Assembly (NCBI RefSeq): GCF_004365575.1 | Contig: NZ_SOBG01000005.1 | Span: 134,193 to 198,192, forward strand | Direction of reading: 5' to 3' | Length of the DNA stretch: 64,000 nt | From: Hypnocyclicus thermotrophus | GTDB lineage: Bacteria > Fusobacteriota > Fusobacteriia > Fusobacteriales > Fusobacteriaceae | The notes under the pieces: model-generated | Database searches by the model: none | The model's input: only the letters and a program-made list of their open reading frames with translations | What the model was told of the DNA's origin: nothing | Translations under genes and position numbers: made by a program | In this document: positions 1 to 64,000 of the stretch, in pieces | Layout: every line of letters starts with the position of its first letter | Position numbering within the stretch: position 1 is the first letter of the stretch

Positions 1-77
1 CATTGTTTTTATTAGGAAATTCAATATATTTTTATATATTATTAATAAACAAGATTTGATTTTATTAGTTATAAATA

Positions 78-97
78 TATTTTTGTTTATATACATA
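78..97 (+). repeat. Rep box (iteron) u1
   Basis: The sequence is TATTTTTGTTTATATACATA, identical to the box found perfectly (reverse complement) at 9206-9225 and 13985-14004. It is the left-most of three boxes before the rep gene. Binding by the Rep protein is inferred from proximity and recurrence. Confidence 0.75.
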
Positions 98-159
98 TAA
101 AATCTTTTAAAATCAACAATATAAAAACAATATATATTCTAAATAAATTATATATAATA

Positions 160-179
160 TATGTATATGAATAAAAATA
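160..179 (-). repeat. Rep box u2, inverted, 18/20
   Basis: Reads TATGTATATGAATAAAAATA on the + strand, which is the reverse complement of the box with two mismatches. It is inverted relative to its neighbours at 78-97 and 230-249. Confidence 0.6.
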
Positions 180-229
180 AAAAATATTACAATATTTTAT
201 TATTTTTGTTATAATAAAAAATAGAAAAT

Positions 230-249
230 TATTATTGAATATATACATA
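230..249 (+). repeat. Rep box u3, degenerate, 17/20
   Basis: The right part ATATACATA is intact and three mismatches fall in the left T-run/G part. It lies about 60 bp before the rep start, where a promoter would be expected, so occupancy could repress rep. That is inference. Confidence 0.5.
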
Positions 250-307
250 TATATTTTACTATAAATTAGGGGAAAAAGAAAATATTTTTTAGGAGGAATC
301 ATCTATT

Positions 308-1996
308 ATGATCTTAAAAGAAGAAAAAGAAATATTTGAATTAGATGAATATAATATTGATACATCTGGTGATTTAACAAAAGATGCAGTAAGAGAAATA
401 GATCATTTTGATATGGAAGAAAAATCATTACCAAATATAGAAGTAAAAGAAATGATTATAAAAGAAACAGGAAATTTTTTAAATTTAAAAGAAAATATAA
501 TTAATATACCTATTGAAATGATAGTTTTTCCTTTTTTTACGCCTCAAAAACAAAATAAACGTGTTAATTTTAAATATTCTTTTCAAGATTTAGGTGTAAC
601 AATGTACTGTACATTAGTTAGTAAAGATGAAAGTGATAAGGTTTTTCAACCATCTATTTTCGAAGAAAAAATATATAATTATCTTATTTCAATGTATGAA
701 CAAAAAAGAGAAATTAATGATACTGATGAATATATAGAATTTGAAATATCTGATTTTATTTGTGGTTTTTTAGGAAATAAAATGAATAGAGCATATTACT
801 CTAAAGTAGAACAATCTTTGAAAAATCTTAAAAATACAGAGTATCAATTTGTAATATCAAATCATAGTAAATTAGGAAAATATAAATTTGAAGATGAAGA
901 ATTTAAACTTTTAACTTATCAAAAATTAAAATTAGGAAAAAAAGTTTTTTATAGAGTAACACTTAATAAAAATATAAGAAAAAAAATAAAAGATAAAAGA
1001 TATATTAAATATAACTCTAAAAATCTTTTAGAAATTATTGATAAAGATGTAGTAGCTTCTAGAATATATAAATATATAAGTAAAATAAGATATAGTAAAA
1101 TAGAAGATGAAATACCACTAAAAACTTTGGCGGCGATAATTCCTTTAAAGACAGAACAAATTGTAAGTAGAATAAATAAAAAAGGTGAAAAAAGACGATA
1201 TAAATTAAGTAGAGTAAAACAGATAAAAAAAAGAATAGAGAAAGCTTTTAATGTATTAATAAAATTAGGTTATATAAAAAGTGTAAAAATATATGATAAA
1301 AAAGGTGAAATAGTAGTTAAATATCAATTTAATATAGAAAAAGATAATAAATGTCACGTATCTTCGTATATTGGTAATAAGATACCTAAACTAGAAAGAG
1401 TACCATATGAGAAAAATAATGAGATAGATATTAATAGATATAAGGTTGAAGAAGCTATTATTATTGATAATCAAGATATATTAAAAGCAAAAATAAAAAA
1501 AGCTAAACAAAATATGTATATTTCAAAATTATGGAATAAAAGAGTAGATAATAAAATAAAAAGATTAGTAAAACAAAAAGGAGAAGAGTTTGTAGTTAAA
1601 ATTTTAGATATTTTATATACTCAAGTAAATTATGAGATTAGAACTACTTTAGTTCAATATATTAATGGAATAGTAAATAATTTAGAAAAAAATAGTGATA
1701 TAGTAGAAGAAACTATTAAAGTAGAAGATAATTTAACTCTTTTTGAACAAGAAAAAAAAGAAAATAAAGGAAATAAAACAAAAGAGTTATCTGACGAAGA
1801 AATAAAAAAAATATTTAATTCTTTAGATGAATTAGAAAAAGCATCAATAGAAAAACAAGCATTAGAAATTTGTGAGAAAAGAGAAAAAGTATCAATAGAA
1901 TTTTTAATAAAATTAAAAAATCAAAATCAAAATATATATATGCTTACTATATTAAAATTTATAGGAGAAATACTGATAGAAAGAAATTTAGTATAA
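308..1996 (+). CDS. rep: Plasmid-type replication initiator protein (RepA/RPA-like)
   Basis: A 562-residue basic, lysine-rich protein. Residues about 65-260 resemble plasmid initiators of the replication initiator protein A (RPA) type: an N-terminal FPFF motif near 74-77, a strand-rich segment, then a helix-rich part with an EKIYNYLISMYEQKR-like stretch, followed by a second basic winged-helix-like region (about 255-345). The C-terminal 170 residues are charged and helical and may be a partner-binding region. The start follows AGGAGG (291-296) with an 11-base gap. It sits directly before yaaA-recF-dciA-gyrB-gyrA, where dnaA and dnaN are normally found, and is flanked on both sides by iteron-like boxes. 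I infer that it binds these boxes and opens this origin. A regulatory relic of an integrated plasmid is the main alternative. Family assignment is from sequence resemblance only. Confidence 0.72.
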   Translation: MILKEEKEIFELDEYNIDTSGDLTKDAVREIDHFDMEEKSLPNIEVKEMIIKETGNFLNLKENIINIPIEMIVFPFFTPQKQNKRVNFKYSFQDLGVTMYCTLVSKDESDKVFQPSIFEEKIYNYLISMYEQKREINDTDEYIEFEISDFICGFLGNKMNRAYYSKVEQSLKNLKNTEYQFVISNHSKLGKYKFEDEEFKLLTYQKLKLGKKVFYRVTLNKNIRKKIKDKRYIKYNSKNLLEIIDKDVVASRIYKYISKIRYSKIEDEIPLKTLAAIIPLKTEQIVSRINKKGEKRRYKLSRVKQIKKRIEKAFNVLIKLGYIKSVKIYDKKGEIVVKYQFNIEKDNKCHVSSYIGNKIPKLERVPYEKNNEIDINRYKVEEAIIIDNQDILKAKIKKAKQNMYISKLWNKRVDNKIKRLVKQKGEEFVVKILDILYTQVNYEIRTTLVQYINGIVNNLEKNSDIVEETIKVEDNLTLFEQEKKENKGNKTKELSDEEIKKIFNSLDELEKASIEKQALEICEKREKVSIEFLIKLKNQNQNIYMLTILKFIGEILIERNLV

Positions 1997-2025
1997 TATA
2001 AATATATAAACTTTGCTTCTAAAAT

Positions 2026-2056
2026 AAAAAAAGCCTTACATAGGCTTTTTTTATTT
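2026..2056 (+). terminator. Rho-independent terminator of rep
   Basis: A stem AAAAAGCCT / AGGCTTTTT with a short loop is followed by a T-run about 30 bp after the rep stop codon. The first downstream iteron begins in its T-tract. Confidence 0.85.
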
Positions 2057-2481
2057 TTAATCATATACATATTTAAACATAGTAAAATAAGTACTATTTT
2101 GCTATTGTGAAATGAAAAATATTGATTATAAAGGGAATAAAAAGATAAGAAATATTTTTGTGCATATACATAATAATAAAAACTAGTAAAATAAGTATAA
2201 ATTAAAAAAGAAAAATTTCTTAAATAAGTAAAATCAAAATTTATTTTATAAAAAATTATTTTTGACTGTATACATATTTAAACATAATAAAATAAGTACT
2301 ATTTTACTATTGTGAAATGAAAAATATTGATTATAAAGGGAATAAAAAGATAAGAAATATTTTTGTGTATATACATAATAATAAAAACTAGTAAAATAAG
2401 TATAAATTAAAAAAGAAAAATTTCTTAAATAAGTAAAATCAAAATTTATTTTATAAAAAAATATTTTTGTCTATATACATA
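2052..2481 (+). repeat. Iteron array in a 205-bp tandem duplication (putative oriC)
   Basis: Five copies of the 20-bp box lie in the same orientation at 2052-2071 (17/20), 2153-2172 (18/20), 2257-2276 (17/20), 2358-2377 (19/20) and 2462-2481 (19/20). Start-to-start distances are 101, 104, 101 and 104 bp. The array results from a direct duplication of about 205 bp (2054-2258 and 2259-2463) whose two copies differ at only a handful of positions, plus a terminal half unit. A companion 13-mer AGTAAAATAAGTA follows the first four boxes at 2081, 2185, 2286 (one change) and 2390. The spacing of roughly ten helical turns would put all boxes on about one face of the DNA. Origin function is inferred from the rep neighbour, the recF/gyrBA context and gene polarity. 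Confidence 0.75.
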
Positions 2482-2506
2482 TTGGTTGAAATAAAAAATA
2501 TTTTTC

Positions 2507-2545
2507 TATAATTGCTTAAAAAAAATATATATGATATTATATAAT
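2507..2545 (+). promoter_or_regulatory. Candidate promoter(s) of yaaA-recF-dciA-gyrB-gyrA
   Basis: Two TATAAT hexamers occur, at 2507-2512 (with TTGAAA at 2486-2491, a short 15-bp spacer) and at 2540-2545 (no good -35). Both lie just downstream of the last iteron, so the initiator could influence expression of the recF-gyrase operon. Which of them is used cannot be read from the sequence. Confidence 0.5.
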
Positions 2546-2571
2546 GTATTATTATGTAAAGGAGTCGATTA

Positions 2572-2784
2572 ATGGAAATAGTAAAAATAAATACAGAATT
2601 TATAAAATTAGATCAATTATTAAAGTGGATTAATGTAGTATCAAGTGGAGTTGAAGCTAAAATAGTTATTCAAGATGGCTTGGTAAAATTAAATGGAGAA
2701 ATAGAAACTAGAAGAGGAAAAAAAATATATAATGATGATATTATAGAAGTTAATGGTAGAAAATATAAAATAGTAAATAAATAA
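2572..2784 (+). CDS. yaaA: S4 domain protein YaaA
   Basis: A 70-residue single S4 RNA-binding domain with the usual pattern: an N-terminal helix with IKLDQLLKW, then GLVKLNGEIETRRGKKI and a final VNGRKYKI strand. In Bacillus the same small protein sits between dnaN and recF, and the position here is equivalent. It is thought to act on RNA or in ribosome assembly; its exact role is not evident. Start codon ATG follows AAAGGAG. It is separated from recF by only 13 bp, so it is probably cotranscribed with it. Confidence 0.85.
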   Translation: MEIVKINTEFIKLDQLLKWINVVSSGVEAKIVIQDGLVKLNGEIETRRGKKIYNDDIIEVNGRKYKIVNK

Positions 2785-2797
2785 TTGAGGTGTTACT

Positions 2798-3877
2798 TTG
2801 TTTATAAAAAATCTTTCATATTTTAATTTTAGAAATTTAATAGATGGAAATTTAGAATTTGACAAAAAATTTAATCTGTTTTTAGGAAAAAATGGGCAAG
2901 GTAAAACATCTGTTTTAGAATCTATATATTTTACTATTACTGGTCAAAGTTTTAGAACTAAAAATATAAAAGATATAATAAAATATGAAAAATTGAAATT
3001 AGCTACATATTTGGAATATGAAGACAAATTTTCAGAAAAAAATATCGCTATAAAAACAATCTCTAATAAAAAAGAGTATTTTTATAATAAAAAAAAAGTA
3101 ACTTATGATGAATATTTAGGAAGATTGAATGTAATATCTTTTATTCCAGAAGATATAAATCTTATTATTGGTTCACCTATGAATAGAAGAAATTTTTTTG
3201 ATTATGAAATATCTCAAGGAAATACAAGTTACTATATACATTTAAAAAATTATAATAAAATATTAAAAATAAGAAATACTTTTTTTAAGAATAAAGATTT
3301 TAGTGAAATATTTGAAATATATAATCAGAAATTTTTTGAAGAAATAGTCGAAATAGTTACAATGAGATATGAATACATAAAAAAAATTTCTATTTTATTA
3401 AATCTTAATTATAGAAAATTATTTGATAATAAGAGTGAATTAATTTTAACATATAAAAATTCTTTTGGTGATATAACAAAACTTAATAAAAATCAAATAA
3501 TGAAAAAATTATTAGAGTATTATAAAAAAATAAAAGATAAAGAAAAAAAATATGGTTATTCTTTGATAGGTCCTCAAAAAGATGATTTTTTATTTTTGTT
3601 AAATGGAAAAGAAGCAAAATCATTTTCTTCTCAGGGAGAAAAAAAATCAATTATATTTGCATTAAAAATATCAGAAATAGATATGCTTATTAAAGAAAAA
3701 AGTGAAACACCTATTTTTTTAATAGATGATATTTCATCTTATTTTGACTCTATACGAAAAGAAAGTATAATAAAATATTTTGAAAATAGAGAAATACAAC
3801 TCTTTTTAAGTTCTACTGATGATTTGGGAATTAATTCTAAAAAATTTAAAATATTTAAAGGTGATGTAAATGGATGA
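2798..3877 (+). CDS. recF: DNA replication and repair protein RecF
   Basis: A 359-residue SMC-like ATPase that helps load RecA at ssDNA gaps. Visible motifs: Walker A GKNGQGKT near residues 30-37, the ABC signature region SFSSQGEKKS near 275-285, and Walker B IFLIDDISSYFD near 307-318. Translation starts at TTG 2798, preceded by TGAGGTG; no in-frame ATG fits the conserved start FIKNLSYFNFRNL. It overlaps the next gene by 8 bp, indicating translational coupling. RecF is the classical neighbour of dnaA/dnaN and gyrB, which marks this as the ancestral origin-side cluster. Confidence 0.95.
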   Translation: MFIKNLSYFNFRNLIDGNLEFDKKFNLFLGKNGQGKTSVLESIYFTITGQSFRTKNIKDIIKYEKLKLATYLEYEDKFSEKNIAIKTISNKKEYFYNKKKVTYDEYLGRLNVISFIPEDINLIIGSPMNRRNFFDYEISQGNTSYYIHLKNYNKILKIRNTFFKNKDFSEIFEIYNQKFFEEIVEIVTMRYEYIKKISILLNLNYRKLFDNKSELILTYKNSFGDITKLNKNQIMKKLLEYYKKIKDKEKKYGYSLIGPQKDDFLFLLNGKEAKSFSSQGEKKSIIFALKISEIDMLIKEKSETPIFLIDDISSYFDSIRKESIIKYFENREIQLFLSSTDDLGINSKKFKIFKGDVNG

Positions 3878-4703
3878 AATAAGAATTAATCCAGTAAATG
3901 AGATAGTAAAATTAGGAATAAAACAAAGTAGAATGTTAAAAGAAAGTATGATAAGAGCTTATTATAATAAAATAGTAGAACCATATTTTTTTGAAAATTC
4001 TATGATAATAAAATTAGATAATGATATATTGATTATAGGAGTAAAAAATTCTATATGGTTGCAAGAATTTACTTTGAAAAAAAATATAATCTTATATAAA
4101 ATAAATAAAATTTTTGAAAATAACTATATAAAAAATATTAGATTTGAAATAAAAGAAAATATAAATCCAGAAAAAATATATGAGGAAAATTTTGAAAAAT
4201 TTGAACCAGAAAAAATAAATTTAAAAAAAGAAGAGATAGAAAAGATAGAAAAAAAAATAGAAGAATATGATGAAGTGATAAAAGAAAAAATAAAAAATAT
4301 GATGATATTATCTAAAAAAAAAGAAATCTATTTAAAAAATCATAATTATAAAAAATGTAAAAATTGTGGTATATATTTTTATAGTGAAAGAGATATATGT
4401 ATAAATTGTTTTAATCAAAACAAACATAAAGAAAGAAAAAAATTATATAATATAATAAAAAATATTCCATTTATCAAGTATGAGGATTTGACAAATACAC
4501 ATATAACAAAAGAACAATTTTTAGATATTAGAGCAAAAATAAAAGATGAAGTAAGAAAAAAAATGATGGATGGAGCAAATAATAATAATATAAAAGTTTA
4601 TAAAAAATATGCTAGAATTTATTTTATGATTGAAACACAAAATTCTAATGAAAAAGAAATAGAAAATTTAGTAAATAATTATTTAAAACGTCTAATATAC
4701 TAA
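3870..4703 (+). CDS. DciA-like (DUF721) protein with C-terminal zinc ribbon
   Basis: A 277-residue protein. The first about 95 residues match the DUF721/DciA pattern: a helix with [15 protein letters not shown], a central IWLQEF, then KNIRFEI. DciA is the ancestral loader or activator of the replicative helicase DnaB. A lysine/glutamate-rich helical linker follows (about 100-160). Near residues 165-185 there is a CKNCG...CINC motif, which looks like a zinc ribbon not present in typical DciA. The last about 80 residues are basic and helical. It overlaps recF by 8 bp and lies just ahead of gyrB. With a plasmid-type initiator nearby, a helicase-loading role at this origin is attractive but inferred. 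Confidence 0.7.
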
Positions 4704-4719
4704 ATATTTGGAGGGGAAA

Positions 4720-6621
4720 ATGAGTTATAAAGCAGAAAATATTAAAGTCCTAGAAGGATTAGAAGCTGTTAGAAAAAGACCTGGAATGTATATAGGATCT
4801 ACATCAATTAGAGGACTTCATCATTTAGTTTACGAAATAGTAGATAATAGTGTTGATGAAGCTTTAGCAGGTTATTGTAATAATATTCAAGTAAATATTT
4901 TACCAGATAATATAATAGAAATAAGAGATAATGGTAGAGGAATCCCAGTTGATTTACATCCAAAACATAATAAATCTGCACTTGAAATTATTATGACGGT
5001 TCTTCATGCGGGAGGAAAATTTGAAAAAAGTGGATATAAAGTATCTGGAGGACTTCATGGAGTTGGAGCTTCTGTAGTAAATGCTTTATCAGAATGGTGT
5101 GAAGTAGAATCAAGAAGAGATGGTGGAGTATTTTATCAAAAATATTTTAGAGGAAAACCAGTAGAACCAGTAAAAAAAATAGGGGACTGTTATGAAGAAA
5201 CAGGTACAACAGTTAGGTTTAAAGCTGATTATGAGATATTTGAAACATTAGAATATGAGTTTGATACTTTAAAATCTAGATTAAAAGAACTTGCCTATTT
5301 AAATAAAGGATTATCTATAACTATTACAGATAGCAGAAAAGATAAAGAAAAATCAGAATATTTAAAATTTGAAGGTGGAATAGTTGATTTTTTAAGTGAA
5401 ATAACTAAAGAAGAGAAAAAAATAATAGAAAATATTATATATATAGAAGGAACTAAAGATGATGTTGTAGTAGAGGTATCATTTGTATATACAGAAAAAC
5501 AAAGAGAAAATGCTTATTCATTTGTAAATAATATAAATACTCATGAAGGAGGGACACATCTTAGTGGATTTAAAACAGCACTTACAAGAGTAATCAATGA
5601 TGTAGCTAGAGAACAAGGATACATTAAAGAAAAAGATGGAAAATTTCAAGGTACAGATGTAAGAGAAGGTATTACATGTATAGTAAGTGTTAAAGTACCT
5701 GAACCGCAATTTGAAGGACAAACAAAAACAAAATTAGGAAATTCAGAAGTTACAGGCGTGGTATCATCAATAGTTTTTGATTATCTGAAAATGTATTTAG
5801 ATGACCATCCAAATGATACTAAAAATATAGTTGAAAGAATATTACTTTCTAAAAAAGCTAGAGAAGCAGCTAAAAAGGCAAGAGAGTTAGTACTTAGAAA
5901 AAATGCACTTGAAGTTGGCTCACTTCCTGGAAAATTAGCTGATTGTTCATCAAAAAAATCAGAAGAATGTGAAGTATATATAGTAGAGGGAGATAGTGCG
6001 GGAGGAAGTGCAAAACAAGGAAGAGATAGAAGATTCCAAGCAATATTACCTTTAAGAGGAAAAATATTAAATGTAGAAAAAGCCGGTATTCATAAAATAC
6101 TTGAAAATAATGAAATAAGAGCATTAATAACAGCTATAGGAACAAATATCGGTGATGATTTTGATATAGAAAAATTAAGATACAGTAAAATAATAATAAT
6201 GACAGATGCCGATGTAGATGGGGCACATATAAGAACCCTTTTACTTACTTTCTTTTATAGATATTTACCAGAGCTTATAGAAAATGGAAATATATTTATA
6301 GCGCAACCACCATTATATAAAATATCAAAAGGAAAATCAATTGTTTATGCTTATTCAGATAAACAATTAAATGATATTTTAAAAACATTTGATGAGGGAA
6401 CAAGATATAATTTACAAAGATATAAAGGACTTGGAGAAATGAATCCAGAACAATTATGGGAAACAACAATGGATCCAGATACAAGAACATTATTAAAAGT
6501 AACTCTTGAAAGTGCAACAGAAGCAGATAGATTATTCTCTGTGTTAATGGGAGATAAAGTAGAACCTAGAAGAGAGTTTATTGAAGAACACGCAGAATAT
6601 GTAAGAAACTTAGATATTTAA
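4720..6621 (+). CDS. gyrB: DNA gyrase subunit B
   Basis: A 633-residue ATPase subunit of DNA gyrase, which introduces negative supercoils. GHKL ATPase motifs are clear ([34 protein letters not shown]), then a transducer domain, a TOPRIM domain with [16 protein letters not shown] and [14 protein letters not shown], and the C-terminal [14 protein letters not shown] 4720 is preferred over the in-frame TTG 4708 because GGAGGGG (4710-4716) is the ribosome binding site and [15 protein letters not shown] is the usual N-terminus. It directly precedes gyrA and follows the DciA-like gene. Confidence 0.97.
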
Positions 6622-6645
6622 TTTACTTGAGAGGAGTATAGAAAT

Positions 6646-9096
6646 ATGTCAATTGAAAAAGAGATATATATAGAGGATGAGATTAAGGCATCATACCTTG
6701 ATTATTCAATGAGTGTAATTGTAAGTAGAGCACTTCCAGATGTAAGAGATGGATTAAAACCTGTACATAGAAGAATACTTTTTGCAATGAATGAAATGGG
6801 AATGACTAATGATAAGCCTTATAAAAAAAGTGCTAGAATCGTTGGGGAAGTACTAGGTAAGTATCATCCACATGGAGATACTGCAGTATATAATACTATG
6901 GTGAGAATGGCACAAGAGTTTAACTATAGATATATGCTTGTACAAGGACATGGAAACTTTGGTTCTATAGATGGAGATAGTGCAGCTGCTATGAGATATA
7001 CAGAAGCAAGAATGGCAAAAATTACTTCTGAGTTATTAGTAGATATTGATAAAGATACTATAGATTATAGAAAAAACTTTGATGATAGCTTAGATGAACC
7101 TGTAGTATTACCAGCAAAACTTCCAAATTTACTTTTAAATGGTGCAGATGGAATAGCAGTAGGAATGGCTACTAAAATACCACCACATAATTTAGGTGAG
7201 TTAGTAGATGCTATTATTGCATTAATAGATAATAAAGATATAACAATTGAAGAATTATCTACTCATATAAAAGGACCAGATTTTCCAACTGGTGGAATTA
7301 TATTTGGAAAAAAAGGTATAAAAGAAGCATATGAAACAGGAAGAGGAAGAATATTAGTTTCTGGAAAAGTAGATGTAGAAGAGAAAAAAAATGGTAGAGT
7401 TAGTTTGATAATAACAGAACTTCCTTATCAAGTAAATAAAGCAAGACTTATAGAAAAAATAGCTAACTTAGTAAAAGAAAAAAGATTACAAGGAATATCA
7501 GATCTTAGAGATGAATCAGATAGAGATGGAATAAGAGTTGTAATAGAACTTAAAAAAGGAGAAGAACCAGAATTAATATTAAATAATTTATATAAATATA
7601 CAGAATTACAAACAACTTTTGGGATAATTATGCTTGCACTTGTAAATAATATACCTAGAGTATTAAACTTAAAAGAAGTTTTAGAATATTATTTACAACA
7701 TAGATTTGAAGTAGTAACAAGAAGAACACGATTTGAATTAAATAAAGCAGAAAAAAGAGCACATATTTTAGAAGGATTTAGAATAGCATTAGATAATATT
7801 GATAAAATTATAGAGTTAATTAGAGCTTCTAATGATGGAAATACAGCAAAAGAAAAGCTAGTAGAATCATATAGCATAAGTGAAATACAAGCAAAAGCTA
7901 TATTGGATATGAAATTACAAAGATTAACAGGATTAGAAAGAGGAAAAATAGAAGCTGAATATAATGAACTTATGAAATTAATCATTGAGTTAAAAGAAAT
8001 ATTAAATAATGATAATAGAATATATGAAATAATAAAAGCAGAGCTTGTAGAATTAAAAGAAAAATTTAATGATGAAAGACGTACAGAGATAAAAGCTTCA
8101 AGAAGAGATATATCTGTAGAAGATATAATAAAAGATGAAAAAATGATAGTAACACTTACTAATAAAGGTTATGTAAAAAGAATGGCTTTAGATAAATATA
8201 AAGCACAAAAAAGAGGCGGAAAAGGAATATCTGCTCAAGTAACTATAGAAGATGATTTTGTAGAAAGTATGTATGTAGCTTCTACATTGGATACATTGAT
8301 GATATTTACTGATTTTGGAAAAGCATATAGTTTAAAAGTATATGAAATTCCTGAAACATCTAGACAAGCAAAAGGAAAACTTATAACTAATCTTATAAAT
8401 TTAGATAAAAATGAAAAAGTAAGAGCAATTATAAAAGTTCGAGATTTTTCAGATGAAACAGAAGTATTCTTCTTAACATCACAAGGAAAAGCAAAGAAAA
8501 CAAATTTAGATTTATTTAAAAATATGAATAGATCTGGAATTATAGCTATTAAACTTAATGAAATGGATAATTTAATATATGTAGGACTTATAAATAATGA
8601 GAAAGAAGAGATATTTGTAGCAACTAAAAAAGGTTATGCAATAAGATTTGGTCAAGAACTTATAAGATCTATGGGAAGAAATGCAGCAGGAGTTAAAGCT
8701 ATAACTCTTCGTACAAATGATGAAGTCGTATCTGGAGTAATAGTAAGAAATGAAGAGGAGAAAATACTCACTATCACAGAAAGAGGATATGGAAAAAGAA
8801 CTGATTTAGAAGAGTATCCATTACAATCAAGAGGTGGAAAAGGAGTAATAAACATAAAATCAAATATAAAAACAGGAGATGTAGTAGAAATAAAATCTGT
8901 AAATGATGATGAAGAACTTATGGCTATCACATCAAATGGTATAGTAATACGTACACCTGTTGAAAAAATATCTAATATAGGTAGAGCTACTCAAGGAGTA
9001 AAAGTTATGAGAGTAGCAGAAAATGAAAAAGTGGTATCTATTGTAAAAGTGAAAAAAAATTTAGAAGATGAGATAGATATTGAGGAAGAAGAATAA
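6646..9096 (+). CDS. gyrA: DNA gyrase subunit A
   Basis: An 816-residue subunit A of DNA gyrase. The breakage-reunion domain has the catalytic tyrosine in [11 protein letters not shown] (Tyr118). The C-terminal beta-pinwheel carries the GyrA box QKRGGKG near residue 525, which separates gyrase from ParC, and the tail is acidic. The quinolone-resistance-determining segment reads HGDTAVYN, with Thr79 and Asn83 at the positions of E. coli Ser83 and Asp87. It lies 24 bp after gyrB with an SD GAGGAG, so the two are cotranscribed, and it ends at a strong terminator. Confidence 0.97.
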
Positions 9097-9120
9097 ACCG
9101 GTTTATCCGGTTTATTTTTG
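9095..9120 (+). terminator. Terminator after gyrA
   Basis: A perfect stem AAACCGG / CCGGTTT (9095-9101 with 9107-9113) overlaps the gyrA stop codon and is followed by TATTTTTG. Its T-tract merges into a Rep box at 9117. Confidence 0.85.
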
Positions 9121-9136
9121 TATATAAACAAAAATA
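9117..9136 (-). repeat. Rep box d1, 19/20, after gyrA
   Basis: Reads TTTGTATATAAACAAAAATA on the + strand, the reverse complement of the origin box with one mismatch. Together with the upstream TTTTT it forms a near dyad (TTTTTGT...AACAAAAA). Confidence 0.7.
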
Positions 9137-9205
9137 AAATTTTGAAAATAATTGAAAACAGATAAAAAATAGCTTATACTAAAAAATGTATTAATATTAT
9201 AATTA

Positions 9206-9225
9206 TATGTATATAAACAAAAATA
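9206..9225 (-). repeat. Rep box d2, perfect, before mfd
   Basis: TATGTATATAAACAAAAATA is the exact reverse complement of the box at 78-97. It lies 89 bp after box d1 in the 238-bp gyrA-mfd spacer and has no coding role. Confidence 0.75.
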
Positions 9226-9334
9226 TTATTTTTTAGATTTTTATCTAAGAATGTAAAAAAAGAGTCTTTTTTGGCTTAATTTAAATTAATTATTTTAATT
9301 TATATAATGTTTTATAAAATTAAATGGAGGAAAA

Positions 9335-12316
9335 ATGAATTTTACAATAGATTTAGAAGAAAAAGAAATATATAGAGGGAAAATACCTTTTTTTCTTATG
9401 AACAAAAATAAAAATATCATATATCTTTCAGGATTAAATAAGAATATAGATGATTATTACTTTGGAATAAAAGACTTTTCAAATAAAAATCTTTTAAAAA
9501 TAGAAAACTATAATTATACAGATATAGAATGGAAAGAAAAAAATATAGAATTATTAAATATATTAAAAAAAGAGAATTCAATTATTTTTATTAGTTTAAA
9601 TGCTGTATTTAAAGAATATTTTTCTAAAATAAAATTTTTTACTATTTATAAAGAAAAAGAATATAAAATAAATAAAATTATTAAATTTTTAGAAGAGAAT
9701 GGATATACTAGAAATTATATAATAGAATCTATTGGTGAATACAGTATAAGGGGAGATATAATTGATATATTTTCTCCGTCATATGATCATCCAATTAGAT
9801 TAGAATTTTTTGATAATTTTTTAGAAGATATAAGATATTTTGATATAGATACTCAAAAATCTATAGAAAAAATAGAACATATTGATATAAATAGTAATAT
9901 AGGAAATAGTGAAAAATATAGTTTTTTAGAACTTTTAAATAAATTAAAGTATAAAAATTATGAGATTATTATAGAAAATAAAGAGTTTTTAGATTATAAA
10001 CTTGAAGAATACATACTAAATAATAGAGAAAAAGAGAATAAGATAAGAGAAGAATATGCAAAAATTATTTTTGATAATATACATATATTTACAAAAAGAT
10101 TAAATGAAAATTTTGTCAGTAAGTTAAAAGATTATGACTATATAAAAGAGTATTCTAAAAATAAGACTATTTATATTTTTACAGAAGAAAAAAGAAGATA
10201 TGAAGAGATATTTAAAGGATATAAAAATATAATTATAGAGAGAAAAAATTATTTTGAAGGATTTGAAACAGCAAAAGAATTAGTAATTACTGATAGAGAG
10301 TTAAAAGGAATAAGAGTTGTAAGACTTGAAAAAAGAAAAGAAGGATTAAAACTAAAAAATATAAATCAAATAATAAAAGGTGATTATGTAATACATGAAA
10401 ATCATGGTGTAGGTATATATTTAGGAATAGAAGAGATAGATAATAAAGATTATTTAGCTATTAAATATGCTGATGCAGATAAACTTTATGTACCAATTGA
10501 TGGCATAAATAAAATAGAAAAATATATAAATGAACCAGGAAAAATTCCTGAAATATATAATTTGGGAAGAAAAGGATTTAAAAAAAGAAAAGAAAAAATA
10601 AGAAAAGATATAGAGGAGTTTGCAAAAGAATTAGTTCAAATTCAAGCAAAAAGAGAAGCTGCAGTTGGATTTAAATTTTCAAAAGATACAGTATGGCAAG
10701 AAGAGTTTGAAGAAGGATTTCCATATAATGAAACAAAAGATCAATTAAAAGCTATAAATGATACTAAGAGAGATATGGAAAGTTATAAAGTAATGGATAG
10801 AATAGTTTGTGGTGATGTAGGATATGGAAAAACAGAGATAGCACTTCGTGCAGCATTTAAAGCAGTAATGGATGGAAAGCAAGTAGTTATGCTTACACCA
10901 ACAACTGTTTTAGCACATCAACATTATGAAAGGTTTATAGAAAGATTTAAAAATTTCCCTGTAGATATAAAACTATTGTCAAGACTTGAGTCAAGAGGTA
11001 GTCAAAATAAAGTTGTAGAAGGATTAAAAAATGGTTCAGTTGATATAGTAATAGGAACACATAGGTTATTATCAACTGATATTAGTTTTAAAGATTTAGG
11101 CTTGATAATAATAGACGAAGAGCAAAAATTTGGAGTAAAAGCAAAAGAAAAATTAAAGACTTTAAGAATTGCAGTAGACACACTTACACTTACAGCTACT
11201 CCTATACCTCGTACACTGAATTTAGCTTTATTAGGAATAAGAGATATATCTATAATAGAAACAGCACCAGAAAATAGAAAGCCAGTAGAAATAAAATTTT
11301 TAGAAAAAGAAAAAAATAAAATAAAAGAAGTTATTTTAAAAGAAAAAGCTAGAGAAGGACAAATATTTTATCTTTTTAATTCAATAAAAGGTATGGAAAA
11401 TAAATTAAATGAATTAAGAAAAATATTACCAGATTATATAGAAATAGATTTTATTCATGGACAAATGCCAGCTAATCAAATAAAAGAAAAAATAGTAAAA
11501 TTTGAAAATGGAGAATTTGATCTTTTACTTACAACAACAATTATAGAAAATGGTATAGATATAGTAAATGCAAATACAATTATAATTGAAGGAATAGAAA
11601 AATTAGGACTTGCACAAATATATCAATTAAAAGGTAGAGTTGGTAGAGGAAATAAAAAAGGATATTGTTATTTATTATTAGAAAAAGAAAGAAAACTTAG
11701 TAAAAAAACAAAGCTTCGTAAAGAAACATTGGAAAATATAAATGTGCTTGGAGGAGGTTTTCAATTATCATTAGAAGATATGAGAATAAGAGGAGCAGGA
11801 GAAATACTAGGAGACAAGCAACACGGTGCTATTGATACATTTGGATATGATTTATATATAAAAATGCTTAATGAAGAAATGAAGAAATTAAAAAACGAAG
11901 AAATCCAAAAAGAATTGTATATAGACATTAATAAAAAAGGTTATATACCTAATGATTATATAAATGAAACTGAAAAAATTAGAGTATATAAAAGAATTTT
12001 AAGTTGTAAAAAAATTATAGAATTAAAAGAATTAAAAAATGAAATAATAGATAGATTTTCTAAAATGCCTAAAGAAACAGAGGAGCTTTTTGAGTATTAT
12101 GAGATAAAATTACTAGCTAAGGAAGTAGGAATATTGGAATTAATAGAAACAAAAGAAGGGTATTTTATGAAATTAGATGAAAATAAAATTGAAATAGATA
12201 GAATAAATGTGTTAATATTAAAAGGTAAACTAAAATATATATCAACTAAAAAAGCAATTATTTATAATGGAAATATAAAAAAATTTTTAATAAACTTAAA
12301 AGAAGGAGAGAACTAA
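9335..12316 (+). CDS. mfd: Transcription-repair coupling factor Mfd
   Basis: A 993-residue DNA translocase that removes RNA polymerase stalled at lesions and recruits UvrA. An N-terminal UvrB-like region has EYSIRGDIIDIFSPS and RLEFFDN (about 130-165). A CarD-like polymerase-binding domain starts at GDYVIHENHGVGIYLGIEEI. Helicase motifs are Walker A GDVGYGKTE, DEEQ, TATPIPRTL and QLKGRVGRGNKKG. It is shorter than E. coli Mfd (1148 residues), mostly in the N-terminal part. SD TGGAGG precedes ATG 9335. The order mfd, PPIase, mazG, rqcP resembles the Bacillus mfd-yabN-yabO region. It abuts the next gene with no gap. Confidence 0.95.
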   Translation: MNFTIDLEEKEIYRGKIPFFLMNKNKNIIYLSGLNKNIDDYYFGIKDFSNKNLLKIENYNYTDIEWKEKNIELLNILKKENSIIFISLNAVFKEYFSKIKFFTIYKEKEYKINKIIKFLEENGYTRNYIIESIGEYSIRGDIIDIFSPSYDHPIRLEFFDNFLEDIRYFDIDTQKSIEKIEHIDINSNIGNSEKYSFLELLNKLKYKNYEIIIENKEFLDYKLEEYILNNREKENKIREEYAKIIFDNIHIFTKRLNENFVSKLKDYDYIKEYSKNKTIYIFTEEKRRYEEIFKGYKNIIIERKNYFEGFETAKELVITDRELKGIRVVRLEKRKEGLKLKNINQIIKGDYVIHENHGVGIYLGIEEIDNKDYLAIKYADADKLYVPIDGINKIEKYINEPGKIPEIYNLGRKGFKKRKEKIRKDIEEFAKELVQIQAKREAAVGFKFSKDTVWQEEFEEGFPYNETKDQLKAINDTKRDMESYKVMDRIVCGDVGYGKTEIALRAAFKAVMDGKQVVMLTPTTVLAHQHYERFIERFKNFPVDIKLLSRLESRGSQNKVVEGLKNGSVDIVIGTHRLLSTDISFKDLGLIIIDEEQKFGVKAKEKLKTLRIAVDTLTLTATPIPRTLNLALLGIRDISIIETAPENRKPVEIKFLEKEKNKIKEVILKEKAREGQIFYLFNSIKGMENKLNELRKILPDYIEIDFIHGQMPANQIKEKIVKFENGEFDLLLTTTIIENGIDIVNANTIIIEGIEKLGLAQIYQLKGRVGRGNKKGYCYLLLEKERKLSKKTKLRKETLENINVLGGGFQLSLEDMRIRGAGEILGDKQHGAIDTFGYDLYIKMLNEEMKKLKNEEIQKELYIDINKKGYIPNDYINETEKIRVYKRILSCKKIIELKELKNEIIDRFSKMPKETEELFEYYEIKLLAKEVGILELIETKEGYFMKLDENKIEIDRINVLILKGKLKYISTKKAIIYNGNIKKFLINLKEGEN

Positions 12317-13222
12317 ATGAAAAAAATATTAGTTATAGCAATATTATTAGTATCAGTAGTATCATGTAATAATAAAAAACAGGTAAAAGAAAAAGTGGTA
12401 GAAAAAACAGAAAAAGTGGAACTTATGGATAAAAATGAAACGCCTAAAAATGCATTAGCAAGAGTAGGAGACGAAGTAATAACAGAAGATGAAGTTGAAA
12501 TGGTATTAAAAAGCATACCAGAACAATATAAAGATTATTATAGTAGTGAAGAAGGGAAAAAAGAAATATTAAAAGAATTAGTAGAACAAAAATTAATAAA
12601 AAAAGAAGCCGAAAAATTAGGTTTAGATAATGATAAAGAATTACAAAAAGAATTAAATTTATATAAAGAAAGATTACTTATTAATAGTTATATAAATAAA
12701 AATATTATTAAAAAAATTGATGTAACAGAAGATGAGTTAAAAGCATATTATGAAGCAAATAAAGAAAATTATAAAATACCAGAACAGGTAAATGCTTCTC
12801 ATATATTAATATTAACAATGAATTTAAATGAAAAAGAGAAAAAAGCTGCCTATAAAAAAGCTCAAGATGTATTTAAATTGGTGAAAGAAGGAAAAGATTT
12901 TCATGAATTAGCAAAACAATATTCAGAAGGACCTTCAGCAAAAGACGGAGGAAGACTTGGTTGGTTTGAAAAAGAAAGAATGGTAAAAGAATTTTCAGAT
13001 GCTGCTTTTAGTACTGAAAAAGGAAAAGTATATGACGGAATTGTAGAAACAAAATATGGTTATCATATAATACTTACAGAAGATAAAAAAGAATCTTCAT
13101 ATATACCATTTGAAGAAAAAGAAAAAGAATTAAAAGAAGAACTTTTAAATAAAAAAAGATTAGATGAATATAATAAAACATTAGAAAGATTAAAAAAAGA
13201 GTATAATATCGAGGAGATGTAA
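12317..13222 (+). CDS. Parvulin-type peptidyl-prolyl isomerase lipoprotein (PrsA/SurA-like)
   Basis: A 301-residue secreted foldase. A lipoprotein signal peptide (KKILVIAILLVSVVSC, lipidated Cys about 17) is followed by a charged linker. A SurA-N-like helical part (about 48-145) contains ARVGDEVITEDEVE. The parvulin domain runs from about 155 to 260, with VNASHILI, FHELAKQYSEGPSAKDGGRLGWF and KYGYHIIL. It probably acts at the cell-envelope periplasm on outer-membrane proteins; the two SLH porins here are plausible clients. It starts on the base after the mfd stop and overlaps mazG by one base (TAATG), so the three genes are coupled. Confidence 0.88.
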   Translation: MKKILVIAILLVSVVSCNNKKQVKEKVVEKTEKVELMDKNETPKNALARVGDEVITEDEVEMVLKSIPEQYKDYYSSEEGKKEILKELVEQKLIKKEAEKLGLDNDKELQKELNLYKERLLINSYINKNIIKKIDVTEDELKAYYEANKENYKIPEQVNASHILILTMNLNEKEKKAAYKKAQDVFKLVKEGKDFHELAKQYSEGPSAKDGGRLGWFEKERMVKEFSDAAFSTEKGKVYDGIVETKYGYHIILTEDKKESSYIPFEEKEKELKEELLNKKRLDEYNKTLERLKKEYNIEEM

Positions 13223-13974
13223 TGAACAAGTTTCAAGAATTAATTGAAATAATGAAAAAACTTAGAAAAGATTGTCCTTGGGATAAAGAACAAACCTTAG
13301 ATAGTTTAAAACCTTATCTTTTAGAAGAATCATACGAGCTTATAGATGCAATAGATAAAAAAGATTATAACGAATTAAAATCAGAACTTGGAGATTTACT
13401 TCTTCAAGTTGTTTTTCAATCTGAAATAATGGAAGAAGAAAAGAGGTTTAATATAGATGATGTTATTGAAAAATTAAATGAAAAACTTATTAGACGTCAT
13501 CCGCATGTATTTAAAGATGTAGAAGTAGAAAATAGTGATGAAGTATTAAAAAATTGGGAAGAAATAAAGAAAACAGAAAAAGAACATTTAGATAGAGTAT
13601 CAGTTCTTGATGGGATTCCAAATTCTTTACCACCATTAATTAGAGCAACAAAATTGCAAAAGAAAGTTAAAAAAATAGGATTTGAATTTGAAAAAATAGA
13701 TGATGTAATAGAAAAAATAGATGAAGAAGTATTAGAATTTAAAGAGGCAATAAAAAATAAAGATATTAAAAATTTAGAAGAAGAGCTTGGAGATATAATA
13801 TTTACTTTAGTAAATATTAGTAGATTTTTAAAAATTGATATAACAAATGCTCTTATAAAAACAAATAGAAAATTTGAAGAAAGATTTAGATTTGTGGAGA
13901 AAAATTTAGATTTGAAAAATTCTACTTTAGAAGAAATGGATAAAATGTGGGAAGAAGCAAAGAAAAAAATCTAA
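13222..13974 (+). CDS. mazG: Nucleoside triphosphate pyrophosphohydrolase MazG
   Basis: A 250-residue protein with two tandem MazG domains. The first has LRKDCPWDKEQTLDSLKPYL and EESYELIDAI...ELGDLLLQVVF (metal-binding ExxE and ExxD). The second, from about 165, has DEEVLEFKEAI...EELGDIIFTLVNI. The enzyme hydrolyses NTPs to NMP and PPi and can clear aberrant nucleotides or lower stringent signalling. A linker IPNSLPPLIRATKLQKK between the domains is typical of the family. It overlaps the stop of the isomerase gene by one base. Confidence 0.93.
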   Translation: MNKFQELIEIMKKLRKDCPWDKEQTLDSLKPYLLEESYELIDAIDKKDYNELKSELGDLLLQVVFQSEIMEEEKRFNIDDVIEKLNEKLIRRHPHVFKDVEVENSDEVLKNWEEIKKTEKEHLDRVSVLDGIPNSLPPLIRATKLQKKVKKIGFEFEKIDDVIEKIDEEVLEFKEAIKNKDIKNLEEELGDIIFTLVNISRFLKIDITNALIKTNRKFEERFRFVEKNLDLKNSTLEEMDKMWEEAKKKI

Positions 13975-13984
13975 AATTACTTAA

Positions 13985-14004
13985 TATGTATATAAACAAA
14001 AATA
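13985..14004 (-). repeat. Rep box d3, perfect, between mazG and rqcP
   Basis: TATGTATATAAACAAAAATA is the exact reverse complement of the origin box. It sits in the 68-bp mazG-rqcP gap, 26 bp before the rqcP ribosome binding site. Confidence 0.75.
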
Positions 14005-14042
14005 ATTTTATAAAAAATTATTTTAATAGAAAGGATTTTTTT

Positions 14043-14351
14043 ATGAGATTAGATAAATTTTTAAAAACTGCTAGAATAATAAAAAGAAGACCAATTGCTA
14101 AAAAAGTAGCTGATAATAAAAAAATAAAAATAAATGGCAAAATAGCAAAATCAGCTACAAATGTAAATATGGGAGATATATTAGAAGTAGAATATTTTAA
14201 TAGATATATGAAAATAGAAGTATTAGAAGTACCAAAAGGAAATGTAAAAAAAGAAAAAGCAAGTGAGCTAATAAAAGTAATAGAAACAAAAAAAATAGAA
14301 ACAAATGAGTTAGCATTTTTAGAGGAAGATGAGCTAGATGAAGAGTTATAA
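14043..14351 (+). CDS. rqcP: S4 domain ribosome quality control protein RqcP (YabO family)
   Basis: A 102-residue S4-domain protein starting MRLDKFLKTARIIKRRPIAK, very close to Bacillus RqcP/YabO. That protein binds stalled 50S-peptidyl-tRNA complexes and works with RqcH in C-terminal alanine tailing. The S4 core is about residues 1-65 (RLDKFLK, VADNKKIKINGKIAK, VNMGDILEVEY), followed by an acidic tail. ATG 14043 follows AAAGGA (14030-14035); the open frame extends to 13947, but that extension overlaps mazG and contains a Rep box, so I reject it. It overlaps ispE by 14 bp. Synteny with mazG supports the assignment. A heat-shock Hsp15-like protein is the alternative. Confidence 0.85.
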   Translation: MRLDKFLKTARIIKRRPIAKKVADNKKIKINGKIAKSATNVNMGDILEVEYFNRYMKIEVLEVPKGNVKKEKASELIKVIETKKIETNELAFLEEDELDEEL

Positions 14352-15201
14352 AGAAAAAGCAAATGCTAAAATTAATATAGGACTTAATATATTAGAAAAA
14401 CTAGAAAATGGATATCATAGTTTAGATATGATAATGGCTCCAATTGATTTATCAGATATATTAGAAATAAAATTTAATGAAAAAAAAGGAAATTTAAAAA
14501 TATTTTGTAATAAAAATGATGTGCCTATTAATGAAAATAATATTATATATAAAATATATAATAAATTTTATGAATATACCTCTTTACAACGCGAAGATAT
14601 AGAGGTAAAATTAATAAAGAGAATTCCTAGTGAAGCAGGACTAGGTGGAGGAAGTTCTGATGGGGCTACATTTTTAAAAGTTTTAAATAATTATAATAAT
14701 AATATTTTGTCTACTAACGAAATGATAAATATTTCAAAAGATATTGGAGCAGATATACCGTTTTTTATAATTAATAAAACAACAAGAGTAAAAGGTATTG
14801 GAGAAAAATTAGAAATTATAGAAAATAAATTAGAAAGTGATATTATACTAGTAAAGCCTAGTTTTGGAATTAGTACAAAAGATGCATATATAAATTATTC
14901 TAATTTAAAAAATAAAAACAATGCAAATATAGAAAAAATAATAAAGGGATTAAAAGAAAATGACGTAAATTTAGTTAGAGATAACATAGATAATCATTTA
15001 CAACAATCTGCAAAACTTTTTAAAAATGAATTGGAAAAATTTGAAAAAGAACTATATAAATTGACAAAATTAAAATTTTATATGACAGGTAGTGGAAGTT
15101 GTTATTATAGTTTTGTAGAAAAAAAAGACTCAAAAAAAATTATAAATTTATTAAAAAATAAATATGGGACTTACTTTATAAGTCTTACAAGATTTTACTA
15201 A
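14338..15201 (+). CDS. ispE: 4-diphosphocytidyl-2-C-methyl-D-erythritol kinase
   Basis: A 287-residue GHMP kinase of the MEP isoprenoid pathway, phosphorylating CDP-ME at the 2-hydroxyl. It begins KANAKINIGLNILEKLENGYH, typical of IspE. The ATP-binding GHMP loop is PSEAGLGGGSSDGA near residues 97-110, and motif 3 is YMTGSGSCYYSF near 245. It overlaps the end of rqcP by 14 bp. A second MEP gene, ispF, lies at 41.5 kb, so the cell evidently uses this pathway rather than mevalonate. Confidence 0.94.
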   Translation: MKSYKEKANAKINIGLNILEKLENGYHSLDMIMAPIDLSDILEIKFNEKKGNLKIFCNKNDVPINENNIIYKIYNKFYEYTSLQREDIEVKLIKRIPSEAGLGGGSSDGATFLKVLNNYNNNILSTNEMINISKDIGADIPFFIINKTTRVKGIGEKLEIIENKLESDIILVKPSFGISTKDAYINYSNLKNKNNANIEKIIKGLKENDVNLVRDNIDNHLQQSAKLFKNELEKFEKELYKLTKLKFYMTGSGSCYYSFVEKKDSKKIINLLKNKYGTYFISLTRFY

Positions 15202-15235
15202 TCAAAAAAAACGAAAAAGGAAGGTGCTTAGAACA

Positions 15236-15544
15236 ATGAACATTACTGATGTAAGAGTTAGAATTGTAAAAGGGGAAAATGAAGCAAAATTAAAAGCTTA
15301 TGCAGACATCACATTTGATGATTGTTTTGTTATTCATGGTTTAAAAATTATTGATGGGCAAAAAGGCATGTTTGTAGCAATGCCGAGCAGAAGAATGCCA
15401 AGTGGTGAATTTAAAGACATAGCTCATCCAATAACACCAGAAACAAGAAAAGAAATAACTGATACAGTTATTGAATATTATGAAAAAGCATTAAATTCTC
15501 CTGAAACATTAGAAGAAGTTTCTTCTGATGAAATAGAAGAATAA
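15236..15544 (+). CDS. spoVG: SpoVG family RNA/DNA-binding regulator
   Basis: A 102-residue SpoVG protein with MNITDVRVRIVKGENEAKLK, then AYADITFDDCFVIHGLKIIDGQKGMFVAMPSRR and an acidic C-terminus. SpoVG proteins bind nucleic acids and act as global regulators in non-sporulating bacteria too. ATG 15236 gives the canonical N-terminus; an in-frame GTG at 15224 lies inside the SD AGGAAGG and is less likely. It follows ispE by 34 bp, as in the ispE-spoVG neighbourhood of Bacillus, and is closed by a terminator. Confidence 0.93.
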   Translation: MNITDVRVRIVKGENEAKLKAYADITFDDCFVIHGLKIIDGQKGMFVAMPSRRMPSGEFKDIAHPITPETRKEITDTVIEYYEKALNSPETLEEVSSDEIEE

Positions 15545-15550
15545 TTTTTA

Positions 15551-15580
15551 ATGGGCTCAGAAATGAGCTCATTTTTTTTC
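15551..15580 (+). terminator. Terminator after spoVG
   Basis: A stem TGGGCTCA / TGAGCTCA (one G-U pair) with loop GAAA is followed by eight T. Confidence 0.88.
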
Positions 15581-15609
15581 TTGACAAATTATAAAAGTTT
15601 TGATAAAAT
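15581..15609 (+). promoter_or_regulatory. Promoter of tRNA-Gln
   Basis: TTGACA at 15581-15586 and TAAAAT at 15604-15609 have a 17-bp spacer; initiation would fall about 5-6 bases before the mature tRNA 5' end. Confidence 0.8.
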
Positions 15610-15621
15610 AATTTTCGTTGT

Positions 15622-15696
15622 TGGGCTGTCGCCAAGCGGTAAGGCATCAGACTTTGACTCTGACATGCGTTGGTTCGAATCCAGCCAGCCCAGCCA
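15622..15696 (+). tRNA. tRNA-Gln (UUG)
   Basis: The cloverleaf folds by hand. The acceptor stem is TGGGCTG with CAGCCCA, discriminator G and an encoded CCA. The anticodon stem TCAGA / TCTGA has loop CTTTGAC with anticodon TTG. The T arm is GTTGG-TTCGAAT-CCAGC. It is a single tRNA with its own promoter and terminator. Confidence 0.95.
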
Positions 15697-15710
15697 TTAT
15701 ATAGTTTTTA

Positions 15711-15742
15711 ACTCCAATTAAAATAATTGGAGTTTTTTTTTA
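15711..15742 (+). terminator. Terminator after tRNA-Gln
   Basis: A stem ACTCCAATT / AATTGGAGT with a 5-base loop is followed by a run of T. Confidence 0.88.
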
Positions 15743-15791
15743 TAAAAAATAAATGTTTAATTTTTTCTTGATTATAAAAACGGATTTATAA

Positions 15792-15820
15792 TTGATAAAC
15801 AAATATGATTGTGATATACT
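15792..15820 (+). promoter_or_regulatory. Promoter of SLH porin gene
   Basis: TTGATA at 15792-15797 and TATACT at 15815-15820 have a 17-bp spacer, giving a short leader before ATG 15848. Confidence 0.8.
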
Positions 15821-15847
15821 AAAATGTATAGTAAATTGGAGGGAAAA

Positions 15848-17755
15848 ATGAAAAAAGCAATCATATTATTATTTTTAGTATATAGTATGTCTATATTTTC
15901 TGAGGAAGCAAGTTTTTATAAAGATGTAAAAATAGATAATTGGGCTTATAGAGCTGTAAAAAATCTTGTTGAAAATGGTATTTTTGATATAGAAAATGAG
16001 GAATTTTTAGGTGATGAAAATATAGATAGATATGAATTTGCTTTTTATCTTTCAAGAATGTTAAATAAAATAAATGAAAATAAGGCTTCTAAATCTGATT
16101 TATTTATTATTGAAAATATAGTATATGAATTTTCAAAAGAATTAAACAGTTTTGCGTTTAATTCAGATGAATATATAAAAAAAATATCTAATTTAGAAGA
16201 AAAAGTAGATAAATTAGAAAAAAACAATGTTAAAATTCAAGAATCATTGCTAAATATTAATGAAAGATTAAAAAATTTAGAACAAAATAGCGGTATTAAT
16301 CAAAATTATATATTAGAAAACAGTATATATAACGATAAACTAAAATATTTTCAGAATTTTAATCTATATTTAGCTTCAGGAATAAGTTATAAACCAAATT
16401 CAAAAATAGAAGAGAATAGATATAAGGGAAATTATACATTGGGATTAGGAATAACTGATGAAAATTTTGAGCTTATTATAGAAAGTGAAACATCAGATGA
16501 GACTAAAAAAGATGGAGAACTAGTAGTAAAAGGACAAATTGCTACACGTATAGATTTTATGGGAGGCTCAACGCTTAGTTATCATACAAAAGGATACGAA
16601 AAATATTATAAATCATATTTTAATAATGTAATATTTGATAATCATAGTTCTTATCAATATAATAAATTAAGTAGTACTACAAATTATAGTAATTTGAAAA
16701 AAACAATAGGAGATAATAAAAGAATTTCATATTATGATTTGAGTAATGAAACTATAGACTATGAACTAGATGAATTTGATTCTTATGGGTTATCATTTTT
16801 AAATAAAAATTTTATTATTCTTATAGAAAAATTAAGAACAGATAGAGCGATAGATGAAAAAGAAGGTATAATAAATCCAAGTGGAAATATAGCTTATTCA
16901 GATACATTAGTTTTTTTTGGTAAAACAAGTCAAAAATATATAGATGCAACAGCTATGATAAATGGAAACGTAGGAAATCGTGATTTTGAAATAGTTGGTA
17001 AATATCCTGGTGATTTTTATGATTTAGCAGGAGGTTTTACTTTAAGTCAAAGAGATAGTGGTAAAGAGGTACAAGATTATTCAGGGTATAAAAGATTATT
17101 TTTATTTGATGCTAGAATAAATTTTGGTGATACAAGAGATATTGAATTCGGGACAGAATTAAAAAATAGTAATTATGGAAATAATTTATATCAATCATAT
17201 TATTTTTCATTTAAATATTTATTAGGAGATACGGGGGTAATAAAATATAAAGGTGAAAATATTAATGCAAAAAATCAAAATAATTTTATAAATCACTATT
17301 TTTTAATAAATTTTAATAGTGGAAGATTAAAAACTTATACAGGATATAATATAATAAGTGTAAATAAATCTGCAATTGTAAATGAAGACAGTATCGAAGA
17401 AATATATTATGTGTATAATGGTTTATATACCCGAATACAAGATTATGATGAATTTTTAATAAAAGCAGAATATCAATTTAATCAAAAATTAATAGGAAAA
17501 ATAGGATATTATTTAAAATCATTAAAAGATAAAATAGTAACAGAAGAAAATGCTACAACATTTCAATTTACATATAATTTTGCAAATAGCATAAAAATTT
17601 TTGCTAAATATATGCAAAATGATGGAGAAGATATAAATGATAGACAACTCGATATAAATGATGATATGTTAGATATAGATTTTGATGAAACTACGGGAGT
17701 TATAAGAAAAGCAGAAGAAGGAAAAGTTGAAATAGGAGTTGAGATAAAGTTTTAG
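15848..17755 (+). CDS. SLH-domain outer-membrane porin (OmpM-like)
   Basis: A 635-residue outer-membrane protein. The signal peptide is KKAIILLFLVYSMSIFS. One SLH domain (about 25-75) has FYKDVKIDNWAYRAVKNLVENG and RYEFAFYLSRM. A coiled coil (about 105-155) has the heptad-like EEKVDKLEKNN, and a long beta-strand-rich barrel ends in Val-Glu-Ile-Lys-Phe, a typical C-terminal aromatic. SLH-porins tether the outer membrane to cell wall polymers in Fusobacteriota, Negativicutes and Thermotogae. ATG 15848 follows GGAGGG; the upstream in-frame ATG 15824 lies at or before the inferred transcript start. A second, divergent member is at 26990-29083. Substrate specificity cannot be read. Confidence 0.85.
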   Translation: MKKAIILLFLVYSMSIFSEEASFYKDVKIDNWAYRAVKNLVENGIFDIENEEFLGDENIDRYEFAFYLSRMLNKINENKASKSDLFIIENIVYEFSKELNSFAFNSDEYIKKISNLEEKVDKLEKNNVKIQESLLNINERLKNLEQNSGINQNYILENSIYNDKLKYFQNFNLYLASGISYKPNSKIEENRYKGNYTLGLGITDENFELIIESETSDETKKDGELVVKGQIATRIDFMGGSTLSYHTKGYEKYYKSYFNNVIFDNHSSYQYNKLSSTTNYSNLKKTIGDNKRISYYDLSNETIDYELDEFDSYGLSFLNKNFIILIEKLRTDRAIDEKEGIINPSGNIAYSDTLVFFGKTSQKYIDATAMINGNVGNRDFEIVGKYPGDFYDLAGGFTLSQRDSGKEVQDYSGYKRLFLFDARINFGDTRDIEFGTELKNSNYGNNLYQSYYFSFKYLLGDTGVIKYKGENINAKNQNNFINHYFLINFNSGRLKTYTGYNIISVNKSAIVNEDSIEEIYYVYNGLYTRIQDYDEFLIKAEYQFNQKLIGKIGYYLKSLKDKIVTEENATTFQFTYNFANSIKIFAKYMQNDGEDINDRQLDINDDMLDIDFDETTGVIRKAEEGKVEIGVEIKF

Positions 17756-17773
17756 GTTTTAGGGGGAACATAA

Positions 17774-18451
17774 ATGAAAAAAAATGATCCAAATCAAATA
17801 ATTCTTGGTGAACTTGTAGATATAGAAATAATAAACCCCGATAGTGAAGGTCGGTATCATGCTACAAAAGTATCTGATATTTATGAAGAAGATAATTCGT
17901 TTTCAGTAAATTGGCCAATATATGAAAGAAGATATTTACCAGCAAGAAGAAATGATAAAATAAAAGTAATATTAAAGAGAAAAGATGCAATATATTATTT
18001 TGAGAGTCGGATAAAAGCTAGAGCTTTAGAACCATATGCACATCTTAGAATAGAAAATCCTAAAAAATTGATAAAAAAACAAAGAAGAACATATTTCAGA
18101 CTTCCATTAAATCTGATAGTAAAATTTATTAGATTAAAAGATGAGGTAAAAGAAGGAGAACTACCTCCAGTATATTCAGGAATTTCACTTGATTTAAGTG
18201 GAGGAGGAATGTCGATATTATCTAAAACAGAACTTGAGTTAGGAGAAAATATAGAAATTAGTTTTGAATTAACTAATGGAACAAGATACGAATATGTATC
18301 TTGTAAAGTTAGAAGAAAAAAATTAATAGATATAAAATATGAGTATGGTTTAGAATTTTTAGATATGCCAAATAGAGATAGAGAGTATATAATAAGTTAT
18401 CTTTTTGAAGTGCAAAGAACTAGAGCGAGAGCAAAAGATGCAAAAGAATAA
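17774..18451 (+). CDS. PilZ domain protein, YcgR-like
   Basis: A 225-residue protein with an N-terminal YcgR-like beta domain (about 10-95) and a C-terminal PilZ domain (about 100-215). The c-di-GMP motifs are visible: RRTYFR (RxxxR) near residue 105 and DLSGGGM (D/N-x-S-x-x-G) near 140. It is likely a cyclic-di-GMP effector. No flagellar gene is nearby, so an effect on envelope or adhesion is more plausible, but the output is unknown. It follows the SLH porin gene by 18 bp with SD AGGGGG and is probably cotranscribed with it. Confidence 0.85.
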   Translation: MKKNDPNQIILGELVDIEIINPDSEGRYHATKVSDIYEEDNSFSVNWPIYERRYLPARRNDKIKVILKRKDAIYYFESRIKARALEPYAHLRIENPKKLIKKQRRTYFRLPLNLIVKFIRLKDEVKEGELPPVYSGISLDLSGGGMSILSKTELELGENIEISFELTNGTRYEYVSCKVRRKKLIDIKYEYGLEFLDMPNRDREYIISYLFEVQRTRARAKDAKE

Positions 18452-18472
18452 TATAAATTTAGGAGGGGAATA

Positions 18473-19819
18473 ATGGAAAAATTAGTATTTAATTACAAAC
18501 TTGCTGAAAAATTTATAGCGGAAGATGAGTTGAACCTTATTAAAGCTCAAACGATGGAAGCTGTAAAAGTATTAGAATCAGGTGAAGGCGCTGGAAATGA
18601 TTTTTTAGGTTGGAGAGAATTACCTGAAAACTATGATAAAGAAGAATTTTCTAGAATAAAAAAAGCGGCAGAAAAAATAAAAAATGATTCAGAAGTATTA
18701 ATAGTTATTGGAATTGGAGGATCGTATTTAGGAGCAAAATCAGCAATAGAATTTTTAAAACACACTTTTTACAATAAACAAACAAAAGAAGAAAGAAAGT
18801 CACCAGAAATTTATTTTGCAGGAACAAATATTAGCGGAACATATATAAAACATTTAATAGATATAGTAGGAGATAGAGACTTTTCTGTAAATGTAATATC
18901 AAAATCAGGAACAACAACTGAACCAGCAATAGCTTTTAGAATTTTTAAAAAATTATTAGAAGAAAAATATGGAAAAGAAGAAGCTAAAAGTAGAATATAT
19001 GCAACTACTGATAAACAAAAAGGAGCATTAAAACAACTTGCTACAGGTGAAGGATATGAAACATTTGTAGTACCTGATAATGTAGGAGGTAGATTCTCAG
19101 TTTTAACAGCAGTAGGATTATTACCAATAGCAGCAGCTGGAATAGATATAGATGAATTAATGAAAGGGGCTTATGATGCACAAGTAGACTTTAAAGCTCC
19201 ATTTGAAGAAAACTATTGTTATCAATATGCAGCAGTAAGAAATATATTACATAGAAAAGGAAAAGATATAGAATTATTAATAAATTATGAACCAAGATTA
19301 CATTATATAGCAGAGTGGTGGAAACAATTATTTGGAGAATCAGAAGGAAAAGATAATAAAGGACTTTATCCTGCATCAGCTGATTTTACAACTGATTTAC
19401 ACTCTTTAGGACAATATATTCAAGATGGAAAAAGACATTTGTTTGAGACATTAATTGAAATAGAAAAACCAGAAGAAGATATAGTAATAGAAGCTAATGA
19501 GACAGACTTAGATGGATTAAATTATTTAGCTGGAAAAACTATGGATTATGTAAATAAAATGGCAGCTAAAGGAACTATATTAGCTCATACAGATGGAGGA
19601 GTACCTAATTTAAAAATAACTATACCAGAAGCTACAGCATATCATTTAGGATATTTGTTTTATTTCTTTGAAAAAGCTTGTGGTGTAAGTGGATATTTAT
19701 TAGGAGTAAATCCATTTAATCAACCAGGAGTAGAAGCATATAAGAAAAATATGTTTGCTTTATTAGAAAAACCTGGATTTGAAGAAGAAACTAAAAAAAT
19801 AAAAGAAAGATTAAAATAA
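18473..19819 (+). CDS. pgi: Glucose-6-phosphate isomerase
   Basis: A 448-residue enzyme of glycolysis and gluconeogenesis (glucose-6-P to fructose-6-P). Diagnostic motifs are [16 protein letters not shown] (about 80-95), [15 protein letters not shown] (about 142-156), [14 protein letters not shown] (about 205-218) and the C-terminal [12 protein letters not shown]. Length fits the short bacterial Gpi family of Firmicutes and Fusobacteria rather than the 550-residue enterobacterial type. SD AGGAGGGG precedes ATG. It follows the PilZ gene by 21 bp and ends in a terminator. Confidence 0.96.
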
Positions 19820-19826
19820 AATCTTT

Positions 19827-19857
19827 AAAAAAGAGCGTCAATTGTCGCTCTTTTTTA
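19827..19857 (+). terminator. Terminator after pgi
   Basis: A stem AAAAAGAGCG / CGCTCTTTTT is followed by further T. Confidence 0.88.
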
Positions 19858-19873
19858 ATTAAAATAAAAAAAG

Positions 19874-19901
19874 TTGAATTATTTGGAAAAAGTTGTATAA
19901 T
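19874..19901 (+). promoter_or_regulatory. Promoter of M18 aminopeptidase
   Basis: TTGAAT (19874-19879), a 16-bp spacer and TATAAT (19896-19901). The leader before ATG 19990 is about 80 bases, very AT-rich and without obvious structure. Confidence 0.7.
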
Positions 19902-19989
19902 ATTTAGAAGAAGAAAATATTTTTAAAATAAATAAAAATATTTAAAAATTTATATTAAATAAAATAAAAGTAGAAAATGGAGGAAACAG

Positions 19990-21381
19990 ATGTTAGAAAG
20001 AAAGCTAGAAAATGGTTGGAAAAATCTAGATGAAAAAACAAAAAAAGATATTTTTGATTTTTCAGAAGGATATAAAAAGTTTTTAGATATTTCTAAAACA
20101 GAAAGAGAATTTGTAAATAAAAGTATAGAATTAGCAGAAGCAAAAGGATTTGTAAATGCTGATACAGTAAAAGAATTAAAAGCATTTGACAAAGTATATT
20201 ATATAAATAGAGGAAAAAATGTAATATTAGCTGTAATAGGTGAAGAAGATATAGAAAATGGAGCTAATTTTGTAGTATCACATGTAGATGTACCTAGACT
20301 TGATTTAAAACAAAATCCTTTATTTGAAGACTTAGAAATAGCAATGATGAAAACACATTATTATGGTGGAATAAAAAAATATCAATGGGTATCTATACCA
20401 CTTGCACTTCATGGAGTTGTAATATTAGAAAATGGAGAAAAAATAGAGATAGTAATAGGAGAAGATGAAAATGATCCTGTGTTTACTATACCTGATATAC
20501 TACCCCATTTATCTAGAAAAGTGCAAGATGATAGAAAAGCGAGAGAAGTAGTAAAAGGTGAAGAATTAAATATAATAGTAGGAACTATTCCAACTACAAT
20601 TGAAGATAAAGAGATAAAAAATAGAGTAAAATATGCAGTACTTGAAAAATTAAATGAAAAATATGGAATGAAAGAAGAAGATTTTTTATCAGCAGAATTT
20701 GAGATAGTACCAGCATTTAAAGCAAAAGATGTAGGTCTTGATAGAGCGATAGTTGGAGCATATGGGCATGATGATAGAATTTGTGGATATACTTCATTAA
20801 AAGCTATATTAGAAGTAGAGAGACCTAAAAAAACAGCTATTTGTTATATAGCTGATAAAGAAGAAATAGGAAGTACAGGTTCTACAGGACTTGAATCAAA
20901 ATATATAGAATATTTTATGGGAGACATTATTAGTAAATTAAAATCGAATTATAATGATATGATGCTTAGAAGATGTTTATGGAGTTCAAATGCATTATCA
21001 TCAGATGTAAATGCAGCAGTAAATCCTATGTTTAAATCAGTTCATGATAGTGATAATGCAGCAAAATTTGGATATGGAATTGTTGTAACAAAATATACAG
21101 GACATGGCGGAAAATATTCTTCAAATGATGCAGATGCAGAATATGTATATAAAATAAGAAAAGTATTAAATGATAATGGTATAAAATGGCAAACAGGAAT
21201 GCTTGGAAAAGTAGATGAAGGAGGTGGAGGAACAGTAGCAAAATTTTTAGCACATTATGGTATAAAAACTATAGATGCAGGACCAGCACTTCTTGCTATG
21301 CACTCTCCATTTGAATTAGCATCAAAATTTGATATATATGAAACTTACAGAACATATAAAGTATTTTTTGATATGAAATAA
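19990..21381 (+). CDS. M18 family metallo-aminopeptidase
   Basis: A 463-residue aspartyl-aminopeptidase-like enzyme with two zinc ions. Metal and catalytic motifs are SHVDVPRLD (about 92-100), GAYGHDDRICGYTSL with the bridging Asp (about 257-271), ADKEEIGSTGSTG (about 295-307) and a C-terminal AMHSPFELAS histidine. It would trim N-terminal acidic or neutral residues from peptides, suiting an amino-acid-fermenting anaerobe. SD GGAGG precedes ATG 19990. It is a single gene between its own promoter and terminator. Confidence 0.92.
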   Translation: MLERKLENGWKNLDEKTKKDIFDFSEGYKKFLDISKTEREFVNKSIELAEAKGFVNADTVKELKAFDKVYYINRGKNVILAVIGEEDIENGANFVVSHVDVPRLDLKQNPLFEDLEIAMMKTHYYGGIKKYQWVSIPLALHGVVILENGEKIEIVIGEDENDPVFTIPDILPHLSRKVQDDRKAREVVKGEELNIIVGTIPTTIEDKEIKNRVKYAVLEKLNEKYGMKEEDFLSAEFEIVPAFKAKDVGLDRAIVGAYGHDDRICGYTSLKAILEVERPKKTAICYIADKEEIGSTGSTGLESKYIEYFMGDIISKLKSNYNDMMLRRCLWSSNALSSDVNAAVNPMFKSVHDSDNAAKFGYGIVVTKYTGHGGKYSSNDADAEYVYKIRKVLNDNGIKWQTGMLGKVDEGGGGTVAKFLAHYGIKTIDAGPALLAMHSPFELASKFDIYETYRTYKVFFDMK

Positions 21382-21436
21382 TAATATTATATAAAAAACT
21401 TGAAAAATTTTTTTTTTAGAGTTATATTATAGATAT

Positions 21437-21468
21437 AAAAAGATAGTATTTTTTACTATCTTTTTATT
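21437..21468 (+). terminator. Terminator after aminopeptidase
   Basis: A perfect stem AAAAAGATAGTA / TACTATCTTTTT with a T-rich loop and trailing T/A. Confidence 0.85.
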
Positions 21469-21479
21469 TATAATTAAAA

Positions 21480-21616
21480 ATTTATCTGAAGACACAAAGA
21501 AATTTGTGTTTAAAATTAAATTTTTAATTTGAAAGGTTGTGAGAGGTATGAAAAATTTAAAAACTTAAAAGCTACTGTTTGATAAAAAAGTATCATAAAA
21601 TATTTAAGGAGGAAAA
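21480..21616 (+). promoter_or_regulatory. Structured leader before EIIA-antiporter operon
   Basis: A perfect hairpin ACACAAA-GAAA-TTTGTGT (21492-21509) is followed by a second AT-rich hairpin, a minimal open frame ATG 21548 to TAA 21568 (six codons) and a small TGATA/TATCA hairpin (21580-21595), ahead of SD AAGGAGG. This could be a regulated 5' leader. Function and promoter position are not established. Confidence 0.35.
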
Positions 21617-22069
21617 ATGACAGTAGAGATAAAAAAACTTTTAAGTAAAGAAAATGTAGTATTTTTAAATACACAAGATATGGAAAGTACTATAGAAGTT
21701 TTAAGTGAAAAAGCAGAAGAAATAGGTTGTATTTCTTCAAAAGATGAATTCAAAGAAGCTATATTAGAAAGAGAAGGATTGGTAAGTACAGGAATAGGAT
21801 TTGGAATAGCTATGCCTCATGCAAAATTAGAAAATATTAGTGAGTTTTTTATGATAATAGGAATAAATAAAAAAGGAATAGACTGGGATGCAATAGATAG
21901 AAAACCTGTTGTAGCAGTTTTTCTAATAGGTGGCCCTTCTAATCAACAAAAAAAATATCTTCAAATTATAGCTAAATTAATGCTTCTAATAAAAAATAGT
22001 GAAAGAAGAGAAAAATTATTAAATGCTAAAGAAGAAAAAGAGATTGTAGAAATTTTTCAAGATTTTTAA
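21617..22069 (+). CDS. Stand-alone PTS EIIA domain protein (fructose/nitrogen type)
   Basis: A 150-residue EIIA-2 domain. The phosphorylatable histidine lies in GIAMPHAK near residue 70, within the typical TGIGFGIAMPHA context, followed by KGIDWDAIDRKPVVAVFLIGGP. No EIIB/EIIC sugar permease is adjacent. The next genes are a CPA2 cation/proton antiporter, a small protein and a ClC protein carrying its own EIIA domain. I infer an EIIA-Ntr-like regulator of ion transport rather than a sugar carrier. SD AAGGAGG precedes ATG 21617, and the next gene starts 24 bp downstream. Confidence 0.85.
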   Translation: MTVEIKKLLSKENVVFLNTQDMESTIEVLSEKAEEIGCISSKDEFKEAILEREGLVSTGIGFGIAMPHAKLENISEFFMIIGINKKGIDWDAIDRKPVVAVFLIGGPSNQQKKYLQIIAKLMLLIKNSERREKLLNAKEEKEIVEIFQDF

Positions 22070-22093
22070 TCAATTTAATAAGGAGATATTAAA

Positions 22094-23305
22094 ATGCACA
22101 TTAACATATTAATAATATTAGCGGGACTTTTTTTATTAGCGTTTGTAAATAAATTAGTGTGTCCGAAATTAAAATTACCTGAAGTAACAGGATATGTAAT
22201 TCTTGGAGCTATTATAAGTGGTGTTGCTGGAATTACGGTGGGAATGTCAAAATTAAATGAGGTCCTAGATTCTATAGAGATTATATCAAGTATAGCATTA
22301 GGAATAATTGGATTTTCAATTGGTATTGAATTAAAACTAAGTGTATTAAAAAAACTTGGGAATTCTATATTTTTTATAGTATTATTTGAAGTATTTGGAG
22401 GATTTGTAGTAGTAGCGATAACTTCAAAAATATTTGGATTTCAAACATATACTGCCTTATTATTAGGTTCTGTAGCAGCAGCAACAGCACCAGCAGCAAC
22501 AGTTGCTATAATAAGAAAATATAAATCAAAAGGAGAATTAACATCAACTATTTTGGCAGTTGTAGGGATAGATGATGCAGTTGCATTAATAGTTTATGTT
22601 CTTGCAGCAGGTTTTGCTTCATCAATGGTAACAGGAGAAAAACTTCATATATTACATATATTTGTAAAAGTTGGAATATCTATATTTATAGCTATATCTA
22701 TAGGGGCAATAAGTGGATTTGTTTATAGTTATATAGTAAAAAATATAAAAAATCAAGATACAATGGAAATGATATTAGTGGCATTTATATTACTTTTGTT
22801 AGGATTATCAGAAATGTTTGATGTTTCCGAACTATTAACTATAATGACTTTTGGAGCATTTATAACTAATCTTTCTGAGGTGACAACTAGAAAAAGTGAA
22901 AATATAATTGAGAAATTTACAGGAGTATTTGTTGGAGCTTTCTTTATAGCTGGTGGTGCTTATTTAGATTATAGTTTAATAAAAGCAGTATTTGGTACGA
23001 GTGTATTATTTTTTATAGCACGGACTATTGGAAAAATATTTGGAGCAAAAATTGGGGCTACTATTGGAAAAGCTTCCCCAAAAGTAAAAAAACATATAGG
23101 AGTAATGCTTCTTCCACAAGTAGGGGTAGCAGTAGCACTTGTTATCTCAATAAAAAAACAATTTGTAGGAGTGCAAGTTCATGGAATAGATATAGGTACT
23201 TTTATATTTAATATATTGTTATTAACTACTCTTCTTACAGAGTTCATTGGTCCTATATTGACAAAACGAGCTTTACTAGCTGTTAAAGAGATAAAAGAAA
23301 GATAA
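22094..23305 (+). CDS. CPA2-family cation/proton antiporter
   Basis: A 403-residue inner-membrane protein with about 11-13 hydrophobic segments. It has the Na+/H+ exchanger fold: KLKLPEVTGYVILGAIISG near the start, GSVAAATAPAATVAIIRKYKSKG (about 130-152) and the ion-binding VVGIDDAVALIVYV (about 158-171). KefB/KefC-like TrkA domains are absent, so it is the short CPA2 form. The ion (Na+ or K+) cannot be told. It is cotranscribed with the EIIA gene, which may control it through its phosphorylation state. Confidence 0.88.
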   Translation: MHINILIILAGLFLLAFVNKLVCPKLKLPEVTGYVILGAIISGVAGITVGMSKLNEVLDSIEIISSIALGIIGFSIGIELKLSVLKKLGNSIFFIVLFEVFGGFVVVAITSKIFGFQTYTALLLGSVAAATAPAATVAIIRKYKSKGELTSTILAVVGIDDAVALIVYVLAAGFASSMVTGEKLHILHIFVKVGISIFIAISIGAISGFVYSYIVKNIKNQDTMEMILVAFILLLLGLSEMFDVSELLTIMTFGAFITNLSEVTTRKSENIIEKFTGVFVGAFFIAGGAYLDYSLIKAVFGTSVLFFIARTIGKIFGAKIGATIGKASPKVKKHIGVMLLPQVGVAVALVISIKKQFVGVQVHGIDIGTFIFNILLLTTLLTEFIGPILTKRALLAVKEIKER

Positions 23306-23333
23306 TAATTGAGAGAATGAGAGGGGAATAAAT

Positions 23334-23657
23334 ATGCACTATTTATATGTAAAAGTAATGGATATAGACTATAAAGAAGACATATTTTTAGCATTAGAAA
23401 GCGTTGATATAGTAAAAGCTTCATATATTGAGGGAACTAATTTAGATAATGCTCTTACAAGAGAATTGCCACTTTTTAAAGGTTTTTTTCAAAGTGAAGA
23501 AGAGAAATCTAAGCAAGTAATTTTAATAAATGCTTTAATTAATGATGAAGAACAAGCACAAGAGTTTATAACAATGCTAAGAGAAGCTGGAATAGATGTA
23601 GATAATGGAGAGATAATAAGAGTATTAACATGGCCTGTTAATATATTGGTAGGATAA
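23334..23657 (+). CDS. Small protein of the antiporter/ClC operon, possibly PII-like fold
   Basis: A 107-residue protein I do not recognise with certainty. The pattern of strands and helices (LYVKVMDIDY, then DIFLALESVDIVKASYIEG, then KQVILINALINDEEQAQEFITMLREAGI, ending EIIRVLTWPVNILVG) suggests a ferredoxin-like alpha/beta fold as in PII or CutA-like signalling proteins. There is no signal peptide or membrane segment. Its place between a cation antiporter and a ClC protein suggests a soluble regulator of these transporters, which is inference. SD GAGGGG precedes ATG 23334, and a terminator follows. Confidence 0.6.
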   Translation: MHYLYVKVMDIDYKEDIFLALESVDIVKASYIEGTNLDNALTRELPLFKGFFQSEEEKSKQVILINALINDEEQAQEFITMLREAGIDVDNGEIIRVLTWPVNILVG

Positions 23658-23669
23658 ATAAAATTATTT

Positions 23670-23698
23670 AAAGTCAAACCAAAGTGTTTGACTTTTTC
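23670..23698 (+). terminator. Terminator after small protein gene
   Basis: A perfect 10-bp stem AAAGTCAAAC / GTTTGACTTT with a 6-base loop and a short T-tract. It separates the antiporter operon from the ClC gene. Confidence 0.8.
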
Positions 23699-23756
23699 CA
23701 TTTAGAAAATTATAGAAATAATAATAGAGTTATAGATTTTAGGAGGGTAAATAATT

Positions 23757-25526
23757 GTGCGACGAAAATTTTTAGAAGAAAAAATTATATTTTCTAGTAT
23801 TATAAAATGGAGTATACTAGCTTTATTTACAGGTATAATAGTAGGAACATCAACGTCACTTTTTTTAAAGGCTATAGACTATGGAATAAAATATAGAAGA
23901 ATTTTTTCTTTTAAATATTACTATTTATTACCATTAGCACTTATAATAAGTGTATTTTTGATCCAAACATTTGCAAAAGATGCAAAAGGTCATGGAACGG
24001 AAAAAGTTATAGAAGCTATACATAAATATGATGGTGCGATAAAACTTATGGTAGTGCCAATAAAAGTACTAGCTACACTTATAACTATAATATTTGGAGG
24101 ATCAGTAGGGAAAGAAGGTCCGAGTGCACAAATAGGTGGAGGTGTAATGTCTTTTGTTTCTGATATATTGAAAATAGAAGATAAAGATAAGAAGAAATTA
24201 GTAATATGTGGTATAGCAGCAGGATTTGGAGCGGTATTTGGAACTCCAGTAACTGGAGCAGTATTTGCAGTAGAAGTCCTTTATGTAGGAAAAATGTTGT
24301 ATGATGTATTATTACCTTCTTTTATAGCATCTTTTACGTCTATATATGTATCAAAATTATTTTATGTAAGACATTCAAATTATTTAAATGTAGGGAATCT
24401 AGATAATTCATCATTAATTTTATATTTAAAAGTATTTATAGCAGCAATATTATTTTCTATAGTTACATTTATGTTTATTGAAATTTTAAATAAAATAGAA
24501 AATATTGCAGAAAAGATAAAATTAAATATTTATATAAAAACTTTAATTGCTAGTTTTATAATTATTCTTATAGCATTAATATTTTCTGATGACTATTTAG
24601 GATTGGGATTGCATATGATAGATGATTCGATTAATGGAGAAGATATTATATGGTATGCTCCGTTTATAAAAATTTTTACTACAACTATTACTTTAAGTTT
24701 TGGAGGAAGTGGTGGAATATTAACTCCAGTATTTTTTATAGGTTCAACTTTAGGAAGTATAGTAGGAGAATTATTACATGGTTCGCTACCTTTATTTGCA
24801 GGACTTGGAATGGTAAGTGTATTAGCAGGTGCAGCAAATACGCCAATAGCTTCTGTTTTAATGGCGGTAGAGCTATTTGGAGGAGGAGTAACACCTTTTG
24901 CAGTTTTATCTTGTATAATAACATTTTTATTAACGGGTCATAGAAGTGTATATCCAACTCAAATACTTTCTATGAAAAAATCTGAATCAATTGATTTGGA
25001 AGTAGGAAAGGAAATAAAATCTACAACTGTAATGGGAACAACAAAAAAAGTTATGTATTTAAAAAAAGCTTTAGATAATAACCAACTAGAAAAAATAATA
25101 CCTTTAGAAAATATATTTTTTTTAAAAGCTGAAACAAAAGAAGAAGTATTAAAAGAATTTGCTAAAAAAATGAGTAATATGAAGAAAAAAATGAAAAAAA
25201 AAGATATAATGAAAGCTCTTCAGCAAAGAGAAGAAATTTATTCAACCGCTTTAGGGCACAAAATAGCTATACCACATTTTGAAGTATCTTTAAATGAAGA
25301 TTTTTTCATTTTATTTGCAATATTGGAAAAAGATATAAAATGGGATGATAGAAATTATGTTAATACAGTAGTAATGATAGCTAAACCAGAATTTGAACAA
25401 AAAATATATCTTGAAATAGTTGCTAAAATATTAAAACAGATAAAAGATGAAGATATAAATAGAGAGTTAATAGCAAGCAAAACGCCAGAAGATGTAATGG
25501 CTGTTTTAAAGAGAAAAAAATCTTAA
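23757..25526 (+). CDS. ClC chloride channel/transporter fused to a PTS EIIA domain
   Basis: A 589-residue fusion. Residues 1 to about 410 form a ClC membrane domain with GGSVGKEGPSAQIGGG (gating Glu in GKEGP), VFGTPVTGAVFAVEVL and GGSGGILTPVFFIGS. The canonical GSGIP anion filter is replaced by GHGTE, and the residue matching the E. coli ClC internal proton Glu203 is Val. Residues about 440-589 are an EIIA-2 domain with HKIAIPHFE carrying the phosphorylatable His. Start GTG 23757 follows AGGAGGG. It lies downstream of the EIIA/CPA2 operon. Phosphorelay control of anion flux is inferred. Channel or exchanger activity cannot be decided from sequence. Confidence 0.88.
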   Translation: MRRKFLEEKIIFSSIIKWSILALFTGIIVGTSTSLFLKAIDYGIKYRRIFSFKYYYLLPLALIISVFLIQTFAKDAKGHGTEKVIEAIHKYDGAIKLMVVPIKVLATLITIIFGGSVGKEGPSAQIGGGVMSFVSDILKIEDKDKKKLVICGIAAGFGAVFGTPVTGAVFAVEVLYVGKMLYDVLLPSFIASFTSIYVSKLFYVRHSNYLNVGNLDNSSLILYLKVFIAAILFSIVTFMFIEILNKIENIAEKIKLNIYIKTLIASFIIILIALIFSDDYLGLGLHMIDDSINGEDIIWYAPFIKIFTTTITLSFGGSGGILTPVFFIGSTLGSIVGELLHGSLPLFAGLGMVSVLAGAANTPIASVLMAVELFGGGVTPFAVLSCIITFLLTGHRSVYPTQILSMKKSESIDLEVGKEIKSTTVMGTTKKVMYLKKALDNNQLEKIIPLENIFFLKAETKEEVLKEFAKKMSNMKKKMKKKDIMKALQQREEIYSTALGHKIAIPHFEVSLNEDFFILFAILEKDIKWDDRNYVNTVVMIAKPEFEQKIYLEIVAKILKQIKDEDINRELIASKTPEDVMAVLKRKKS

Positions 25527-25568
25527 ATAAAAATTTTTAGTATAAAAAAATAAATTTTGGAGAATTTT

Positions 25569-25597
25569 AAAGCTGCTAAACAGCAGCTTTTTTTATT
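25569..25597 (+). terminator. Terminator after ClC-EIIA gene
   Basis: A perfect stem AAAGCTGCT / AGCAGCTTT with loop AAAC is followed by T-rich sequence. Confidence 0.88.
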
Positions 25598-25624
25598 GTT
25601 ATTTTATAGTAAACATGATATAAA
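25596..25624 (+). promoter_or_regulatory. Promoter of bioA
   Basis: TTGTTA (25596-25601), 17-bp spacer, TATAAA (25619-25624), directly behind the ClC terminator. Confidence 0.6.
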
Positions 25625-25675
25625 ATAATAGAAAAAATTTATAATTTTATTTACCAAGAATAAAATGGAGGAAAA

Positions 25676-26950
25676 ATGGAAAAGATAGAAGATAAAAATT
25701 TATGGTATCCATATGCTCAAATGAAAACTAGAAAAGAAAATTTTTTAGTGAAAGGAGCACAAGGAGTATATATTGATATATATCATAGTGAAAAAAAAGA
25801 GGAAAAAAAACTTATAGATGCAGTATCTTCATGGTGGTGTGCAGCTCATGGATATAATAATAAAGAGATAAATGAAGCAATAAAAAATCAAATAGATAAA
25901 TTTTCTCATGTAATGTTAGGTGGACTTACTCATGAAATAGCACAAAATGCATCAAAAAAAATAGTTGAGATAACAAAAGAGGGATTAAATCATGTGTTTT
26001 TTTCCGATAGTGGTTCTGTTGGAGTAGAAGTAGCTTTAAAAATGGCTATTCAATATTATAAAAATAAAGGAGATGTAAGTAAAAATAAAATTATATCATT
26101 AACTCATTCATATCATGGTGATACATTTAAAACAATGGAAATAGGAGATGATCCAGACTATCATTTTGCATTTAAAGAGTTTTTTAGAGATTGTTATCAT
26201 ATTGATGCACCAAAGGGATTAGAAGCAAATGATGATGAAATAAAGAGGTGTATAAATGATTTAGAGAAATTATTAAAAGAAAAATCTGATAAGATAGCAG
26301 CTTTTATAGTAGAACCATTAATTCAAGCAGCAGGAGGATTTAATTTTTATAGTTATAAATATTTAAATGAAGCTAAAAAATTGTGTGAGAAATATGATAT
26401 TTTATTTATATTTGATGAAGTAGCAACTGGATTTGGAAGAACAGGTAAAATGTTTGCAATGGATTATTGTGATTTTACTCCAGATATATTGGTACTTGGA
26501 AAAGCACTCACAGGTGGATACATAGGACATGCAGCGACAGTAGCAACTACAAAAGTTTTTAAAGAATTTTATAGTGATGATAGTGAAAAAGCTTTTATGC
26601 ATGGACCTACTTTTATGGGAAATCCTTTAGCTTGTAGTGCAATTTTAAAGAGTATAGAACTTTATGAAAAAAATGATTATTTAAGTAAAATAAAAAATAT
26701 AGAAGAAATAATGAGAAAAAAATTGATAAATATTAAATCTAATAAAATAAAAGATATAAGAGTATTTGGAGCAACAGGTGTAATTGAAGTTGGAAATAGT
26801 ATTTTTTTAAGAGGATTACAAGAATTTGCATATGAAAAAGGAGTTTGGATAAGACCATTTCTAAATTATGCTTATATTATGCCTCCATATATAATAAAAG
26901 AAGAAGAATTGTTAAAAATAATAAATGTATTAGAAGAGTGGTTTAAATAA
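25676..26950 (+). CDS. bioA: Adenosylmethionine-8-amino-7-oxononanoate aminotransferase
   Basis: A 424-residue class-III PLP aminotransferase of biotin synthesis, converting KAPA to DAPA with SAM as amino donor. BioA-specific N-terminal motifs LWYPYAQMKT and DAVSSWWCAAHGYNN are present. The PLP-binding DEVATGFGRTG and the lysine in LGKALTGGYIGHAA are intact. SD TGGAGG precedes ATG. No other bio gene lies within the window, so it stands alone between its own promoter and a shared terminator. Confidence 0.93.
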   Translation: MEKIEDKNLWYPYAQMKTRKENFLVKGAQGVYIDIYHSEKKEEKKLIDAVSSWWCAAHGYNNKEINEAIKNQIDKFSHVMLGGLTHEIAQNASKKIVEITKEGLNHVFFSDSGSVGVEVALKMAIQYYKNKGDVSKNKIISLTHSYHGDTFKTMEIGDDPDYHFAFKEFFRDCYHIDAPKGLEANDDEIKRCINDLEKLLKEKSDKIAAFIVEPLIQAAGGFNFYSYKYLNEAKKLCEKYDILFIFDEVATGFGRTGKMFAMDYCDFTPDILVLGKALTGGYIGHAATVATTKVFKEFYSDDSEKAFMHGPTFMGNPLACSAILKSIELYEKNDYLSKIKNIEEIMRKKLINIKSNKIKDIRVFGATGVIEVGNSIFLRGLQEFAYEKGVWIRPFLNYAYIMPPYIIKEEELLKIINVLEEWFK

Positions 26951-26988
26951 AAAATAGACCTAATATTTATTTTAGGTCTATTTTTTAT
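26951..26988. terminator. Bidirectional terminator between bioA and SLH porin
   Basis: A long stem AAAATAGACCTAA / TTTAGGTCTATTTT lies between two convergent genes, with a T-run on either side. Confidence 0.88.
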
Positions 26989-26989
26989 A

Positions 26990-29083
26990 TTAAAATTTAG
27001 TTATAAATGATATTTTAGCTTGATCTTGTTCATTATCATAGATAGTTGTGTAATTATACATAAAATTATCAAAATCTTCATATGTATCATTAGGTCCATA
27101 AGATAGTTTTAAATAATTAGAATTATCAAATTTATATTTCATAGATATAGAAAATTTTGTATTATTTTTATAGTTATTATCACTATCCACCATTTTTCCA
27201 TTTGATTCAATTCTATCAAGTTGATATTTTCCACCAAATGAATAAGTTATATTATTTTTACTCAAATCTTGTTTATAAAATAAAATAAAATTATCTTCAT
27301 CTGAACTAGAATTACTATATTTTTTATTCATATATCTTCCACCAATTAAGATATCAGAATTATATGGAATAGATTCAGGTGTTTTAGGTTTAGATAAAAC
27401 ATTATTATTTTCAAAATTCCATCCTAAATTAATTTGTTTATATAATTCATCGCCATCATCATAATACTTAGAAGCAAATTTCATACTTTTATTATTAGTA
27501 TATAATTTACTATGCTCTCCATATAACTCCCAAGAATTTATATTTGTATCATTATTTCTAATATATCCAAAAGTAAATTTATCAAATGTATTATTACCAG
27601 AAACATTTTTAGCTGTAATTCCAGGTCTATAAATAGTTTTATTTACTAAAGTTAAAGTAGAATCAGTTGTATCATTATCTTTATTATTATTAATAATATC
27701 AAAAGTAAGATTATAATTATTATTTACTTTTAAAATATTTTTAAAAGATAATTCTTTTTCTTTTGAAGAATTAATTTCATTAGATACATATGTAGAATGA
27801 TACAAACTAGTTTTTAAGTATGGTGAAGTATATGAGATACCTTTTATTCCACCATAATGGTTTATATCAGATTTGATTAAATCAGTTTGTTTAAATACCT
27901 GATAATCAGTATCTCCAAGTCCAGTAATATCATAATTTTTCCCAGTGCTTATTCCGGCAAAAAGAATATCTATTTTGCTATCTTTTAAATATTTTGTAGT
28001 GTTAGAATATAAATAAATAGCAGAGTTATCATCCATAGGTAAAATATATTCGTTATTAGTAGAATTACTATTATAATCTTTGTTTGACACAGTAGAATAT
28101 TCTACATTAAAATATGTATAAGTATTATTATTTATAGTAAAATTAAAATCTGAATTAAAAGATAAAAATGATTTTTTAGTAGTATTTATAGGATTATCCA
28201 ATCGAGTATACATTAAATTATAATTAGATTTAGTACCTTCTTTATTATTAAAATATCCAAATACACCTCCCCACTCAACTCCAAATAGTTCCCCATATGA
28301 AGTAGTTGAAAACAAAGTGGTATATTTTTTGTTTAATAAAGTACTTTCTATAATATATCCATCATTATTTTCTATTTTATCGCCATTTAATATATTAAAA
28401 TTAGAGTTAAATGAAGGAAGTTTTTTATTTGAATAATATTCATTGTCGCTTTCTTCATAAATATTTTTAAACATAACAATTTTTAAAGTATCATCAGATA
28501 AATGAATATCATAATTAGCTAACCCATAATTTGGATCAAAAGTAAAAGTAGAATTTAAATAATTATTAAATTTTGTTAAAATACTAGCTCTTCCATCAAT
28601 ATCTAGAGTAGAATTGTTAGAAGTAAAATTTTTATTTATTTCTAATTCTGCATTAAATCTTACTCTGTCAATCATAGATTTTAATTCATTGTAATTATTA
28701 TCAATTTTTTGATTAAGTTCAATTTTTAAAGTATCAATTTTTTGATTAAGTTCATAATCTGTAGCTCCAAGTTTACCAAGTTCATTTGCATATTCACTAA
28801 CCAAAGCTTTTAAAATAGTTATATCCTGTATGTTAGCATTCTTTTTTATATAATTTTCATTGTAAATAATACTATTATATAAGATAGTAGCTATTTCATA
28901 TCTAGAAAAATTTTTATTGCCTTCAAAATTTGATTTGTTATCAAATAGAGGAGTTAAAATATTTTTTTCAGTTAAAGATTTTATAGCTTTACCTTCAAAA
29001 GAATTATAATCAATATCGTCAAATGCAAATGAAATATTTGATATAATAAGTAGAGCTATTAAAAATAAATTAGATTTTTTCAT
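26990..29083 (-). CDS. SLH-domain outer-membrane porin, second copy
   Basis: A 697-residue protein with the same architecture as the one at 15848. The signal peptide is KKSNLFLIALLIISNISFAF. The SLH domain (about 20-75) has FEGKAIKSLTEKNILTP and FSRYEIATILYNSI. A coiled coil (about 105-145) contains the repeated ELNQKIDTLKI / ELNQKIDN, and a Asn/Asp/Tyr-rich beta-barrel ends ISFITKF. The barrel sequence is very different from the first paralogue, suggesting different ligands or immune diversification. It is one of only two genes on the minus strand. On that strand SD AGGAGGG precedes the start, and a promoter is at 29120-29148. Confidence 0.83.
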   Translation of the reverse strand: MKKSNLFLIALLIISNISFAFDDIDYNSFEGKAIKSLTEKNILTPLFDNKSNFEGNKNFSRYEIATILYNSIIYNENYIKKNANIQDITILKALVSEYANELGKLGATDYELNQKIDTLKIELNQKIDNNYNELKSMIDRVRFNAELEINKNFTSNNSTLDIDGRASILTKFNNYLNSTFTFDPNYGLANYDIHLSDDTLKIVMFKNIYEESDNEYYSNKKLPSFNSNFNILNGDKIENNDGYIIESTLLNKKYTTLFSTTSYGELFGVEWGGVFGYFNNKEGTKSNYNLMYTRLDNPINTTKKSFLSFNSDFNFTINNNTYTYFNVEYSTVSNKDYNSNSTNNEYILPMDDNSAIYLYSNTTKYLKDSKIDILFAGISTGKNYDITGLGDTDYQVFKQTDLIKSDINHYGGIKGISYTSPYLKTSLYHSTYVSNEINSSKEKELSFKNILKVNNNYNLTFDIINNNKDNDTTDSTLTLVNKTIYRPGITAKNVSGNNTFDKFTFGYIRNNDTNINSWELYGEHSKLYTNNKSMKFASKYYDDGDELYKQINLGWNFENNNVLSKPKTPESIPYNSDILIGGRYMNKKYSNSSSDEDNFILFYKQDLSKNNITYSFGGKYQLDRIESNGKMVDSDNNYKNNTKFSISMKYKFDNSNYLKLSYGPNDTYEDFDNFMYNYTTIYDNEQDQAKISFITKF

Positions 29084-29119
29084 TATATACCCTCCTAGAT
29101 GTATACGTTACCATGTTAT

Positions 29120-29148
29120 AAATTATCATAAATTTATTATAAAGTCAA
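29120..29148 (-). promoter_or_regulatory. Promoter of reverse-strand SLH porin
   Basis: On the minus strand TTGACT (29148-29143), 17-bp spacer and TAATTT (29125-29120), about 37 bases ahead of the start codon. Confidence 0.6.
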
Positions 29149-29216
29149 ACCCTAAAATAAGTATATATTGATAAACTGAAATAATCCTTAAAAAACAAAT
29201 AAAAAAAATTACTTTA

Positions 29217-29245
29217 TTGATGATTATAAAAAAAAATGATATAAT
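29217..29245 (+). promoter_or_regulatory. Promoter of the mur cluster
   Basis: TTGATG (29217-29222), 17-bp spacer, TATAAT (29240-29245), with ATG of murF 33 bases after the -10 box. It diverges from the porin promoter. Confidence 0.8.
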
Positions 29246-29277
29246 AATTAGAAAATGTAACTTTAAGGTTGTGAAAA

Positions 29278-30561
29278 ATGAAAAGAGAAATTTTAAAAAA
29301 AATTTTAAAAAAATATTTTAAAAAAATAGAAAAAATAAATAAAATTTGCATAGATAGTAGAGAAGTAATGGAGAATGATCTATTTTTTGCTATAAGAGGT
29401 GGAAACAATTATATTAAAGAAGCACTTAATAAAGGTGCATATGTTATTTACGATAAAAATGGAGAAAATATAGTTAATGAAAAATGTTATAAAGTTAAAG
29501 ATAGTATAGAATTTTTACAAAATTTAGCAAAAGAGTATAGAGAAAAACTAAATATAAAAATAATAGCAGTAACTGGAAGTAATGGAAAAACAACAACAAA
29601 AGATATTATTTTTCAAATATTTAATGAAAAATTTAAAACAAAAAAAACTATTGGAAATAAAAATAATCATATAGGAATGCCTTATACTTTATTAAATGTA
29701 GAGGATGATGATGAATTTTTAATTCTCGAATTTGGAATGAGTAATTTAGGTGAAATTGATTTATTAGCTAGTATATCAAAGCCAGATATAGGAGTTATTA
29801 CAAATATAGGAGAATCCCATTTAGAATATTTAAAAACAAAAGAAAATGTATTTAAAGCTAAAAGTGAAATAATACCTTATAGTAAAAAGATGGTTGTAAA
29901 TGGTGATGATTTTTATTTATCAAAATTAAATGATAAAAAAATAATAAAAATAGGAAGAAATGGAAATATATCTATATTAGAAATAGAAATAAAAAATGAG
30001 TATACATATTTCAAATTAAAAATTAATGATAAAGAACATAAATTTATAACAAATCTATATGGGGTACATAATGTATACAATATAGTGATTGCAATACAAA
30101 TAGCGATATTTTATGAAATGAGAATAGAAAAAATAAAAGATATTATAAAGAATTTAACTTTAACATCAATGAGATTTGAAGTTTTAAAGATAAAAGGAAA
30201 TATATATATAAATGATGCTTATAATGCAAGCCCTATATCTATGAAAGCTTCTCTTGAAACTTTTAATAATTTATATAATGATAGATACAAGATAGTTGTT
30301 TTAGGAGATATGTTAGAGCTTGGAATAAATAGTAAAAAATATCATGAGGATTTGTCTTATATCTTAGAAAGAATAGATATAAAAGAGATATATCTATATG
30401 GAAAAGAGATGCAATACCTATATAAAAAAATAAAAAATAGATTAAATGTAAGGTATTTTACAAATAAAAAAGATATACAAAATTTATTAGGGAATAAAGA
30501 GGAAAAATTAGCAGTTCTACTAAAGGGATCTCGTGGAATGAAATTAGAAGAAATTTTATAA
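29278..30561 (+). CDS. murF: UDP-N-acetylmuramoyl-tripeptide--D-alanyl-D-alanine ligase
   Basis: A 427-residue Mur ligase that adds D-Ala-D-Ala to UDP-MurNAc-tripeptide. The N-terminal domain has CIDSREVMENDLFFAIRG (about 23-40). The ATP loop is VTGSNGKTTTKDI (about 98-110), with NIGESHLEYL and NDAYNASPISMKASLETF, the last typical of MurF. ATG 29278 follows AAGG at a short distance. It is the first gene of a compact dcw cluster; mraZ, rsmH, ftsL, pbp and murE, usually upstream, are not here. Confidence 0.94.
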   Translation: MKREILKKILKKYFKKIEKINKICIDSREVMENDLFFAIRGGNNYIKEALNKGAYVIYDKNGENIVNEKCYKVKDSIEFLQNLAKEYREKLNIKIIAVTGSNGKTTTKDIIFQIFNEKFKTKKTIGNKNNHIGMPYTLLNVEDDDEFLILEFGMSNLGEIDLLASISKPDIGVITNIGESHLEYLKTKENVFKAKSEIIPYSKKMVVNGDDFYLSKLNDKKIIKIGRNGNISILEIEIKNEYTYFKLKINDKEHKFITNLYGVHNVYNIVIAIQIAIFYEMRIEKIKDIIKNLTLTSMRFEVLKIKGNIYINDAYNASPISMKASLETFNNLYNDRYKIVVLGDMLELGINSKKYHEDLSYILERIDIKEIYLYGKEMQYLYKKIKNRLNVRYFTNKKDIQNLLGNKEEKLAVLLKGSRGMKLEEIL

Positions 30562-30577
30562 ACTAAAGGAGATTGGC

Positions 30578-31660
30578 ATGTTATATTATATTTATTTAAA
30601 ATTATTTAATGAGCTTTCATTTTTAAGGGTATTTAAGTATATTACAGTGAGATCCATAATAGCGTTTTTTTTATCATTTTTTATAGTTCTTTTTATAGGG
30701 AAACCATTTATTAATTATCTAAGAAGAAAAAAAATAGGAGATGATATAAGAAAAGAGGGACCTAAAACTCATTATAATAAACAAGGTACACCTACGATGG
30801 GCGGGGTACTTATTCTTTTTTCAATACTTCTCACAGTTTTAATAACAGGTAATTGGACTAATCAGTATATTGTACTTCTTTCTATTTCTACATTATTTTT
30901 AGGTGGATTAGGATTTTATGATGATTTTAAAAAATTTACGGTGGATAAAAAAGGATTGGCAGGAAAAAAGAAAATACTTGCACAAATAATACTCTCTATA
31001 ATAGTATGGATTTTTATAAAAAATCTAAATTTAGGAGAAATTTCTTTTTCGATTGTAAATCCATTTTTAAAAAATTCTTATATTTACATTGGTAGTTTTT
31101 TAATGTTATTATTTATTATATTTATTATTGTAGGAAGCTCAAATGCTGTAAATATAACAGATGGACTTGATGGATTAGTTATTGTACCAGTTATGATAGT
31201 ATCATTGACTCTTGCAATAGTAGCATATTTTACAGGAAATATTATTTGGAGTAAATATTTAAATCTTTATTATATAGAAGGAACAGGCGAAATAGTAGTA
31301 TTTTTAGCGAGTATAATAGGTTCTGGATTAGGTTTTTTATGGTACAATTTTTATCCTGCGCAGATTTTTATGGGAGATACAGGTTCATTAGCACTCGGAG
31401 GATTATTAGGTATTATATCAATATTATTAAAACAAGAGATTTTATTAGGTATAATAGGAGTAATTTTTGTTATAGAAGCATTATCAGTAATAATTCAAGT
31501 GTGGTCTTTTAAAAAAAGAGGAAAAAGAGTATTTAAAATGGCGCCTATACATCATCATTTTGAAATTTTAGGTGTACCAGAAACAAAAGTAACTGCAAGA
31601 TTTTGGATAATATCAATTATGTTTTCTATATTAGGACTTTTAATTTTAAAATTAAGATAG
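30578..31660 (+). CDS. mraY: Phospho-N-acetylmuramoyl-pentapeptide transferase
   Basis: A 360-residue polytopic inner-membrane enzyme that makes lipid I from UDP-MurNAc-pentapeptide and undecaprenyl phosphate. Conserved motifs are THYNKQGTPTMGG (about 64-76), GFYDDFKKF (about 112-120, catalytic Asp pair), NAVNITDGLDGL (about 189-200), FMGDTGSLALGG and APIHHHFE (about 317-324). Ten or so hydrophobic segments. SD AAGGAG precedes ATG. It abuts murD. Confidence 0.95.
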   Translation: MLYYIYLKLFNELSFLRVFKYITVRSIIAFFLSFFIVLFIGKPFINYLRRKKIGDDIRKEGPKTHYNKQGTPTMGGVLILFSILLTVLITGNWTNQYIVLLSISTLFLGGLGFYDDFKKFTVDKKGLAGKKKILAQIILSIIVWIFIKNLNLGEISFSIVNPFLKNSYIYIGSFLMLLFIIFIIVGSSNAVNITDGLDGLVIVPVMIVSLTLAIVAYFTGNIIWSKYLNLYYIEGTGEIVVFLASIIGSGLGFLWYNFYPAQIFMGDTGSLALGGLLGIISILLKQEILLGIIGVIFVIEALSVIIQVWSFKKRGKRVFKMAPIHHHFEILGVPETKVTARFWIISIMFSILGLLILKLR

Positions 31661-31669
31661 GTGATTATT

Positions 31670-32941
31670 TTGAAAGCTATTGTTTATGGAGCAGGAAAAA
31701 GTGGTTTAGGAGCAAAAAAACTTTTAGAAAAACAAGGTTATGAAGTAATTTTAGTAGATGATAAAAATGGAATATCATCACAAAAAGCTATAAAATATTT
31801 AGATGAAATAGATATTTTTATAAAAAGTCCAGGAATTCCTTATAATGATTTTGTAAAATTAGCAATAGATAAAAATATTAATTTAATAGATGAAATAGAA
31901 TTAGCTTATATGTATATGAACAAAAATACGAAAATTATAGCAATTACAGGAACGAATGGAAAAACTACTGTAACAAGCAAAATAAAAGAGTTATTAGAGT
32001 ATAATAGTTATAAAGTAAAATATGCCGGAAATATAGGTATTTCTTTTTCCGAAATAGTTTTAGAGGGTAAAGATTTAGATTATATTGTGTTAGAACTTAG
32101 CTCATACCAGCTTGAAAATATTAAAACATTTAAACCATATATATCGATGATAATAAATTTAACACCTGATCACATGAATAGATATAGTAGTTTAGATGAA
32201 TATTACAATGCAAAATTTAATATTTATAAAAATTGTAATAATACTGATTATTTTATTTTAAATATTGATGATAATGAAATAATGACTAGATTTAATAAAA
32301 ATATAAACTTAAAAAAAATTTCTTTAGAAAATGAAGCTGATATCTATTATAAAAATAATTATATATTTATAAATAAAGAAATGTATATAAACAAAAATAA
32401 TCTTTCTTTAAAAGGTATACATAATATACAAAATATTTTATTTATAATATCTGTATCTGAAATTTTAGGTCTTGATAGAAAAAAATTAAAAGTTTTTTTA
32501 GAAACAACAAATACTCTAGAACATAGAATGGAAGAATTTTTTAAAAAAGAAGATACTTTGTTTATTAATGATTCTAAAGGAACAAATATAGATTCTACAA
32601 TAAAAGCAATAGAAGCTTTTGAAAAAGACTTAATTTTAATAACAGGAGGAAAAGATAAAAAAGTAGATCTATATCCACTGTGTAAAATAATAAAAAATAA
32701 AGTAAAAAAGGTATATCTTATAGGTGAGACAGCAGATATTTTAGAGGAGATATTATTAGAGCTAGAATATAAAAAAGAAAATATTAAAAACTTAAAAACT
32801 ATTGAGAAAGTAGTAGATAATCTTAAATTAGAATCAGAAATAGTACTTTTTTCGCCGGCACATTCTAGTTTTGATCAATTTAAAAATTTTGAAGAAAGAG
32901 GAAAAATTTTTAAAGAATTAATTTTACAAAAGTTTAATTAG
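31670..32941 (+). CDS. murD: UDP-N-acetylmuramoylalanine--D-glutamate ligase
   Basis: A 423-residue Mur ligase adding D-Glu to UDP-MurNAc-L-Ala. N-terminal KAIVYGAGKSGLGAKKLL, ATP loop ITGTNGKTTVTSK (about 92-104), NLTPDHMNRY and FINDSKGTNIDST are diagnostic. I choose TTG 31670, which has AGGTGAT at a proper distance and gives the usual N-terminus; an in-frame GTG at 31661 touches the mraY stop. Two copies of the origin-associated 20-bp box fall inside the gene (31909-31928 and 32380-32399), encoding MYMNKN and MYINKN in non-conserved stretches. An ftsW gene, often next, is absent. Confidence 0.94.
   Translation: MKAIVYGAGKSGLGAKKLLEKQGYEVILVDDKNGISSQKAIKYLDEIDIFIKSPGIPYNDFVKLAIDKNINLIDEIELAYMYMNKNTKIIAITGTNGKTTVTSKIKELLEYNSYKVKYAGNIGISFSEIVLEGKDLDYIVLELSSYQLENIKTFKPYISMIINLTPDHMNRYSSLDEYYNAKFNIYKNCNNTDYFILNIDDNEIMTRFNKNINLKKISLENEADIYYKNNYIFINKEMYINKNNLSLKGIHNIQNILFIISVSEILGLDRKKLKVFLETTNTLEHRMEEFFKKEDTLFINDSKGTNIDSTIKAIEAFEKDLILITGGKDKKVDLYPLCKIIKNKVKKVYLIGETADILEEILLELEYKKENIKNLKTIEKVVDNLKLESEIVLFSPAHSSFDQFKNFEERGKIFKELILQKFN
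31909..31928 (-). repeat. Rep box d4, 19/20, inside murD
   Basis: Reads TATGTATATGAACAAAAATA on the + strand, the reverse complement of the origin box with one mismatch. It codes for part of murD ahead of the ATP loop. Confidence 0.55.
32380..32399 (-). repeat. Rep box d5, 19/20, inside murD
   Basis: Reads AATGTATATAAACAAAAATA on the + strand, differing only at the first base. It shares a 21-base exact match with the intergenic box at 13986. Confidence 0.6.
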
Positions 32942-32955
32942 AAATGGGGTTAAAT

Positions 32956-34029
32956 ATGAAAAAAGTTGTTTTAACAACTGGAGGAACAGGTGGACATATA
33001 TATCCAGCTTTAGCTATTGCAAAAGAACTTAAAAATAGAGAAGTAGAAACGTTATTTATAGGTAGTAAATATAGAATGGAAAATGAATTAGTACCTGAAA
33101 ATGGATTTGATTTTATAGGGCTAGATATAAAACCTATTAAAATAACGAATATAAAATCAATATATAGATTATTTAAATCAATAATAAAAAGTATAACAAT
33201 TTTATACAAAGAAAATATAGATTGTATTATTGGTTTTGGAAATTATATATCAATACCAGTTTTAATAGCAGCCTTTTTACTTGGGAAAAAAATATACCTT
33301 CAAGAACAAAATATTAATTTAGGACTTGCAAATAGAGTATTCTATAGAGTATCTCAAAAGATTTTTGTAGCTTTTGATAAAACATATGAAGATATTCCGA
33401 GAAAATATCAGCATAAAGTAATGGTAACGGGAAATCCACTGAGAAAAGAATTTAGATATATAGATAGAGAAGAAGAGCGAGAAAAATTAAAAATAGGAAA
33501 TAATGAAAAAATACTTCTTGTTATTGGTGGTAGTTTGGGAGCAAAAAAAATAAATGAAGCTATATTAAATAATTGGGATGAGTTATTTAAAAATTTAGAC
33601 ATAAGAGTGTATTGGGCAACAGGAAAAAATCATTTTGATGAAATAAATAATAAAATAAGAAAAAGAAAACCAAATGATGTAATAAAACCATATTTTGATA
33701 ATATAGCTAAAATTATGGCGGCTTCAGACCTTTTAATTTGTAGAGCTGGAGCGTTAACAGTATCTGAGGTTATAGAACTCCAAAAACCTAGTATTATGAT
33801 ACCTTACAAAAGTAGTGATGTAGGGCAAAAACAAAATGCTGAATTGTTAAAAAAAATAGGTGCTGCAAAAGTATATGATGAAGATAATAGTGACGAAGCA
33901 ATAAAAGAAGCAATAAATTTAATAAAAAATGAAAAATTATTAAAAAAAATGAAAAATAATTTAGTTTTAATAAAAAAAGGAAATTCTACATTAAAAATTG
34001 TTAATGAAATAGATATTTGGAGGAATTAA
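32956..34029 (+). CDS. murG: UDP-GlcNAc--lipid I N-acetylglucosaminyltransferase
   Basis: A 357-residue GT-B glycosyltransferase that completes lipid II. N-terminal GGTGGHIYPALAIAKEL binds lipid I/phosphate, IGFGNYISIPVLIAA and EQNINLGLANR are family motifs, and the UDP-GlcNAc site is in CRAGALTVSEVIELQKPSIMIPYK. ATG 32956 is preferred, with GGGGT about six bases upstream; an in-frame ATG at 32944 would place the start before that SD. It follows murD by 14 bp. Confidence 0.95.
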   Translation: MKKVVLTTGGTGGHIYPALAIAKELKNREVETLFIGSKYRMENELVPENGFDFIGLDIKPIKITNIKSIYRLFKSIIKSITILYKENIDCIIGFGNYISIPVLIAAFLLGKKIYLQEQNINLGLANRVFYRVSQKIFVAFDKTYEDIPRKYQHKVMVTGNPLRKEFRYIDREEEREKLKIGNNEKILLVIGGSLGAKKINEAILNNWDELFKNLDIRVYWATGKNHFDEINNKIRKRKPNDVIKPYFDNIAKIMAASDLLICRAGALTVSEVIELQKPSIMIPYKSSDVGQKQNAELLKKIGAAKVYDEDNSDEAIKEAINLIKNEKLLKKMKNNLVLIKKGNSTLKIVNEIDIWRN

Positions 34030-34033
34030 GTAT

Positions 34034-35386
34034 ATGAAAGGTATAAAAAAAGTTTTTTTTATTGGTATAAATGGTATAGGTATGAGCGGATTAGCTAAAA
34101 TAGCTAATAGTATGGGATTAGAAGTAGAAGGATCAGATATAGCTAAAAAAAATATAACTAAAGAATTAGAAAGTTTAGGAATAAAAGTATATATAGGTCA
34201 AAAAAAAGAAAATATAAAAAAAGTAGATATGGTAATATATTCGAGTGCAATAAAAGAAGATAATCCAGAATATATAGCTGCAAAAGCAAAGAATATAAAA
34301 ATGATAAAAAGAGGAGAGTTTTTAGCAAAACTTTTTAATGAAAAAATAGGTGTAGCGATAGCGGGTACACACGGAAAGACAACAACTACTTCATTAATGT
34401 CATCGATTTCAATGTCAAAATCACCAACTATAATGGTAGGAGGTATTTTACCAGAGATTAATTCAAATGCAAAAGTTGGAAATTCTGATATTTTTATAGC
34501 TGAAGCGGATGAAAGTGATAACTCTTTTTTATATTTAAAACCTAAATATTCAATAATAACAAATATAGAAGAAGATCATTTAGAAAATCACGGGTCATTT
34601 GAAAATATAGAAAACTCATTTAAAAATTTTATAAATCAAACAGAAGAAGAAGTTATTCTTTGCATTGATTGTAAAAATGCTAAAAATTTAAGTAAATATT
34701 CTGACAAAATAAAAACATACAGTATAATAGATAAAGAAGCTAATATTTATGCTGAAAATATAAATCAAATAGATAATTTTACAACATTTGATTTGTTTAT
34801 AGAAAATAAATATATAGATAATTTCAAAATAAAAATTCCAGGAATACATAATGTTTCAAATGCTATAGGGACTATATATTTAGCAATAAAATTTGGAGTA
34901 GAAATAGAAGAAATAAAACAAAAATTAGCAACATTTAATAATGCAAAACGACGATTTGATGTACTTTATAGTAATGGAATAACTATAGTAGATGATTATG
35001 CACATCATCCAACAGAAATAAAAGCAACATTGAGAGCTGCTAAAGAAAGAAAAACAGATAAAATAATAGCAGTTTTTCAACCACATAGATATAGTAGATT
35101 AAAATTTTTATTAGATAAATTTATTGGTGTTTTTGATTTAGCTGATGAAGTAATAATTTTACCGATTTATTCAGCAGGAGAAAAAAATATTTATGGAGTA
35201 GATGAAAAAATTTTAGTAGAAAAAATTAATCACTCTAAAATAAATATAATAAAGGGTGAGGAAGATATTTTAAATAAGATTAAAGAAAACAAAATCAAAA
35301 CAACATATCTTTTTATGGGAGCTGGAGATATTTCTCAAATAGCACATAATTTAAGTGAAAAAATATCAAATAATTACGGAGTGTAG
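34034..35386 (+). CDS. murC: UDP-N-acetylmuramate--L-alanine ligase
   Basis: A 450-residue Mur ligase adding L-Ala to UDP-MurNAc. Motifs: FIGINGIGMSGLAKI (about 9-23), ATP loop AGTHGKTTTTS (about 112-122), EADESDNSFL, EEDHLENHGS and VDDYAHHPTEIKATLRA, the last specific for MurC. SD GGAGGAATT precedes ATG 34034. It is separated from murG by four bases and from murB by one base after its stop. Confidence 0.95.
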   Translation: MKGIKKVFFIGINGIGMSGLAKIANSMGLEVEGSDIAKKNITKELESLGIKVYIGQKKENIKKVDMVIYSSAIKEDNPEYIAAKAKNIKMIKRGEFLAKLFNEKIGVAIAGTHGKTTTTSLMSSISMSKSPTIMVGGILPEINSNAKVGNSDIFIAEADESDNSFLYLKPKYSIITNIEEDHLENHGSFENIENSFKNFINQTEEEVILCIDCKNAKNLSKYSDKIKTYSIIDKEANIYAENINQIDNFTTFDLFIENKYIDNFKIKIPGIHNVSNAIGTIYLAIKFGVEIEEIKQKLATFNNAKRRFDVLYSNGITIVDDYAHHPTEIKATLRAAKERKTDKIIAVFQPHRYSRLKFLLDKFIGVFDLADEVIILPIYSAGEKNIYGVDEKILVEKINHSKINIIKGEEDILNKIKENKIKTTYLFMGAGDISQIAHNLSEKISNNYGV

Positions 35387-35387
35387 A

Positions 35388-36227
35388 ATGGAAGTTATAA
35401 AAAACGCGAAAATGAAAAATCATTCAAATATGAAAATAGGTGGAGAAGCAAAAGAGCTTATTTTTATTGAAAAAAAAGAAGAATTATTAGAAGTTTTAGA
35501 AGAAGCAAAAGATTTTTTTATAATAGGTAATGGTACAAATACATTAATAAAAGATGGAAAAATAGATAAAACTTTTATAACTTTAAAAAGATTAAATGCG
35601 ATTAAATTATTAGAAAATAATAGAGTATATGTAGAAGCAGGGTTAGACTTTAGTAAATTTATAGAATTTATGGAAAAAAATAATTTATCAGGATTAGAAA
35701 ATCTCGCGGGTATTCCAGGTAGTGTAGGTGGGCTTGTATATATGAATGGTGGAGCTTATGGAACTGAGATTTTTGATTATATAGAAGAGATAGAAATAAT
35801 AGATAATAATAATAACTTGAGAAAAATAAAAAAAGAAAATATAAAATATAGTTATAGAGCAACAGAGATAAAAGAAAAAAAATGGATAATAATAAGTGTT
35901 ATTTTTAAATTAGAAAAAGGATTTAATAAAGAAAAAGTAAAAGAATTAATAAACAAAAGGGAAAATAATCATCCTTTAGATTTACCTAATTTAGGAAGTA
36001 CTTTTAAAAACCCAGAAGGTTATTATTCTGCGAAATTAATAATAGAAGCAGGAATACAAGGACATAAAATAGGTGGTGCTAGAATTTCTAAAAAACATCC
36101 TAATTTTATTGTTAATGAAGAAAATGCAAAATATAGTGATGTTATAAAGCTTATAGAGTATGTAAAAAATAATGTGAAATCTAAAACAGGAATAGAATTA
36201 GAAGAAGAAATTATAATTATAAAATAA
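35388..36227 (+). CDS. murB: UDP-N-acetylenolpyruvoylglucosamine reductase
   Basis: A 279-residue FAD enzyme that reduces UDP-GlcNAc-enolpyruvate to UDP-MurNAc. Motifs: NHSNMKIGGEAKEL at the start, FIIGNGTNTLI, LAGIPGSVGGLVYMNGGAYG (about 100-119), YSYRATEI, and the C-terminal NLGSTFKNP with catalytic Ser, IGGARISKKHPNFIVN. ATG 35388 with GGAG five bases upstream is preferred over the in-frame start at 35355 inside murC. Confidence 0.95.
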   Translation: MEVIKNAKMKNHSNMKIGGEAKELIFIEKKEELLEVLEEAKDFFIIGNGTNTLIKDGKIDKTFITLKRLNAIKLLENNRVYVEAGLDFSKFIEFMEKNNLSGLENLAGIPGSVGGLVYMNGGAYGTEIFDYIEEIEIIDNNNNLRKIKKENIKYSYRATEIKEKKWIIISVIFKLEKGFNKEKVKELINKRENNHPLDLPNLGSTFKNPEGYYSAKLIIEAGIQGHKIGGARISKKHPNFIVNEENAKYSDVIKLIEYVKNNVKSKTGIELEEEIIIIK

Positions 36228-36244
36228 AACTGACACTTTTAGTG

Positions 36245-36273
36245 TTGAAAAAAACTAAAAAAAATGATATATT
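36245..36273 (+). promoter_or_regulatory. Promoter of ftsQ-ftsA-ftsZ
   Basis: TTGAAA (36245-36250), 17-bp spacer, TATATT (36268-36273). A small ACACT/AGTGT hairpin overlaps the -35 region and might attenuate read-through from murB. Confidence 0.7.
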
Positions 36274-36299
36274 AGTGATAAGTATTAAAAGGGGTAAGT

Positions 36300-36962
36300 A
36301 TGGTATTTTTTAAAAAATTTATACCTATTTTTATTTTATTTATTATTTTTTATAATATATATTTTTTTTATAATTCAGATTATTTTTTAATTAAAGATAT
36401 TCAAATTATGGGTAAAAATGAATTATTAAAAAATGATATTATAGAGAAATTAGATATTTTAAAATCAAAAAATATATGGAAAATAGATATAGAAAAACTT
36501 AAAGAATTAATATTAAAAGATGTAAGAATAGAAAAATTAGATATTAAAAGAAAAATACCAGATAAATTAATTTTTGAAATAGAGGAAAAAAAACCTTTTA
36601 TTTATGTTGAATATAAAGGAAGAATATTAGTTAGTGATAAAAATGGAATAATTTTTTCTATATATAAAGAAATATCTAATGAAGATTTGGCTATAATAAA
36701 ATTAACTAACTTGGAAGACTTGAAAGAGTATATTAGTATATTAAATAAATTAGAGGGAAAATATTTAGAATTAATATCAGAACTTTATAAAAAAGAGAAT
36801 TACTATATCATTTATTTAAGAGATGGAATAAAAATAAAGACAGATATTGATGTAGAAAAGAAAAAATATAGTTTAGCTTTTAAGCTATATAATCATTTAA
36901 AAAATAAAAAAGAGATAGATGAGTATTTAGATATAAGATTTAAGGATTTTATTGTTAAATAG
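36300..36962 (+). CDS. ftsQ: Cell division protein FtsQ/DivIB
   Basis: A 220-residue bitopic membrane protein: a short cytoplasmic start, one transmembrane helix (about 5-25), a POTRA-like domain (FLIKDIQIMGKNELLKNDIIEKL, about 30-100, ending RKIPDKLIFEIEEKKPFIYVE) and a beta domain. FtsQ links early and late divisome proteins in the periplasm. The sequence is poorly conserved in general, but fold pattern and position before ftsA-ftsZ are convincing. It follows AGGGG and its own promoter. Confidence 0.88.
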   Translation: MVFFKKFIPIFILFIIFYNIYFFYNSDYFLIKDIQIMGKNELLKNDIIEKLDILKSKNIWKIDIEKLKELILKDVRIEKLDIKRKIPDKLIFEIEEKKPFIYVEYKGRILVSDKNGIIFSIYKEISNEDLAIIKLTNLEDLKEYISILNKLEGKYLELISELYKKENYYIIYLRDGIKIKTDIDVEKKKYSLAFKLYNHLKNKKEIDEYLDIRFKDFIVK

Positions 36963-36985
36963 GATTATTAAGGGGGAGGCAGTTA

Positions 36986-38263
36986 ATGGATAATAATATT
37001 GCCGTTGCTATAGATATAGGAACAACCAAAATATATGTAATAATTGCAAAAGTAGATAATGAAACACATACATTTCAAGTAAAAGGATACGGAGTTGCTG
37101 CGTCTAGGGGATTAAAAAGAGGGTTAATAGTTGATATAACAACACTTAGTGAAGATATAGAAAGAGCTGTAAAAAAAGCAGAATTTATGGCCGGAATTAA
37201 AATAACAAAAACTTTTGTAGGACTTTCTGGAAAACATATAAAATCTAGTGTAACAAATGTTGAACTTGAATTAGATAATGCACCAAGAGTTATAGAGGAA
37301 AAAGATTATAAAAAACTTGTAAGAAAAGCTATAAATAGATTAGTAGAAGATGGAAGACAAGTACTTCATGAGATAGTTTATAATTATAAAGTGGATAATT
37401 CTAGCGTACTTAAAAATGCAATAGGCATGCAAGGAAGTTTTTTAAAAGCAGATGTACATCTTATTACTGGTTCTGAAAAAGAGATAATTTCATTAAAAAA
37501 TGCTTTGAAAAATATTAACATAGAAATAGATGATATTATATTAGAACCTTATGCTTCAGCAAAATCAGTGCTTACACAGTCTGAAAAAGAATTTGGAACA
37601 GTAATAGTGGATATAGGTGGGGGAACAACAGATCTTGGAATATATAAAAGAGATAAATTAATTTATGCAAGTGTAATACCAATTGGTGGACAACATTTTA
37701 CAAGTGATATAGCACAGGTATTAAAAATAGATTTAGAAACAGCAGAAGAATTGAAAAAGACATTTAGTGATTTATATTTTGATCCAAAAACAGAGAAAAC
37801 TTTGCAAGTAGATAGTAAAAATTCAAATGATAAAATAGAAGTAAAATTAGATGTACTCAAAGAGATAATAGAAGCTAGAATAGATGATATAATAGAATAT
37901 ATAGAAGAGGGAATAGAATTATCAGGGTTTGGTGATTATATAACAAATGGAATTGTATTTACAGGTGGTTCGTCTAAGATAGCTGGTCTTGAAAAAAGAG
38001 CAAAACAACTTTTGAATTATAATATTAAAATAGGGGTACCTATAGAAATAGACGGATTATTAGAAAATATGAATAAACCAGAAAATGCTACAGGAATAGG
38101 ATTATTACTTTATGCTACTGAAAAAAAATATTATTACTCAAAATTACATAAAGAAAAAAAACAAGAGAAAAAAATAGAAAAAAAAGAACAAAATAAAAAT
38201 AAAATTGAAAAAGATAATAATATTAAAGAGAAGGTTAAAAAATTTTTTTCTAGCTTATTTTAG
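36986..38263 (+). CDS. ftsA: Cell division protein FtsA
   Basis: A 425-residue actin-like ATPase that tethers FtsZ to the membrane. Phosphate 1 motif AIDIGTTKIYVIIAK (about 8-22), the 1C subdomain with RGLKRGLIVDI, phosphate 2 VIVDIGGGTTDLGIYK (about 205-220) and adenosine motif GIVFTGGSSKIAGL. A lysine-rich linker precedes the C-terminal amphipathic membrane-targeting helix KEKVKKFFSSLF. SD GGGGGAGG precedes ATG. ftsZ follows after 25 bp. Confidence 0.95.
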   Translation: MDNNIAVAIDIGTTKIYVIIAKVDNETHTFQVKGYGVAASRGLKRGLIVDITTLSEDIERAVKKAEFMAGIKITKTFVGLSGKHIKSSVTNVELELDNAPRVIEEKDYKKLVRKAINRLVEDGRQVLHEIVYNYKVDNSSVLKNAIGMQGSFLKADVHLITGSEKEIISLKNALKNINIEIDDIILEPYASAKSVLTQSEKEFGTVIVDIGGGTTDLGIYKRDKLIYASVIPIGGQHFTSDIAQVLKIDLETAEELKKTFSDLYFDPKTEKTLQVDSKNSNDKIEVKLDVLKEIIEARIDDIIEYIEEGIELSGFGDYITNGIVFTGGSSKIAGLEKRAKQLLNYNIKIGVPIEIDGLLENMNKPENATGIGLLLYATEKKYYYSKLHKEKKQEKKIEKKEQNKNKIEKDNNIKEKVKKFFSSLF

Positions 38264-38288
38264 CGGAAATTAAGGAGGGTAAACAAGC

Positions 38289-39359
38289 ATGGGGATGGAA
38301 GAACATGTAAAAATAAAAGTAATTGGTGTTGGAGGAGCTGGTGGAAATGCTATAAATGATATGATAGCTAGTGGTGTATCTGGGATAGAATTTATAGCAG
38401 CAAATACAGATGTACAAGATTTAGAAAATTCTGCTGCTCAAATCAAACTCCAATTAGGAAAAACTTTAACAAAAGGATTAGGTGCGGGAGCTGATCCAGA
38501 AATAGGAAGAAAATCAGTAGAAGAAAGTAAAGAAGAAGTAAAAAAAATATTAGAAAATACAGATATGCTTTTTATTACAGCAGGAATGGGTGGAGGAACA
38601 GGGACAGGAGCAGCTCCATCAATAGCTGAAATAGCTAAAGAATTGGGTGTTTTAACTATAGGTATAGTTACTAAACCATTTAATTTTGAAGGTAAAAAAA
38701 GAATGAAAAATGCTGAAGAAGGATTAGAGAGGTTTAGAGAGTTTGTAGATACGCTTGTTATTATTCCAAATGATAAATTATTTGATTTACCAAACAAAAA
38801 AATAACTCTTAAAAATGCATTCCAAGAAGCAAATAATATATTAAAAATAGGGGTAAAAGGTGTTTCGGAGCTTATAACAAAACATGGTTATATTAATCTA
38901 GATTTTGCAGATATACGTACAATAATAAAAGGATCAGGAGTAGCTATGTTAGGATTTGGAGAAGCAAGTGGAGAAGATAGAGCAAATATTGCTACACAAA
39001 TGGCGTTATCTAATCCATTGTTAGAAAAATCTATAGAAGGAGCGCAAAGAATCTTATTAAATATAACAGGTGGAGAAGATTTTACTTTAACAGAAGCAAA
39101 TCAAATTTCAGAAGCAATTAAAGCAGCGGCGGGAACAGAGCATACAGAAGAGATGATGTTTGGTAGTGTTATAGATGAAAGTTTAGAAGATATAATAAAA
39201 GTGACTATAATGGCAACAGATTTTATAGATTTAGCTGATAAAGAAATTAGAAAAGAAAAAACATTTGAAACAAATATTAAAGTTAATAAAGATAAAAAAA
39301 CTGAAGAAGATGATGATTATTTAGAAATTCCAGCTATAATTAGAAAAAGAAATTTATAA
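38289..39359 (+). CDS. ftsZ: Cell division GTPase FtsZ
   Basis: A 356-residue tubulin homologue forming the Z ring. Motifs: VIGVGGAGGNAINDM (about 11-25), the tubulin signature GMGGGTGTGAAP (about 98-109), VTKPFNFEGKKR and NADFADIR-like NLDFADIRTII. It has a short acidic linker and the C-terminal conserved peptide EIPAIIRKR that binds FtsA. SD AGGAGGG (38273-38279) suits ATG 38289; a second ATG at 38295 is in frame. Confidence 0.96.
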   Translation: MGMEEHVKIKVIGVGGAGGNAINDMIASGVSGIEFIAANTDVQDLENSAAQIKLQLGKTLTKGLGAGADPEIGRKSVEESKEEVKKILENTDMLFITAGMGGGTGTGAAPSIAEIAKELGVLTIGIVTKPFNFEGKKRMKNAEEGLERFREFVDTLVIIPNDKLFDLPNKKITLKNAFQEANNILKIGVKGVSELITKHGYINLDFADIRTIIKGSGVAMLGFGEASGEDRANIATQMALSNPLLEKSIEGAQRILLNITGGEDFTLTEANQISEAIKAAAGTEHTEEMMFGSVIDESLEDIIKVTIMATDFIDLADKEIRKEKTFETNIKVNKDKKTEEDDDYLEIPAIIRKRNL

Positions 39360-39365
39360 AAAAAG

Positions 39366-39394
39366 TTGATTTTTAAATAAAAATATGTTATTAT
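39366..39394 (+). promoter_or_regulatory. Promoter of rpsF-ssb-rpsR
   Basis: TTGATT (39366-39371), 17-bp spacer, TATTAT (39389-39394) with a TG two bases ahead (extended -10). Confidence 0.6.
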
Positions 39395-39400
39395 AAATAG

Positions 39401-39442
39401 CCCTGTTTAGTAAAAAACTAGACAATATCCAGAGGGAGGAGG
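39401..39442 (+). promoter_or_regulatory. Leader hairpin before rpsF, possible S6:S18 autoregulatory site
   Basis: A stem GTTTAGT / ACTAGAC (39405-39411 with 39417-39423) can be extended by CCCT (39401-39404) pairing with AGGG (39433-39436), which would mask part of the SD GGAGGAGG. S6:S18 leaders that repress this operon are known in many bacteria; the match here is structural and tentative. Confidence 0.4.
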
Positions 39443-39449
39443 AAGATTA

Positions 39450-39737
39450 ATGATAAGAAATTACGAAATAATGTACATTATTAATCCAGTAACTACAGAA
39501 GAGCAAAAAGCAGAAGTTATAGAGAAAGTAAATGCTATCTTAGCTGCTGCAAAAGCTGAAGATGTAAAAGTTGAAAAATGGGGAGAAAGAAAATTAGCTT
39601 ACCCTATCGACAAAAAAGAAACTGGGTTTTATGTATTAACTACTTTTAAAATTGAAGGAACAGAATTAAAAGAAGTAGAAACTAAATTAAACATAACTGA
39701 AAACTTAATGAGATATATCGTAGTAAAAAAAGACTAA
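39450..39737 (+). CDS. rpsF: 30S ribosomal protein S6
   Basis: A 95-residue primary ribosomal protein that binds 16S rRNA together with S18. MIRNYEIMYIINPVTTEEQK, EKWGERKLAYPIDKKETGFYVL and a final LMRYIVVKKD are standard. SD GGAGGAGG precedes ATG. The order rpsF-ssb-rpsR is conserved in bacteria. Confidence 0.97.
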   Translation: MIRNYEIMYIINPVTTEEQKAEVIEKVNAILAAAKAEDVKVEKWGERKLAYPIDKKETGFYVLTTFKIEGTELKEVETKLNITENLMRYIVVKKD

Positions 39738-39764
39738 TTATAGATATTTTTGGGGAGGGGTTTT

Positions 39765-40169
39765 ATGTCAATGAATTTAGTTGTATTAACAGGTAGATTA
39801 GCTAGAGATCCAGAGCTGAAATATGGACAAAGTGGTACAGCTTATTGTAGATTCACTTTAGCAGTTAACAGGGTAGCTAAAGATGAAGCGGATTTTATAG
39901 GATGTACAGCATTTGGAAAAACTGCAGAACTTATTGGTGAATACTTAAGAAAAGGTAGTATGACAGGAGTTCAAGGTAGATTACAAACTAGTTCATATGA
40001 AACAAATGGTGAAAAAAGATATAGAACAGATGTTATCGTTGATAGGATTGAGTTTTTAGAATCTAAAGCAAGCTTATCTACAACAGGAAACATAACAAAT
40101 ACGTCTAAATCCCCAGAACCAGTACAAAATTCGCATGAAGAAGAAGATGATGACGAATTTCCATTTTAA
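39765..40169 (+). CDS. ssb: Single-stranded DNA-binding protein
   Basis: A 134-residue SSB with an OB fold (MNLVVLTGRLARDPELKYG, CRFTLAVNR, DFIGCTAFGKTAELIGEYLRKGSM, GRLQTSSYE). A short flexible linker leads to the acidic tip EEDDDEFPF that recruits replication and repair partners. ATG 39765 follows GGGGAGGGG (39752-39760), which excludes the in-frame TTG at 39750. It is flanked by rpsF and rpsR. Confidence 0.97.
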   Translation: MSMNLVVLTGRLARDPELKYGQSGTAYCRFTLAVNRVAKDEADFIGCTAFGKTAELIGEYLRKGSMTGVQGRLQTSSYETNGEKRYRTDVIVDRIEFLESKASLSTTGNITNTSKSPEPVQNSHEEEDDDEFPF

Positions 40170-40187
40170 TTTTTGGAGGTGAAGATA

Positions 40188-40415
40188 ATGGATATCAAAA
40201 GAAGAAGAAGAAGAAGATCAAGATTAAAAGTAACTGCAAAAGATATTGATTATAAAAATGTAGATTTATTAAAAAAATTTATGTCTGATAAAGGTAAAAT
40301 TAATCCAGCTAGAGTAACAGGAGCAGATGCTAAATTACAAAGAAAAATAGCTAGAGCTATTAAAAGAGCAAGAAATATAGCGTTATTACCTTATACTAAT
40401 ACAGTAAGTAAATAA
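40188..40415 (+). CDS. rpsR: 30S ribosomal protein S18
   Basis: A 75-residue ribosomal protein with an arginine-rich start ([20 protein letters not shown]), [18 protein letters not shown] and [19 protein letters not shown] 40188 is preceded by GGAGGTGA, so the in-frame ATG-less extension from 40173 is rejected. Last gene of the rpsF operon, before a terminator. Confidence 0.97.
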
Positions 40416-40426
40416 TTAAATTTATT

Positions 40427-40458
40427 AAAGCTAATGAGTTTTTCATTAGCTTTTTTTT
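40427..40458 (+). terminator. Terminator after rpsR
   Basis: A perfect 11-bp stem AAAGCTAATGA / TCATTAGCTTT with loop GTTTT, then T-run. Confidence 0.92.
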
Positions 40459-40508
40459 ATTTGAAATGATATAATTTTATAAAAAATCAAAAAATTTTAG
40501 GAGGAAAA

Positions 40509-41531
40509 ATGTTAAAAAAAGAAAGATTATTTGAAATATTAGAAAATTTTTTAACTAAAAGTATTGCTGTAATAGGAGATATGATGATAGATGAATATAT
40601 AATAGGAAATGTAGATAGAATATCTCCAGAAGCTCCAGTACCAGTAGTAAATGTAAATAATGAAAAATATGTACTTGGAGGAGCAGCTAATGTAGTAAAT
40701 AATTTATCTGTATTAGGTGTAAATGTATTAGCATATGGAATAGTAGGAAATGATTTAAATGCAAATAAGTTACTTTATAAATTCAAAGAAAAAAATGTAA
40801 ATACAGAAGGTATAATAATTGATAGAGAAAGACCTACAATAATAAAACAAAGAATTTTAGCAGGGAATCAACAACTTTTAAGAATAGATAGAGAGAAAAA
40901 ATATCCTATTTCTAATGAAATAGAAAATAAAATTATAAATAATTTAAATAAAAATATAGAAAAAATAGATGCTATTATTTTATCTGATTATGATAAAGGC
41001 GTTCTTACAGAAAATTTAGCTAAAAATATAATTAAAATAGCTAAAGAAAATAATAAAATAATAATTATAGATCCTAAACCTAAAAATGTTTTGAACTATA
41101 TAGGTGCAACTTCTATGACTCCAAATTTAAAAGAAGCATGTGAATGTATAGGAAAAAATATAACTGAAAATGAAAATGAAATAATACAAATAGGAAAAGA
41201 AATAAGAGAAAAATTAGAGCTAGATCATTTACTTATGACTAGAAGTGAAAAAGGTATGAGTATATTTATGAAAAATAGTGTAGAAAATATACCAACGTTT
41301 GCAAAAGAAGTATATGATGTAACAGGAGCAGGAGATACAGTAATCTCATTATATACATTGGCGCTTTCGTGTGGAGCAAGCTATGAAGAATCAGCTAAAA
41401 TAGCAAATACAGGAGCAGGAGTAGTAGTTGGTAGAGTAGGAACATCAGTTGTAACAAAAGAAGAAATAATTGAATTTTATGAAGAAATATATGATAAACA
41501 TAATTTAAAAATAGAAGAAAAAAAATATTAA
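40509..41531 (+). CDS. rfaE1: D-glycero-beta-D-manno-heptose-7-phosphate kinase (RfaE1 type)
   Basis: A 340-residue PfkB-family sugar kinase making heptose-1,7-bisphosphate for the LPS inner core. N-terminal VIGDMMIDEYIIGNVDRISPEAPVPVV and GGAANVVNNLSVLG are typical of RfaE domain I. The C-terminal ATP/anion-hole motif is DVTGAGDTVISLY. The nucleotidyltransferase domain II of fused HldE is absent, so a separate partner gene must exist elsewhere. The gene implies a heptose-containing lipopolysaccharide and hence a Gram-negative envelope. SD AGGAGG precedes ATG; ispF follows after 15 bp. Confidence 0.9.
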   Translation: MLKKERLFEILENFLTKSIAVIGDMMIDEYIIGNVDRISPEAPVPVVNVNNEKYVLGGAANVVNNLSVLGVNVLAYGIVGNDLNANKLLYKFKEKNVNTEGIIIDRERPTIIKQRILAGNQQLLRIDREKKYPISNEIENKIINNLNKNIEKIDAIILSDYDKGVLTENLAKNIIKIAKENNKIIIIDPKPKNVLNYIGATSMTPNLKEACECIGKNITENENEIIQIGKEIREKLELDHLLMTRSEKGMSIFMKNSVENIPTFAKEVYDVTGAGDTVISLYTLALSCGASYEESAKIANTGAGVVVGRVGTSVVTKEEIIEFYEEIYDKHNLKIEEKKY

Positions 41532-41546
41532 AGAAAGGATAAAAAT

Positions 41547-42032
41547 ATGTATAGAATAGGTAATGGATATGATGTTCATAAACTAGTAGAAAATAGAAAA
41601 CTAATATTAGGTGGAGTAGAAATACCTTATGAATATGGATTACTAGGGCATTCTGATGCAGATGTTCTTATTCATGCTGTTATGGATGCGTTATTAGGAG
41701 CACTTGCACTAGGTGATATAGGACAGCATTTCCCTGATACTGATGAAAAATATAAGGGAATATCAAGTATAGAATTATTAAAACATGTGAATAAATTAAT
41801 AGTATCTAAAGGATATGAGATAGTCAACATTGACTCTATTATAGTCATGCAAAAGCCTAAATTAAAAGGTTATTTATTTGAAATGAGAGAAAATATATCA
41901 AAAGTAGTTGATATAGAAATAGAGAATATAAATATAAAAGCAACTACAGAAGAAAAATTAGGATTTACAGGAAATGGAAATGGGGTTAAATCTTATGCGG
42001 TTGTAATGTTAAAAAAAAGTAATAAATTTTAA
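41547..42032 (+). CDS. ispF: 2-C-methyl-D-erythritol 2,4-cyclodiphosphate synthase
   Basis: A 161-residue trimeric zinc enzyme of the MEP pathway. Motifs: [11 protein letters not shown] with metal ligands Asp and His, [32 protein letters not shown] and [24 protein letters not shown] precedes ATG. It complements ispE at 14.3 kb. Confidence 0.96.
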
Positions 42033-42081
42033 TTAAAAAAATTTGATAATTAAAAAAAATAGAGGTAAACTTGTATTAGAG

Positions 42082-42110
42082 TTTTAAAATTTCAAAATAA
42101 ATGATATAAT
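42082..42110 (+). promoter_or_regulatory. Candidate promoter of pth
   Basis: TTTTAA (42082-42087), 17-bp spacer, TATAAT (42105-42110). Confidence 0.5.
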
Positions 42111-42139
42111 TTCTTAAAATAATATTTGGAGGTTATATC

Positions 42140-42709
42140 ATGAAATTAATAGTAGGACTTGGTAATCCAGGTAAAAAATATGAAAAAACTAGACATAATA
42201 TAGGATTTAATGTTATTGATAATTTAGCAAAAGATTTAGGTGTGGAGAATTTTAGAGAAAAATTCCAAGGTCTTATTGCAGATACGACTTTTAGGTCAGA
42301 AAAAGTTTTATTACTTAAGCCACAAACGTATATGAATCTTAGTGGAAATTCATTAATTGAAGTTGTGAATTTTTATAAACTAGATATAGAAAATGATATT
42401 ATTGTAATATATGATGATATGGATTTAAAATTGGGTGAGCTAAGAATTAAAGCAAAAGGAAGTGCAGGAGGCCATAATGGAATAAAATCTATAATAAGTC
42501 ATATAGGAGATAAATTTATTAGAGTAAAATGTGGAATAGGAAAACCTAAAGAAAAAGGAGAAGTTATAAATTTTGTATTAGACAATTTTGCTAAAGCAGA
42601 AATAGAAGAGGTAGATACTTTAATTGAAAATGCGAAAAATGCCACAAAAGATATTTTAATTTCAAAATCTTTAGATAGAGTAATGCAAAAGTATAATAGA
42701 AAAAAATAA
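42140..42709 (+). CDS. pth: Peptidyl-tRNA hydrolase
   Basis: A 189-residue enzyme that frees tRNA from dropped-off peptidyl-tRNA. Motifs: VGLGNPGKKYEKTRHNIGFNV with the catalytic His, KPQTYMNLSGNS, YDDMDLKLGELRIKAKGSAGGHNGIKSI and RVKCGIGKP. SD GGAGG precedes ATG. Closed by a long hairpin terminator. Confidence 0.97.
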   Translation: MKLIVGLGNPGKKYEKTRHNIGFNVIDNLAKDLGVENFREKFQGLIADTTFRSEKVLLLKPQTYMNLSGNSLIEVVNFYKLDIENDIIVIYDDMDLKLGELRIKAKGSAGGHNGIKSIISHIGDKFIRVKCGIGKPKEKGEVINFVLDNFAKAEIEEVDTLIENAKNATKDILISKSLDRVMQKYNRKK

Positions 42710-42732
42710 CAAATATTATTGATTTTAAGAGT

Positions 42733-42799
42733 AAAAAAACTTTTTAAGCCTAAAAAAACCTTTAAAAATAAAAAGGAATTGGTTTAAGAAGTTTTTTTT
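42733..42799 (+). terminator. Long hairpin terminator after pth
   Basis: An 18-bp stem (42733-42750 with 42781-42798, two G-U pairs) is capped by an inner CCTTT/AAAGG hairpin and ends in eight T. It is larger than the other terminators in the window. Confidence 0.75.
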
Positions 42800-42809
42800 C
42801 GATATTAAA

Positions 42810-42960
42810 CCATACTTTACAAAGTGAATTTTTAATCAAAGTAAATTTTGAAAAAACAAATAATAAAAACATACAAAATAAAAAAATAACTTACTTTACA
42901 AAATTTTTAAAAACAGTTATTATATAAAGTGAATGTTAATTATAATTTAACAAAGGAGTT
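42810..42960 (+). promoter_or_regulatory. rnf control region: promoter, repeats and dyad
   Basis: TTTACA (42895-42900), 17-bp spacer, TATTAT (42918-42923). CTTTACAAA occurs at about 42823 and 42893, and AAAGTGAAT at about 42830 and 42926. A dyad TGTTAA-N7-TTAACA (42934-42952) lies just downstream of the -10. The dyad resembles Rex half sites, but the gap is longer than the usual four bases. Confidence 0.5.
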
Positions 42961-42967
42961 GAATTAA

Positions 42968-44278
42968 ATGAAATTATTTAGTTTTAAAGGTGGTATACAT
43001 CCGCCTGAAAACAAAGATTTAACAGAAAATTTAAAGATTGAAGATTTTAAAATTCCAAAAGAAATATGTATACCTCTTCTTCAACATATAGGAGTAGTAC
43101 TAGAGCCTCTTGTAAAAGTGGGAGATAGGGTAAAAAAAGGTCAAAAAATAGGAGATAGTAGTGGTTTTTTATCATCACCTGTACATTCATCAGTAAGTGG
43201 AGTGGTAAAAAAAATAGAAGTTAGACCTTTTCCAGTAAGTGGTAGAGTAAATACGGTAATTATTGAGAATGATTATGAAGAAGAAATTTTTGAATATCCC
43301 AAATATAAAGAATATGAAAAATTAACAAAAGATGAATTATTAAAGATAGTAAGAGAAATGGGAATAGTAGGACAAGGTGGGGCAACATTTCCGACACATA
43401 TAAAACTTAATCCACCAAAAGATAAAAAAATAGATGTCTTATTAATAAATGGTGCAGAATGTGAGCCATATTTAAATGCTGATAATAGGCTTATGCTTGA
43501 ACAAACAGAAAAAGTAGTAAAAGGAATAGATATATTTAGACATATTTTAGGAGTGCAAAGAGTAGTAATAGGGATAGAAGAAAATAAAGAAGAAGCAATT
43601 CATAAAATGAAAGAAGAAGCTTCTAAATATGGAATGGAAATAGCAGTACTTAAAACAAAATATCCTCAAGGAGGAGAAAAACAATTAATAAAAGCTGTTT
43701 TAGATAGAGAAGTACCTTCTGGTAAATTACCATCAGAGGTAGGAGTAGTAGTACAAAATACGGCTACAGCATTATCTGTATATGAAGCAGTGATTGAAGG
43801 AAAACCAGTAATAGAAAAAGTACTTACAGTGTCAGGGCTGGGAGTAAAAACACCTAAAAATTTAAGAGTAAGAATAGGAACACAATTTAAAGAAATACTA
43901 GATTATGTAGAAATAGATAGAGAAAAAACAGAAAAACTTGTAATGGGTGGTCCAATGATGGGATTAGCTCAACATTCAGAAGAAGTTCCAGTAATAAAAG
44001 GAACATCTGGGATTTTAGCTCTTACAAAAAAAGAGATGAATCCATATAAATCAAGAGCTTGTATAACATGTGGAAAATGTGTAGATGCATGTCCGATGAA
44101 TTTATCTCCATTAATGTATGCAAAACTTGCAAGATTCCAAGAGTGGAAGGAGATGGATAAATACGATTTATTAGATTGTATAGAGTGTGGAAGCTGTTCA
44201 TTTGTATGTCCAGCAAATAGACCATTAACAGAAGGGATAAAAATAGGAAAAGCTAAATTAAGAGCTATGAAAAGATAA
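42968..44278 (+). CDS. rnfC: Rnf complex subunit RnfC
   Basis: A 436-residue peripheral subunit of the ion-translocating ferredoxin:NAD+ oxidoreductase. It has an N-terminal biotinyl-like/SLBB region (FKGGIHPPENKDLT), a GQGGATFPTHIK nucleotide/FMN loop, and two C-terminal 4Fe-4S motifs, CITCGKCVDACPMNLSP and CIECGSCSFVCPANRP. It is the likely NADH-side subunit. First gene of rnfCDGEAB, an order also used by Clostridium. SD AAGGAG precedes ATG. Confidence 0.95.
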   Translation: MKLFSFKGGIHPPENKDLTENLKIEDFKIPKEICIPLLQHIGVVLEPLVKVGDRVKKGQKIGDSSGFLSSPVHSSVSGVVKKIEVRPFPVSGRVNTVIIENDYEEEIFEYPKYKEYEKLTKDELLKIVREMGIVGQGGATFPTHIKLNPPKDKKIDVLLINGAECEPYLNADNRLMLEQTEKVVKGIDIFRHILGVQRVVIGIEENKEEAIHKMKEEASKYGMEIAVLKTKYPQGGEKQLIKAVLDREVPSGKLPSEVGVVVQNTATALSVYEAVIEGKPVIEKVLTVSGLGVKTPKNLRVRIGTQFKEILDYVEIDREKTEKLVMGGPMMGLAQHSEEVPVIKGTSGILALTKKEMNPYKSRACITCGKCVDACPMNLSPLMYAKLARFQEWKEMDKYDLLDCIECGSCSFVCPANRPLTEGIKIGKAKLRAMKR

Positions 44279-44297
44279 AAGAGAAGGCAGGTGTATT

Positions 44298-45236
44298 ATG
44301 GATAAATTATATAGAGTAGGTCAATCACCACATATTAGAACAAAAGAAACAATAGAAAGTGTAATGTATGATGTAGTAATAGCACTTTTACCAACACTTT
44401 TAGTTGCAATATATTTTTTTGGAATGAAAGCATTATATATGACATTAGTTGCTGTAATATCAGCAATGTTAGCAGAATATGTATCACTTAAATTAATGAA
44501 AAGAGAAATTACGATATTTGATGGTAGTGCCATTATTACAGGAATGCTTTTTGCTTTTATATCTCCAGTAACACTTCCATATCCATATATAATTATTGGT
44601 TCAGTTGTATCAATAGTTATAGGAAAAATGGTGTTTGGAGGACTTGGACATAATGTATTTAATCCAGCATTATTAGGAAGAGTATTTTTAATGGCATCAT
44701 GGCCAGCACTTCTTACAAGATATGTAAATGTAGATGGAAGCGCAGGTGCTACTACTTTAGATTACTTAAAAAAAGGAAAAGATTTAATGGAAGTATTTGG
44801 ACATAATGTATATTTAGATATGTTTATAGGAAAAATGGCAGGTTCCATGGGAGAAACATCTGCATTAGCTTTGCTTATTGGTGGATTATATTTAATCTAT
44901 AAAAAACATATAGACTGGAAAATGCCAGTTACAATTATTTCTGCAGTGTTTATATTAGCACTTATTTTTGGACAAAACCCATTTTATCATATACTTTCAG
45001 GAGGATTATTTATAGGTGCCTTTTTTATGGCTACAGATATGGTTACTACACCATATACAACTAGTGGAAAAATTATATTTGGACTTGGAGTTGCTTGTAT
45101 AACTATGCTTATAAGATTAAAAGGTTCATATCCAGAAGGAGTAGCATTTTCTATTCTTATAATGAATGGGGTAACTTCACTGATAAATAAATATACAAAA
45201 CCTAAAAAATTTGGTGAGGTGAAGTCAAATGAATAA
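44298..45236 (+). CDS. rnfD: Rnf complex subunit RnfD
   Basis: A 312-residue membrane subunit with about nine hydrophobic segments. Covalent FMN is expected on the Thr of the SAGATTLDYLKKG motif (about 150-162). GHNVFNPALLGRVFLMASWP and the AFFMATDMVTTPYT loop are family hallmarks shared with NqrB. Overlaps rnfG by 8 bp. Confidence 0.95.
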   Translation: MDKLYRVGQSPHIRTKETIESVMYDVVIALLPTLLVAIYFFGMKALYMTLVAVISAMLAEYVSLKLMKREITIFDGSAIITGMLFAFISPVTLPYPYIIIGSVVSIVIGKMVFGGLGHNVFNPALLGRVFLMASWPALLTRYVNVDGSAGATTLDYLKKGKDLMEVFGHNVYLDMFIGKMAGSMGETSALALLIGGLYLIYKKHIDWKMPVTIISAVFILALIFGQNPFYHILSGGLFIGAFFMATDMVTTPYTTSGKIIFGLGVACITMLIRLKGSYPEGVAFSILIMNGVTSLINKYTKPKKFGEVKSNE

Positions 45237-45750
45237 AACATTACATTATGGACTTGTATTATTTATTATTGCTTCTATTTCAGCTTCAATATTAGCATTT
45301 ATAAATGGGAAAACAGCTCCTGTAATAGCTGAAAGATCGAAAAGAGAAGAGATCGAAGCTAGAAAAAATGTTCTTTTAGCAGAAGATTATAAAATAGAAG
45401 AAAAAAAAGAAATAGAAGGAATGGAATTTATACCAGCATATAAAAATAATAAAAAAATTGGATATGTAGTAAAAACAATAGGGCCAGGGTATGGAGGAGA
45501 TATTGTAATATTATTTGGTGTAGATATGAATGGTAAAATTACAGGAATAAATATATTAAAAGCATTAGAAACACCTGGACTTGGAGATAAAATTTTAAAT
45601 AAAGAATGGCAAAAAAGATGGATAGGAAAAGATAAAAATTATGAATTTAAAGTAGGTGTAGATTCATTTGCAGGAGCAACTATCTCACCTAGAGGAGTAT
45701 ATACTGGTCTTATGAAAGCGTTAGATGCTTTTGAGAAAGAGGTGAAATAG
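45229..45750 (+). CDS. rnfG: Rnf complex subunit RnfG
   Basis: A 173-residue subunit with one N-terminal membrane anchor (about 6-24) and an extracytoplasmic FMN domain. The covalent FMN threonine is in FAGATISPRGV (about 145-155). ALETPGLGDKI is the other conserved stretch. It overlaps the end of rnfD, with the SD GAGGTGAAG inside rnfD. Confidence 0.94.
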   Translation: MNKTLHYGLVLFIIASISASILAFINGKTAPVIAERSKREEIEARKNVLLAEDYKIEEKKEIEGMEFIPAYKNNKKIGYVVKTIGPGYGGDIVILFGVDMNGKITGINILKALETPGLGDKILNKEWQKRWIGKDKNYEFKVGVDSFAGATISPRGVYTGLMKALDAFEKEVK

Positions 45751-45751
45751 A

Positions 45752-46369
45752 GTGGAGAATAGATATTTTAAAGAGTTTTCAAAAGGAATAGTAAAAGAAA
45801 ATCCAGTACTTGTTCTATTACTTGGGTTATGTCCTACTCTAGGAGTAACTACTTCTGCAACAAATGGATTGACAATGGGACTTGCAACATTAACAGTATT
45901 AGTTTTTTCAAATATGATAGTATCTATGATAAAAGATTTTATCCCTGATAAAGTAAGAATACCAGCATTTATAATGGTAATAGCATCATTAGTAACAATA
46001 GTTGGAATGGTAATGGAAGCTTATATACCAGCACTTTATGCAGCACTTGGAGTATTTTTACCATTAATAGTTGTAAACTGTATAATTCTTGGAAGAGCAG
46101 AAAGCTTTGCATCTAAAAATGGAATTATATTATCGATATTAGATGGTTTAGGAAATGGTTTAGGGTTTACTTTTACTCTTGTTTTATTAGGAGGAATAAG
46201 AGAAATTTTAGGTAATGGAAGTATTTTTGGAATTAAATTTTTAGGAAGTTTTTATAATCCAGCTTTAATATTTATATTACCACCAGGTGCATTTTTAACA
46301 TTAGGGTTTATTATAGCTACGATGAATGCAAAAAAAAATAGAAGCCTTAATAAAAAGGAGGCAAAATAG
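45752..46369 (+). CDS. rnfE: Rnf complex subunit RnfE
   Basis: A 205-residue integral membrane subunit with about six helices. Conserved LGLCPTLGVTTSATNGLTMG, VNCIILGRAESFASKNG and DGLGNGLGFTFTLVLLGGIREILG. GTG start 45752 follows AGAGGTG, one base after the rnfG stop. Together with RnfA it forms the membrane Fe-S and ion path. Confidence 0.94.
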   Translation: MENRYFKEFSKGIVKENPVLVLLLGLCPTLGVTTSATNGLTMGLATLTVLVFSNMIVSMIKDFIPDKVRIPAFIMVIASLVTIVGMVMEAYIPALYAALGVFLPLIVVNCIILGRAESFASKNGIILSILDGLGNGLGFTFTLVLLGGIREILGNGSIFGIKFLGSFYNPALIFILPPGAFLTLGFIIATMNAKKNRSLNKKEAK

Positions 46370-46954
46370 ATGGATTTAGGTAGATTGATTTCAATAATAA
46401 TAGGTTCGATTCTTATAAATAACTTTATATTTTCTAGATTTTTAGGTATTTGTCCATTTATGGGAGTATCAAAAAAAATAGAGTCATCAATAGGAATGGG
46501 AATGGCGGTTACATTTGTAATGACATTAGCATCATCTGTAACATGGATAGTATATTATTATATTTTAAAACCATTTCATATAGAATATTTAGAAATAATA
46601 GCGTTTATACTTATAGTAGCATCGCTTGTACAATTTGTAGAAATGGCAATAGAAAAAACAAGTCCAAATTTATATAAAGCATTAGGTGTATTTTTACCAC
46701 TAATTACTACAAACTGTGCGGTATTGGGAGTGGCACTTATAAATATACAAGAGGAATATAATTTTATAGAGACAACAGCAAATGGATTTGCAGCAGCAGT
46801 AGGATTTACACTTGCATTAGTTTTACTTGCAGGAACTAGAGAAAGACTTGAATACGCTGATGTACCAGAAAGTTTTAAAGGAATTGCTATAGCCTTTATA
46901 AGTGCAGGAATTCTTGCAATGGCATTTATGGGATTTAGTGGTATAAAAATCTAA
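46370..46954 (+). CDS. rnfA: Rnf complex subunit RnfA
   Basis: A 194-residue membrane subunit paralogous to Rnf[34 protein letters not shown] and [21 protein letters not shown]. Its start directly abuts the rnfE stop, with the SD AAAAGGAGG inside rnfE. Confidence 0.95.
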
Positions 46955-46966
46955 TAAGGAGTGATA

Positions 46967-47965
46967 ATGGTGGATATTATAATTGCAGTAGTTGCATTAG
47001 GAACTATAGCCATATTAATGGGTGTATTTCTAGCATATGCGGCTAAGAAATTTGAAGTAAAAAAAGATCCTAAAATAAATGAAATACTAGACATATTACC
47101 GGGAGTAAATTGTGGTGCGTGTGGATATCCAGGGTGTAGTGGATATGCTGAAGCAGTAGCAATGCAAGGTGTAGATATAAATTTATGTGCACCAGGTGGA
47201 GCAGAAGTAGTAGAAAAAATATCGACGATTACAGGGCAAGTAGCAGAAGATAAAGAAAAAATGGTAGCTAGAGTAATGTGTCAAGGTGATAATACTAAAG
47301 TTACAAAAAGATATGAATTCGATGCAGATATAAAAACATGTGCTAATGCACTTCTTTATTATGGTGGAGATAAAAGTTGTATGTATGGATGTCTTGGATA
47401 TGGAGATTGTGAAAAGGTATGTCCAACAAATGCTATAAAAGTAAATGAAAAAGGAATAGCAGTAGTAGATGAAGAGTTATGTATTTCTTGTGAGAAATGT
47501 GTAATAGAATGTCCAAAAAATATAATAAAAATGGTAAGAGAAAAATCAAGAGTATCAGTACTTTGTTCTTCACATGAAAAAGGAGCAGACTCAAGAAAAG
47601 TATGTAGTATATCATGTATAGGATGTGGAATATGTGCTAAAAATTGTCCAGTAGATGCAATAGAAGTAAAAGGAAATTTAGCAGTAATAGATGATAGTAA
47701 ATGTATAAATTGTGGAATATGTGAAGTGAAATGTCCGACAAATGCAATAAAAAGTGATATAAAAGAAGTAAAAAAAGCAAAAATAATAGAAGATAAGTGC
47801 ATAGGATGTACAGCATGTGCTAGAGTATGTCCAGTAGATGCAATAGAAGGAGAAGTTAAGAAAAAACATAAAGTTATAGCAGAAAAATGTATAGGATGTG
47901 GTTTATGTTATGAAAAATGTAAATTTGATGCTATAAAATTGGAAACACAAATAAAATCTTCCTAA
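46967..47965 (+). CDS. rnfB: Rnf complex subunit RnfB, polyferredoxin form
   Basis: A 332-residue electron-entry subunit. It has a membrane anchor (about 3-25) and the RnfB-type cluster CGACGYPGCSGYAEA...CAPGG. A region CANALLYYGG...CLGYGDCEKVCP follows, then five 4Fe-4S motifs: CISCEKCVIECP, CIGCGICAKNCP, CINCGICEVKCP, CIGCTACARVCP and CIGCGLCYEKC. This makes about seven cluster sites, more than the roughly 190-residue enterobacterial RnfB. ATG 46967 follows AAGGAG with a 5-base gap; an in-frame GTG 46961 overlaps the SD. Last gene of the operon. Confidence 0.93.
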   Translation: MVDIIIAVVALGTIAILMGVFLAYAAKKFEVKKDPKINEILDILPGVNCGACGYPGCSGYAEAVAMQGVDINLCAPGGAEVVEKISTITGQVAEDKEKMVARVMCQGDNTKVTKRYEFDADIKTCANALLYYGGDKSCMYGCLGYGDCEKVCPTNAIKVNEKGIAVVDEELCISCEKCVIECPKNIIKMVREKSRVSVLCSSHEKGADSRKVCSISCIGCGICAKNCPVDAIEVKGNLAVIDDSKCINCGICEVKCPTNAIKSDIKEVKKAKIIEDKCIGCTACARVCPVDAIEGEVKKKHKVIAEKCIGCGLCYEKCKFDAIKLETQIKSS

Positions 47966-47984
47966 ATTTAGGAAGGTTTTTTAT
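47957..47984 (+). terminator. Terminator after rnfB
   Basis: A stem CTTCCT / AGGAAG with extra A-T pairs overlaps the rnfB stop codon and is followed by T-run. Confidence 0.85.
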
Positions 47985-48051
47985 TTATAGATTATAAGTG
48001 AAAAAAATAGTTATTATAAAGTTTGATTTTTCTAAATATATGAAATAATAA

Positions 48052-48080
48052 TTGACAAAAACTGTTTACTTTGATAAGAT
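48052..48080 (+). promoter_or_regulatory. Promoter of RluA-family gene
   Basis: TTGACA (48052-48057), 17-bp spacer, TAAGAT (48075-48080). Confidence 0.78.
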
Positions 48081-48119
48081 AGTGATATATATAATTTGTA
48101 AAAACAAAAGGGTCATTAT

Positions 48120-48983
48120 ATGAAAAAATATAGAATTGAAAAAGAGTATAAAGGTTATACTATATCTGAATATTTAAGAAATATTCAAAATTATTCTGGT
48201 AGAAGTATCAGAAATTTGGAGATTTTTTTAAATGGAAAGAGAGTTAAACCTAAAAAAAAATTAAGAGCATATGAAGTACTTTTAGTAAAAGAAAAAGAAA
48301 AAAGTACAAATATTAAACCGCTAGAGATAAAATTAAATATTGTATATGAAGATGAAGAAATACTTATTATAGATAAAGACCCAGGAATAGTAGTTCATCC
48401 TACTTTAAAAAAAGTAGATAAAACTTTGGCCAATGGAATAGTATATTATTTTAAAGAAAAATATAATAAAATTATGATTCCAAGATTTTATAATAGATTA
48501 GATATGGATACCTCAGGACTTATAATTATTACTAAAACAGGATTTGCACAAAGTTTTTTACAAGAAAAATGTGAAGTGAAGAAGTACTATTTAGCAATAG
48601 TAGAAGGAATAATTGAAAAAGATGAATTTATTTTAGAAAAACCAATAGGAAGAATAGGAAATAATCTAAAAAGAGAGATTTTACCTATTGAAAATGGCGG
48701 ACAATATGCGAAAACAAAAGTTAAAGTTTTAGAAAAAAACATAGAAAAAAATATTACTTTAATAGAGGTAGAGCTTTTTACAGGTAGAACTCATCAAATA
48801 AGAGTACATATGTCAAGTATAGGTCATCCACTTATTGGAGATAAATTATACTCTGATAAAGAAAGAAATATAAGACAATTATTACATGCGTATAGATTAG
48901 AATTTATTAACCCTATTAGTAAAGAAAAGCAAATTATCGAGATAGAAATGAAAGAAGATATGAAAAAATATCTATATAATTAA
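48120..48983 (+). CDS. RluA-family ribosomal pseudouridine synthase
   Basis: A 287-residue enzyme with an N-terminal S4-like part (GYTISEYLRNIQNYSGRSIRNLEIFLNGKRV) and an RluA catalytic domain. The catalytic Asp is in NRLDMDTSGLIIITKT (about 121-136); TGRTHQIRVHMSSIGHPLIGDKLY is the typical motif near 220. It likely modifies 23S rRNA uridines. RluD versus a related paralogue cannot be decided, so no symbol is given. It stands alone with its own promoter. Confidence 0.9.
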   Translation: MKKYRIEKEYKGYTISEYLRNIQNYSGRSIRNLEIFLNGKRVKPKKKLRAYEVLLVKEKEKSTNIKPLEIKLNIVYEDEEILIIDKDPGIVVHPTLKKVDKTLANGIVYYFKEKYNKIMIPRFYNRLDMDTSGLIIITKTGFAQSFLQEKCEVKKYYLAIVEGIIEKDEFILEKPIGRIGNNLKREILPIENGGQYAKTKVKVLEKNIEKNITLIEVELFTGRTHQIRVHMSSIGHPLIGDKLYSDKERNIRQLLHAYRLEFINPISKEKQIIEIEMKEDMKKYLYN

Positions 48984-48984
48984 T

Positions 48985-49013
48985 TTGACATTAGCTTTAT
49001 TTTGAGTTATATT
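48985..49013 (+). promoter_or_regulatory. Promoter of gap
   Basis: TTGACA (48985-48990), 17-bp spacer, TATATT (49008-49013), matching a highly expressed glycolytic gene. The -35 starts two bases after the previous stop codon. Confidence 0.85.
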
Positions 49014-49062
49014 AGTTGTGTATGATTTAAATTTACATATAAAAAATAGGAGGTATGATTAA

Positions 49063-50076
49063 ATGGCAGTAAAAGTTGCAATTAATGGATTCGGAAGAAT
49101 CGGAAGACTAGCATTTAGATTAATGTTTGGTTCACCTGAATTTGAAATCGTTGCTATTAATGATTTAACAAGTGCAGGAGATTTAGCTTACTTATTAAAA
49201 TATGATACAGCACAAGGAAGATATAAAAGTGATTCAATAACAGCTGGAGAAGATTCAATTACTGTAGATGGAAAAACTATTAAAATTTATGCTGAAAGAG
49301 ATGCAAGAAATTTACCTTGGGGAGACCTAGGAGTAGATGTTGTATTAGAATGTACAGGATTTTATGTATCAAAAGATAAATCTCAAGCTCATATTGATGC
49401 AGGAGCTAAAAAAGTTGTAATCTCTGCACCAGCAAAAGGAGATTTAAAAACTATCGTATATAACGTAAATGATGAAATTTTAGATGGAAGTGAAGATATA
49501 ATTTCAGGAGCTTCTTGTACAACTAACTGTTTAGCACCAGTTGCTAAAGTATTAAATGATAACTTTGGATTAGTAAAAGGATTTATGACTACTATCCATG
49601 CTTATACAAATGATCAAAACACATTAGATGGACCTCATGCAAAACCTATTACAGCTAGAAGAGGAAGAGCTGCTGCTGCTAATATGGTTCCAACTTCTAC
49701 AGGAGCTGCGGTAGCTGTAGGAAAAGTTTTACCTGAATTAAATGGTAAATTAGATGGTGGAGCTGTAAGAGTTCCAACTGTTACAGGTTCTTGTGTTGAT
49801 TTAGTAGTAGAATTAGAAAAATCAGTTACTGCTGAAGAAGTAAATGCTGCAATGAAAGCTGCTGCAAACGAAACTTTAGGATATACAGAAGATCCAATTG
49901 TTTCTTCAGACGTAATTGGAATTCACTATGGATCATTATTTGATGCTTTATCAACTAAAGTAATGACTGTAGATGGAAAACAATTAGTAAAAATCTTAAC
50001 TTGGTATGATAATGAAATGTCATATACTGCTCAATTAGTAAGAACAGTTAAAAAATTAGCTTCATTAATAAAATAA
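49063..50076 (+). CDS. gap: Glyceraldehyde-3-phosphate dehydrogenase
   Basis: A 337-residue glycolytic NAD-dependent enzyme. N-terminal [15 protein letters not shown] binds NAD, catalytic Cys is in [12 protein letters not shown] (about 150-161), and [18 protein letters not shown] and WYDNEMSY are present. It uses more GCT/GTT and C-ending codons than its neighbours, as expected for high expression. SD GGAGGT precedes ATG. pgk follows after a terminator. Confidence 0.97.
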
Positions 50077-50091
50077 TTAAATAAATAGAAT

Positions 50092-50119
50092 AGCGGAAAC
50101 TTAGGTTTCCGCTTTTTTA
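50092..50119 (+). terminator. Terminator after gap
   Basis: A perfect stem AGCGGAAAC / GTTTCCGCT with loop TTAG and six T. Confidence 0.92.
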
Positions 50120-50160
50120 AAATAAAATATGATATTAAAGAGAAAATCAGGAGGGAAAAA

Positions 50161-51360
50161 ATGGCTAAAAAAATCGTAACTGATTTAGATGTAAAAGGTA
50201 AAAAAGTTTTAATGAGAGTTGACTTTAATGTACCTATGAAAGATGGGAAAATTACTAATGATAATAGAATAACAGCGGCACTTCCTACAATAAAATATGT
50301 ATTAGAAAATGGTGGGAAAGTAATTGCATTTTCTCATTTAGGAAGAGTAAAAACCGAAGAAGATAAAGCTTCAAAATCTCTTGCTCCAGTAGCTAAAAGA
50401 TTAGAAGAAGTATTAGGACAAGAAGTAAAATTTGTTCCAGTTACTAGAGGTCCAGAATTAGAAGCAGCAATAGACGAATTAAAAGATGGAGAAATCTTAA
50501 TGTTTGAAAACACAAGATTTGAAGATATAGATGGTAAAAAAGAATCTAAAAATGATCCAGAATTAGGAAAATATTGGGCTTCTTTAGGAGATGTATTTGT
50601 AAATGATGCATTTGGTACTGCACATAGAGCACATGCTTCTAACGTAGGGATAGCTTCAAATATAGCTGAGTCAGCAGCTGGATTCTTGATGGAAAAAGAA
50701 ATTAAATTTATAGGAGGAGCTGTTGATAATCCTGAAAGACCATTAGTTGCAATATTAGGAGGAGCAAAAGTTTCTGATAAAATAGCAGTAATAGAAAACT
50801 TAATTGCAAAAGCTGACAAAATTATTGTTGGTGGAGGAATGATGTTTACTTTCTTGAAAGCAAAAGGATTAAATATAGGAAAATCTTTATGCGAAGAAGA
50901 TAGAATAGAATTAGCAAAAGAATTGATGGAAAAAGCAGGAGATAAATTAATACTTCCAGTAGATACAGTTCTTGCCGAAAAATTTGCAGCTGATGCAGCT
51001 CATAAAACTGTAGCAGTAGAAGATATAGCAGCTGATGAAGAAGGATTAGGATTAGATATTGGTCAAGCTTCTATAGAATTATTTGCAAAAACATTAGAAG
51101 GAGCAAAAACTGTAGTATGGAATGGACCTATGGGAGTATTTGAAATGCCTGCATTTGCTAAAGGGACAATAGCTGTTTGTGAAGCAATAGCTGCATTGGA
51201 AGGCGCTACTACAATAATAGGTGGAGGAGATTCAGCAACTGCTGCAATTCAATTAGGATTTGCTGATAAATTTACTCATATCTCTACTGGTGGAGGAGCT
51301 TCATTAGAATATTTAGAAGGTAAAGTGTTACCTGGAGTAGATTCAATATCTGATAAATAA
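50161..51360 (+). CDS. pgk: Phosphoglycerate kinase
   Basis: A 399-residue two-domain kinase making ATP from 1,3-bisphosphoglycerate. [16 protein letters not shown] (about 19-34), [34 protein letters not shown] and the C-terminal [13 protein letters not shown] and [14 protein letters not shown] are all present. SD GGAGGG precedes ATG. No strong separate promoter was found, so partial read-through from gap is possible. Confidence 0.97.
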
Positions 51361-51367
51361 TTATTTT

Positions 51368-51399
51368 AACTATCCATGATTTTCATGGATAGTTTTTTT
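51368..51399 (+). terminator. Terminator after pgk
   Basis: A 12-bp stem AACTATCCATGA / TCATGGATAGTT followed by a T-run. Confidence 0.92.
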
Positions 51400-51450
51400 A
51401 TTTTTTGGAAATGTGTAAAAAAGTAAATAAATTAAAAAATAGATTAAAAT

Positions 51451-51491
51451 ATTATTCTTTACTTGAAAAGTCAAGAATAATATGATATATT
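51451..51491 (+). promoter_or_regulatory. suf promoter with overlapping 31-bp dyad operator
   Basis: TTGAAA (51463-51468), 17-bp spacer, TATATT (51486-51491). A 31-bp near-palindrome (51451-51481) has perfect 9-base arms ATTATTCTT / AAGAATAAT and inner ACTT / AAGT. It covers the -35 and most of the spacer, which suits a repressor. The regulator is unknown. Confidence 0.7.
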
Positions 51492-51526
51492 ATTTATATA
51501 AAATATAAATAAATGGAGGAAAGACT

Positions 51527-51772
51527 ATGCATGTAGGAATGAATATAGTAATATATGATTTTTTTTGTTCAAATAGTCCTTTATATATAGATATTATGAA
51601 AGTAATAGAAGAATTAGATATATATCCAAATGTAGAAAAAATAAGAGATGTAGACGCTATATTTAATATATCTGATAAACCACCTGTATTATTTATTAAT
51701 GGAAAAAAAGTAATAGAGGGTGAGTATCCAGATAAGGAAAAATTAAAAGATATAATAGAAAAAAATTTATAA
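51527..51772 (+). CDS. Small thioredoxin-like protein with a single active-site cysteine
   Basis: An 81-residue protein resembling the small thioredoxin/glutaredoxin fold of the Thioredoxin_3 kind: MNIVIYDFFCSNSP, a helix, VEKIRDVDAIFNISDKPPVLFINGKKVIEGEYP with the cis-Pro before the strand, and a final helix. The usual CxxC reads CSNS, leaving only one cysteine. It is the first gene after the suf promoter, 37 bp before sufC, so a role in sulfur, redox or cluster transfer is plausible. SD TGGAGG precedes ATG 51527; an internal ATG at codon 5 is also possible. Confidence 0.7.
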   Translation: MHVGMNIVIYDFFCSNSPLYIDIMKVIEELDIYPNVEKIRDVDAIFNISDKPPVLFINGKKVIEGEYPDKEKLKDIIEKNL

Positions 51773-51809
51773 AAATTCTTGAGTTTTTTAATAAATAAAG
51801 GAGGAAAAA

Positions 51810-52550
51810 ATGAGTAGTTTATTAAAAATTAACAATTTAAAAGTTAAAGTAGAAAATAAAGAGATATTAAAGGGAATAGATTTAGAAATAAATAAAGGAG
51901 AAGTACATGTAATAATGGGACCAAATGGTGCTGGAAAATCAACACTTTCAAATGCTATAACAGGAAATCCTAAATACGAGATTGTAGATGGTGAAATAAT
52001 TTTTGAAGGTGAAAACATTAATGACTTAAAAGTGGATGAAAGAGCTAAAAAGGGGATTTTTATGTCATTTCAATATCCAGAAGCAATACCTGGAGTTACA
52101 GTAGAAGAATTTTTGAGAGCATCAAAATCATCAATAACAGGAAGATTGCAATCAGTAATTAAATTTAAAAAAGAGTTAGAAGAAAAAATGGAGGAACTTC
52201 ATATTGATAAAAATTATGCAAATAGACATTTAAATGTAGGATTTTCTGGAGGAGAAAAAAAGAAAAATGAGATACTACAAATGGCTATATTAGCACCTAA
52301 ATTAGCTATATTAGATGAAACGGATTCAGGACTTGATGTAGATGCTATTAGAGTAGTGTATGAAGGAGTAAATAAATTAAAAAATGAAAATAATGCGATA
52401 CTTATAATTACTCATTATAATAAAGTGTTAAATTATATAAAACCTGATTTTGTTCATGTGGTAAACAATGGAAAGATTGTAAAATCTGGTGGAATTGAAG
52501 TTGCTCATGAAATAGAAAAACAAGGTTATGAAAATATAAAGGTGATATAA
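51810..52550 (+). CDS. sufC: Fe-S assembly ATPase SufC
   Basis: A 246-residue ABC-type ATPase of the SUF scaffold. Walker A GPNGAGKST (about 34-42), Q-loop FMSFQYPEAIPG, signature FSGGEKKKNEI (about 145-155), Walker B LAILDETDSGLDVD (about 165-178). SD AAGGAGG precedes ATG, and its stop abuts the sufB start. Confidence 0.96.
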   Translation: MSSLLKINNLKVKVENKEILKGIDLEINKGEVHVIMGPNGAGKSTLSNAITGNPKYEIVDGEIIFEGENINDLKVDERAKKGIFMSFQYPEAIPGVTVEEFLRASKSSITGRLQSVIKFKKELEEKMEELHIDKNYANRHLNVGFSGGEKKKNEILQMAILAPKLAILDETDSGLDVDAIRVVYEGVNKLKNENNAILIITHYNKVLNYIKPDFVHVVNNGKIVKSGGIEVAHEIEKQGYENIKVI

Positions 52551-53957
52551 ATGAAAAAAAATAAAACAAGTGTAGATGATATCAATAGAGGCATATATGA
52601 TATAGTAGATAAAGAAGATCATTCATACAAATCTAAAAAAGGATTGAGCAATGATATAGTAATAGAGATTTCAAAGAAAAAAAAAGAACCTAAGTGGATG
52701 CTAGAACATAGATTAAAAAGTTTAGAAATTTATAATCAAAAACCTATGCCAACTTGGGGTGCAGACTTAAAAGATTTAAGAGTAGAAGATATAATTTATT
52801 ATTTAAAGCCAAATACAGAAATGAAAGAAAATTGGGATGATGTTCCGGATTATATTAAAAATACTTTTGACAGATTAGGAATTCCAAAAGCTGAAAGAGA
52901 ATCCTTAGCAGGAGTTGGAGCTCAATATGATTCTGAAGTTGTTTATCATAATGTAAATAAAGAATTAATAAAACAAGGGGTAATATATACAGATATAGAA
53001 ACAGCCTTAAAAGAACATGAAGATATAGTAAAAAAATATTTTATGACACTTATAAGAAATATTGATCATAAATTTGCTGCACTTCATGGCGCGGTATGGT
53101 CTGGTGGTTCATTTGTATATGTACCAAAAGGAGTGCATGTAAAAATGCCACTTCAATCATATTTTAGATTAAATGCAAAAGAAGCAGGTCAATTTGAACA
53201 TACACTTATTATTGTAGAAGAAGGAGCAAGTCTTCATTTTATAGAAGGATGTAGCGCACCAAAATATTCATCACAAGCGCTTCATGCGGGTGCAGTAGAA
53301 CTTTTTGTAAAAAAAGGTGCTAAGCTTAGATATTCTACAGTGGAAAATTGGTCTAGAAATATGTATAACTTAAATACAAAAAGAGCAGTAGTAGATGAAA
53401 AAGGAACTATTGAATGGGTATCAGGTTCATTTGGTTCAAAAGTTAGTATGCTTTATCCTATGAGTATACTTCGAGGAGAATATGCAAGAGCAGAATTTAC
53501 AGGAATTACTTTTGCTTCAACAGGTCAATATCTTGATACAGGCGCAAAAGTAGTGCATGCAGCACCATATACTAGTTCAACTATAAATTCTAAATCAATA
53601 TCAAAAAATGGAGGAATAGCTTTTTATAGAGGTCTTTTAAAAGTAGCTAAAAATGCTCATCATGTAAAATCAAATGTAAATTGTGAAAGTTTAATGCTAG
53701 ATAATATATCAAAATCAGATACAGTGCCAATAATAGAGCTTATGAATGATGATGTAGACATTGGACATGAAGCTAAAATAGGTAGAATTAGTGATGAGAC
53801 GATTTATTATTTAATGCAAAGAGGAATTAGTGAGGAAGAGGCCAAAGCTATGATTGTGAGGGGATTTGTAGAACCAATTACAAAAGAATTGCCATTAGAA
53901 TATGCTGTAGAATTAAATAATTTAATTAATTTAGAGTTAGAAGGAACAATAGGATAA
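52551..53957 (+). CDS. sufB: Fe-S cluster scaffold protein SufB
   Basis: A 468-residue scaffold subunit. The N-terminal KEPKWMLEHRLKSLEIYNQKP, the core right-handed beta-helix, and C-terminal NCESLMLDNISKSDTVPIIE and DIGHEAKIGRISDETIYYLMQRG are typical. Conserved cysteines include the one in VNCESL. It begins on the base after the sufC stop (GGTGATATAA-ATG), so translation is coupled. Confidence 0.96.
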   Translation: MKKNKTSVDDINRGIYDIVDKEDHSYKSKKGLSNDIVIEISKKKKEPKWMLEHRLKSLEIYNQKPMPTWGADLKDLRVEDIIYYLKPNTEMKENWDDVPDYIKNTFDRLGIPKAERESLAGVGAQYDSEVVYHNVNKELIKQGVIYTDIETALKEHEDIVKKYFMTLIRNIDHKFAALHGAVWSGGSFVYVPKGVHVKMPLQSYFRLNAKEAGQFEHTLIIVEEGASLHFIEGCSAPKYSSQALHAGAVELFVKKGAKLRYSTVENWSRNMYNLNTKRAVVDEKGTIEWVSGSFGSKVSMLYPMSILRGEYARAEFTGITFASTGQYLDTGAKVVHAAPYTSSTINSKSISKNGGIAFYRGLLKVAKNAHHVKSNVNCESLMLDNISKSDTVPIIELMNDDVDIGHEAKIGRISDETIYYLMQRGISEEEAKAMIVRGFVEPITKELPLEYAVELNNLINLELEGTIG

Positions 53958-54008
53958 AATAATAAAATTCAATTTTTTAAATTGAATAAAAAAGATAGAG
54001 GTGTATAT

Positions 54009-55076
54009 ATGTTTGAAAGTTATAAGAAATTTAATAAAGATAAATTAGACATATTGAACTCTTTAGAAAAACCAAATTGGCGAAGAGTAGGATATCAATA
54101 TGAATTTAAGTTTGATAAAATTAGAGAATTATCTAAGATTTCAGATAATGATATAATAAAAATAGATGAAAAAATAATAAAAAAAATAGAATTTAAAAAT
54201 TCTTTTAAAGAAAATGATTATTTTATAAAAATGGCAGAATTGTTTTTTAATAGCGGTGTGTATATAGATAACAATAAAAATTCTAAATATTATTTTTCTT
54301 TTAAAGGAGATAAAGAAAACAATAATATTTTAGATTATAATATTATTATAGCTAGAGAAAATAGTGAGAGTAGTATTATATTTGACTATACAGGTGATAT
54401 AGATGTTTTTAGAAATTCTTTATTTAAAATAAAAGCGGAAAAAAACGCAGTAATAAATATTTTTTTTGTTCAAAGATTAAGTGAAAATTCTGAAAGTTTT
54501 TCAAATATAATTGTAGAAGCAGATAGAACTTCTAAAGTAAATCAATATTTTTTTAGTATGGGTTCAAAAATAAATATGATTAGTAATAATGTATATCTTC
54601 TTGATAAAGAAGCTAGAAGTGAAGTTTATTCAGTTTATATTGGAGATAAAAATAAAAAAATAGATTTAGAATTTACAACTAATCATAGAGCACCTTATAC
54701 AGAAAGTATTATTGAAGGAAGAGGAGTATTAAAAGATAATAGCAAAAAGGTATTTAGAGGAAACCTTCAATTTGATAGAGGAGCTAAAAAATCAATTGGA
54801 AAAGAGTCAGAATTTACGTTATTACTTAATAAAAATATAAAATCAGACTCTATTCCAACCTTGAAATGTGATGAAGATGATGTAATAGGTGAACATGCGG
54901 CTAGTGCTGGACAACTTAATGATGAAAAACTTTTTTATTTAATGCAAAGAGGATTTGATGAGAAAGCAGCAAAAAAAATTATAGTTATGTCCAGTTTAAA
55001 ACCAATTATTAGTAAAATTAATAATAAAAAATTAGTTGAAAGATTATATAATATAATCGAAGAAAGGTTTTCATAA
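54009..55076 (+). CDS. sufD: Fe-S assembly protein SufD
   Basis: A 355-residue partner of SufB with the shared C-terminal pattern SDSIPTLKCDEDDVIGEHAASAGQLNDEKLFYLMQRG. The N-terminal half is poorly conserved, as usual. ATG 54009 follows AGAGGTG at five bases; the longer in-frame TTG extension from 53982 has no SD. It lies between sufB and sufS. Confidence 0.9.
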   Translation: MFESYKKFNKDKLDILNSLEKPNWRRVGYQYEFKFDKIRELSKISDNDIIKIDEKIIKKIEFKNSFKENDYFIKMAELFFNSGVYIDNNKNSKYYFSFKGDKENNNILDYNIIIARENSESSIIFDYTGDIDVFRNSLFKIKAEKNAVINIFFVQRLSENSESFSNIIVEADRTSKVNQYFFSMGSKINMISNNVYLLDKEARSEVYSVYIGDKNKKIDLEFTTNHRAPYTESIIEGRGVLKDNSKKVFRGNLQFDRGAKKSIGKESEFTLLLNKNIKSDSIPTLKCDEDDVIGEHAASAGQLNDEKLFYLMQRGFDEKAAKKIIVMSSLKPIISKINNKKLVERLYNIIEERFS

Positions 55077-55111
55077 TTTAATCGAAATGAAAAATAATTG
55101 AGGTGTATAAA

Positions 55112-56308
55112 ATGCATAAAAATAAGTTTCCTATATTTGAAAATAATAGAGAATTAGTATATTTAGATAGTGCAGCTACTACTCAAAAACCAAAAGAGGT
55201 ATTAGATGCAATGTATAACTATAATATTTATAATAATGCAAGTCCAAATAGAGGAAGTTATAAACTTAGTTTAGAAGCTACAAATTTATATAAAGAAAGT
55301 AAAAAAAATGTTGCGACATTTATCGGAGCAGAAAGTGAAGAGATAATTTATACTAAATCAGCAACAGAATCGTTAAATTTAATATCGTATGTTTTAGAGA
55401 AAGAATTAAAAAAAAATGATGAAATTTTAGTAGGAATTAGTTCTCATCATTCTAATTTAGTTCCTTGGCAAGAATTAGCTAAAAGAAAAAACATAGTTCT
55501 TAAATATATTTATTTAGATAAAAATGGAGAGTTTGATTTAAGTGATTTAAAAAATAAACTTTCAAATAATACAAGATTAGTTACATTTTCTTATGCTGTA
55601 AATACTACTGGAGTTGTACATGATGTAAAAAAAATAATAAACTTAATAAAAACATTTAATACTAATATAAAAATAATAGTAGATGGTGCACAGATAGTAC
55701 TTCATAAAAATATAGATGTAAAAAAATTAGATATAGACTTTTTTGTGTTTTCAGCGCATAAAATGTTTGGACCTATTGGAATTGGAGTACTTTATATAAA
55801 AAAAGAATTAATTGAAAAATTACCTCCATTTTTATATGGTGGAGATATGATAGAGTTTGTAGAAGAAACAAAGTCTATATATAAAAATAATTATGAAAAA
55901 TATGAAGGTGGAACTCAAAGTGTAGAACTTGCAGTAGGACTTTCAGCAGCAATAGAATTTATTAATAAAATAGGTATTAAAAAAATAGAAACATATGAAA
56001 AAGAATTACATGATTATTTACTAAGTAAATTAAAGGAGCTTGATTTTATAGAGATATATTTTGAAAATCAAAAAAATAAAACTCCTGTTATAGCTTTTAA
56101 TGTAAAAAATGTACACTCTCATGATGTGAGTCAAATATTGGATATGAATAATATAGCAATAAGGACCGGTCATCATTGTACACAGCCACTTATGAAATAT
56201 CTAAATATTCCTTCTTGTTGTAGAGTAAGCTTATCTATTTACAATACTGAAAATGATATAAATAAACTTATAAAATCACTATATAAAGTAAAAGAAATTT
56301 TTTATTAA
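55112..56308 (+). CDS. sufS: Cysteine desulfurase SufS
   Basis: A 398-residue PLP enzyme that takes sulfur from cysteine. N-terminal LDSAATTQKPKEVLDAM, SHHSNLVPWQ, the PLP lysine in FVFSAHKMFGPIGIG, GGTQSVELAVGLSAA, and the C-terminal TGHHCTQPLMKYLNIPSCCRVS with the catalytic Cys just before RVS. ATG 55112 with GAGGTG six bases upstream is preferred to the in-frame GTG at 55103, which overlaps that SD. Confidence 0.94.
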   Translation: MHKNKFPIFENNRELVYLDSAATTQKPKEVLDAMYNYNIYNNASPNRGSYKLSLEATNLYKESKKNVATFIGAESEEIIYTKSATESLNLISYVLEKELKKNDEILVGISSHHSNLVPWQELAKRKNIVLKYIYLDKNGEFDLSDLKNKLSNNTRLVTFSYAVNTTGVVHDVKKIINLIKTFNTNIKIIVDGAQIVLHKNIDVKKLDIDFFVFSAHKMFGPIGIGVLYIKKELIEKLPPFLYGGDMIEFVEETKSIYKNNYEKYEGGTQSVELAVGLSAAIEFINKIGIKKIETYEKELHDYLLSKLKELDFIEIYFENQKNKTPVIAFNVKNVHSHDVSQILDMNNIAIRTGHHCTQPLMKYLNIPSCCRVSLSIYNTENDINKLIKSLYKVKEIFY

Positions 56309-56452
56309 AAAATATAAATTTATAATACAAAGAGATAAGATAATCGTAATAATACATAAAAAAGTTCTAAATTTTAATAGTTTTAAGTAATTTTATGTAA
56401 GAAAGTATTTTAAATTTTGCAATAAAAAACAAAGAATCTGGAGGTGAAATTA

Positions 56453-56881
56453 TTGGACTATAATAAAATATATACATCTTTAATTATGGAACATAATAAA
56501 AGTGGACATAATAAGAGGGAAATAAAAAATGCAGATTATATTGAAAGAGGTCATAATCCAAATTGTGGAGATGACATTACTGTACAATTAAAAATAAAAG
56601 ATGACAAAATCGTAGATGGAGCTTTTATAGGAATAGGGTGTGCAATTTCTCAAGCTTCAGCATCAATACTTTTTGATATAATAAATGGCAAAAATATAAA
56701 TGAAGCAAAACATATAGTAGAATCTTATCTTAAAATGATAAAAAAAGAAGAAATATCAGAAGAAGACAAAGAAAAATTAGAAGATGCTGTAATCTTAGAA
56801 AATATATCAAATATGCCAGCTAGAGTAAAATGTGCTACGCTTGCATGGAATGGAGTAAAAATAATTTTTAATAAAATATAA
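56453..56881 (+). CDS. sufU: Zinc-dependent sulfurtransferase SufU
   Basis: A 142-residue protein that accepts sulfur from SufS. Three cysteines and one aspartate that bind zinc are visible: NCGDD (about 36-40), IGCAISQASASIL and VKCATLAWNG. TTG 56453 is chosen because GGAGGTG (56440-56446) ends six bases ahead; the in-frame GTG 56444 lies within it. There are 144 bp between sufS and this gene, an AT-rich gap without a clear promoter. The SufS-SufU pairing is that of Gram-positives, not the SufE type. Confidence 0.92.
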   Translation: MDYNKIYTSLIMEHNKSGHNKREIKNADYIERGHNPNCGDDITVQLKIKDDKIVDGAFIGIGCAISQASASILFDIINGKNINEAKHIVESYLKMIKKEEISEEDKEKLEDAVILENISNMPARVKCATLAWNGVKIIFNKI

Positions 56882-56918
56882 AATCCTCTTAAAGTAATCT
56901 TTAAGAGGATTTTTTTTA
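56881..56918. terminator. Bidirectional terminator between sufU and amylase
   Basis: A perfect 13-bp stem AATCCTCTTAAAG / CTTTAAGAGGATT with loop TAAT and T-run between convergent genes. Confidence 0.9.
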
Positions 56919-58739
56919 TTATTGTTCTATCCAAACTGATACACTACCACCGTTTACTTTGAATTCAGCCCATCCATCATTATTTGAATAAATAACATCG
57001 CTTCTATTTCCAAGATAATCTATAAATTTAGCATTTGCTTTACCTACATACATCCATTTACTACCACCACTAGCATCAGTTAAGATTGTAGCCATTGCTT
57101 TTGGATGATTAGCATCACCAAGTCTTGTCCAACCAATAATATCAGGATTATCTAAATAATCTCTTTGTTCTCCATAAGCATATAATTTTCTTGCTTCAAC
57201 AAGTTTTTTTATAGTATTGTATTGAGACTTAATATTTTGTGCACCATACATATCACCATAGAAAACACATGGATAACCATCTTGTCTAAGTAAAATCATA
57301 GCATAAGCTAGAGGTTTAAACCAATCTTTTACTGGTGATTCAAGAGCTTGACCAGGTTGTGTATCATGATTTTCTACAATAGTTACAGCTTTTAATGGAT
57401 TAGATTGAACTAAAGTACCATTAAATATATTTTTCATATCATAATATCCATTACCATTTGACGCATTATGAAAATTCATGTGTAATGGTGCATCAAATAA
57501 AGACATTTTACCATTAGATTTTGTTATATAGTTATTTAATTTATTTATATCATAACTCCAATATTCTCCAACTGTAAATAATTCTTTTCCAGTTGAACTT
57601 CTTAAATAATCTAGCCAATCATTAAAAAATGTAAATTTAATATGTTTTACAGCATCAAGTCTAAATCCATCTACACCTGTAAAATCTAAATACCATTTTC
57701 CCCAATCTTTTAATTCTTGAACAACTTCAGGATGATCCATATCAAGATCAGCACCCATTAAGTAATCATAATTATTATTCTCAGTATCCACTTCCCAATC
57801 CCAAGATTTTCCTGTACCATTAAATCTAAATATAGCTTTTTGTTTAGAATTATCATCCCAATCTACACCATCAAAATGATACCATTTCCAATTAAATGTA
57901 GAGTATTTTCCATTTCTTCCAGGAAAATGAAAATCTGTCCAAGCACTTATTGTTTTGGTTTCATAGGTAACATTTCTATTATTCCAATCTACTCTAGTAG
58001 CTGATACATTTTCTTTTCCATCTGCTCCCATTCTATGATTAAACACAACATCACCATATATTTGTATACCATTTTGATGAGCTACATTTATGGCATTAAG
58101 ATATTCATCTTTTGTACCATATTTAGTTCTAATAGTACCTTTTTGATTAAACTCTCCAAGGTCATACATATCATATACTCCATATCCAACATCTGCACTT
58201 CCAGCTTGTCCTTTATATGCAGGTGGAAGCCAAAGAGCTGTAATTCCCATATTTGATAAGGTAGAAGATTCAGAAGCTACTTTATTCCATAAACTTCCAT
58301 CATTAGGTAAATACCATTCAAAATATTGCATCATAGTCCCGTTAATAGAAGAAGAACTATTATTTATTTCTGTAACTTTAATTTCATGAGTAGAATCATA
58401 AAAAGTGATTTTATATGTTTTGTTAGGAGAAACATAATAATCTTGAGAAGGATAGTTTTCTGACCAATCCCCGTATCTATCAATTTTAAATCTAGGACCA
58501 CCAGAAGAGTCACCATTATTAAACGTAACGGTAATTTCCCAAGTATTAGAAGCTACTTTAGTCATTGGACTAGTATTCCAAGAATTAGGTGTACCTCTAA
58601 AATAAGCATTATTCCATTCACTAACAAGTGAAGCAGATATACTACTATTATTTAAATTAGATGTTAAATTAGATGTTTTATCACAGCCAATAATAGTAAG
58701 AAAAACCAATAAGAATAAAAAATTTAAAAATTTTTTCAT
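56919..58739 (-). CDS. Secreted alpha-amylase lipoprotein (GH13, subfamily 5-like)
   Basis: A 606-residue endo-alpha-1,4-glucanase. A lipoprotein signal (FLLVFLTIIGC, Cys about 19) is followed by a Ser/Asn linker and a beta domain (about 40-125; AYFRGTPNSWN...TWEITVTF...RFKIDRYGDWSENYP) that looks like a starch-binding module. The catalytic domain starts at GTMMQYFEWYLPNDG, as in the Bacillus liquefying amylases. Catalytic residues lie in GFRLDAVKHIKF (Asp nucleophile), FTVGEYW (Glu acid) and VENHDTQPGQ (Asp). It is one of only two minus-strand genes and may be separately acquired. On its strand SD AGGAGG precedes the start, with a hairpin in the leader. Confidence 0.92.
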   Translation of the reverse strand: MKKFLNFLFLLVFLTIIGCDKTSNLTSNLNNSSISASLVSEWNNAYFRGTPNSWNTSPMTKVASNTWEITVTFNNGDSSGGPRFKIDRYGDWSENYPSQDYYVSPNKTYKITFYDSTHEIKVTEINNSSSSINGTMMQYFEWYLPNDGSLWNKVASESSTLSNMGITALWLPPAYKGQAGSADVGYGVYDMYDLGEFNQKGTIRTKYGTKDEYLNAINVAHQNGIQIYGDVVFNHRMGADGKENVSATRVDWNNRNVTYETKTISAWTDFHFPGRNGKYSTFNWKWYHFDGVDWDDNSKQKAIFRFNGTGKSWDWEVDTENNNYDYLMGADLDMDHPEVVQELKDWGKWYLDFTGVDGFRLDAVKHIKFTFFNDWLDYLRSSTGKELFTVGEYWSYDINKLNNYITKSNGKMSLFDAPLHMNFHNASNGNGYYDMKNIFNGTLVQSNPLKAVTIVENHDTQPGQALESPVKDWFKPLAYAMILLRQDGYPCVFYGDMYGAQNIKSQYNTIKKLVEARKLYAYGEQRDYLDNPDIIGWTRLGDANHPKAMATILTDASGGSKWMYVGKANAKFIDYLGNRSDVIYSNNDGWAEFKVNGGSVSVWIEQ

Positions 58740-58770
58740 AATAAAAAATACCTCCTATAATTTATTTTAC

Positions 58771-58798
58771 AATCTATACATTTAATAATGTATAGATT
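58771..58798 (-). promoter_or_regulatory. Perfect inverted repeat in the amylase leader
   Basis: Arms AATCTATACATT / AATGTATAGATT of 12 bp with loop TAAT lie about 30-60 bases before the amylase start. It could be an operator or an mRNA-stabilising hairpin. No T-run follows on the amylase strand, so it is not a terminator. Confidence 0.6.
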
Positions 58799-58807
58799 CA
58801 AAAACAA

Positions 58808-58890
58808 TTGAACTGTTTCCAGTATATTTTTACCATTTTTGTATAAAAAAATCAATACTTTATTAAGTTAAAAAAAGAACGTTTCCAAAA
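58808..58890 (-). promoter_or_regulatory. LacI/CcpA-like half sites near amylase promoter
   Basis: GGAAACAGTTC (minus strand, at about 58811-58821) and GGAAACGTTC (minus strand, at about 58879-58888) resemble operators of LacI-family sugar regulators or cre sites. This is weak, pattern-based evidence only. Confidence 0.3.
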
Positions 58891-58910
58891 AAACTACATT
58901 TTCCAAAAAC

Positions 58911-58953
58911 TGACTAGCTAGTCATTGACTTGATGGTCAGTTTGTGATATGAT
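58911..58953 (+). promoter_or_regulatory. TetR-type tandem operator and promoter of efflux operon
   Basis: TGACTAGCTAGTCA (58911-58924) is a perfect palindrome; TGACTTGATGGTCA (58926-58939) has the same TGAC-N6-GTCA form, 15 bp further on. The promoter TTGACT (58925-58930), 17-bp spacer, TATGAT (58948-58953) overlaps the second site, as expected for autorepression by the adjacent TetR protein. Confidence 0.82.
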
Positions 58954-59006
58954 TAAAATATTAAAATTAAATCAAAGTATAATCAAGGAGGGAAATCAGG
59001 AGGAAA

Positions 59007-59624
59007 ATGGATGAATTAAATACTAAAAATAAATTAATAAAAAGTGCTATGGAACTTTTTTTAGAAAAAGGTTATGAAGGAATTAAAGTTGAAGATATTA
59101 CTAAAGAAGCTGGAGTTGCGAAAGGAACTTTTTATACTTATTTTAAGGCAAAAGATGATATATTTATTGATGTTATATCCAAAATGATGGAAATTTATAT
59201 AGATATATTAAAAAACTTAAAGTTTGAAGAAGGTGAATTAAAGAAAAACATCAAAAAAATAGTGAGCCTTATGTATAAAACCTCTTATAAACACAAAGCA
59301 ATGTATAAAGTAATATCTCTTATATTCAAGAATCCGCACCTTTTGTCAAAACTTTTTGAAAGTGAATTTCCTTTTAAAAAAATGAGTGAGGATATATATA
59401 TAAAACTTTTAGAAAGTAGTAAAAATGAGGTTAGAGATGAAGTAATAGAAAATAAAAAAATATTTATTACGGTACTAGGTAAAATATTAGATGCATATAT
59501 GTTTGAATTATTTGAAATAAAAGAGTTTAAAAGTAGTGGGAAAATAAAAAAAATAACAGAAGAAGAATTGGAGTATCATATTAAAATAATTTCAAATACT
59601 ATTTATTTAGCTATAAAAAAATAA
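59007..59624 (+). CDS. TetR-family transcriptional repressor
   Basis: A 205-residue regulator. The N-terminal helix-turn-helix (about 8-55) reads NKLIKSAMELFLEKGYEGIKVEDITKEAGVAKGTFYTYF, a classic TetR/AcrR domain; the C-terminal helical ligand domain is unremarkable. It is the first gene of an operon with TolC, adaptor and RND genes and almost certainly represses it through the palindromes just upstream. SD AGGAGG precedes ATG 59007. The ligand is unknown. Confidence 0.92.
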   Translation: MDELNTKNKLIKSAMELFLEKGYEGIKVEDITKEAGVAKGTFYTYFKAKDDIFIDVISKMMEIYIDILKNLKFEEGELKKNIKKIVSLMYKTSYKHKAMYKVISLIFKNPHLLSKLFESEFPFKKMSEDIYIKLLESSKNEVRDEVIENKKIFITVLGKILDAYMFELFEIKEFKSSGKIKKITEEELEYHIKIISNTIYLAIKK

Positions 59625-59637
59625 AGGAGGAAGAATA

Positions 59638-60909
59638 TTGAGACGAAAAGTAGTGATTTTAGTTTTTTTATTAACAACTCTTACATCATTTGCAAAAATA
59701 GAAATAGATTTAAATACTGCAACTGAAAAAGTGATAGAGAAAAGTGAAACTATAAAAAAATATGAGTTAGATTTAGAAAATTCAAAATTACAAAAAAAAG
59801 AAGCTTTTAAATCAGGATTACCAAGTGTAGGATATAGTGGAACTATTGCTAAAACAGAGGATAAGAACACTTTTACAGGTAGTGATGAATACCATCAATA
59901 TAAATTAACATTATCACAACCTATTTTTAATGGTTTTAGAATAATAACAGCTATTCAAAATGGTGATAAATATGTACAGCTTAGTGAATATGCATTAGAA
60001 AAAGAAAAAAATGATGAAAAATTAAAAATTACTAAAAATTATATAGAAGCATTAAAATTAAAAAAGCAAATAGAGATATTAGAAAATTCTAAAAAAGAAT
60101 TAGAGAAAAATTTTGAAAAAATAAAAAGAATGTATGAATTAGGGTTTGTAATGAAAAGTGATGTATTGGATATAAATTATGGATTAATAGAATTGGAAAG
60201 TACAATTTTACAAATGAAAAATGCATTTGAAATATCAAAACTAAGTATAAAAAATGATTTAGGCATAGCGAGTGATGAAAAACTTATTTTAAAAGATGTT
60301 AAAAATATAGATAAAAAAATTAATGTAATAAATATAGATTTAGGAAAAGATTTAATTAAAATTAAAAATGAAAGTTTAACTGCAAAAATTTTAGATATAA
60401 ATTTAGATTTAGCAAAAGCTTCGGAAAAATTTGAAAAAGCAAATTTTCTTCCTATGGTAAATGGGCAATTTTCATATGGAAATCAAACTACATATGGTAG
60501 TATAAAAGACGCTTTTAAATCAGAGAATTTAGATTGGTCAGTAGGAATAAGTATTTCAGGAACATTATATAATTTTGGTAAAAATATAGATGCATATCAA
60601 AGAAGTAAAAATAACACAAAAAAAGTTGAATATGATAGAAAATTTACAAAAGATAACTTAGAAATAGCTTTAAAATCTGCATATTTAGATATAGTGAGAT
60701 TACAAAAAGTATTAGAAGCAAAAGAAAAAGCACTTGAAAGTGCTACTGAAAATTATAAATACCAAGAAAAAAGGCTAAATAATAATTTGATTGATTCTAT
60801 TACATTTTTAAAAGCTGAAAATAGCTTGAGAGAAGCTAATATAGGGTATAATATAACTAAATTAGATTTATATTATGCTATTGAAAATTATAAAAATTTA
60901 TTAAAATAA
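59638..60909 (+). CDS. TolC-family outer-membrane efflux protein
   Basis: A 423-residue protein with signal peptide VVILVFLLTTLTSFA and two repeats of the TolC fold: long coiled helices (KYELDLENSKLQKKEAFKSGLPSVGYSG; later LDINLDLAKASEKFEKANFLPMVNGQFSYG). It forms the outer-membrane duct of a tripartite pump. TTG 59638 follows AAAGGAGGA. It lies between the TetR gene (13 bp) and the adaptor gene (18 bp). Confidence 0.92.
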   Translation: MRRKVVILVFLLTTLTSFAKIEIDLNTATEKVIEKSETIKKYELDLENSKLQKKEAFKSGLPSVGYSGTIAKTEDKNTFTGSDEYHQYKLTLSQPIFNGFRIITAIQNGDKYVQLSEYALEKEKNDEKLKITKNYIEALKLKKQIEILENSKKELEKNFEKIKRMYELGFVMKSDVLDINYGLIELESTILQMKNAFEISKLSIKNDLGIASDEKLILKDVKNIDKKINVINIDLGKDLIKIKNESLTAKILDINLDLAKASEKFEKANFLPMVNGQFSYGNQTTYGSIKDAFKSENLDWSVGISISGTLYNFGKNIDAYQRSKNNTKKVEYDRKFTKDNLEIALKSAYLDIVRLQKVLEAKEKALESATENYKYQEKRLNNNLIDSITFLKAENSLREANIGYNITKLDLYYAIENYKNLLK

Positions 60910-60927
60910 AATGTAGGAGGGAATAAA

Positions 60928-62331
60928 TTGAAAAAATATATTTTAGTATTAGTAACAATTATACTTTTTGCATCTTGTGGAAAAGCAAATAATAAAGGAG
61001 TACAAAAAGTATCAAAAGAAACAGCAAAAATTGTTAAAACGAGTACTTTAAAAAAAATAAAATTAAGTAAAGAAATTAAAACTAATGGAATATTAAATGC
61101 AAAATATGAAATAGTTCATTCTGGACCAGAAGCAGAAGTAGAGAAAGTTTATCATAAAAATGGTGATTTTGTAAAAAAAGGTGATATTATAGTAAAGCAA
61201 AAAGATATAAATATTGAAAATAATTATAAAATGGCTCTTGCAAATTTAAATGCAGCAAAATCAAACTATGAACAAGTTATAAAATTTTCTGAAATTCAAG
61301 TGAGAACACAACTTGAGCAAGCAAAATCGGCAATGATTAGTGCCGAACAAAATTTAATAAAAGCAAAAAAAGGAGCAAAAGTAGAACAAATAGAAATAGC
61401 AAAAAATAATTTAAAAACAGCAGAATCAGCTTTTGAACAAGCGAAGTTTAATTATGAAAAAAATAAAAAATTATATGATGAAAAATTAATTTCAGAATCT
61501 GCATTTCTTCAATTAGAAACAATGTATAACCAATCAAAAAATCAACTTGATAATGCGAAAAATAACTTAGAACTTCTGATAAAAGGTGCTGATGAAGAAG
61601 ATATAAAAATTTTAGAAGCGATGTATGAACAAGCAAAAGCAAATTATGAGCTTGTAAAGAAAAATGTAGATGAAGAATCTTGGAAATATACAATTAATGG
61701 GGTAAAAGCACAATATGATTCAGCGCTATATAGATACGAAATGGCTAAAAAAGCCTATGATGATTTAACAATAAAAGCAAAAATTAGTGGAGTTGTATCA
61801 GGGTTAAATTTAAAAAAATATCAAAAAGCAAAACCGGATAATGGTCCATTTTTTACTATTATAGATGAATCAAGTATGGAAACTGTTGTATATTTATCTG
61901 TAAGTGAAGTTATAAATTTAGATAAAAATAGTTTTGCAGAGGTAAATATAGAAGAATTAAATAATACATTTAAAGGAAAAATAGATTCTATAGATCCTGC
62001 AGCAAGTAAATCTACAAATAAATTTGCGGTAAAAATAGTTATAGATAACAATAAAAATATGTTAAAAAAAGGAATGTATGGAAAAATTAGTTTATTTACA
62101 AATCCAAAAGAAAAATTAGTTGTACCTAAAAAATCGATTGTTATTAAAGGATTATATAAGTATATTTATAAGTTAGAGGGAGATAGAGTTAAAGCTATAA
62201 AGGTAGAATTAGGTGTAAGTAATGATGAATATCAAGAAGTTATAGCTGATAAATTAAAAGTAGGAGATAAAATAGTTGTAGATGGACAATTTTTATTACA
62301 AGATAACGATTTAGTAAAAGAGGTGAATTAA
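60928..62331 (+). CDS. RND efflux periplasmic adaptor (membrane fusion) lipoprotein
   Basis: A 467-residue adaptor. A lipoprotein signal (LVLVTIILFASC, Cys about 17) is followed by a lipoyl/barrel-sandwich half (YEIVHSGPEAEVEKVYHKNGDFVKKGD). A long alpha-hairpin (about 90-270) has repeated segments such as EQAKSAM/EQAKFNYEKN/EQAKANYELV, followed by the second lipoyl half TIKAKISGVVSGL and a beta-barrel domain. The hairpin is longer than in AcrA. TTG 60928 follows AGGAGGG. It overlaps the RND gene by one base (TAATG). Confidence 0.92.
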   Translation: MKKYILVLVTIILFASCGKANNKGVQKVSKETAKIVKTSTLKKIKLSKEIKTNGILNAKYEIVHSGPEAEVEKVYHKNGDFVKKGDIIVKQKDINIENNYKMALANLNAAKSNYEQVIKFSEIQVRTQLEQAKSAMISAEQNLIKAKKGAKVEQIEIAKNNLKTAESAFEQAKFNYEKNKKLYDEKLISESAFLQLETMYNQSKNQLDNAKNNLELLIKGADEEDIKILEAMYEQAKANYELVKKNVDEESWKYTINGVKAQYDSALYRYEMAKKAYDDLTIKAKISGVVSGLNLKKYQKAKPDNGPFFTIIDESSMETVVYLSVSEVINLDKNSFAEVNIEELNNTFKGKIDSIDPAASKSTNKFAVKIVIDNNKNMLKKGMYGKISLFTNPKEKLVVPKKSIVIKGLYKYIYKLEGDRVKAIKVELGVSNDEYQEVIADKLKVGDKIVVDGQFLLQDNDLVKEVN

Positions 62332-64000
62332 TGAAATCAATATCACATTTTGCTATAAAAAAATCTGTAACAACTATAATGCTTATTATTACTATGGTTG
62401 GGGCAGGGGTTTTAGGAATGTTAGGTATGTCTTCTCAACTTTTACCAGATTTTGATATACCAGTATCTATAATTAATATAACATGGATAGGAGCATCTCC
62501 TGAAGATATAGATAAACTTATAACAAGTGAGGTAGAAGATGCACTTACTGGGATTGATGGGATAAAAAATATAAATGGATATAGTTCTCAAAATATATCA
62601 ACTGTAGTAGTTCAATTTAATTATGGAACAGATACAGATGAAAAAATTAGAGAAATTCAAACAAAAGTAAATAATATAAAAAAAGATTTACCTAGTGATA
62701 TAGGAGAGCCATTTATTGACAAATTTGATATAAATGCTCAACCAATATTAATATATAATCTTTTTGGTTCAGATTTAGTCGAATTAAATAGTTTAGCTGA
62801 AAATATAATAAAACCAAGATTGGAAAAAATATCAGGAGTTGGAGAGATAAGAATAAAAGGTGGACTTAAAGAAGAAATTTTAGTTGAATTAGAACCTGAA
62901 AAATTAGCGGCATATTCTTTAGATATTATGCAAATAAAAAGTATTTTATCTTCTTCAAATATTAATATTCCTTTAGGAAATTTAAAAGAAGGTGATAAAG
63001 AGTTTATAGTAAAAGTTATTGGTGAAATAAAAACTATAGAACAAGTAAAAAATATAGTTGTATCAAATAATGGTGGACAGTTAGTAAAGTTAAGTGATGT
63101 AGCAAATATCAAATTATCAACTGAAGATGTTGAAAGTTTTGCAAGACAAAATGGAGAACCATCTATAAGAATAGAAGTAATCAAAGTAAAAGAAGGAAAT
63201 ACTGTAAACATAGCAGAAGAAGCTAAAAAAGTAATGGAAAACTTAAAAGAAAGTTTACCACCTGGAATAAATACTGTTCTTGCTACAGATTTTTCAATAC
63301 CGATAAAACAATCAATAGGAACGGTATCAAATAATGCTATAGTTGGTATTATACTTGCTTCAATTATACTTTTAATATTTTTGAAAAATATAAGAGCTAC
63401 ATTAGTAGTAGCAATAGCTATACCAGTATCAGTTGTATTTACGTTTGCATTATTACCGCTTAAAAATATTACATTAAATGTAATATCGCTTATGGGTCTA
63501 GCTCTTGGGGTAGGAATGCTTGTTGATAATTCTATTGTTGTTATTGATAATATTTATAGGCATCTTACAGAGTTAAAAGAAGATAAATTTACAGCGTCAG
63601 CAAATGGAGCTAGTGAAATGTCAGTACCTATAATAGCATCAACAGCTACAACTGTAGCAGTGTTTTTACCGATAGTAATGAGAGAAGGAATGGCAAAAGA
63701 GATATTTCATGATATGTCATTTTCAATTACATTTGCATTAATTTCTTCTTTAGTAGTTGCTTTAACATTTGTACCTATGGCAGCTTCAAAATTTTTAGAC
63801 CCTAAAAAATCAATAACAAAAGAAGGAAAAATTTTAGTAAATCTTAAAAGAGTATATGTAAAAATATTAGATAGAGCATTAAAACATAAAATAATAACAG
63901 TATTAATAGCCTTTCTTATGTTTATTGGTTCTATAGGACTTGCGACTTTAACAATAAAAACAGAATTTTTTCCTCAAATGGATCAAAGTGAATATCTAGT
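62331..64000 (+). CDS. RND-family efflux transporter (partial, cut by window end)
   Basis: The first about 556 residues of an AcrB/SwrC-like (HAE1) pump. The start KSISHFAIKKSVTTIMLI is the typical N-terminal helix, followed by PDFDIPVSIINITWIGASPEDI, a porter domain, and TM helices from about 340. The TM4 motif GVGMLVDNSIVVIDNIYRH has Asp-Asn rather than Asp-Asp, as in SwrC-type pumps. ATG overlaps the adaptor stop by one base. The gene is open at the window edge with no stop, so it is incomplete here, not broken. Substrate unknown. Confidence 0.92.
   Translation, partial: MKSISHFAIKKSVTTIMLIITMVGAGVLGMLGMSSQLLPDFDIPVSIINITWIGASPEDIDKLITSEVEDALTGIDGIKNINGYSSQNISTVVVQFNYGTDTDEKIREIQTKVNNIKKDLPSDIGEPFIDKFDINAQPILIYNLFGSDLVELNSLAENIIKPRLEKISGVGEIRIKGGLKEEILVELEPEKLAAYSLDIMQIKSILSSSNINIPLGNLKEGDKEFIVKVIGEIKTIEQVKNIVVSNNGGQLVKLSDVANIKLSTEDVESFARQNGEPSIRIEVIKVKEGNTVNIAEEAKKVMENLKESLPPGINTVLATDFSIPIKQSIGTVSNNAIVGIILASIILLIFLKNIRATLVVAIAIPVSVVFTFALLPLKNITLNVISLMGLALGVGMLVDNSIVVIDNIYRHLTELKEDKFTASANGASEMSVPIIASTATTVAVFLPIVMREGMAKEIFHDMSFSITFALISSLVVALTFVPMAASKFLDPKKSITKEGKILVNLKRVYVKILDRALKHKIITVLIAFLMFIGSIGLATLTIKTEFFPQMDQSEYL

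What the first reader, a model, noticed from the sequence alone, without database searches (positions are those of the whole stretch)
2052..2481. Five phased iterons generated by a 205-bp tandem duplication
Boxes at 2052, 2153, 2257, 2358 and 2462 have start distances of 101, 104, 101 and 104 bp and the same orientation. Typical plasmid iterons sit about 20-22 bp apart, whereas here the spacing is about five times that, close to ten helical turns. The two 205-bp copies are nearly identical, implying recent duplication or gene conversion while the boxes stay conserved.
Basis: seen in the sequence. Interest (0 to 1): 0.82.

Follow-up and report, generated by a model that had tools for sequence, protein, structure and literature searches.

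The report
DnaA-less chromosome origin with plasmid-type initiator
The repeated boxes are binding-site-like repeats at the main chromosome's replication origin in a whole family of bacteria (Fusobacteriaceae) that appears to have lost DnaA, the near-universal bacterial starter of DNA replication, and to use a plasmid-type starter protein in its place.

Summary
Two 205-bp tandem copies (2051-2255 and 2256-2460; 7 differences) carry five same-strand 21-bp boxes spaced 101/104/101/104 bp. The reading changes. This is not a plasmid but the chromosomal origin: GC skew flips here, and the flanks are the classic oriC genes (mnmG-mnmE-jag-yidC-rnpA-rpmH left; yaaA-recF-dciA-gyrB-gyrA right). In dnaA's slot sits a 562-aa protein unrelated to DnaA. 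Its only significant structural matches are domains 2-3 of RctB, the initiator of Vibrio chromosome 2. DnaA is undetectable in all 61 held genomes of this family (Fusobacteriaceae) and present in 36 of 37 other Fusobacteriota. The RctB-like protein is in 60 of the 61, and outside the family only on a second replicon. The main box array lies between rpmH and rep, mostly just outside the window, in every relative whose contig reaches that far; spacings cluster at 93, 104 and 116 bp (about 9, 10 and 11 helical turns). Best explanation: a plasmid-type initiator took over the main chromosome once, in the family's ancestor, and DnaA was lost. Protein-DNA binding and origin firing are inferred, not shown.

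The parts
1..105 (.). part of a further copy of the upstream ~189-bp iteron unit (the rest lies left of the window, behind a 95-N assembly gap)
   Evidence: sequence identity with the copy at about -220..-100
77..97 (+). iteron box, exact consensus ATATTTTTGTTTATATACATA (upstream array)
160..180 (-). iteron-like box, opposite strand, upstream of rep
229..249 (+). iteron-like box just upstream of rep
308..1996 (+). rep: 562-aa RctB-like initiator candidate in the dnaA slot; all-helical C-terminal module at aa ~389-562
2021..2057 (+). perfect 16-nt inverted repeat ending in a T-run, likely rep terminator; it runs into box 2051
   Evidence: I22
2051..2255 (.). 205-bp tandem copy 1
2256..2460 (.). 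205-bp tandem copy 2 (7 differences from copy 1, 5 of them in boxes)
2051..2071 (+). iteron box 1 of the downstream array
2152..2172 (+). iteron box 2
2256..2276 (+). iteron box 3 (looks like a hybrid of boxes 1 and 5)
2357..2377 (+). iteron box 4
2461..2481 (+). iteron box 5
2572..2784 (+). yaaA (S4 domain, TIGR02988 YaaA_near_RecF)
2798..3877 (+). recF
3870..4703 (+). dciA (DnaB helicase operator, PF05258)
4708..6621 (+). gyrB
6646..9096 (+). gyrA
   Evidence: position and translation; synteny
9117..9137 (-). isolated box right of the origin
9206..9226 (-). isolated box, exact consensus
13985..14005 (-). isolated box
31909..31929 (-). isolated box
32380..32400 (-). isolated box

Best explanation
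The locus is the replication origin of a main bacterial chromosome that no longer uses DnaA. The 562-aa protein at 308-1996, an initiator with RctB/plasmid-Rep-type winged-helix domains, sits in dnaA's old place. It is proposed to bind 21-bp boxes (family consensus about WTATTATTGTNNATATACATA) placed about 9-11 helical turns apart on one face of the DNA between rpmH and rep, to open the AT-rich DNA there, and to deliver DnaB with the help of DciA, encoded in the same cluster. The boxes downstream of rep (2051-2481, the reported finding) are a lineage-specific extra cluster, probably used for initiator titration/handcuffing or as extra assembly sites. The initiator came from a plasmid or second-replicon Rep, and the swap happened once, in the ancestor of Fusobacteriaceae. 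Shown here: gene content, synteny, skew, box arrays, spacing, single clade. Inferred: Rep-box binding, origin melting, helicase loading, direction of transfer.
For: DnaA: no Bac_DnaA (PF00308) or DnaA_C (PF08299) match in the 99.98%-complete genome; DnaA_C in 0/61 family genomes against 36/37 other Fusobacteriota; TIGR00362 gives only weak AAA+ fragments in the family. Rep: in 60/61 family genomes, elsewhere only in G038 on its second replicon. Position: in loci that reach that far, always next to divergent rpmH and, where order is kept, followed by yaaA-recF-(dciA)-gyrB-gyrA; outgroups have dnaA there. Skew flips at rep in the own genome and in three complete relatives. Structure: the only PDB matches with E<=0.001 are RctB domains 2-3 (best 3.5e-6); no Walker A motif; weak RPA/TrfA Pfam hits in family members. 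Boxes: 174 plus-strand against 11 minus-strand hits upstream of rep in 31 loci, 0.25 expected in shuffles; spacings at ~93, 104, 116 with none at 96-100 or 108-113; no DnaA boxes in 29.5 kb of these intergenic regions, 1-2 in each of three outgroups. Paralogous Reps on other replicons have their own, different repeats. Chromosomal Reps form one clade (100/99). DnaB and DciA are present.
Against: No experiment. G001 (same genus, 93% complete draft) shows neither Rep nor DnaA. The AlphaFold model is moderate (pLDDT 71) and the RctB superposition is loose (rmsd 7.5). The tree root is the midpoint and several outgroup branches are long. The period test is dominated by the 104-bp mode (a 12-bp period scores slightly higher in an 8-14 scan), so helical phasing rests mainly on the cluster positions and the empty valleys. 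Relatives are not independent samples.
Confidence: 0.86

Rival explanations
1. The protein is a DNA-binding regulator (autoregulator or chromosome organiser), and the chromosome replicates without a dedicated initiator (recombination-dependent or multi-origin, as in DnaA-less cyanobacteria). The boxes are regulatory sites.
For: DnaA-less free-living cyanobacteria that initiate from multiple origins exist (PMC7198777). Isolated boxes occur between other genes. Binding and function are unproven.
Against: Skew flips sharply at rep in four genomes, i.e. one fixed bidirectional origin. The closest fold is a replication initiator. Paralogs sit on second replicons with their own repeats, one in a rep-parA-parB cassette.
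Confidence: 0.06
2. The boxes are segregation (parS-like) or nucleoid-organising sites bound by another protein; the array's closeness to rep reflects only origin proximity.
For: Isolated boxes are about 20 times denser on the origin contig than elsewhere and show left/right polarity. The box core is near-palindromic.
Against: The dense array is directional and ends at rep in every relative that reaches that far. Paralogous Reps have their own box types next to them.
Confidence: 0.06
3. A narrower rival, compatible with the main explanation: the downstream 205-bp cluster has no role; it is a neutral tandem duplication produced by recombination between boxes.
For: Most relatives lack an array there. 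Five of seven differences between the copies lie in boxes. The middle box looks hybrid, as expected from unequal exchange between boxes 1 and 5.
Against: All five boxes keep orientation and 101/104-bp spacing and still score as boxes. Several relatives have 1-4 boxes just after rep.
Confidence: 0.35

Closest known systems
Vibrio cholerae chromosome 2 origin (ori2) with RctB
   Same: Initiator with the same domain fold (Foldseek E 3.5e-6); array of repeats next to the initiator gene; in Vibrio a distant cluster of sites titrates the initiator (PMC6090056), which the isolated origin-proximal boxes here resemble.
   Different: RctB drives a second replicon in a cell whose main chromosome uses DnaA. 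Here the Rep would drive the main chromosome and DnaA is absent. Box spacing is ~93-116 bp, against closely packed 11/12-mer iterons; no significant sequence similarity in a profile search.
Iteron plasmids (Rep_3 / RepE / TrfA / RPA initiators)
   Same: Rep gene beside directional repeats. Some plasmid initiators of this family with true Rep_3 domains share the same C-terminal module.
   Different: The window protein has no Pfam Rep_3 match. Spacing is ~10 turns instead of ~2 (the latter from general knowledge). It sits on the main chromosome.
Canonical bacterial oriC with DnaA
   Same: Same genomic slot and neighbours (rpmH side; yaaA-recF-dciA-gyrB-gyrA side), same skew behaviour.
   Different: No DnaA, no DnaA boxes; an unrelated initiator without a Walker A motif.
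DnaA-less cyanobacteria and symbionts (PMC7198777)
   Same: Chromosome maintained without dnaA.
   Different: The studied free-living cyanobacteria without dnaA replicate from multiple origins, and no replacement initiator is named there in the passages read. Here there is one fixed origin with a candidate replacement.
Fusobacterium nucleatum putative origin (Karpathy 2007, PMC1924603)
   Same: Origin tentatively placed upstream of an ORF followed by recF and gyrB: very likely the same locus.
   Different: That ORF was described as having 'low identity to DnaA'. The family protein shows no DnaA match here; absence of DnaA, the box array and the RctB fold were not reported in the passages read.

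Membership tests
DnaA family | AAA+ domain (PF00308) and domain IV (PF08299) | tested here: not met
   no Walker A motif
DnaA-oriC origin | cluster of DnaA boxes (TTATNCACA) | tested here: not met
   0 in 29.5 kb of rpmH-rep regions
Chromosomal origin (general) | GC-skew sign change and oriC gene neighbourhood | tested here: met
Chromosomal origin (general) | replication starts there in cells | not testable with these tools
   needs marker-frequency sequencing
RctB family | RctB-type winged-helix fold of domains 2-3 | tested here: met
   Foldseek 5tbf/5ubf E 3.5e-6 to 1.9e-5, prob 1.00, on a model of pLDDT 71
RctB family | sequence homology to RctB | tested here: not met
   profile search of PDB sequences, which include RctB, gives no RctB hit up to E=1
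Rep_3 (PF01051) plasmid initiators | Rep3_N / Rep3_C domain match | tested here: not met
   only plasmid proteins sharing the C-terminal module match
RPA / TrfA (PF10134, PF07042) | match over the curated cut-off | tested here: not met
   sub-threshold hits in family members (RPA 19.8-21.8 bits against 27; TrfA 16.3 against 22)
Iteron-regulated replicon | several same-orientation repeats next to the rep gene | tested here: met
   30 of 31 loci (the other is cut by its contig end)
Iteron-regulated replicon | initiator binds the repeats | not testable with these tools
   needs EMSA or footprinting
Iteron-regulated replicon | spacing of about two helical turns | tested here: not met
   spacing mostly 91-118 bp

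The most novel reading that the evidence does not exclude
A whole family of free-living and host-associated bacteria permanently replaced the DnaA-oriC system of its main chromosome with a plasmid-type, RctB-like initiator and a long-pitch, helically phased iteron array placed exactly where dnaA was: a natural, fixed case of integrative suppression.
Probability: 0.8. Interest if true: 0.93.

Novelty: new variant of a known kind. Interest (0 to 1): 0.88.

Why it matters
DnaA is treated as the near-universal initiator of bacterial main chromosomes; the known exceptions are symbionts and some cyanobacteria. Here a whole family, including Fusobacterium species, appears to have swapped initiator and origin while keeping the chromosome and the neighbouring genes. 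That makes testable how a plasmid initiator, normally tuned for copy number, can obey once-per-cycle control, what regulates it without DnaA, and how main and secondary replicons using related Reps are kept apart. [quoted passage not shown] nucleatum) and gives a basis for origin-based vectors in a group with few genetic tools.

Tried and rejected
Plasmid or integrated element as the setting: rejected (oriC gene order on both sides and skew flip). DnaA hidden elsewhere: rejected by three family models. Riboswitch or structured RNA in 1-2600: no Rfam match. Promoter-like sites at boxes: 43 found in the region against 31.7 expected, uninformative. PDB sequence search with the single protein found nothing, and with the profile only weak matches to eukaryotic proteins, taken as chance. 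C-terminal module alone: no structural relative in PDB. Viral structures: only weak matches, best a phage replication initiator (E 1.9e-3). Own C1 paralog as a second chromosome: gene strands and skew there are mixed, undecided. F. nucleatum itself could not be identified among the held genomes. I first took the DnaA-lacking family for Leptotrichiaceae; record titles showed it is Fusobacteriaceae.

Full report
OBSERVATION. The tandem duplication and the five boxes are real: 2051-2255 and 2256-2460 are 97% identical, with boxes at 2051, 2152, 2256, 2357 and 2461, all on +. The window holds 15 box matches (up to 2 mismatches) against 0.33 expected in shuffles. Comparing the copies base by base gives 7 differences, 5 of them inside the boxes (Fisher p 0.004), so the spacer is better preserved than the boxes. 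Box 3 combines features of box 5 (5' part) and box 1 (3' part and flank), which suggests unequal recombination between boxes (inference).

SETTING. The window lies at G000:C5:134193-198192 of a 2.22-Mb genome estimated 99.98% complete. Left of it, on the opposite strand, are rpmH, rnpA, yidC, jag, mnmE and mnmG (names from sequence recognition and synteny). Right of the boxes are yaaA, recF, dciA, gyrB and gyrA. This is the classic bacterial oriC neighbourhood. Cumulative GC skew has its minimum here: -0.24 in the 3 kb before the window and +0.36 in its first 3 kb, with nearly uniform signs over tens of kb either side. In three complete single-contig relatives, sampled around the circle, the skew changes sign at the rep gene.

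NO DnaA. Neither the AAA+ domain (PF00308) nor the DNA-binding domain (PF08299) of DnaA is found in the genome. Over 98 Fusobacteriota, DnaA_C is absent from all 61 genomes of this family and present in 36 of 37 others; the exception is 82% complete. The full DnaA model gives full-length hits only outside the family. Record titles of loci fetched with the Rep profile name Fusobacterium gastrosuis, F. mortiferum, Cetobacterium, Propionigenium maris, Ilyobacter and Psychrilyobacter, so the family is Fusobacteriaceae.

THE PROTEIN IN DnaA'S PLACE. The 562-aa ORF at 308-1996 has no significant family match in Pfam, NCBIfam or PHROGs and none in PDB sequences. A profile of relatives finds it in 60 of 61 family genomes, and outside the family only on the second replicon of G038, whose chromosome has dnaA in the usual slot. 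It lies next to rpmH in every family locus that reaches that far and, where order is kept, is followed by yaaA-recF-(dciA)-gyrB-gyrA; outgroups G037 and G038 have dnaA exactly there. The predicted structure (pLDDT 71) matches only RctB domains 2-3 at E below 0.001. Family members show sub-threshold hits to plasmid initiator families RPA and TrfA. It has no Walker A motif. Its C-terminal helical module (pLDDT 87) is closely shared with Rep_3-type plasmid initiators of the same bacteria, which suggests a swappable docking module for the host replisome, perhaps DnaB or DciA (inference). DnaB is present and dciA is in the cluster.

ORIGIN OF THE REP. In a maximum-likelihood tree the chromosomal Reps are one clade (100/99), placed among Reps of other replicons when midpoint-rooted. 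G038's relative is followed by a ParA gene and a ParB-like gene. This favours a single takeover from a plasmid or second replicon, but long branches and the arbitrary root leave the direction open.

THE BOX ARRAY. In the own genome more boxes lie upstream of rep at -416, -321, -227, -132 and +77, spaced 94-95 bp, in at least three partial copies of a ~189-bp unit, with a 95-N assembly gap ending just before window position 1. In 31 family loci a 20-bit matrix (consensus about WTATTATTGTNNATATACATA) finds 174 plus-strand and 11 minus-strand boxes between rpmH and rep, against 0.25 expected in shuffles; every locus has at least two except one cut by its contig end. Adjacent spacings cluster at means 93.3, 104.2 and 116.3 bp (8.9, 9.9 and 11.1 turns of 10.5 bp) with none at 96-100 or 108-113. 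A periodogram alone does not single out 10.5 bp. There is no DnaA box in 29.5 kb of these regions, while three outgroup regions upstream of dnaA have one or two each. Paralogous Reps on other replicons have different repeats next to them, including a 105-bp unit (61+44) on a 124-kb replicon and ATGAAAAGTNTATACAT beside the own second copy: initiator and box appear to change together.

ISOLATED BOXES. Of 35 genome matches (6 for the reversed control), 10 are in the origin region, 17 more on the 209-kb origin contig and 8 on the other 2.0 Mb. Left of the origin they are mostly on +, right mostly on - (own p 0.03; family p 0.002). A distributed titration system like RctB's sites near ori2 (PMC6090056) is one possible reading.

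MECHANISM (inferred). Rep binds boxes on one face of the DNA at roughly ten-turn pitch, loops or wraps the AT-rich DNA (87.5% AT), opens it and recruits DnaB with DciA. Boxes 160(-) and 229(+) next to rep suggest autoregulation. The 205-bp cluster downstream adds sites for titration, handcuffing or assembly, or is a neutral duplication.

KNOWN OR NEW. In the open literature searched, DnaA-less free-living bacteria were reported as unknown until cyanobacteria (PMC7198777). The F. [quoted passage not shown] A 2016 survey listed Fusobacteria among phyla with dciA in the dnaA-dnaN-recF-gyrB-gyrA operon or next to recF or gyrB (PMC5109545). I found no report of DnaA loss or of an RctB-like chromosomal initiator in this family; subscription papers were not searchable. 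The mechanism type (iterons plus Rep) is known; its use for the main chromosome of a DnaA-less family is the new part.

Noticed in passing
L081 (G036:C4), L083 (G033:C1), L082 (G036:C5); window 1460-1993 (aa ~389-562 of rep): A C-terminal helical module is closely shared by chromosomal Reps and by Rep_3-type plasmid initiators with unrelated N-termini: a swappable, possibly helicase-docking domain with no PDB relative.
   Followed up: partly
window 9117, 9206, 13985, 31909, 32380; G000:C5:79909-130128: Isolated copies of the box near the origin, ~20 times denser on the origin contig than elsewhere, mostly + to the left and - to the right of the origin; a + copy near the mnmG-mnmE junction recurs in many genera.
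   Followed up: partly
L072 (G000:C1:122203-123750): A second Rep of the same family (49% identical) in the own genome with its own different box array, between chemotaxis genes; role and replicon unclear.
   Followed up: partly
L075 / L201 (G025:C3, 124-kb replicon): Rep paralog preceded by a 105-bp tandem array of a different box (ATTCTCCGCAAG..GTGATGGTTTTA), spacing 61+44 bp.
   Followed up: partly
G000:C5:134098-134192, immediately left of the window: 95-N assembly gap inside the upstream iteron array; true copy number of the ~189-bp unit is unknown.
   Followed up: no
window 56001-60000: GC skew drops to about zero or negative locally, suggesting an inverted or inserted segment.
   Followed up: no
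G001 (same genus as the window): A 93%-complete draft shows neither DnaA nor the Rep; probably an assembly gap at the repeat-rich origin, but unchecked.
   Followed up: no

Follow-up and report, generated by a model that had tools for sequence, protein, structure and literature searches.

A small protein with a predicted PII-like fold is accompanied by an EIIA of the PTS in the same gene cluster at all 33 distinct loci at which we found it, in Fusobacteriota, Delongbacteria and Spirochaetota, in most cases next to genes for a cation/proton antiporter. The best reading of this arrangement, to which we assign a probability of roughly 0.6, is that EIIA and its PII-like partner are a portable pair that controls cation/proton antiporters at the post-translational level.

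Layout of the locus

The window, a stretch of 64,000 nucleotides from Hypnocyclicus thermotrophus (NZ_SOBG01000005.1, positions 134,193 to 198,192), was described in an earlier note, made from the letters alone, as grouping a free EIIA, an antiporter, a small soluble protein and a ClC-EIIA fusion. All four open reading frames lie where the note placed them, on one strand (Table 1). The absence of a sugar permease, on which the note had also remarked, holds for the surroundings of the cluster as well, as none of the five neighbouring genes examined in the interval from 17774 to 29083 codes for a PTS permease; by Pfam and NCBIfam, these encode a PilZ protein, a glucose-6-P isomerase, an M18 aminopeptidase, BioA and one protein without assignment.

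Table 1. Features of the EIIA/antiporter/PII-like/ClC-EIIA locus, in window coordinates
Feature	Position	Strand	Basis
Free EIIA, fructose/Ntr class, 150 aa	21617-22069	+	PF00359 123.8 bits
Active-site His68 codon of free EIIA	21818-21820	+	
Cation/proton antiporter, Na_H_Exchanger superfamily, CPA2-like, 403 aa	22094-23305	+	PF00999 117.9 bits
Asp-Asp motif D160-D161 of antiporter	22571-22576	+	
PII-like protein, 107 aa	23334-23657	+	predicted fold
Terminator-like stem-loop between PII-like and ClC-EIIA genes; possible attenuator	23670-23695	+	consensus scan only
ClC-EIIA fusion, 589 aa, GTG start	23757-25526	+	PF00654 253.1 bits, PF00359 89.9 bits
ClC domain (aa 62-392) and EIIA domain (aa 448-586) of ClC-EIIA fusion			PF00654, PF00359
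His507 codon of ClC-EIIA fusion	25275-25277	+	
Terminator-like stem-loop 3' of ClC-EIIA gene	25569-25590	+	consensus scan

The EIIA-PII pair is conserved across three phyla

The loci were gathered with the 107-aa PII-like sequence alone, covering Fusobacteriota, searched with this single query, a sample of Spirochaetota, and also Delongbacteria; many of the 33 belong to close relatives, and the independent events are far fewer than 33. The pair adjoins antiporters of three kinds: a CPA2-like antiporter at 24 loci, a CPA1 K+/H+ antiporter of the YcgO/CvrA (NhaP2/CvrA) type at one, and an Mrp Na+/H+ antiporter operon, which it heads, at three; at the remaining five it stands alone. In one Sphaerochaeta genome (G104), a module of the CPA2-like kind and another of the Mrp kind are both present (loci L034 and L110). 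The CPA1 antiporter, encoded in G037, shares 34% identity with CvrA of E. coli across 282 aa, is recognised by NCBIfam PRK05326 and ends after TrkA_C. The genes are tightly spaced: the two gaps measure 6-29 bp and -1 to 28 bp, respectively, across the 15 CPA2-like loci (of 24) for which they were determined. The distance matrices correlate at 0.88-0.93 over 24 loci, a level reached by none of 2000 permutations, as is expected for co-inheritance, these values being without control for the species tree.

This survey speaks against ordinary genes that happen to lie together and share no regulatory link, a possibility that can be regarded as extremely improbable, since the PII-like relatives are linked to EIIA without exception while gene order and antiporter type vary among three phyla. 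The link between EIIA and antiporter that the earlier note had put up for a neighbourhood survey is thus conserved across these phyla. That note had missed that the conserved core is the EIIA-PII pair rather than the link between EIIA and ClC.

The five loci without an adjacent antiporter indicate that the target of the pair may lie elsewhere or differ. They would also suit a pair that regulates transcription or has a common housekeeping target, in which case adjacency to the antiporter would reflect nothing but shared expression under ion stress, and EIIA is indeed fused to DNA-binding domains elsewhere, as in the HTH-EIIA of G038. Yet the pair contains no recognised DNA-binding domain, it is joined to antiporters of three kinds, and the fusion of a module-clade EIIA to a transporter argues for action on transport proteins, making a transcriptional or housekeeping role improbable.

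On the EIIA tree, a single clade of all module EIIAs is unsupported, with 5 changes. Only the EIIAs of CPA-type modules (27 rows, including two EIIA-PII pairs and the CPA1 locus) group together, and with them the EIIA domain of the fusion (95/84), although the branches of this domain, of PtsN and of several other rows are long and their positions unsure.

The small protein is PII-like by predicted fold

Sequence searches failed to identify the 107-aa protein: it has no family of its own in Pfam or NCBIfam, it does not match Pfam P-II (PF00543), and phmmer against the PDB returned nothing significant. Ligase interacting factor 1, the sole and weak match of a PDB profile search (E 0.0026), was judged to be due to chance. 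A protein search of plasmids with the same sequence gave no match. The fold search, however, led to PII. The best VIA matches of the predicted model (pLDDT 83.6) are 3dfe (Z 10.3, rmsd 2.9 with 78 aligned over residues 1-107), SbtB (Z 10.0) and CPII (Z 9.7); all 50 fold matches listed are PII, PII-like or DUF3240 proteins, and the top Foldseek matches are PII as well. In these structural alignments, the sequences of known PII proteins are about 8-17% identical to that of the 107-aa protein. Judged by this model, with its ferredoxin-like fold and a T-loop, the latter predicted at low confidence (block means 58-75), the protein is a member of the PII/PII-like superfamily. Distant relatives encoded beside Mrp come within reach of PF00543, scoring 27.7 (cut-off 25), 24.2 and 22.6 bits, while the relative at L107 does not match this family. 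The PII-like nature of the 'small soluble protein' of the earlier note, apparent from the predicted fold, with one distant relative above the P-II cut-off, had gone unnoticed.

A classical PII nucleotide-binding motif was not identified in the family; the columns conserved in at least 80% of the 33 PII-like rows are mostly hydrophobic, together with Y13, K14, E15, D16, E44 and G50. It is thus conceivable that EIIA controls the antiporter while the PII-like protein serves another purpose, for instance in transporter assembly or stability or as a buffer for a ligand, without sensing nucleotides. The PtsN-YcgO system of E. coli works with EIIA alone (PMC11808508), and L026 in Delongbacteria has a second EIIA-antiporter pair without a PII-like gene. 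However, the uniformly PII-type fold matches weigh against such a role, and the retention of EIIA and PII-like protein at the five antiporter-free loci points to a direct partnership of the two, so that we consider it unlikely.

EIIA and its probable phospho-donor

Both EIIA domains of the locus exceed the PF00359 cut-off of 27 bits by a wide margin and both possess the active-site histidine, which, as His68, is retained in 33/33 module EIIAs in the alignment. Over 152 alignment columns, the free EIIA shares 30% identity with PtsN of E. coli, and it scores 66.7 bits with the model for PtsN/EIIANtr proper (TIGR01419), below its curated cut-off of 138.7. The earlier note would have taken a lack of EI and HPr as refuting its reading; the genome encodes two pairs of them, and this check thus leaves the reading standing. 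A search with an EI-specific family found EI in 14 of 15 module genomes and detected none in G106, a MAG. An EI of the second type occurs in all six Fusobacteriota module genomes (in G009 on a partial contig), and in G001 and G037 it is the only EI found by this search. We do not claim that the second EI/HPr pair is dedicated to the module; the link is weak, as about 49 of 98 genomes have such an EI, counting G009 and 48 that score above 450 bits.

The antiporter

The antiporter belongs to the Na_H_Exchanger family. Its designation as CPA2 in the earlier note proved to be a loose label: with the CPA2 model TIGR00932 it reaches 50.8 bits against a curated cut-off of 238.3, and we therefore call it CPA2-like. 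Its AlphaFold model (pLDDT 81.1) matches NapA (Z 38.8, rmsd 3.4, 373 aligned) in a tie with SOS1, NhaP and NHA2. An Asp-Asp motif is the mark of electrogenic exchangers, and D160-D161 are invariant in 14 of 14 antiporters aligned. The chain ends at 403 aa, and a cytoplasmic regulatory domain is missing. Antiporters of this subfamily (>500 bits) occur in five of 98 Fusobacteriota genomes and are adjoined by the PII-like gene in all five; the next two matches, G088 at 76 and G007 at 73 bits, lack both an adjacent EIIA and an adjacent PII.

The ClC-EIIA fusion is a rare add-on

At full length, the fusion is found in two of 98 Fusobacteriota genomes, in both beside antiporter and PII-like genes, and is a rare addition to the module. 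In G038 it opens the antiporter-PII cluster in place of a free EIIA, directly downstream of a K+ channel with RCK domains; here, either one EIIA serves both transporters or the antiporter lacks an EIIA of its own. The sister genome G001 has the module and lacks the fusion. No ClC-EIIA remnant is found there between antiporter and bioA, and only the downstream terminator region matches, with 25554-25631 of the window and the DNA directly 3' of the G001 antiporter agreeing at 81% over 81 bases. A 446-aa ORF with EIIA in G084 is read as an ordinary fructose-type PTS permease with an N-terminal EIIA.

As regards the type of ClC, the domain keeps Glu148 (the gating glutamate) and Tyr445 of ClcA. 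ClcA-type H+/Cl- exchangers are recognised by Ser107 and Glu203; the first is replaced by His, while the second falls into a gap in both fusions, where the alignment is not firm. The best sequence match among solved structures is a CLC-F fluoride/proton antiporter (6d0j, 155 bits). CLC-F fluoride exchangers carry GREGV and a GM/GN motif, to which GKEGP and GHG correspond in the alignment. On the ClC tree, the two fusions group in 19% of bootstrap trees, the tree being thin, as the motif and length filter kept two of the nine Fusobacteriota ClC loci sought. In Spirochaetota, the nearest ClC relatives have no EIIA or PII beside them in any of 13 stretches, indicating that ClC is not generally tied to the module.

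The fusion might function on its own, as an anion (or fluoride-like) transporter under PTS control whose gene is adjacent by happenstance. Its rarity and absence from the sister genome, the fluoride/proton antiporter as best solved match and the stem-loop 5' of its gene, which may separate this gene from the operon, would all fit, whereas its position in G038, in the place of the free EIIA, speaks for a connection. We regard separate function as possible, though rather less likely than not. The earlier note had proposed that the PTS phosphorylation state governs cation/proton and anion flux together. That proposal is partly supported: for its cation part, the gene link between EIIA and antiporter in three phyla is strong, and PtsN-YcgO offers an experimental precedent for the control that it supposes; the anion part is thinly based.

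A proposed two-input model for antiporter control

Beyond the control pair itself, we lean slightly towards a broader proposal, in which EIIA and the PII-like protein constitute a hitherto undescribed two-protein cassette that has moved as a unit among CPA1, CPA2-like and Mrp antiporters, reaches ClC by fusion in two Fusobacteriota, and lets PEP status and a metabolite sensed through PII jointly govern ion and pH homeostasis. In the reading as a control pair, EI and HPr would phosphorylate His68 of EIIA, which would thereby reflect the PEP state (energy/sugar). If it works like PtsN-YcgO, unphosphorylated EIIA would bind the antiporter and hold it down, and phosphorylation would release it. 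The PII-like protein would supply a second input via its T-loop, most likely in response to an adenine nucleotide or some similar small ligand, and could either dock on the antiporter, in the manner of GlnK with AmtB and SbtB with SbtA, or gate the contact between EIIA and antiporter. In H. thermotrophus, the second EIIA, fused to ClC, may place counter-ion flux under the same signal, such that presumably electrogenic cation/H+ exchange and anion movement could be switched together.

Of the proteins by which bacteria read their metabolic state, those of the PTS and PII are known best, mostly from work on the control of carbon and nitrogen. A cassette that is conserved and connects both with cation/proton antiporters would widen their reach to ion and pH homeostasis, would provide a natural minimal system for PtsN-like control of K+/Na+ exchange outside proteobacteria, and would assign a likely role to a family that is unnamed in Pfam and NCBIfam. 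In the open-access literature we found no paper combining EIIA, a PII-like protein and an antiporter. One review, in the part available, treats PII and EIIA control apart.

Comparison with known systems

Among solved structures, CLC-F (6d0j) is closest in sequence to the ClC domain, but differs in having GREGV and GMN at the diagnostic motifs. In its architecture, the fusion recalls LacS, in which a regulatory domain of EIIA type that can be phosphorylated is fused to a transporter (PMC10710835); there, however, an EIIAGlc-like domain is joined to a sugar transporter, while here an EIIA of the fructose/Ntr class is joined to a ClC.

For the antiporter, the nearest precedent is E. coli, where PtsN, when unphosphorylated, binds to YcgO/CvrA and inhibits its K+/H+ antiport, acting via a CorC domain of YcgO (PMC11808508). 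The EIIA domain family is the same, a cation/proton antiporter is controlled there by phosphorylation state, and the module of G037 adjoins a CvrA-like antiporter. However, the E. coli genes ptsN and cvrA lie apart from each other, the system as described there involves no PII protein, and the main antiporter here is CPA2-like. Since CorC is missing both from this antiporter and from the CPA1 protein of G037, any contact must differ from that of PtsN and YcgO. For the second partner, GlnK-AmtB and SbtB-SbtA offer the parallel of a small PII or PII-like protein controlling a membrane transporter (PMC10710835), and SbtB is among the closest fold matches of the 107-aa model; here, by contrast, the neighbour is a cation/proton antiporter, and EIIA is always present.

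Results

The four genes of the cluster lie on the + strand, at positions that ORF and family checks confirmed, with intergenic gaps of 24, 28 and 99 bp in gene order. One terminator-like stem-loop is found inside the 99-bp gap, before the ClC-EIIA gene, and a second after the fusion gene. The earlier note had remarked on the lack of a sugar permease, and indeed none was found among the five neighbours tested (a PilZ protein, glucose-6-phosphate isomerase, an M18 aminopeptidase, BioA and one unassigned protein). A nearby 697-aa protein without a Pfam match at 0.001 is probably an outer-membrane protein. Elsewhere in this genome (2.2 Mb, 17 contigs), Pfam identified flagellar FliG and FliF genes; Fusobacteriota are mostly thought to be non-motile.

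Coordinates of the genes discussed, in the window or in named stretches (L-numbers) of the genomes compared
Feature	Location	Strand	Product or context
EIIA	window 21617-22069	+	150 aa
Antiporter	window 22094-23305	+	403 aa
PII-like soluble protein	window 23334-23657	+	107 aa
ClC-EIIA fusion	window 23757-25526	+	589 aa
Probable outer-membrane protein	window 26990-29083	-	697 aa
EI/HPr pair	L072:5939-7947		window genome (G000), contig C5, about 126 kb
EI/HPr pair	L073:4605-6585		window genome, contig C1, about 248 kb
FliG and FliF	L021:568-3183		window genome, contig C6
Antiporter	L015:6827-8035		sister genome G001
K+ channel	L016:10412-11461		G038
HTH-EIIA fusion	L016:17-697		G038
Second EIIA-antiporter pair	L026:10334-12310		Delongbacteria contig

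No profile library searched gave the 107-aa protein a family name, and its family is nameless in Pfam and NCBIfam. Its predicted structure, modelled with AlphaFold2 from an alignment of 13 relatives (mean pLDDT 83.6), has the order strand-helix-strand-(loop)-strand-helix-strand. Its top Foldseek matches were PII proteins (2xul, E 2.7e-5), and VIA-align matched it with the PII-like protein 3dfe (Z 10.3), SbtB (Z 10.0) and CPII (Z 9.7), the 50 entries listed being PII, PII-like or DUF3240 proteins. The putative T-loop, at about residues 39-60, is of low confidence (block means 58-75). Distant relatives encoded beside Mrp operons scored 27.7, 24.2 and 22.6 bits against Pfam P-II (cut-off 25). Because of these profile scores and the fold matches of the model, we call the protein PII-like.

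The antiporter model (pLDDT 81.1) matched NapA, SOS1, NhaP and NHA2, tied at Z 38-39. An Asp-Asp pair, typical of electrogenic exchangers, is invariant in its relatives.

The neighbourhood survey used the PII-like protein as its only query, so that neighbours were not preselected. The gene was found in 6 of 98 Fusobacteriota genomes (single-sequence query), in 18 of 392 sampled Spirochaetota genomes (19 loci) and in three of 13 Delongbacteria genomes, the same three as retrieved from GTDB genome contigs, a search that gave 12 loci and brought in Delongbacteria and Sphaerochaeta. After removal of duplicate records, all 33 distinct loci had an EIIA gene in the same same-strand cluster, several of them being near-copies, such that independent events number fewer than 33. 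The third gene was a CPA2-like antiporter at 24 loci, in the order EIIA-antiporter-PII except in G001 (EIIA-PII-antiporter). In G037 this gene, cut off by the end of the contig, encodes a CPA1 antiporter that carries TrkA_C; it belongs with the PRK05326 potassium/proton antiporters and shares 34% identity with E. coli CvrA/YcgO across 282 aa. At three loci the PII-EIIA pair headed an Mrp-type operon, each with MnhE, MnhG and a Proton_antipo_M subunit; MnhB and an Oxidored_q2 subunit, additionally tested at one of them (L109), were both found. The remaining five loci (L103, L104, L105, L106, L107) carried the pair without an antiporter beside it. One Sphaerochaeta genome, G104 (loci L110 and L034), had two modules, one CPA2-like and one heading an Mrp operon. 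A Delongbacteria contig contained a second EIIA-antiporter pair, with no PII-like gene beside it.

Within Fusobacteriota, the antiporter subfamily exceeded 500 bits in five of 98 genomes, all five carrying the PII-like gene, while the next matches (76 and 73 bits) adjoined neither EIIA nor PII. Across the 24 complete CPA2-like loci, the EIIA, antiporter and PII distance matrices correlated at 0.88 to 0.93, values reached in none of 2000 permutations; since no species tree entered the calculation, the correlations show joint inheritance and not co-adaptation. Between the window genome and G001, identity was 88-96% for flanking genes, 83% for EIIA and 80% for PII, but 57% for the antiporters, at loci whose gene order differs too. 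It thus appears that the regulators stayed while the antiporter evolved faster or was possibly replaced.

The earlier note had placed EIIA next to both CPA2 and ClC. Full-length ClC-EIIA relatives occurred in only two of the 98 Fusobacteriota genomes, G000 and G038, and the gene is absent from G001. Of the matches that a search of 392 Spirochaetota genomes listed (below 1e-20, at most three candidates scored per genome), none was a full-length fusion; the closest ClC relatives there were stand-alone, with an EIIA or PII neighbour in 0 of 13 stretches. Both fusions adjoin the antiporter and PII-like genes. The fused EIIA of G038 shares 59% identity with the free EIIA of the window, whose place it takes in the cluster; immediately upstream of that cluster, G038 encodes a K+ channel that carries RCK-type domains (Ion_trans_2, TrkA_N, TrkA_C). 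The fused domain of the window has diverged (29% identity to the free EIIA), and groups with the EIIAs of CPA-type modules, not with the other EIIAs of the genome (95/84 support, long branch). The ClC part of the fusion keeps the gating Glu and central Tyr; His replaces the central Ser, and no Glu aligns with Glu203. As the least secure part of our reading, ClC-EIIA may be an optional extension, specific to some lineages, through which counter-ion flux would come under the same signal.

Control of cation/proton and anion flux by the PTS phosphorylation state had been proposed in the earlier note, and EI and HPr are not absent: the window genome has two EI/HPr pairs. One EI is close to E. coli PtsI, and that on C5 is of the type that is the sole EI found in G001 and G037. 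As EI was found in 14 of 15 module genomes, the exception (G106) being a metagenome bin, a phospho-donor is available. The EIIA active-site His is conserved at 33/33 module loci and the Arg 16 residues before it at 32/33; both EIIA domains of the window retain the two residues. G038 also encodes an HTH-EIIA fusion (HTH_17 and PTS_EIIA_2), about 6 kb from its module.

Discussion

Antiporter control by EIIA and transporter control by PII are each known; their combination into one cassette, reused across three antiporter kinds, was not found in the open-access literature searched. The proposed EIIA-PII-antiporter control could be tested directly in vesicles of E. coli. In E. coli, the K+/H+ antiporter YcgO is reported to be bound and inhibited by unphosphorylated PtsN (PMC11808508; also review PMC13104625), and on this model unphosphorylated EIIA would inhibit the antiporter. 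However, PtsN is described as contacting the CorC domain of YcgO (PMC11808508), whereas the window antiporter is without a cytoplasmic domain, and by this comparison the EIIA-antiporter contact would have to differ from that of PtsN and YcgO.
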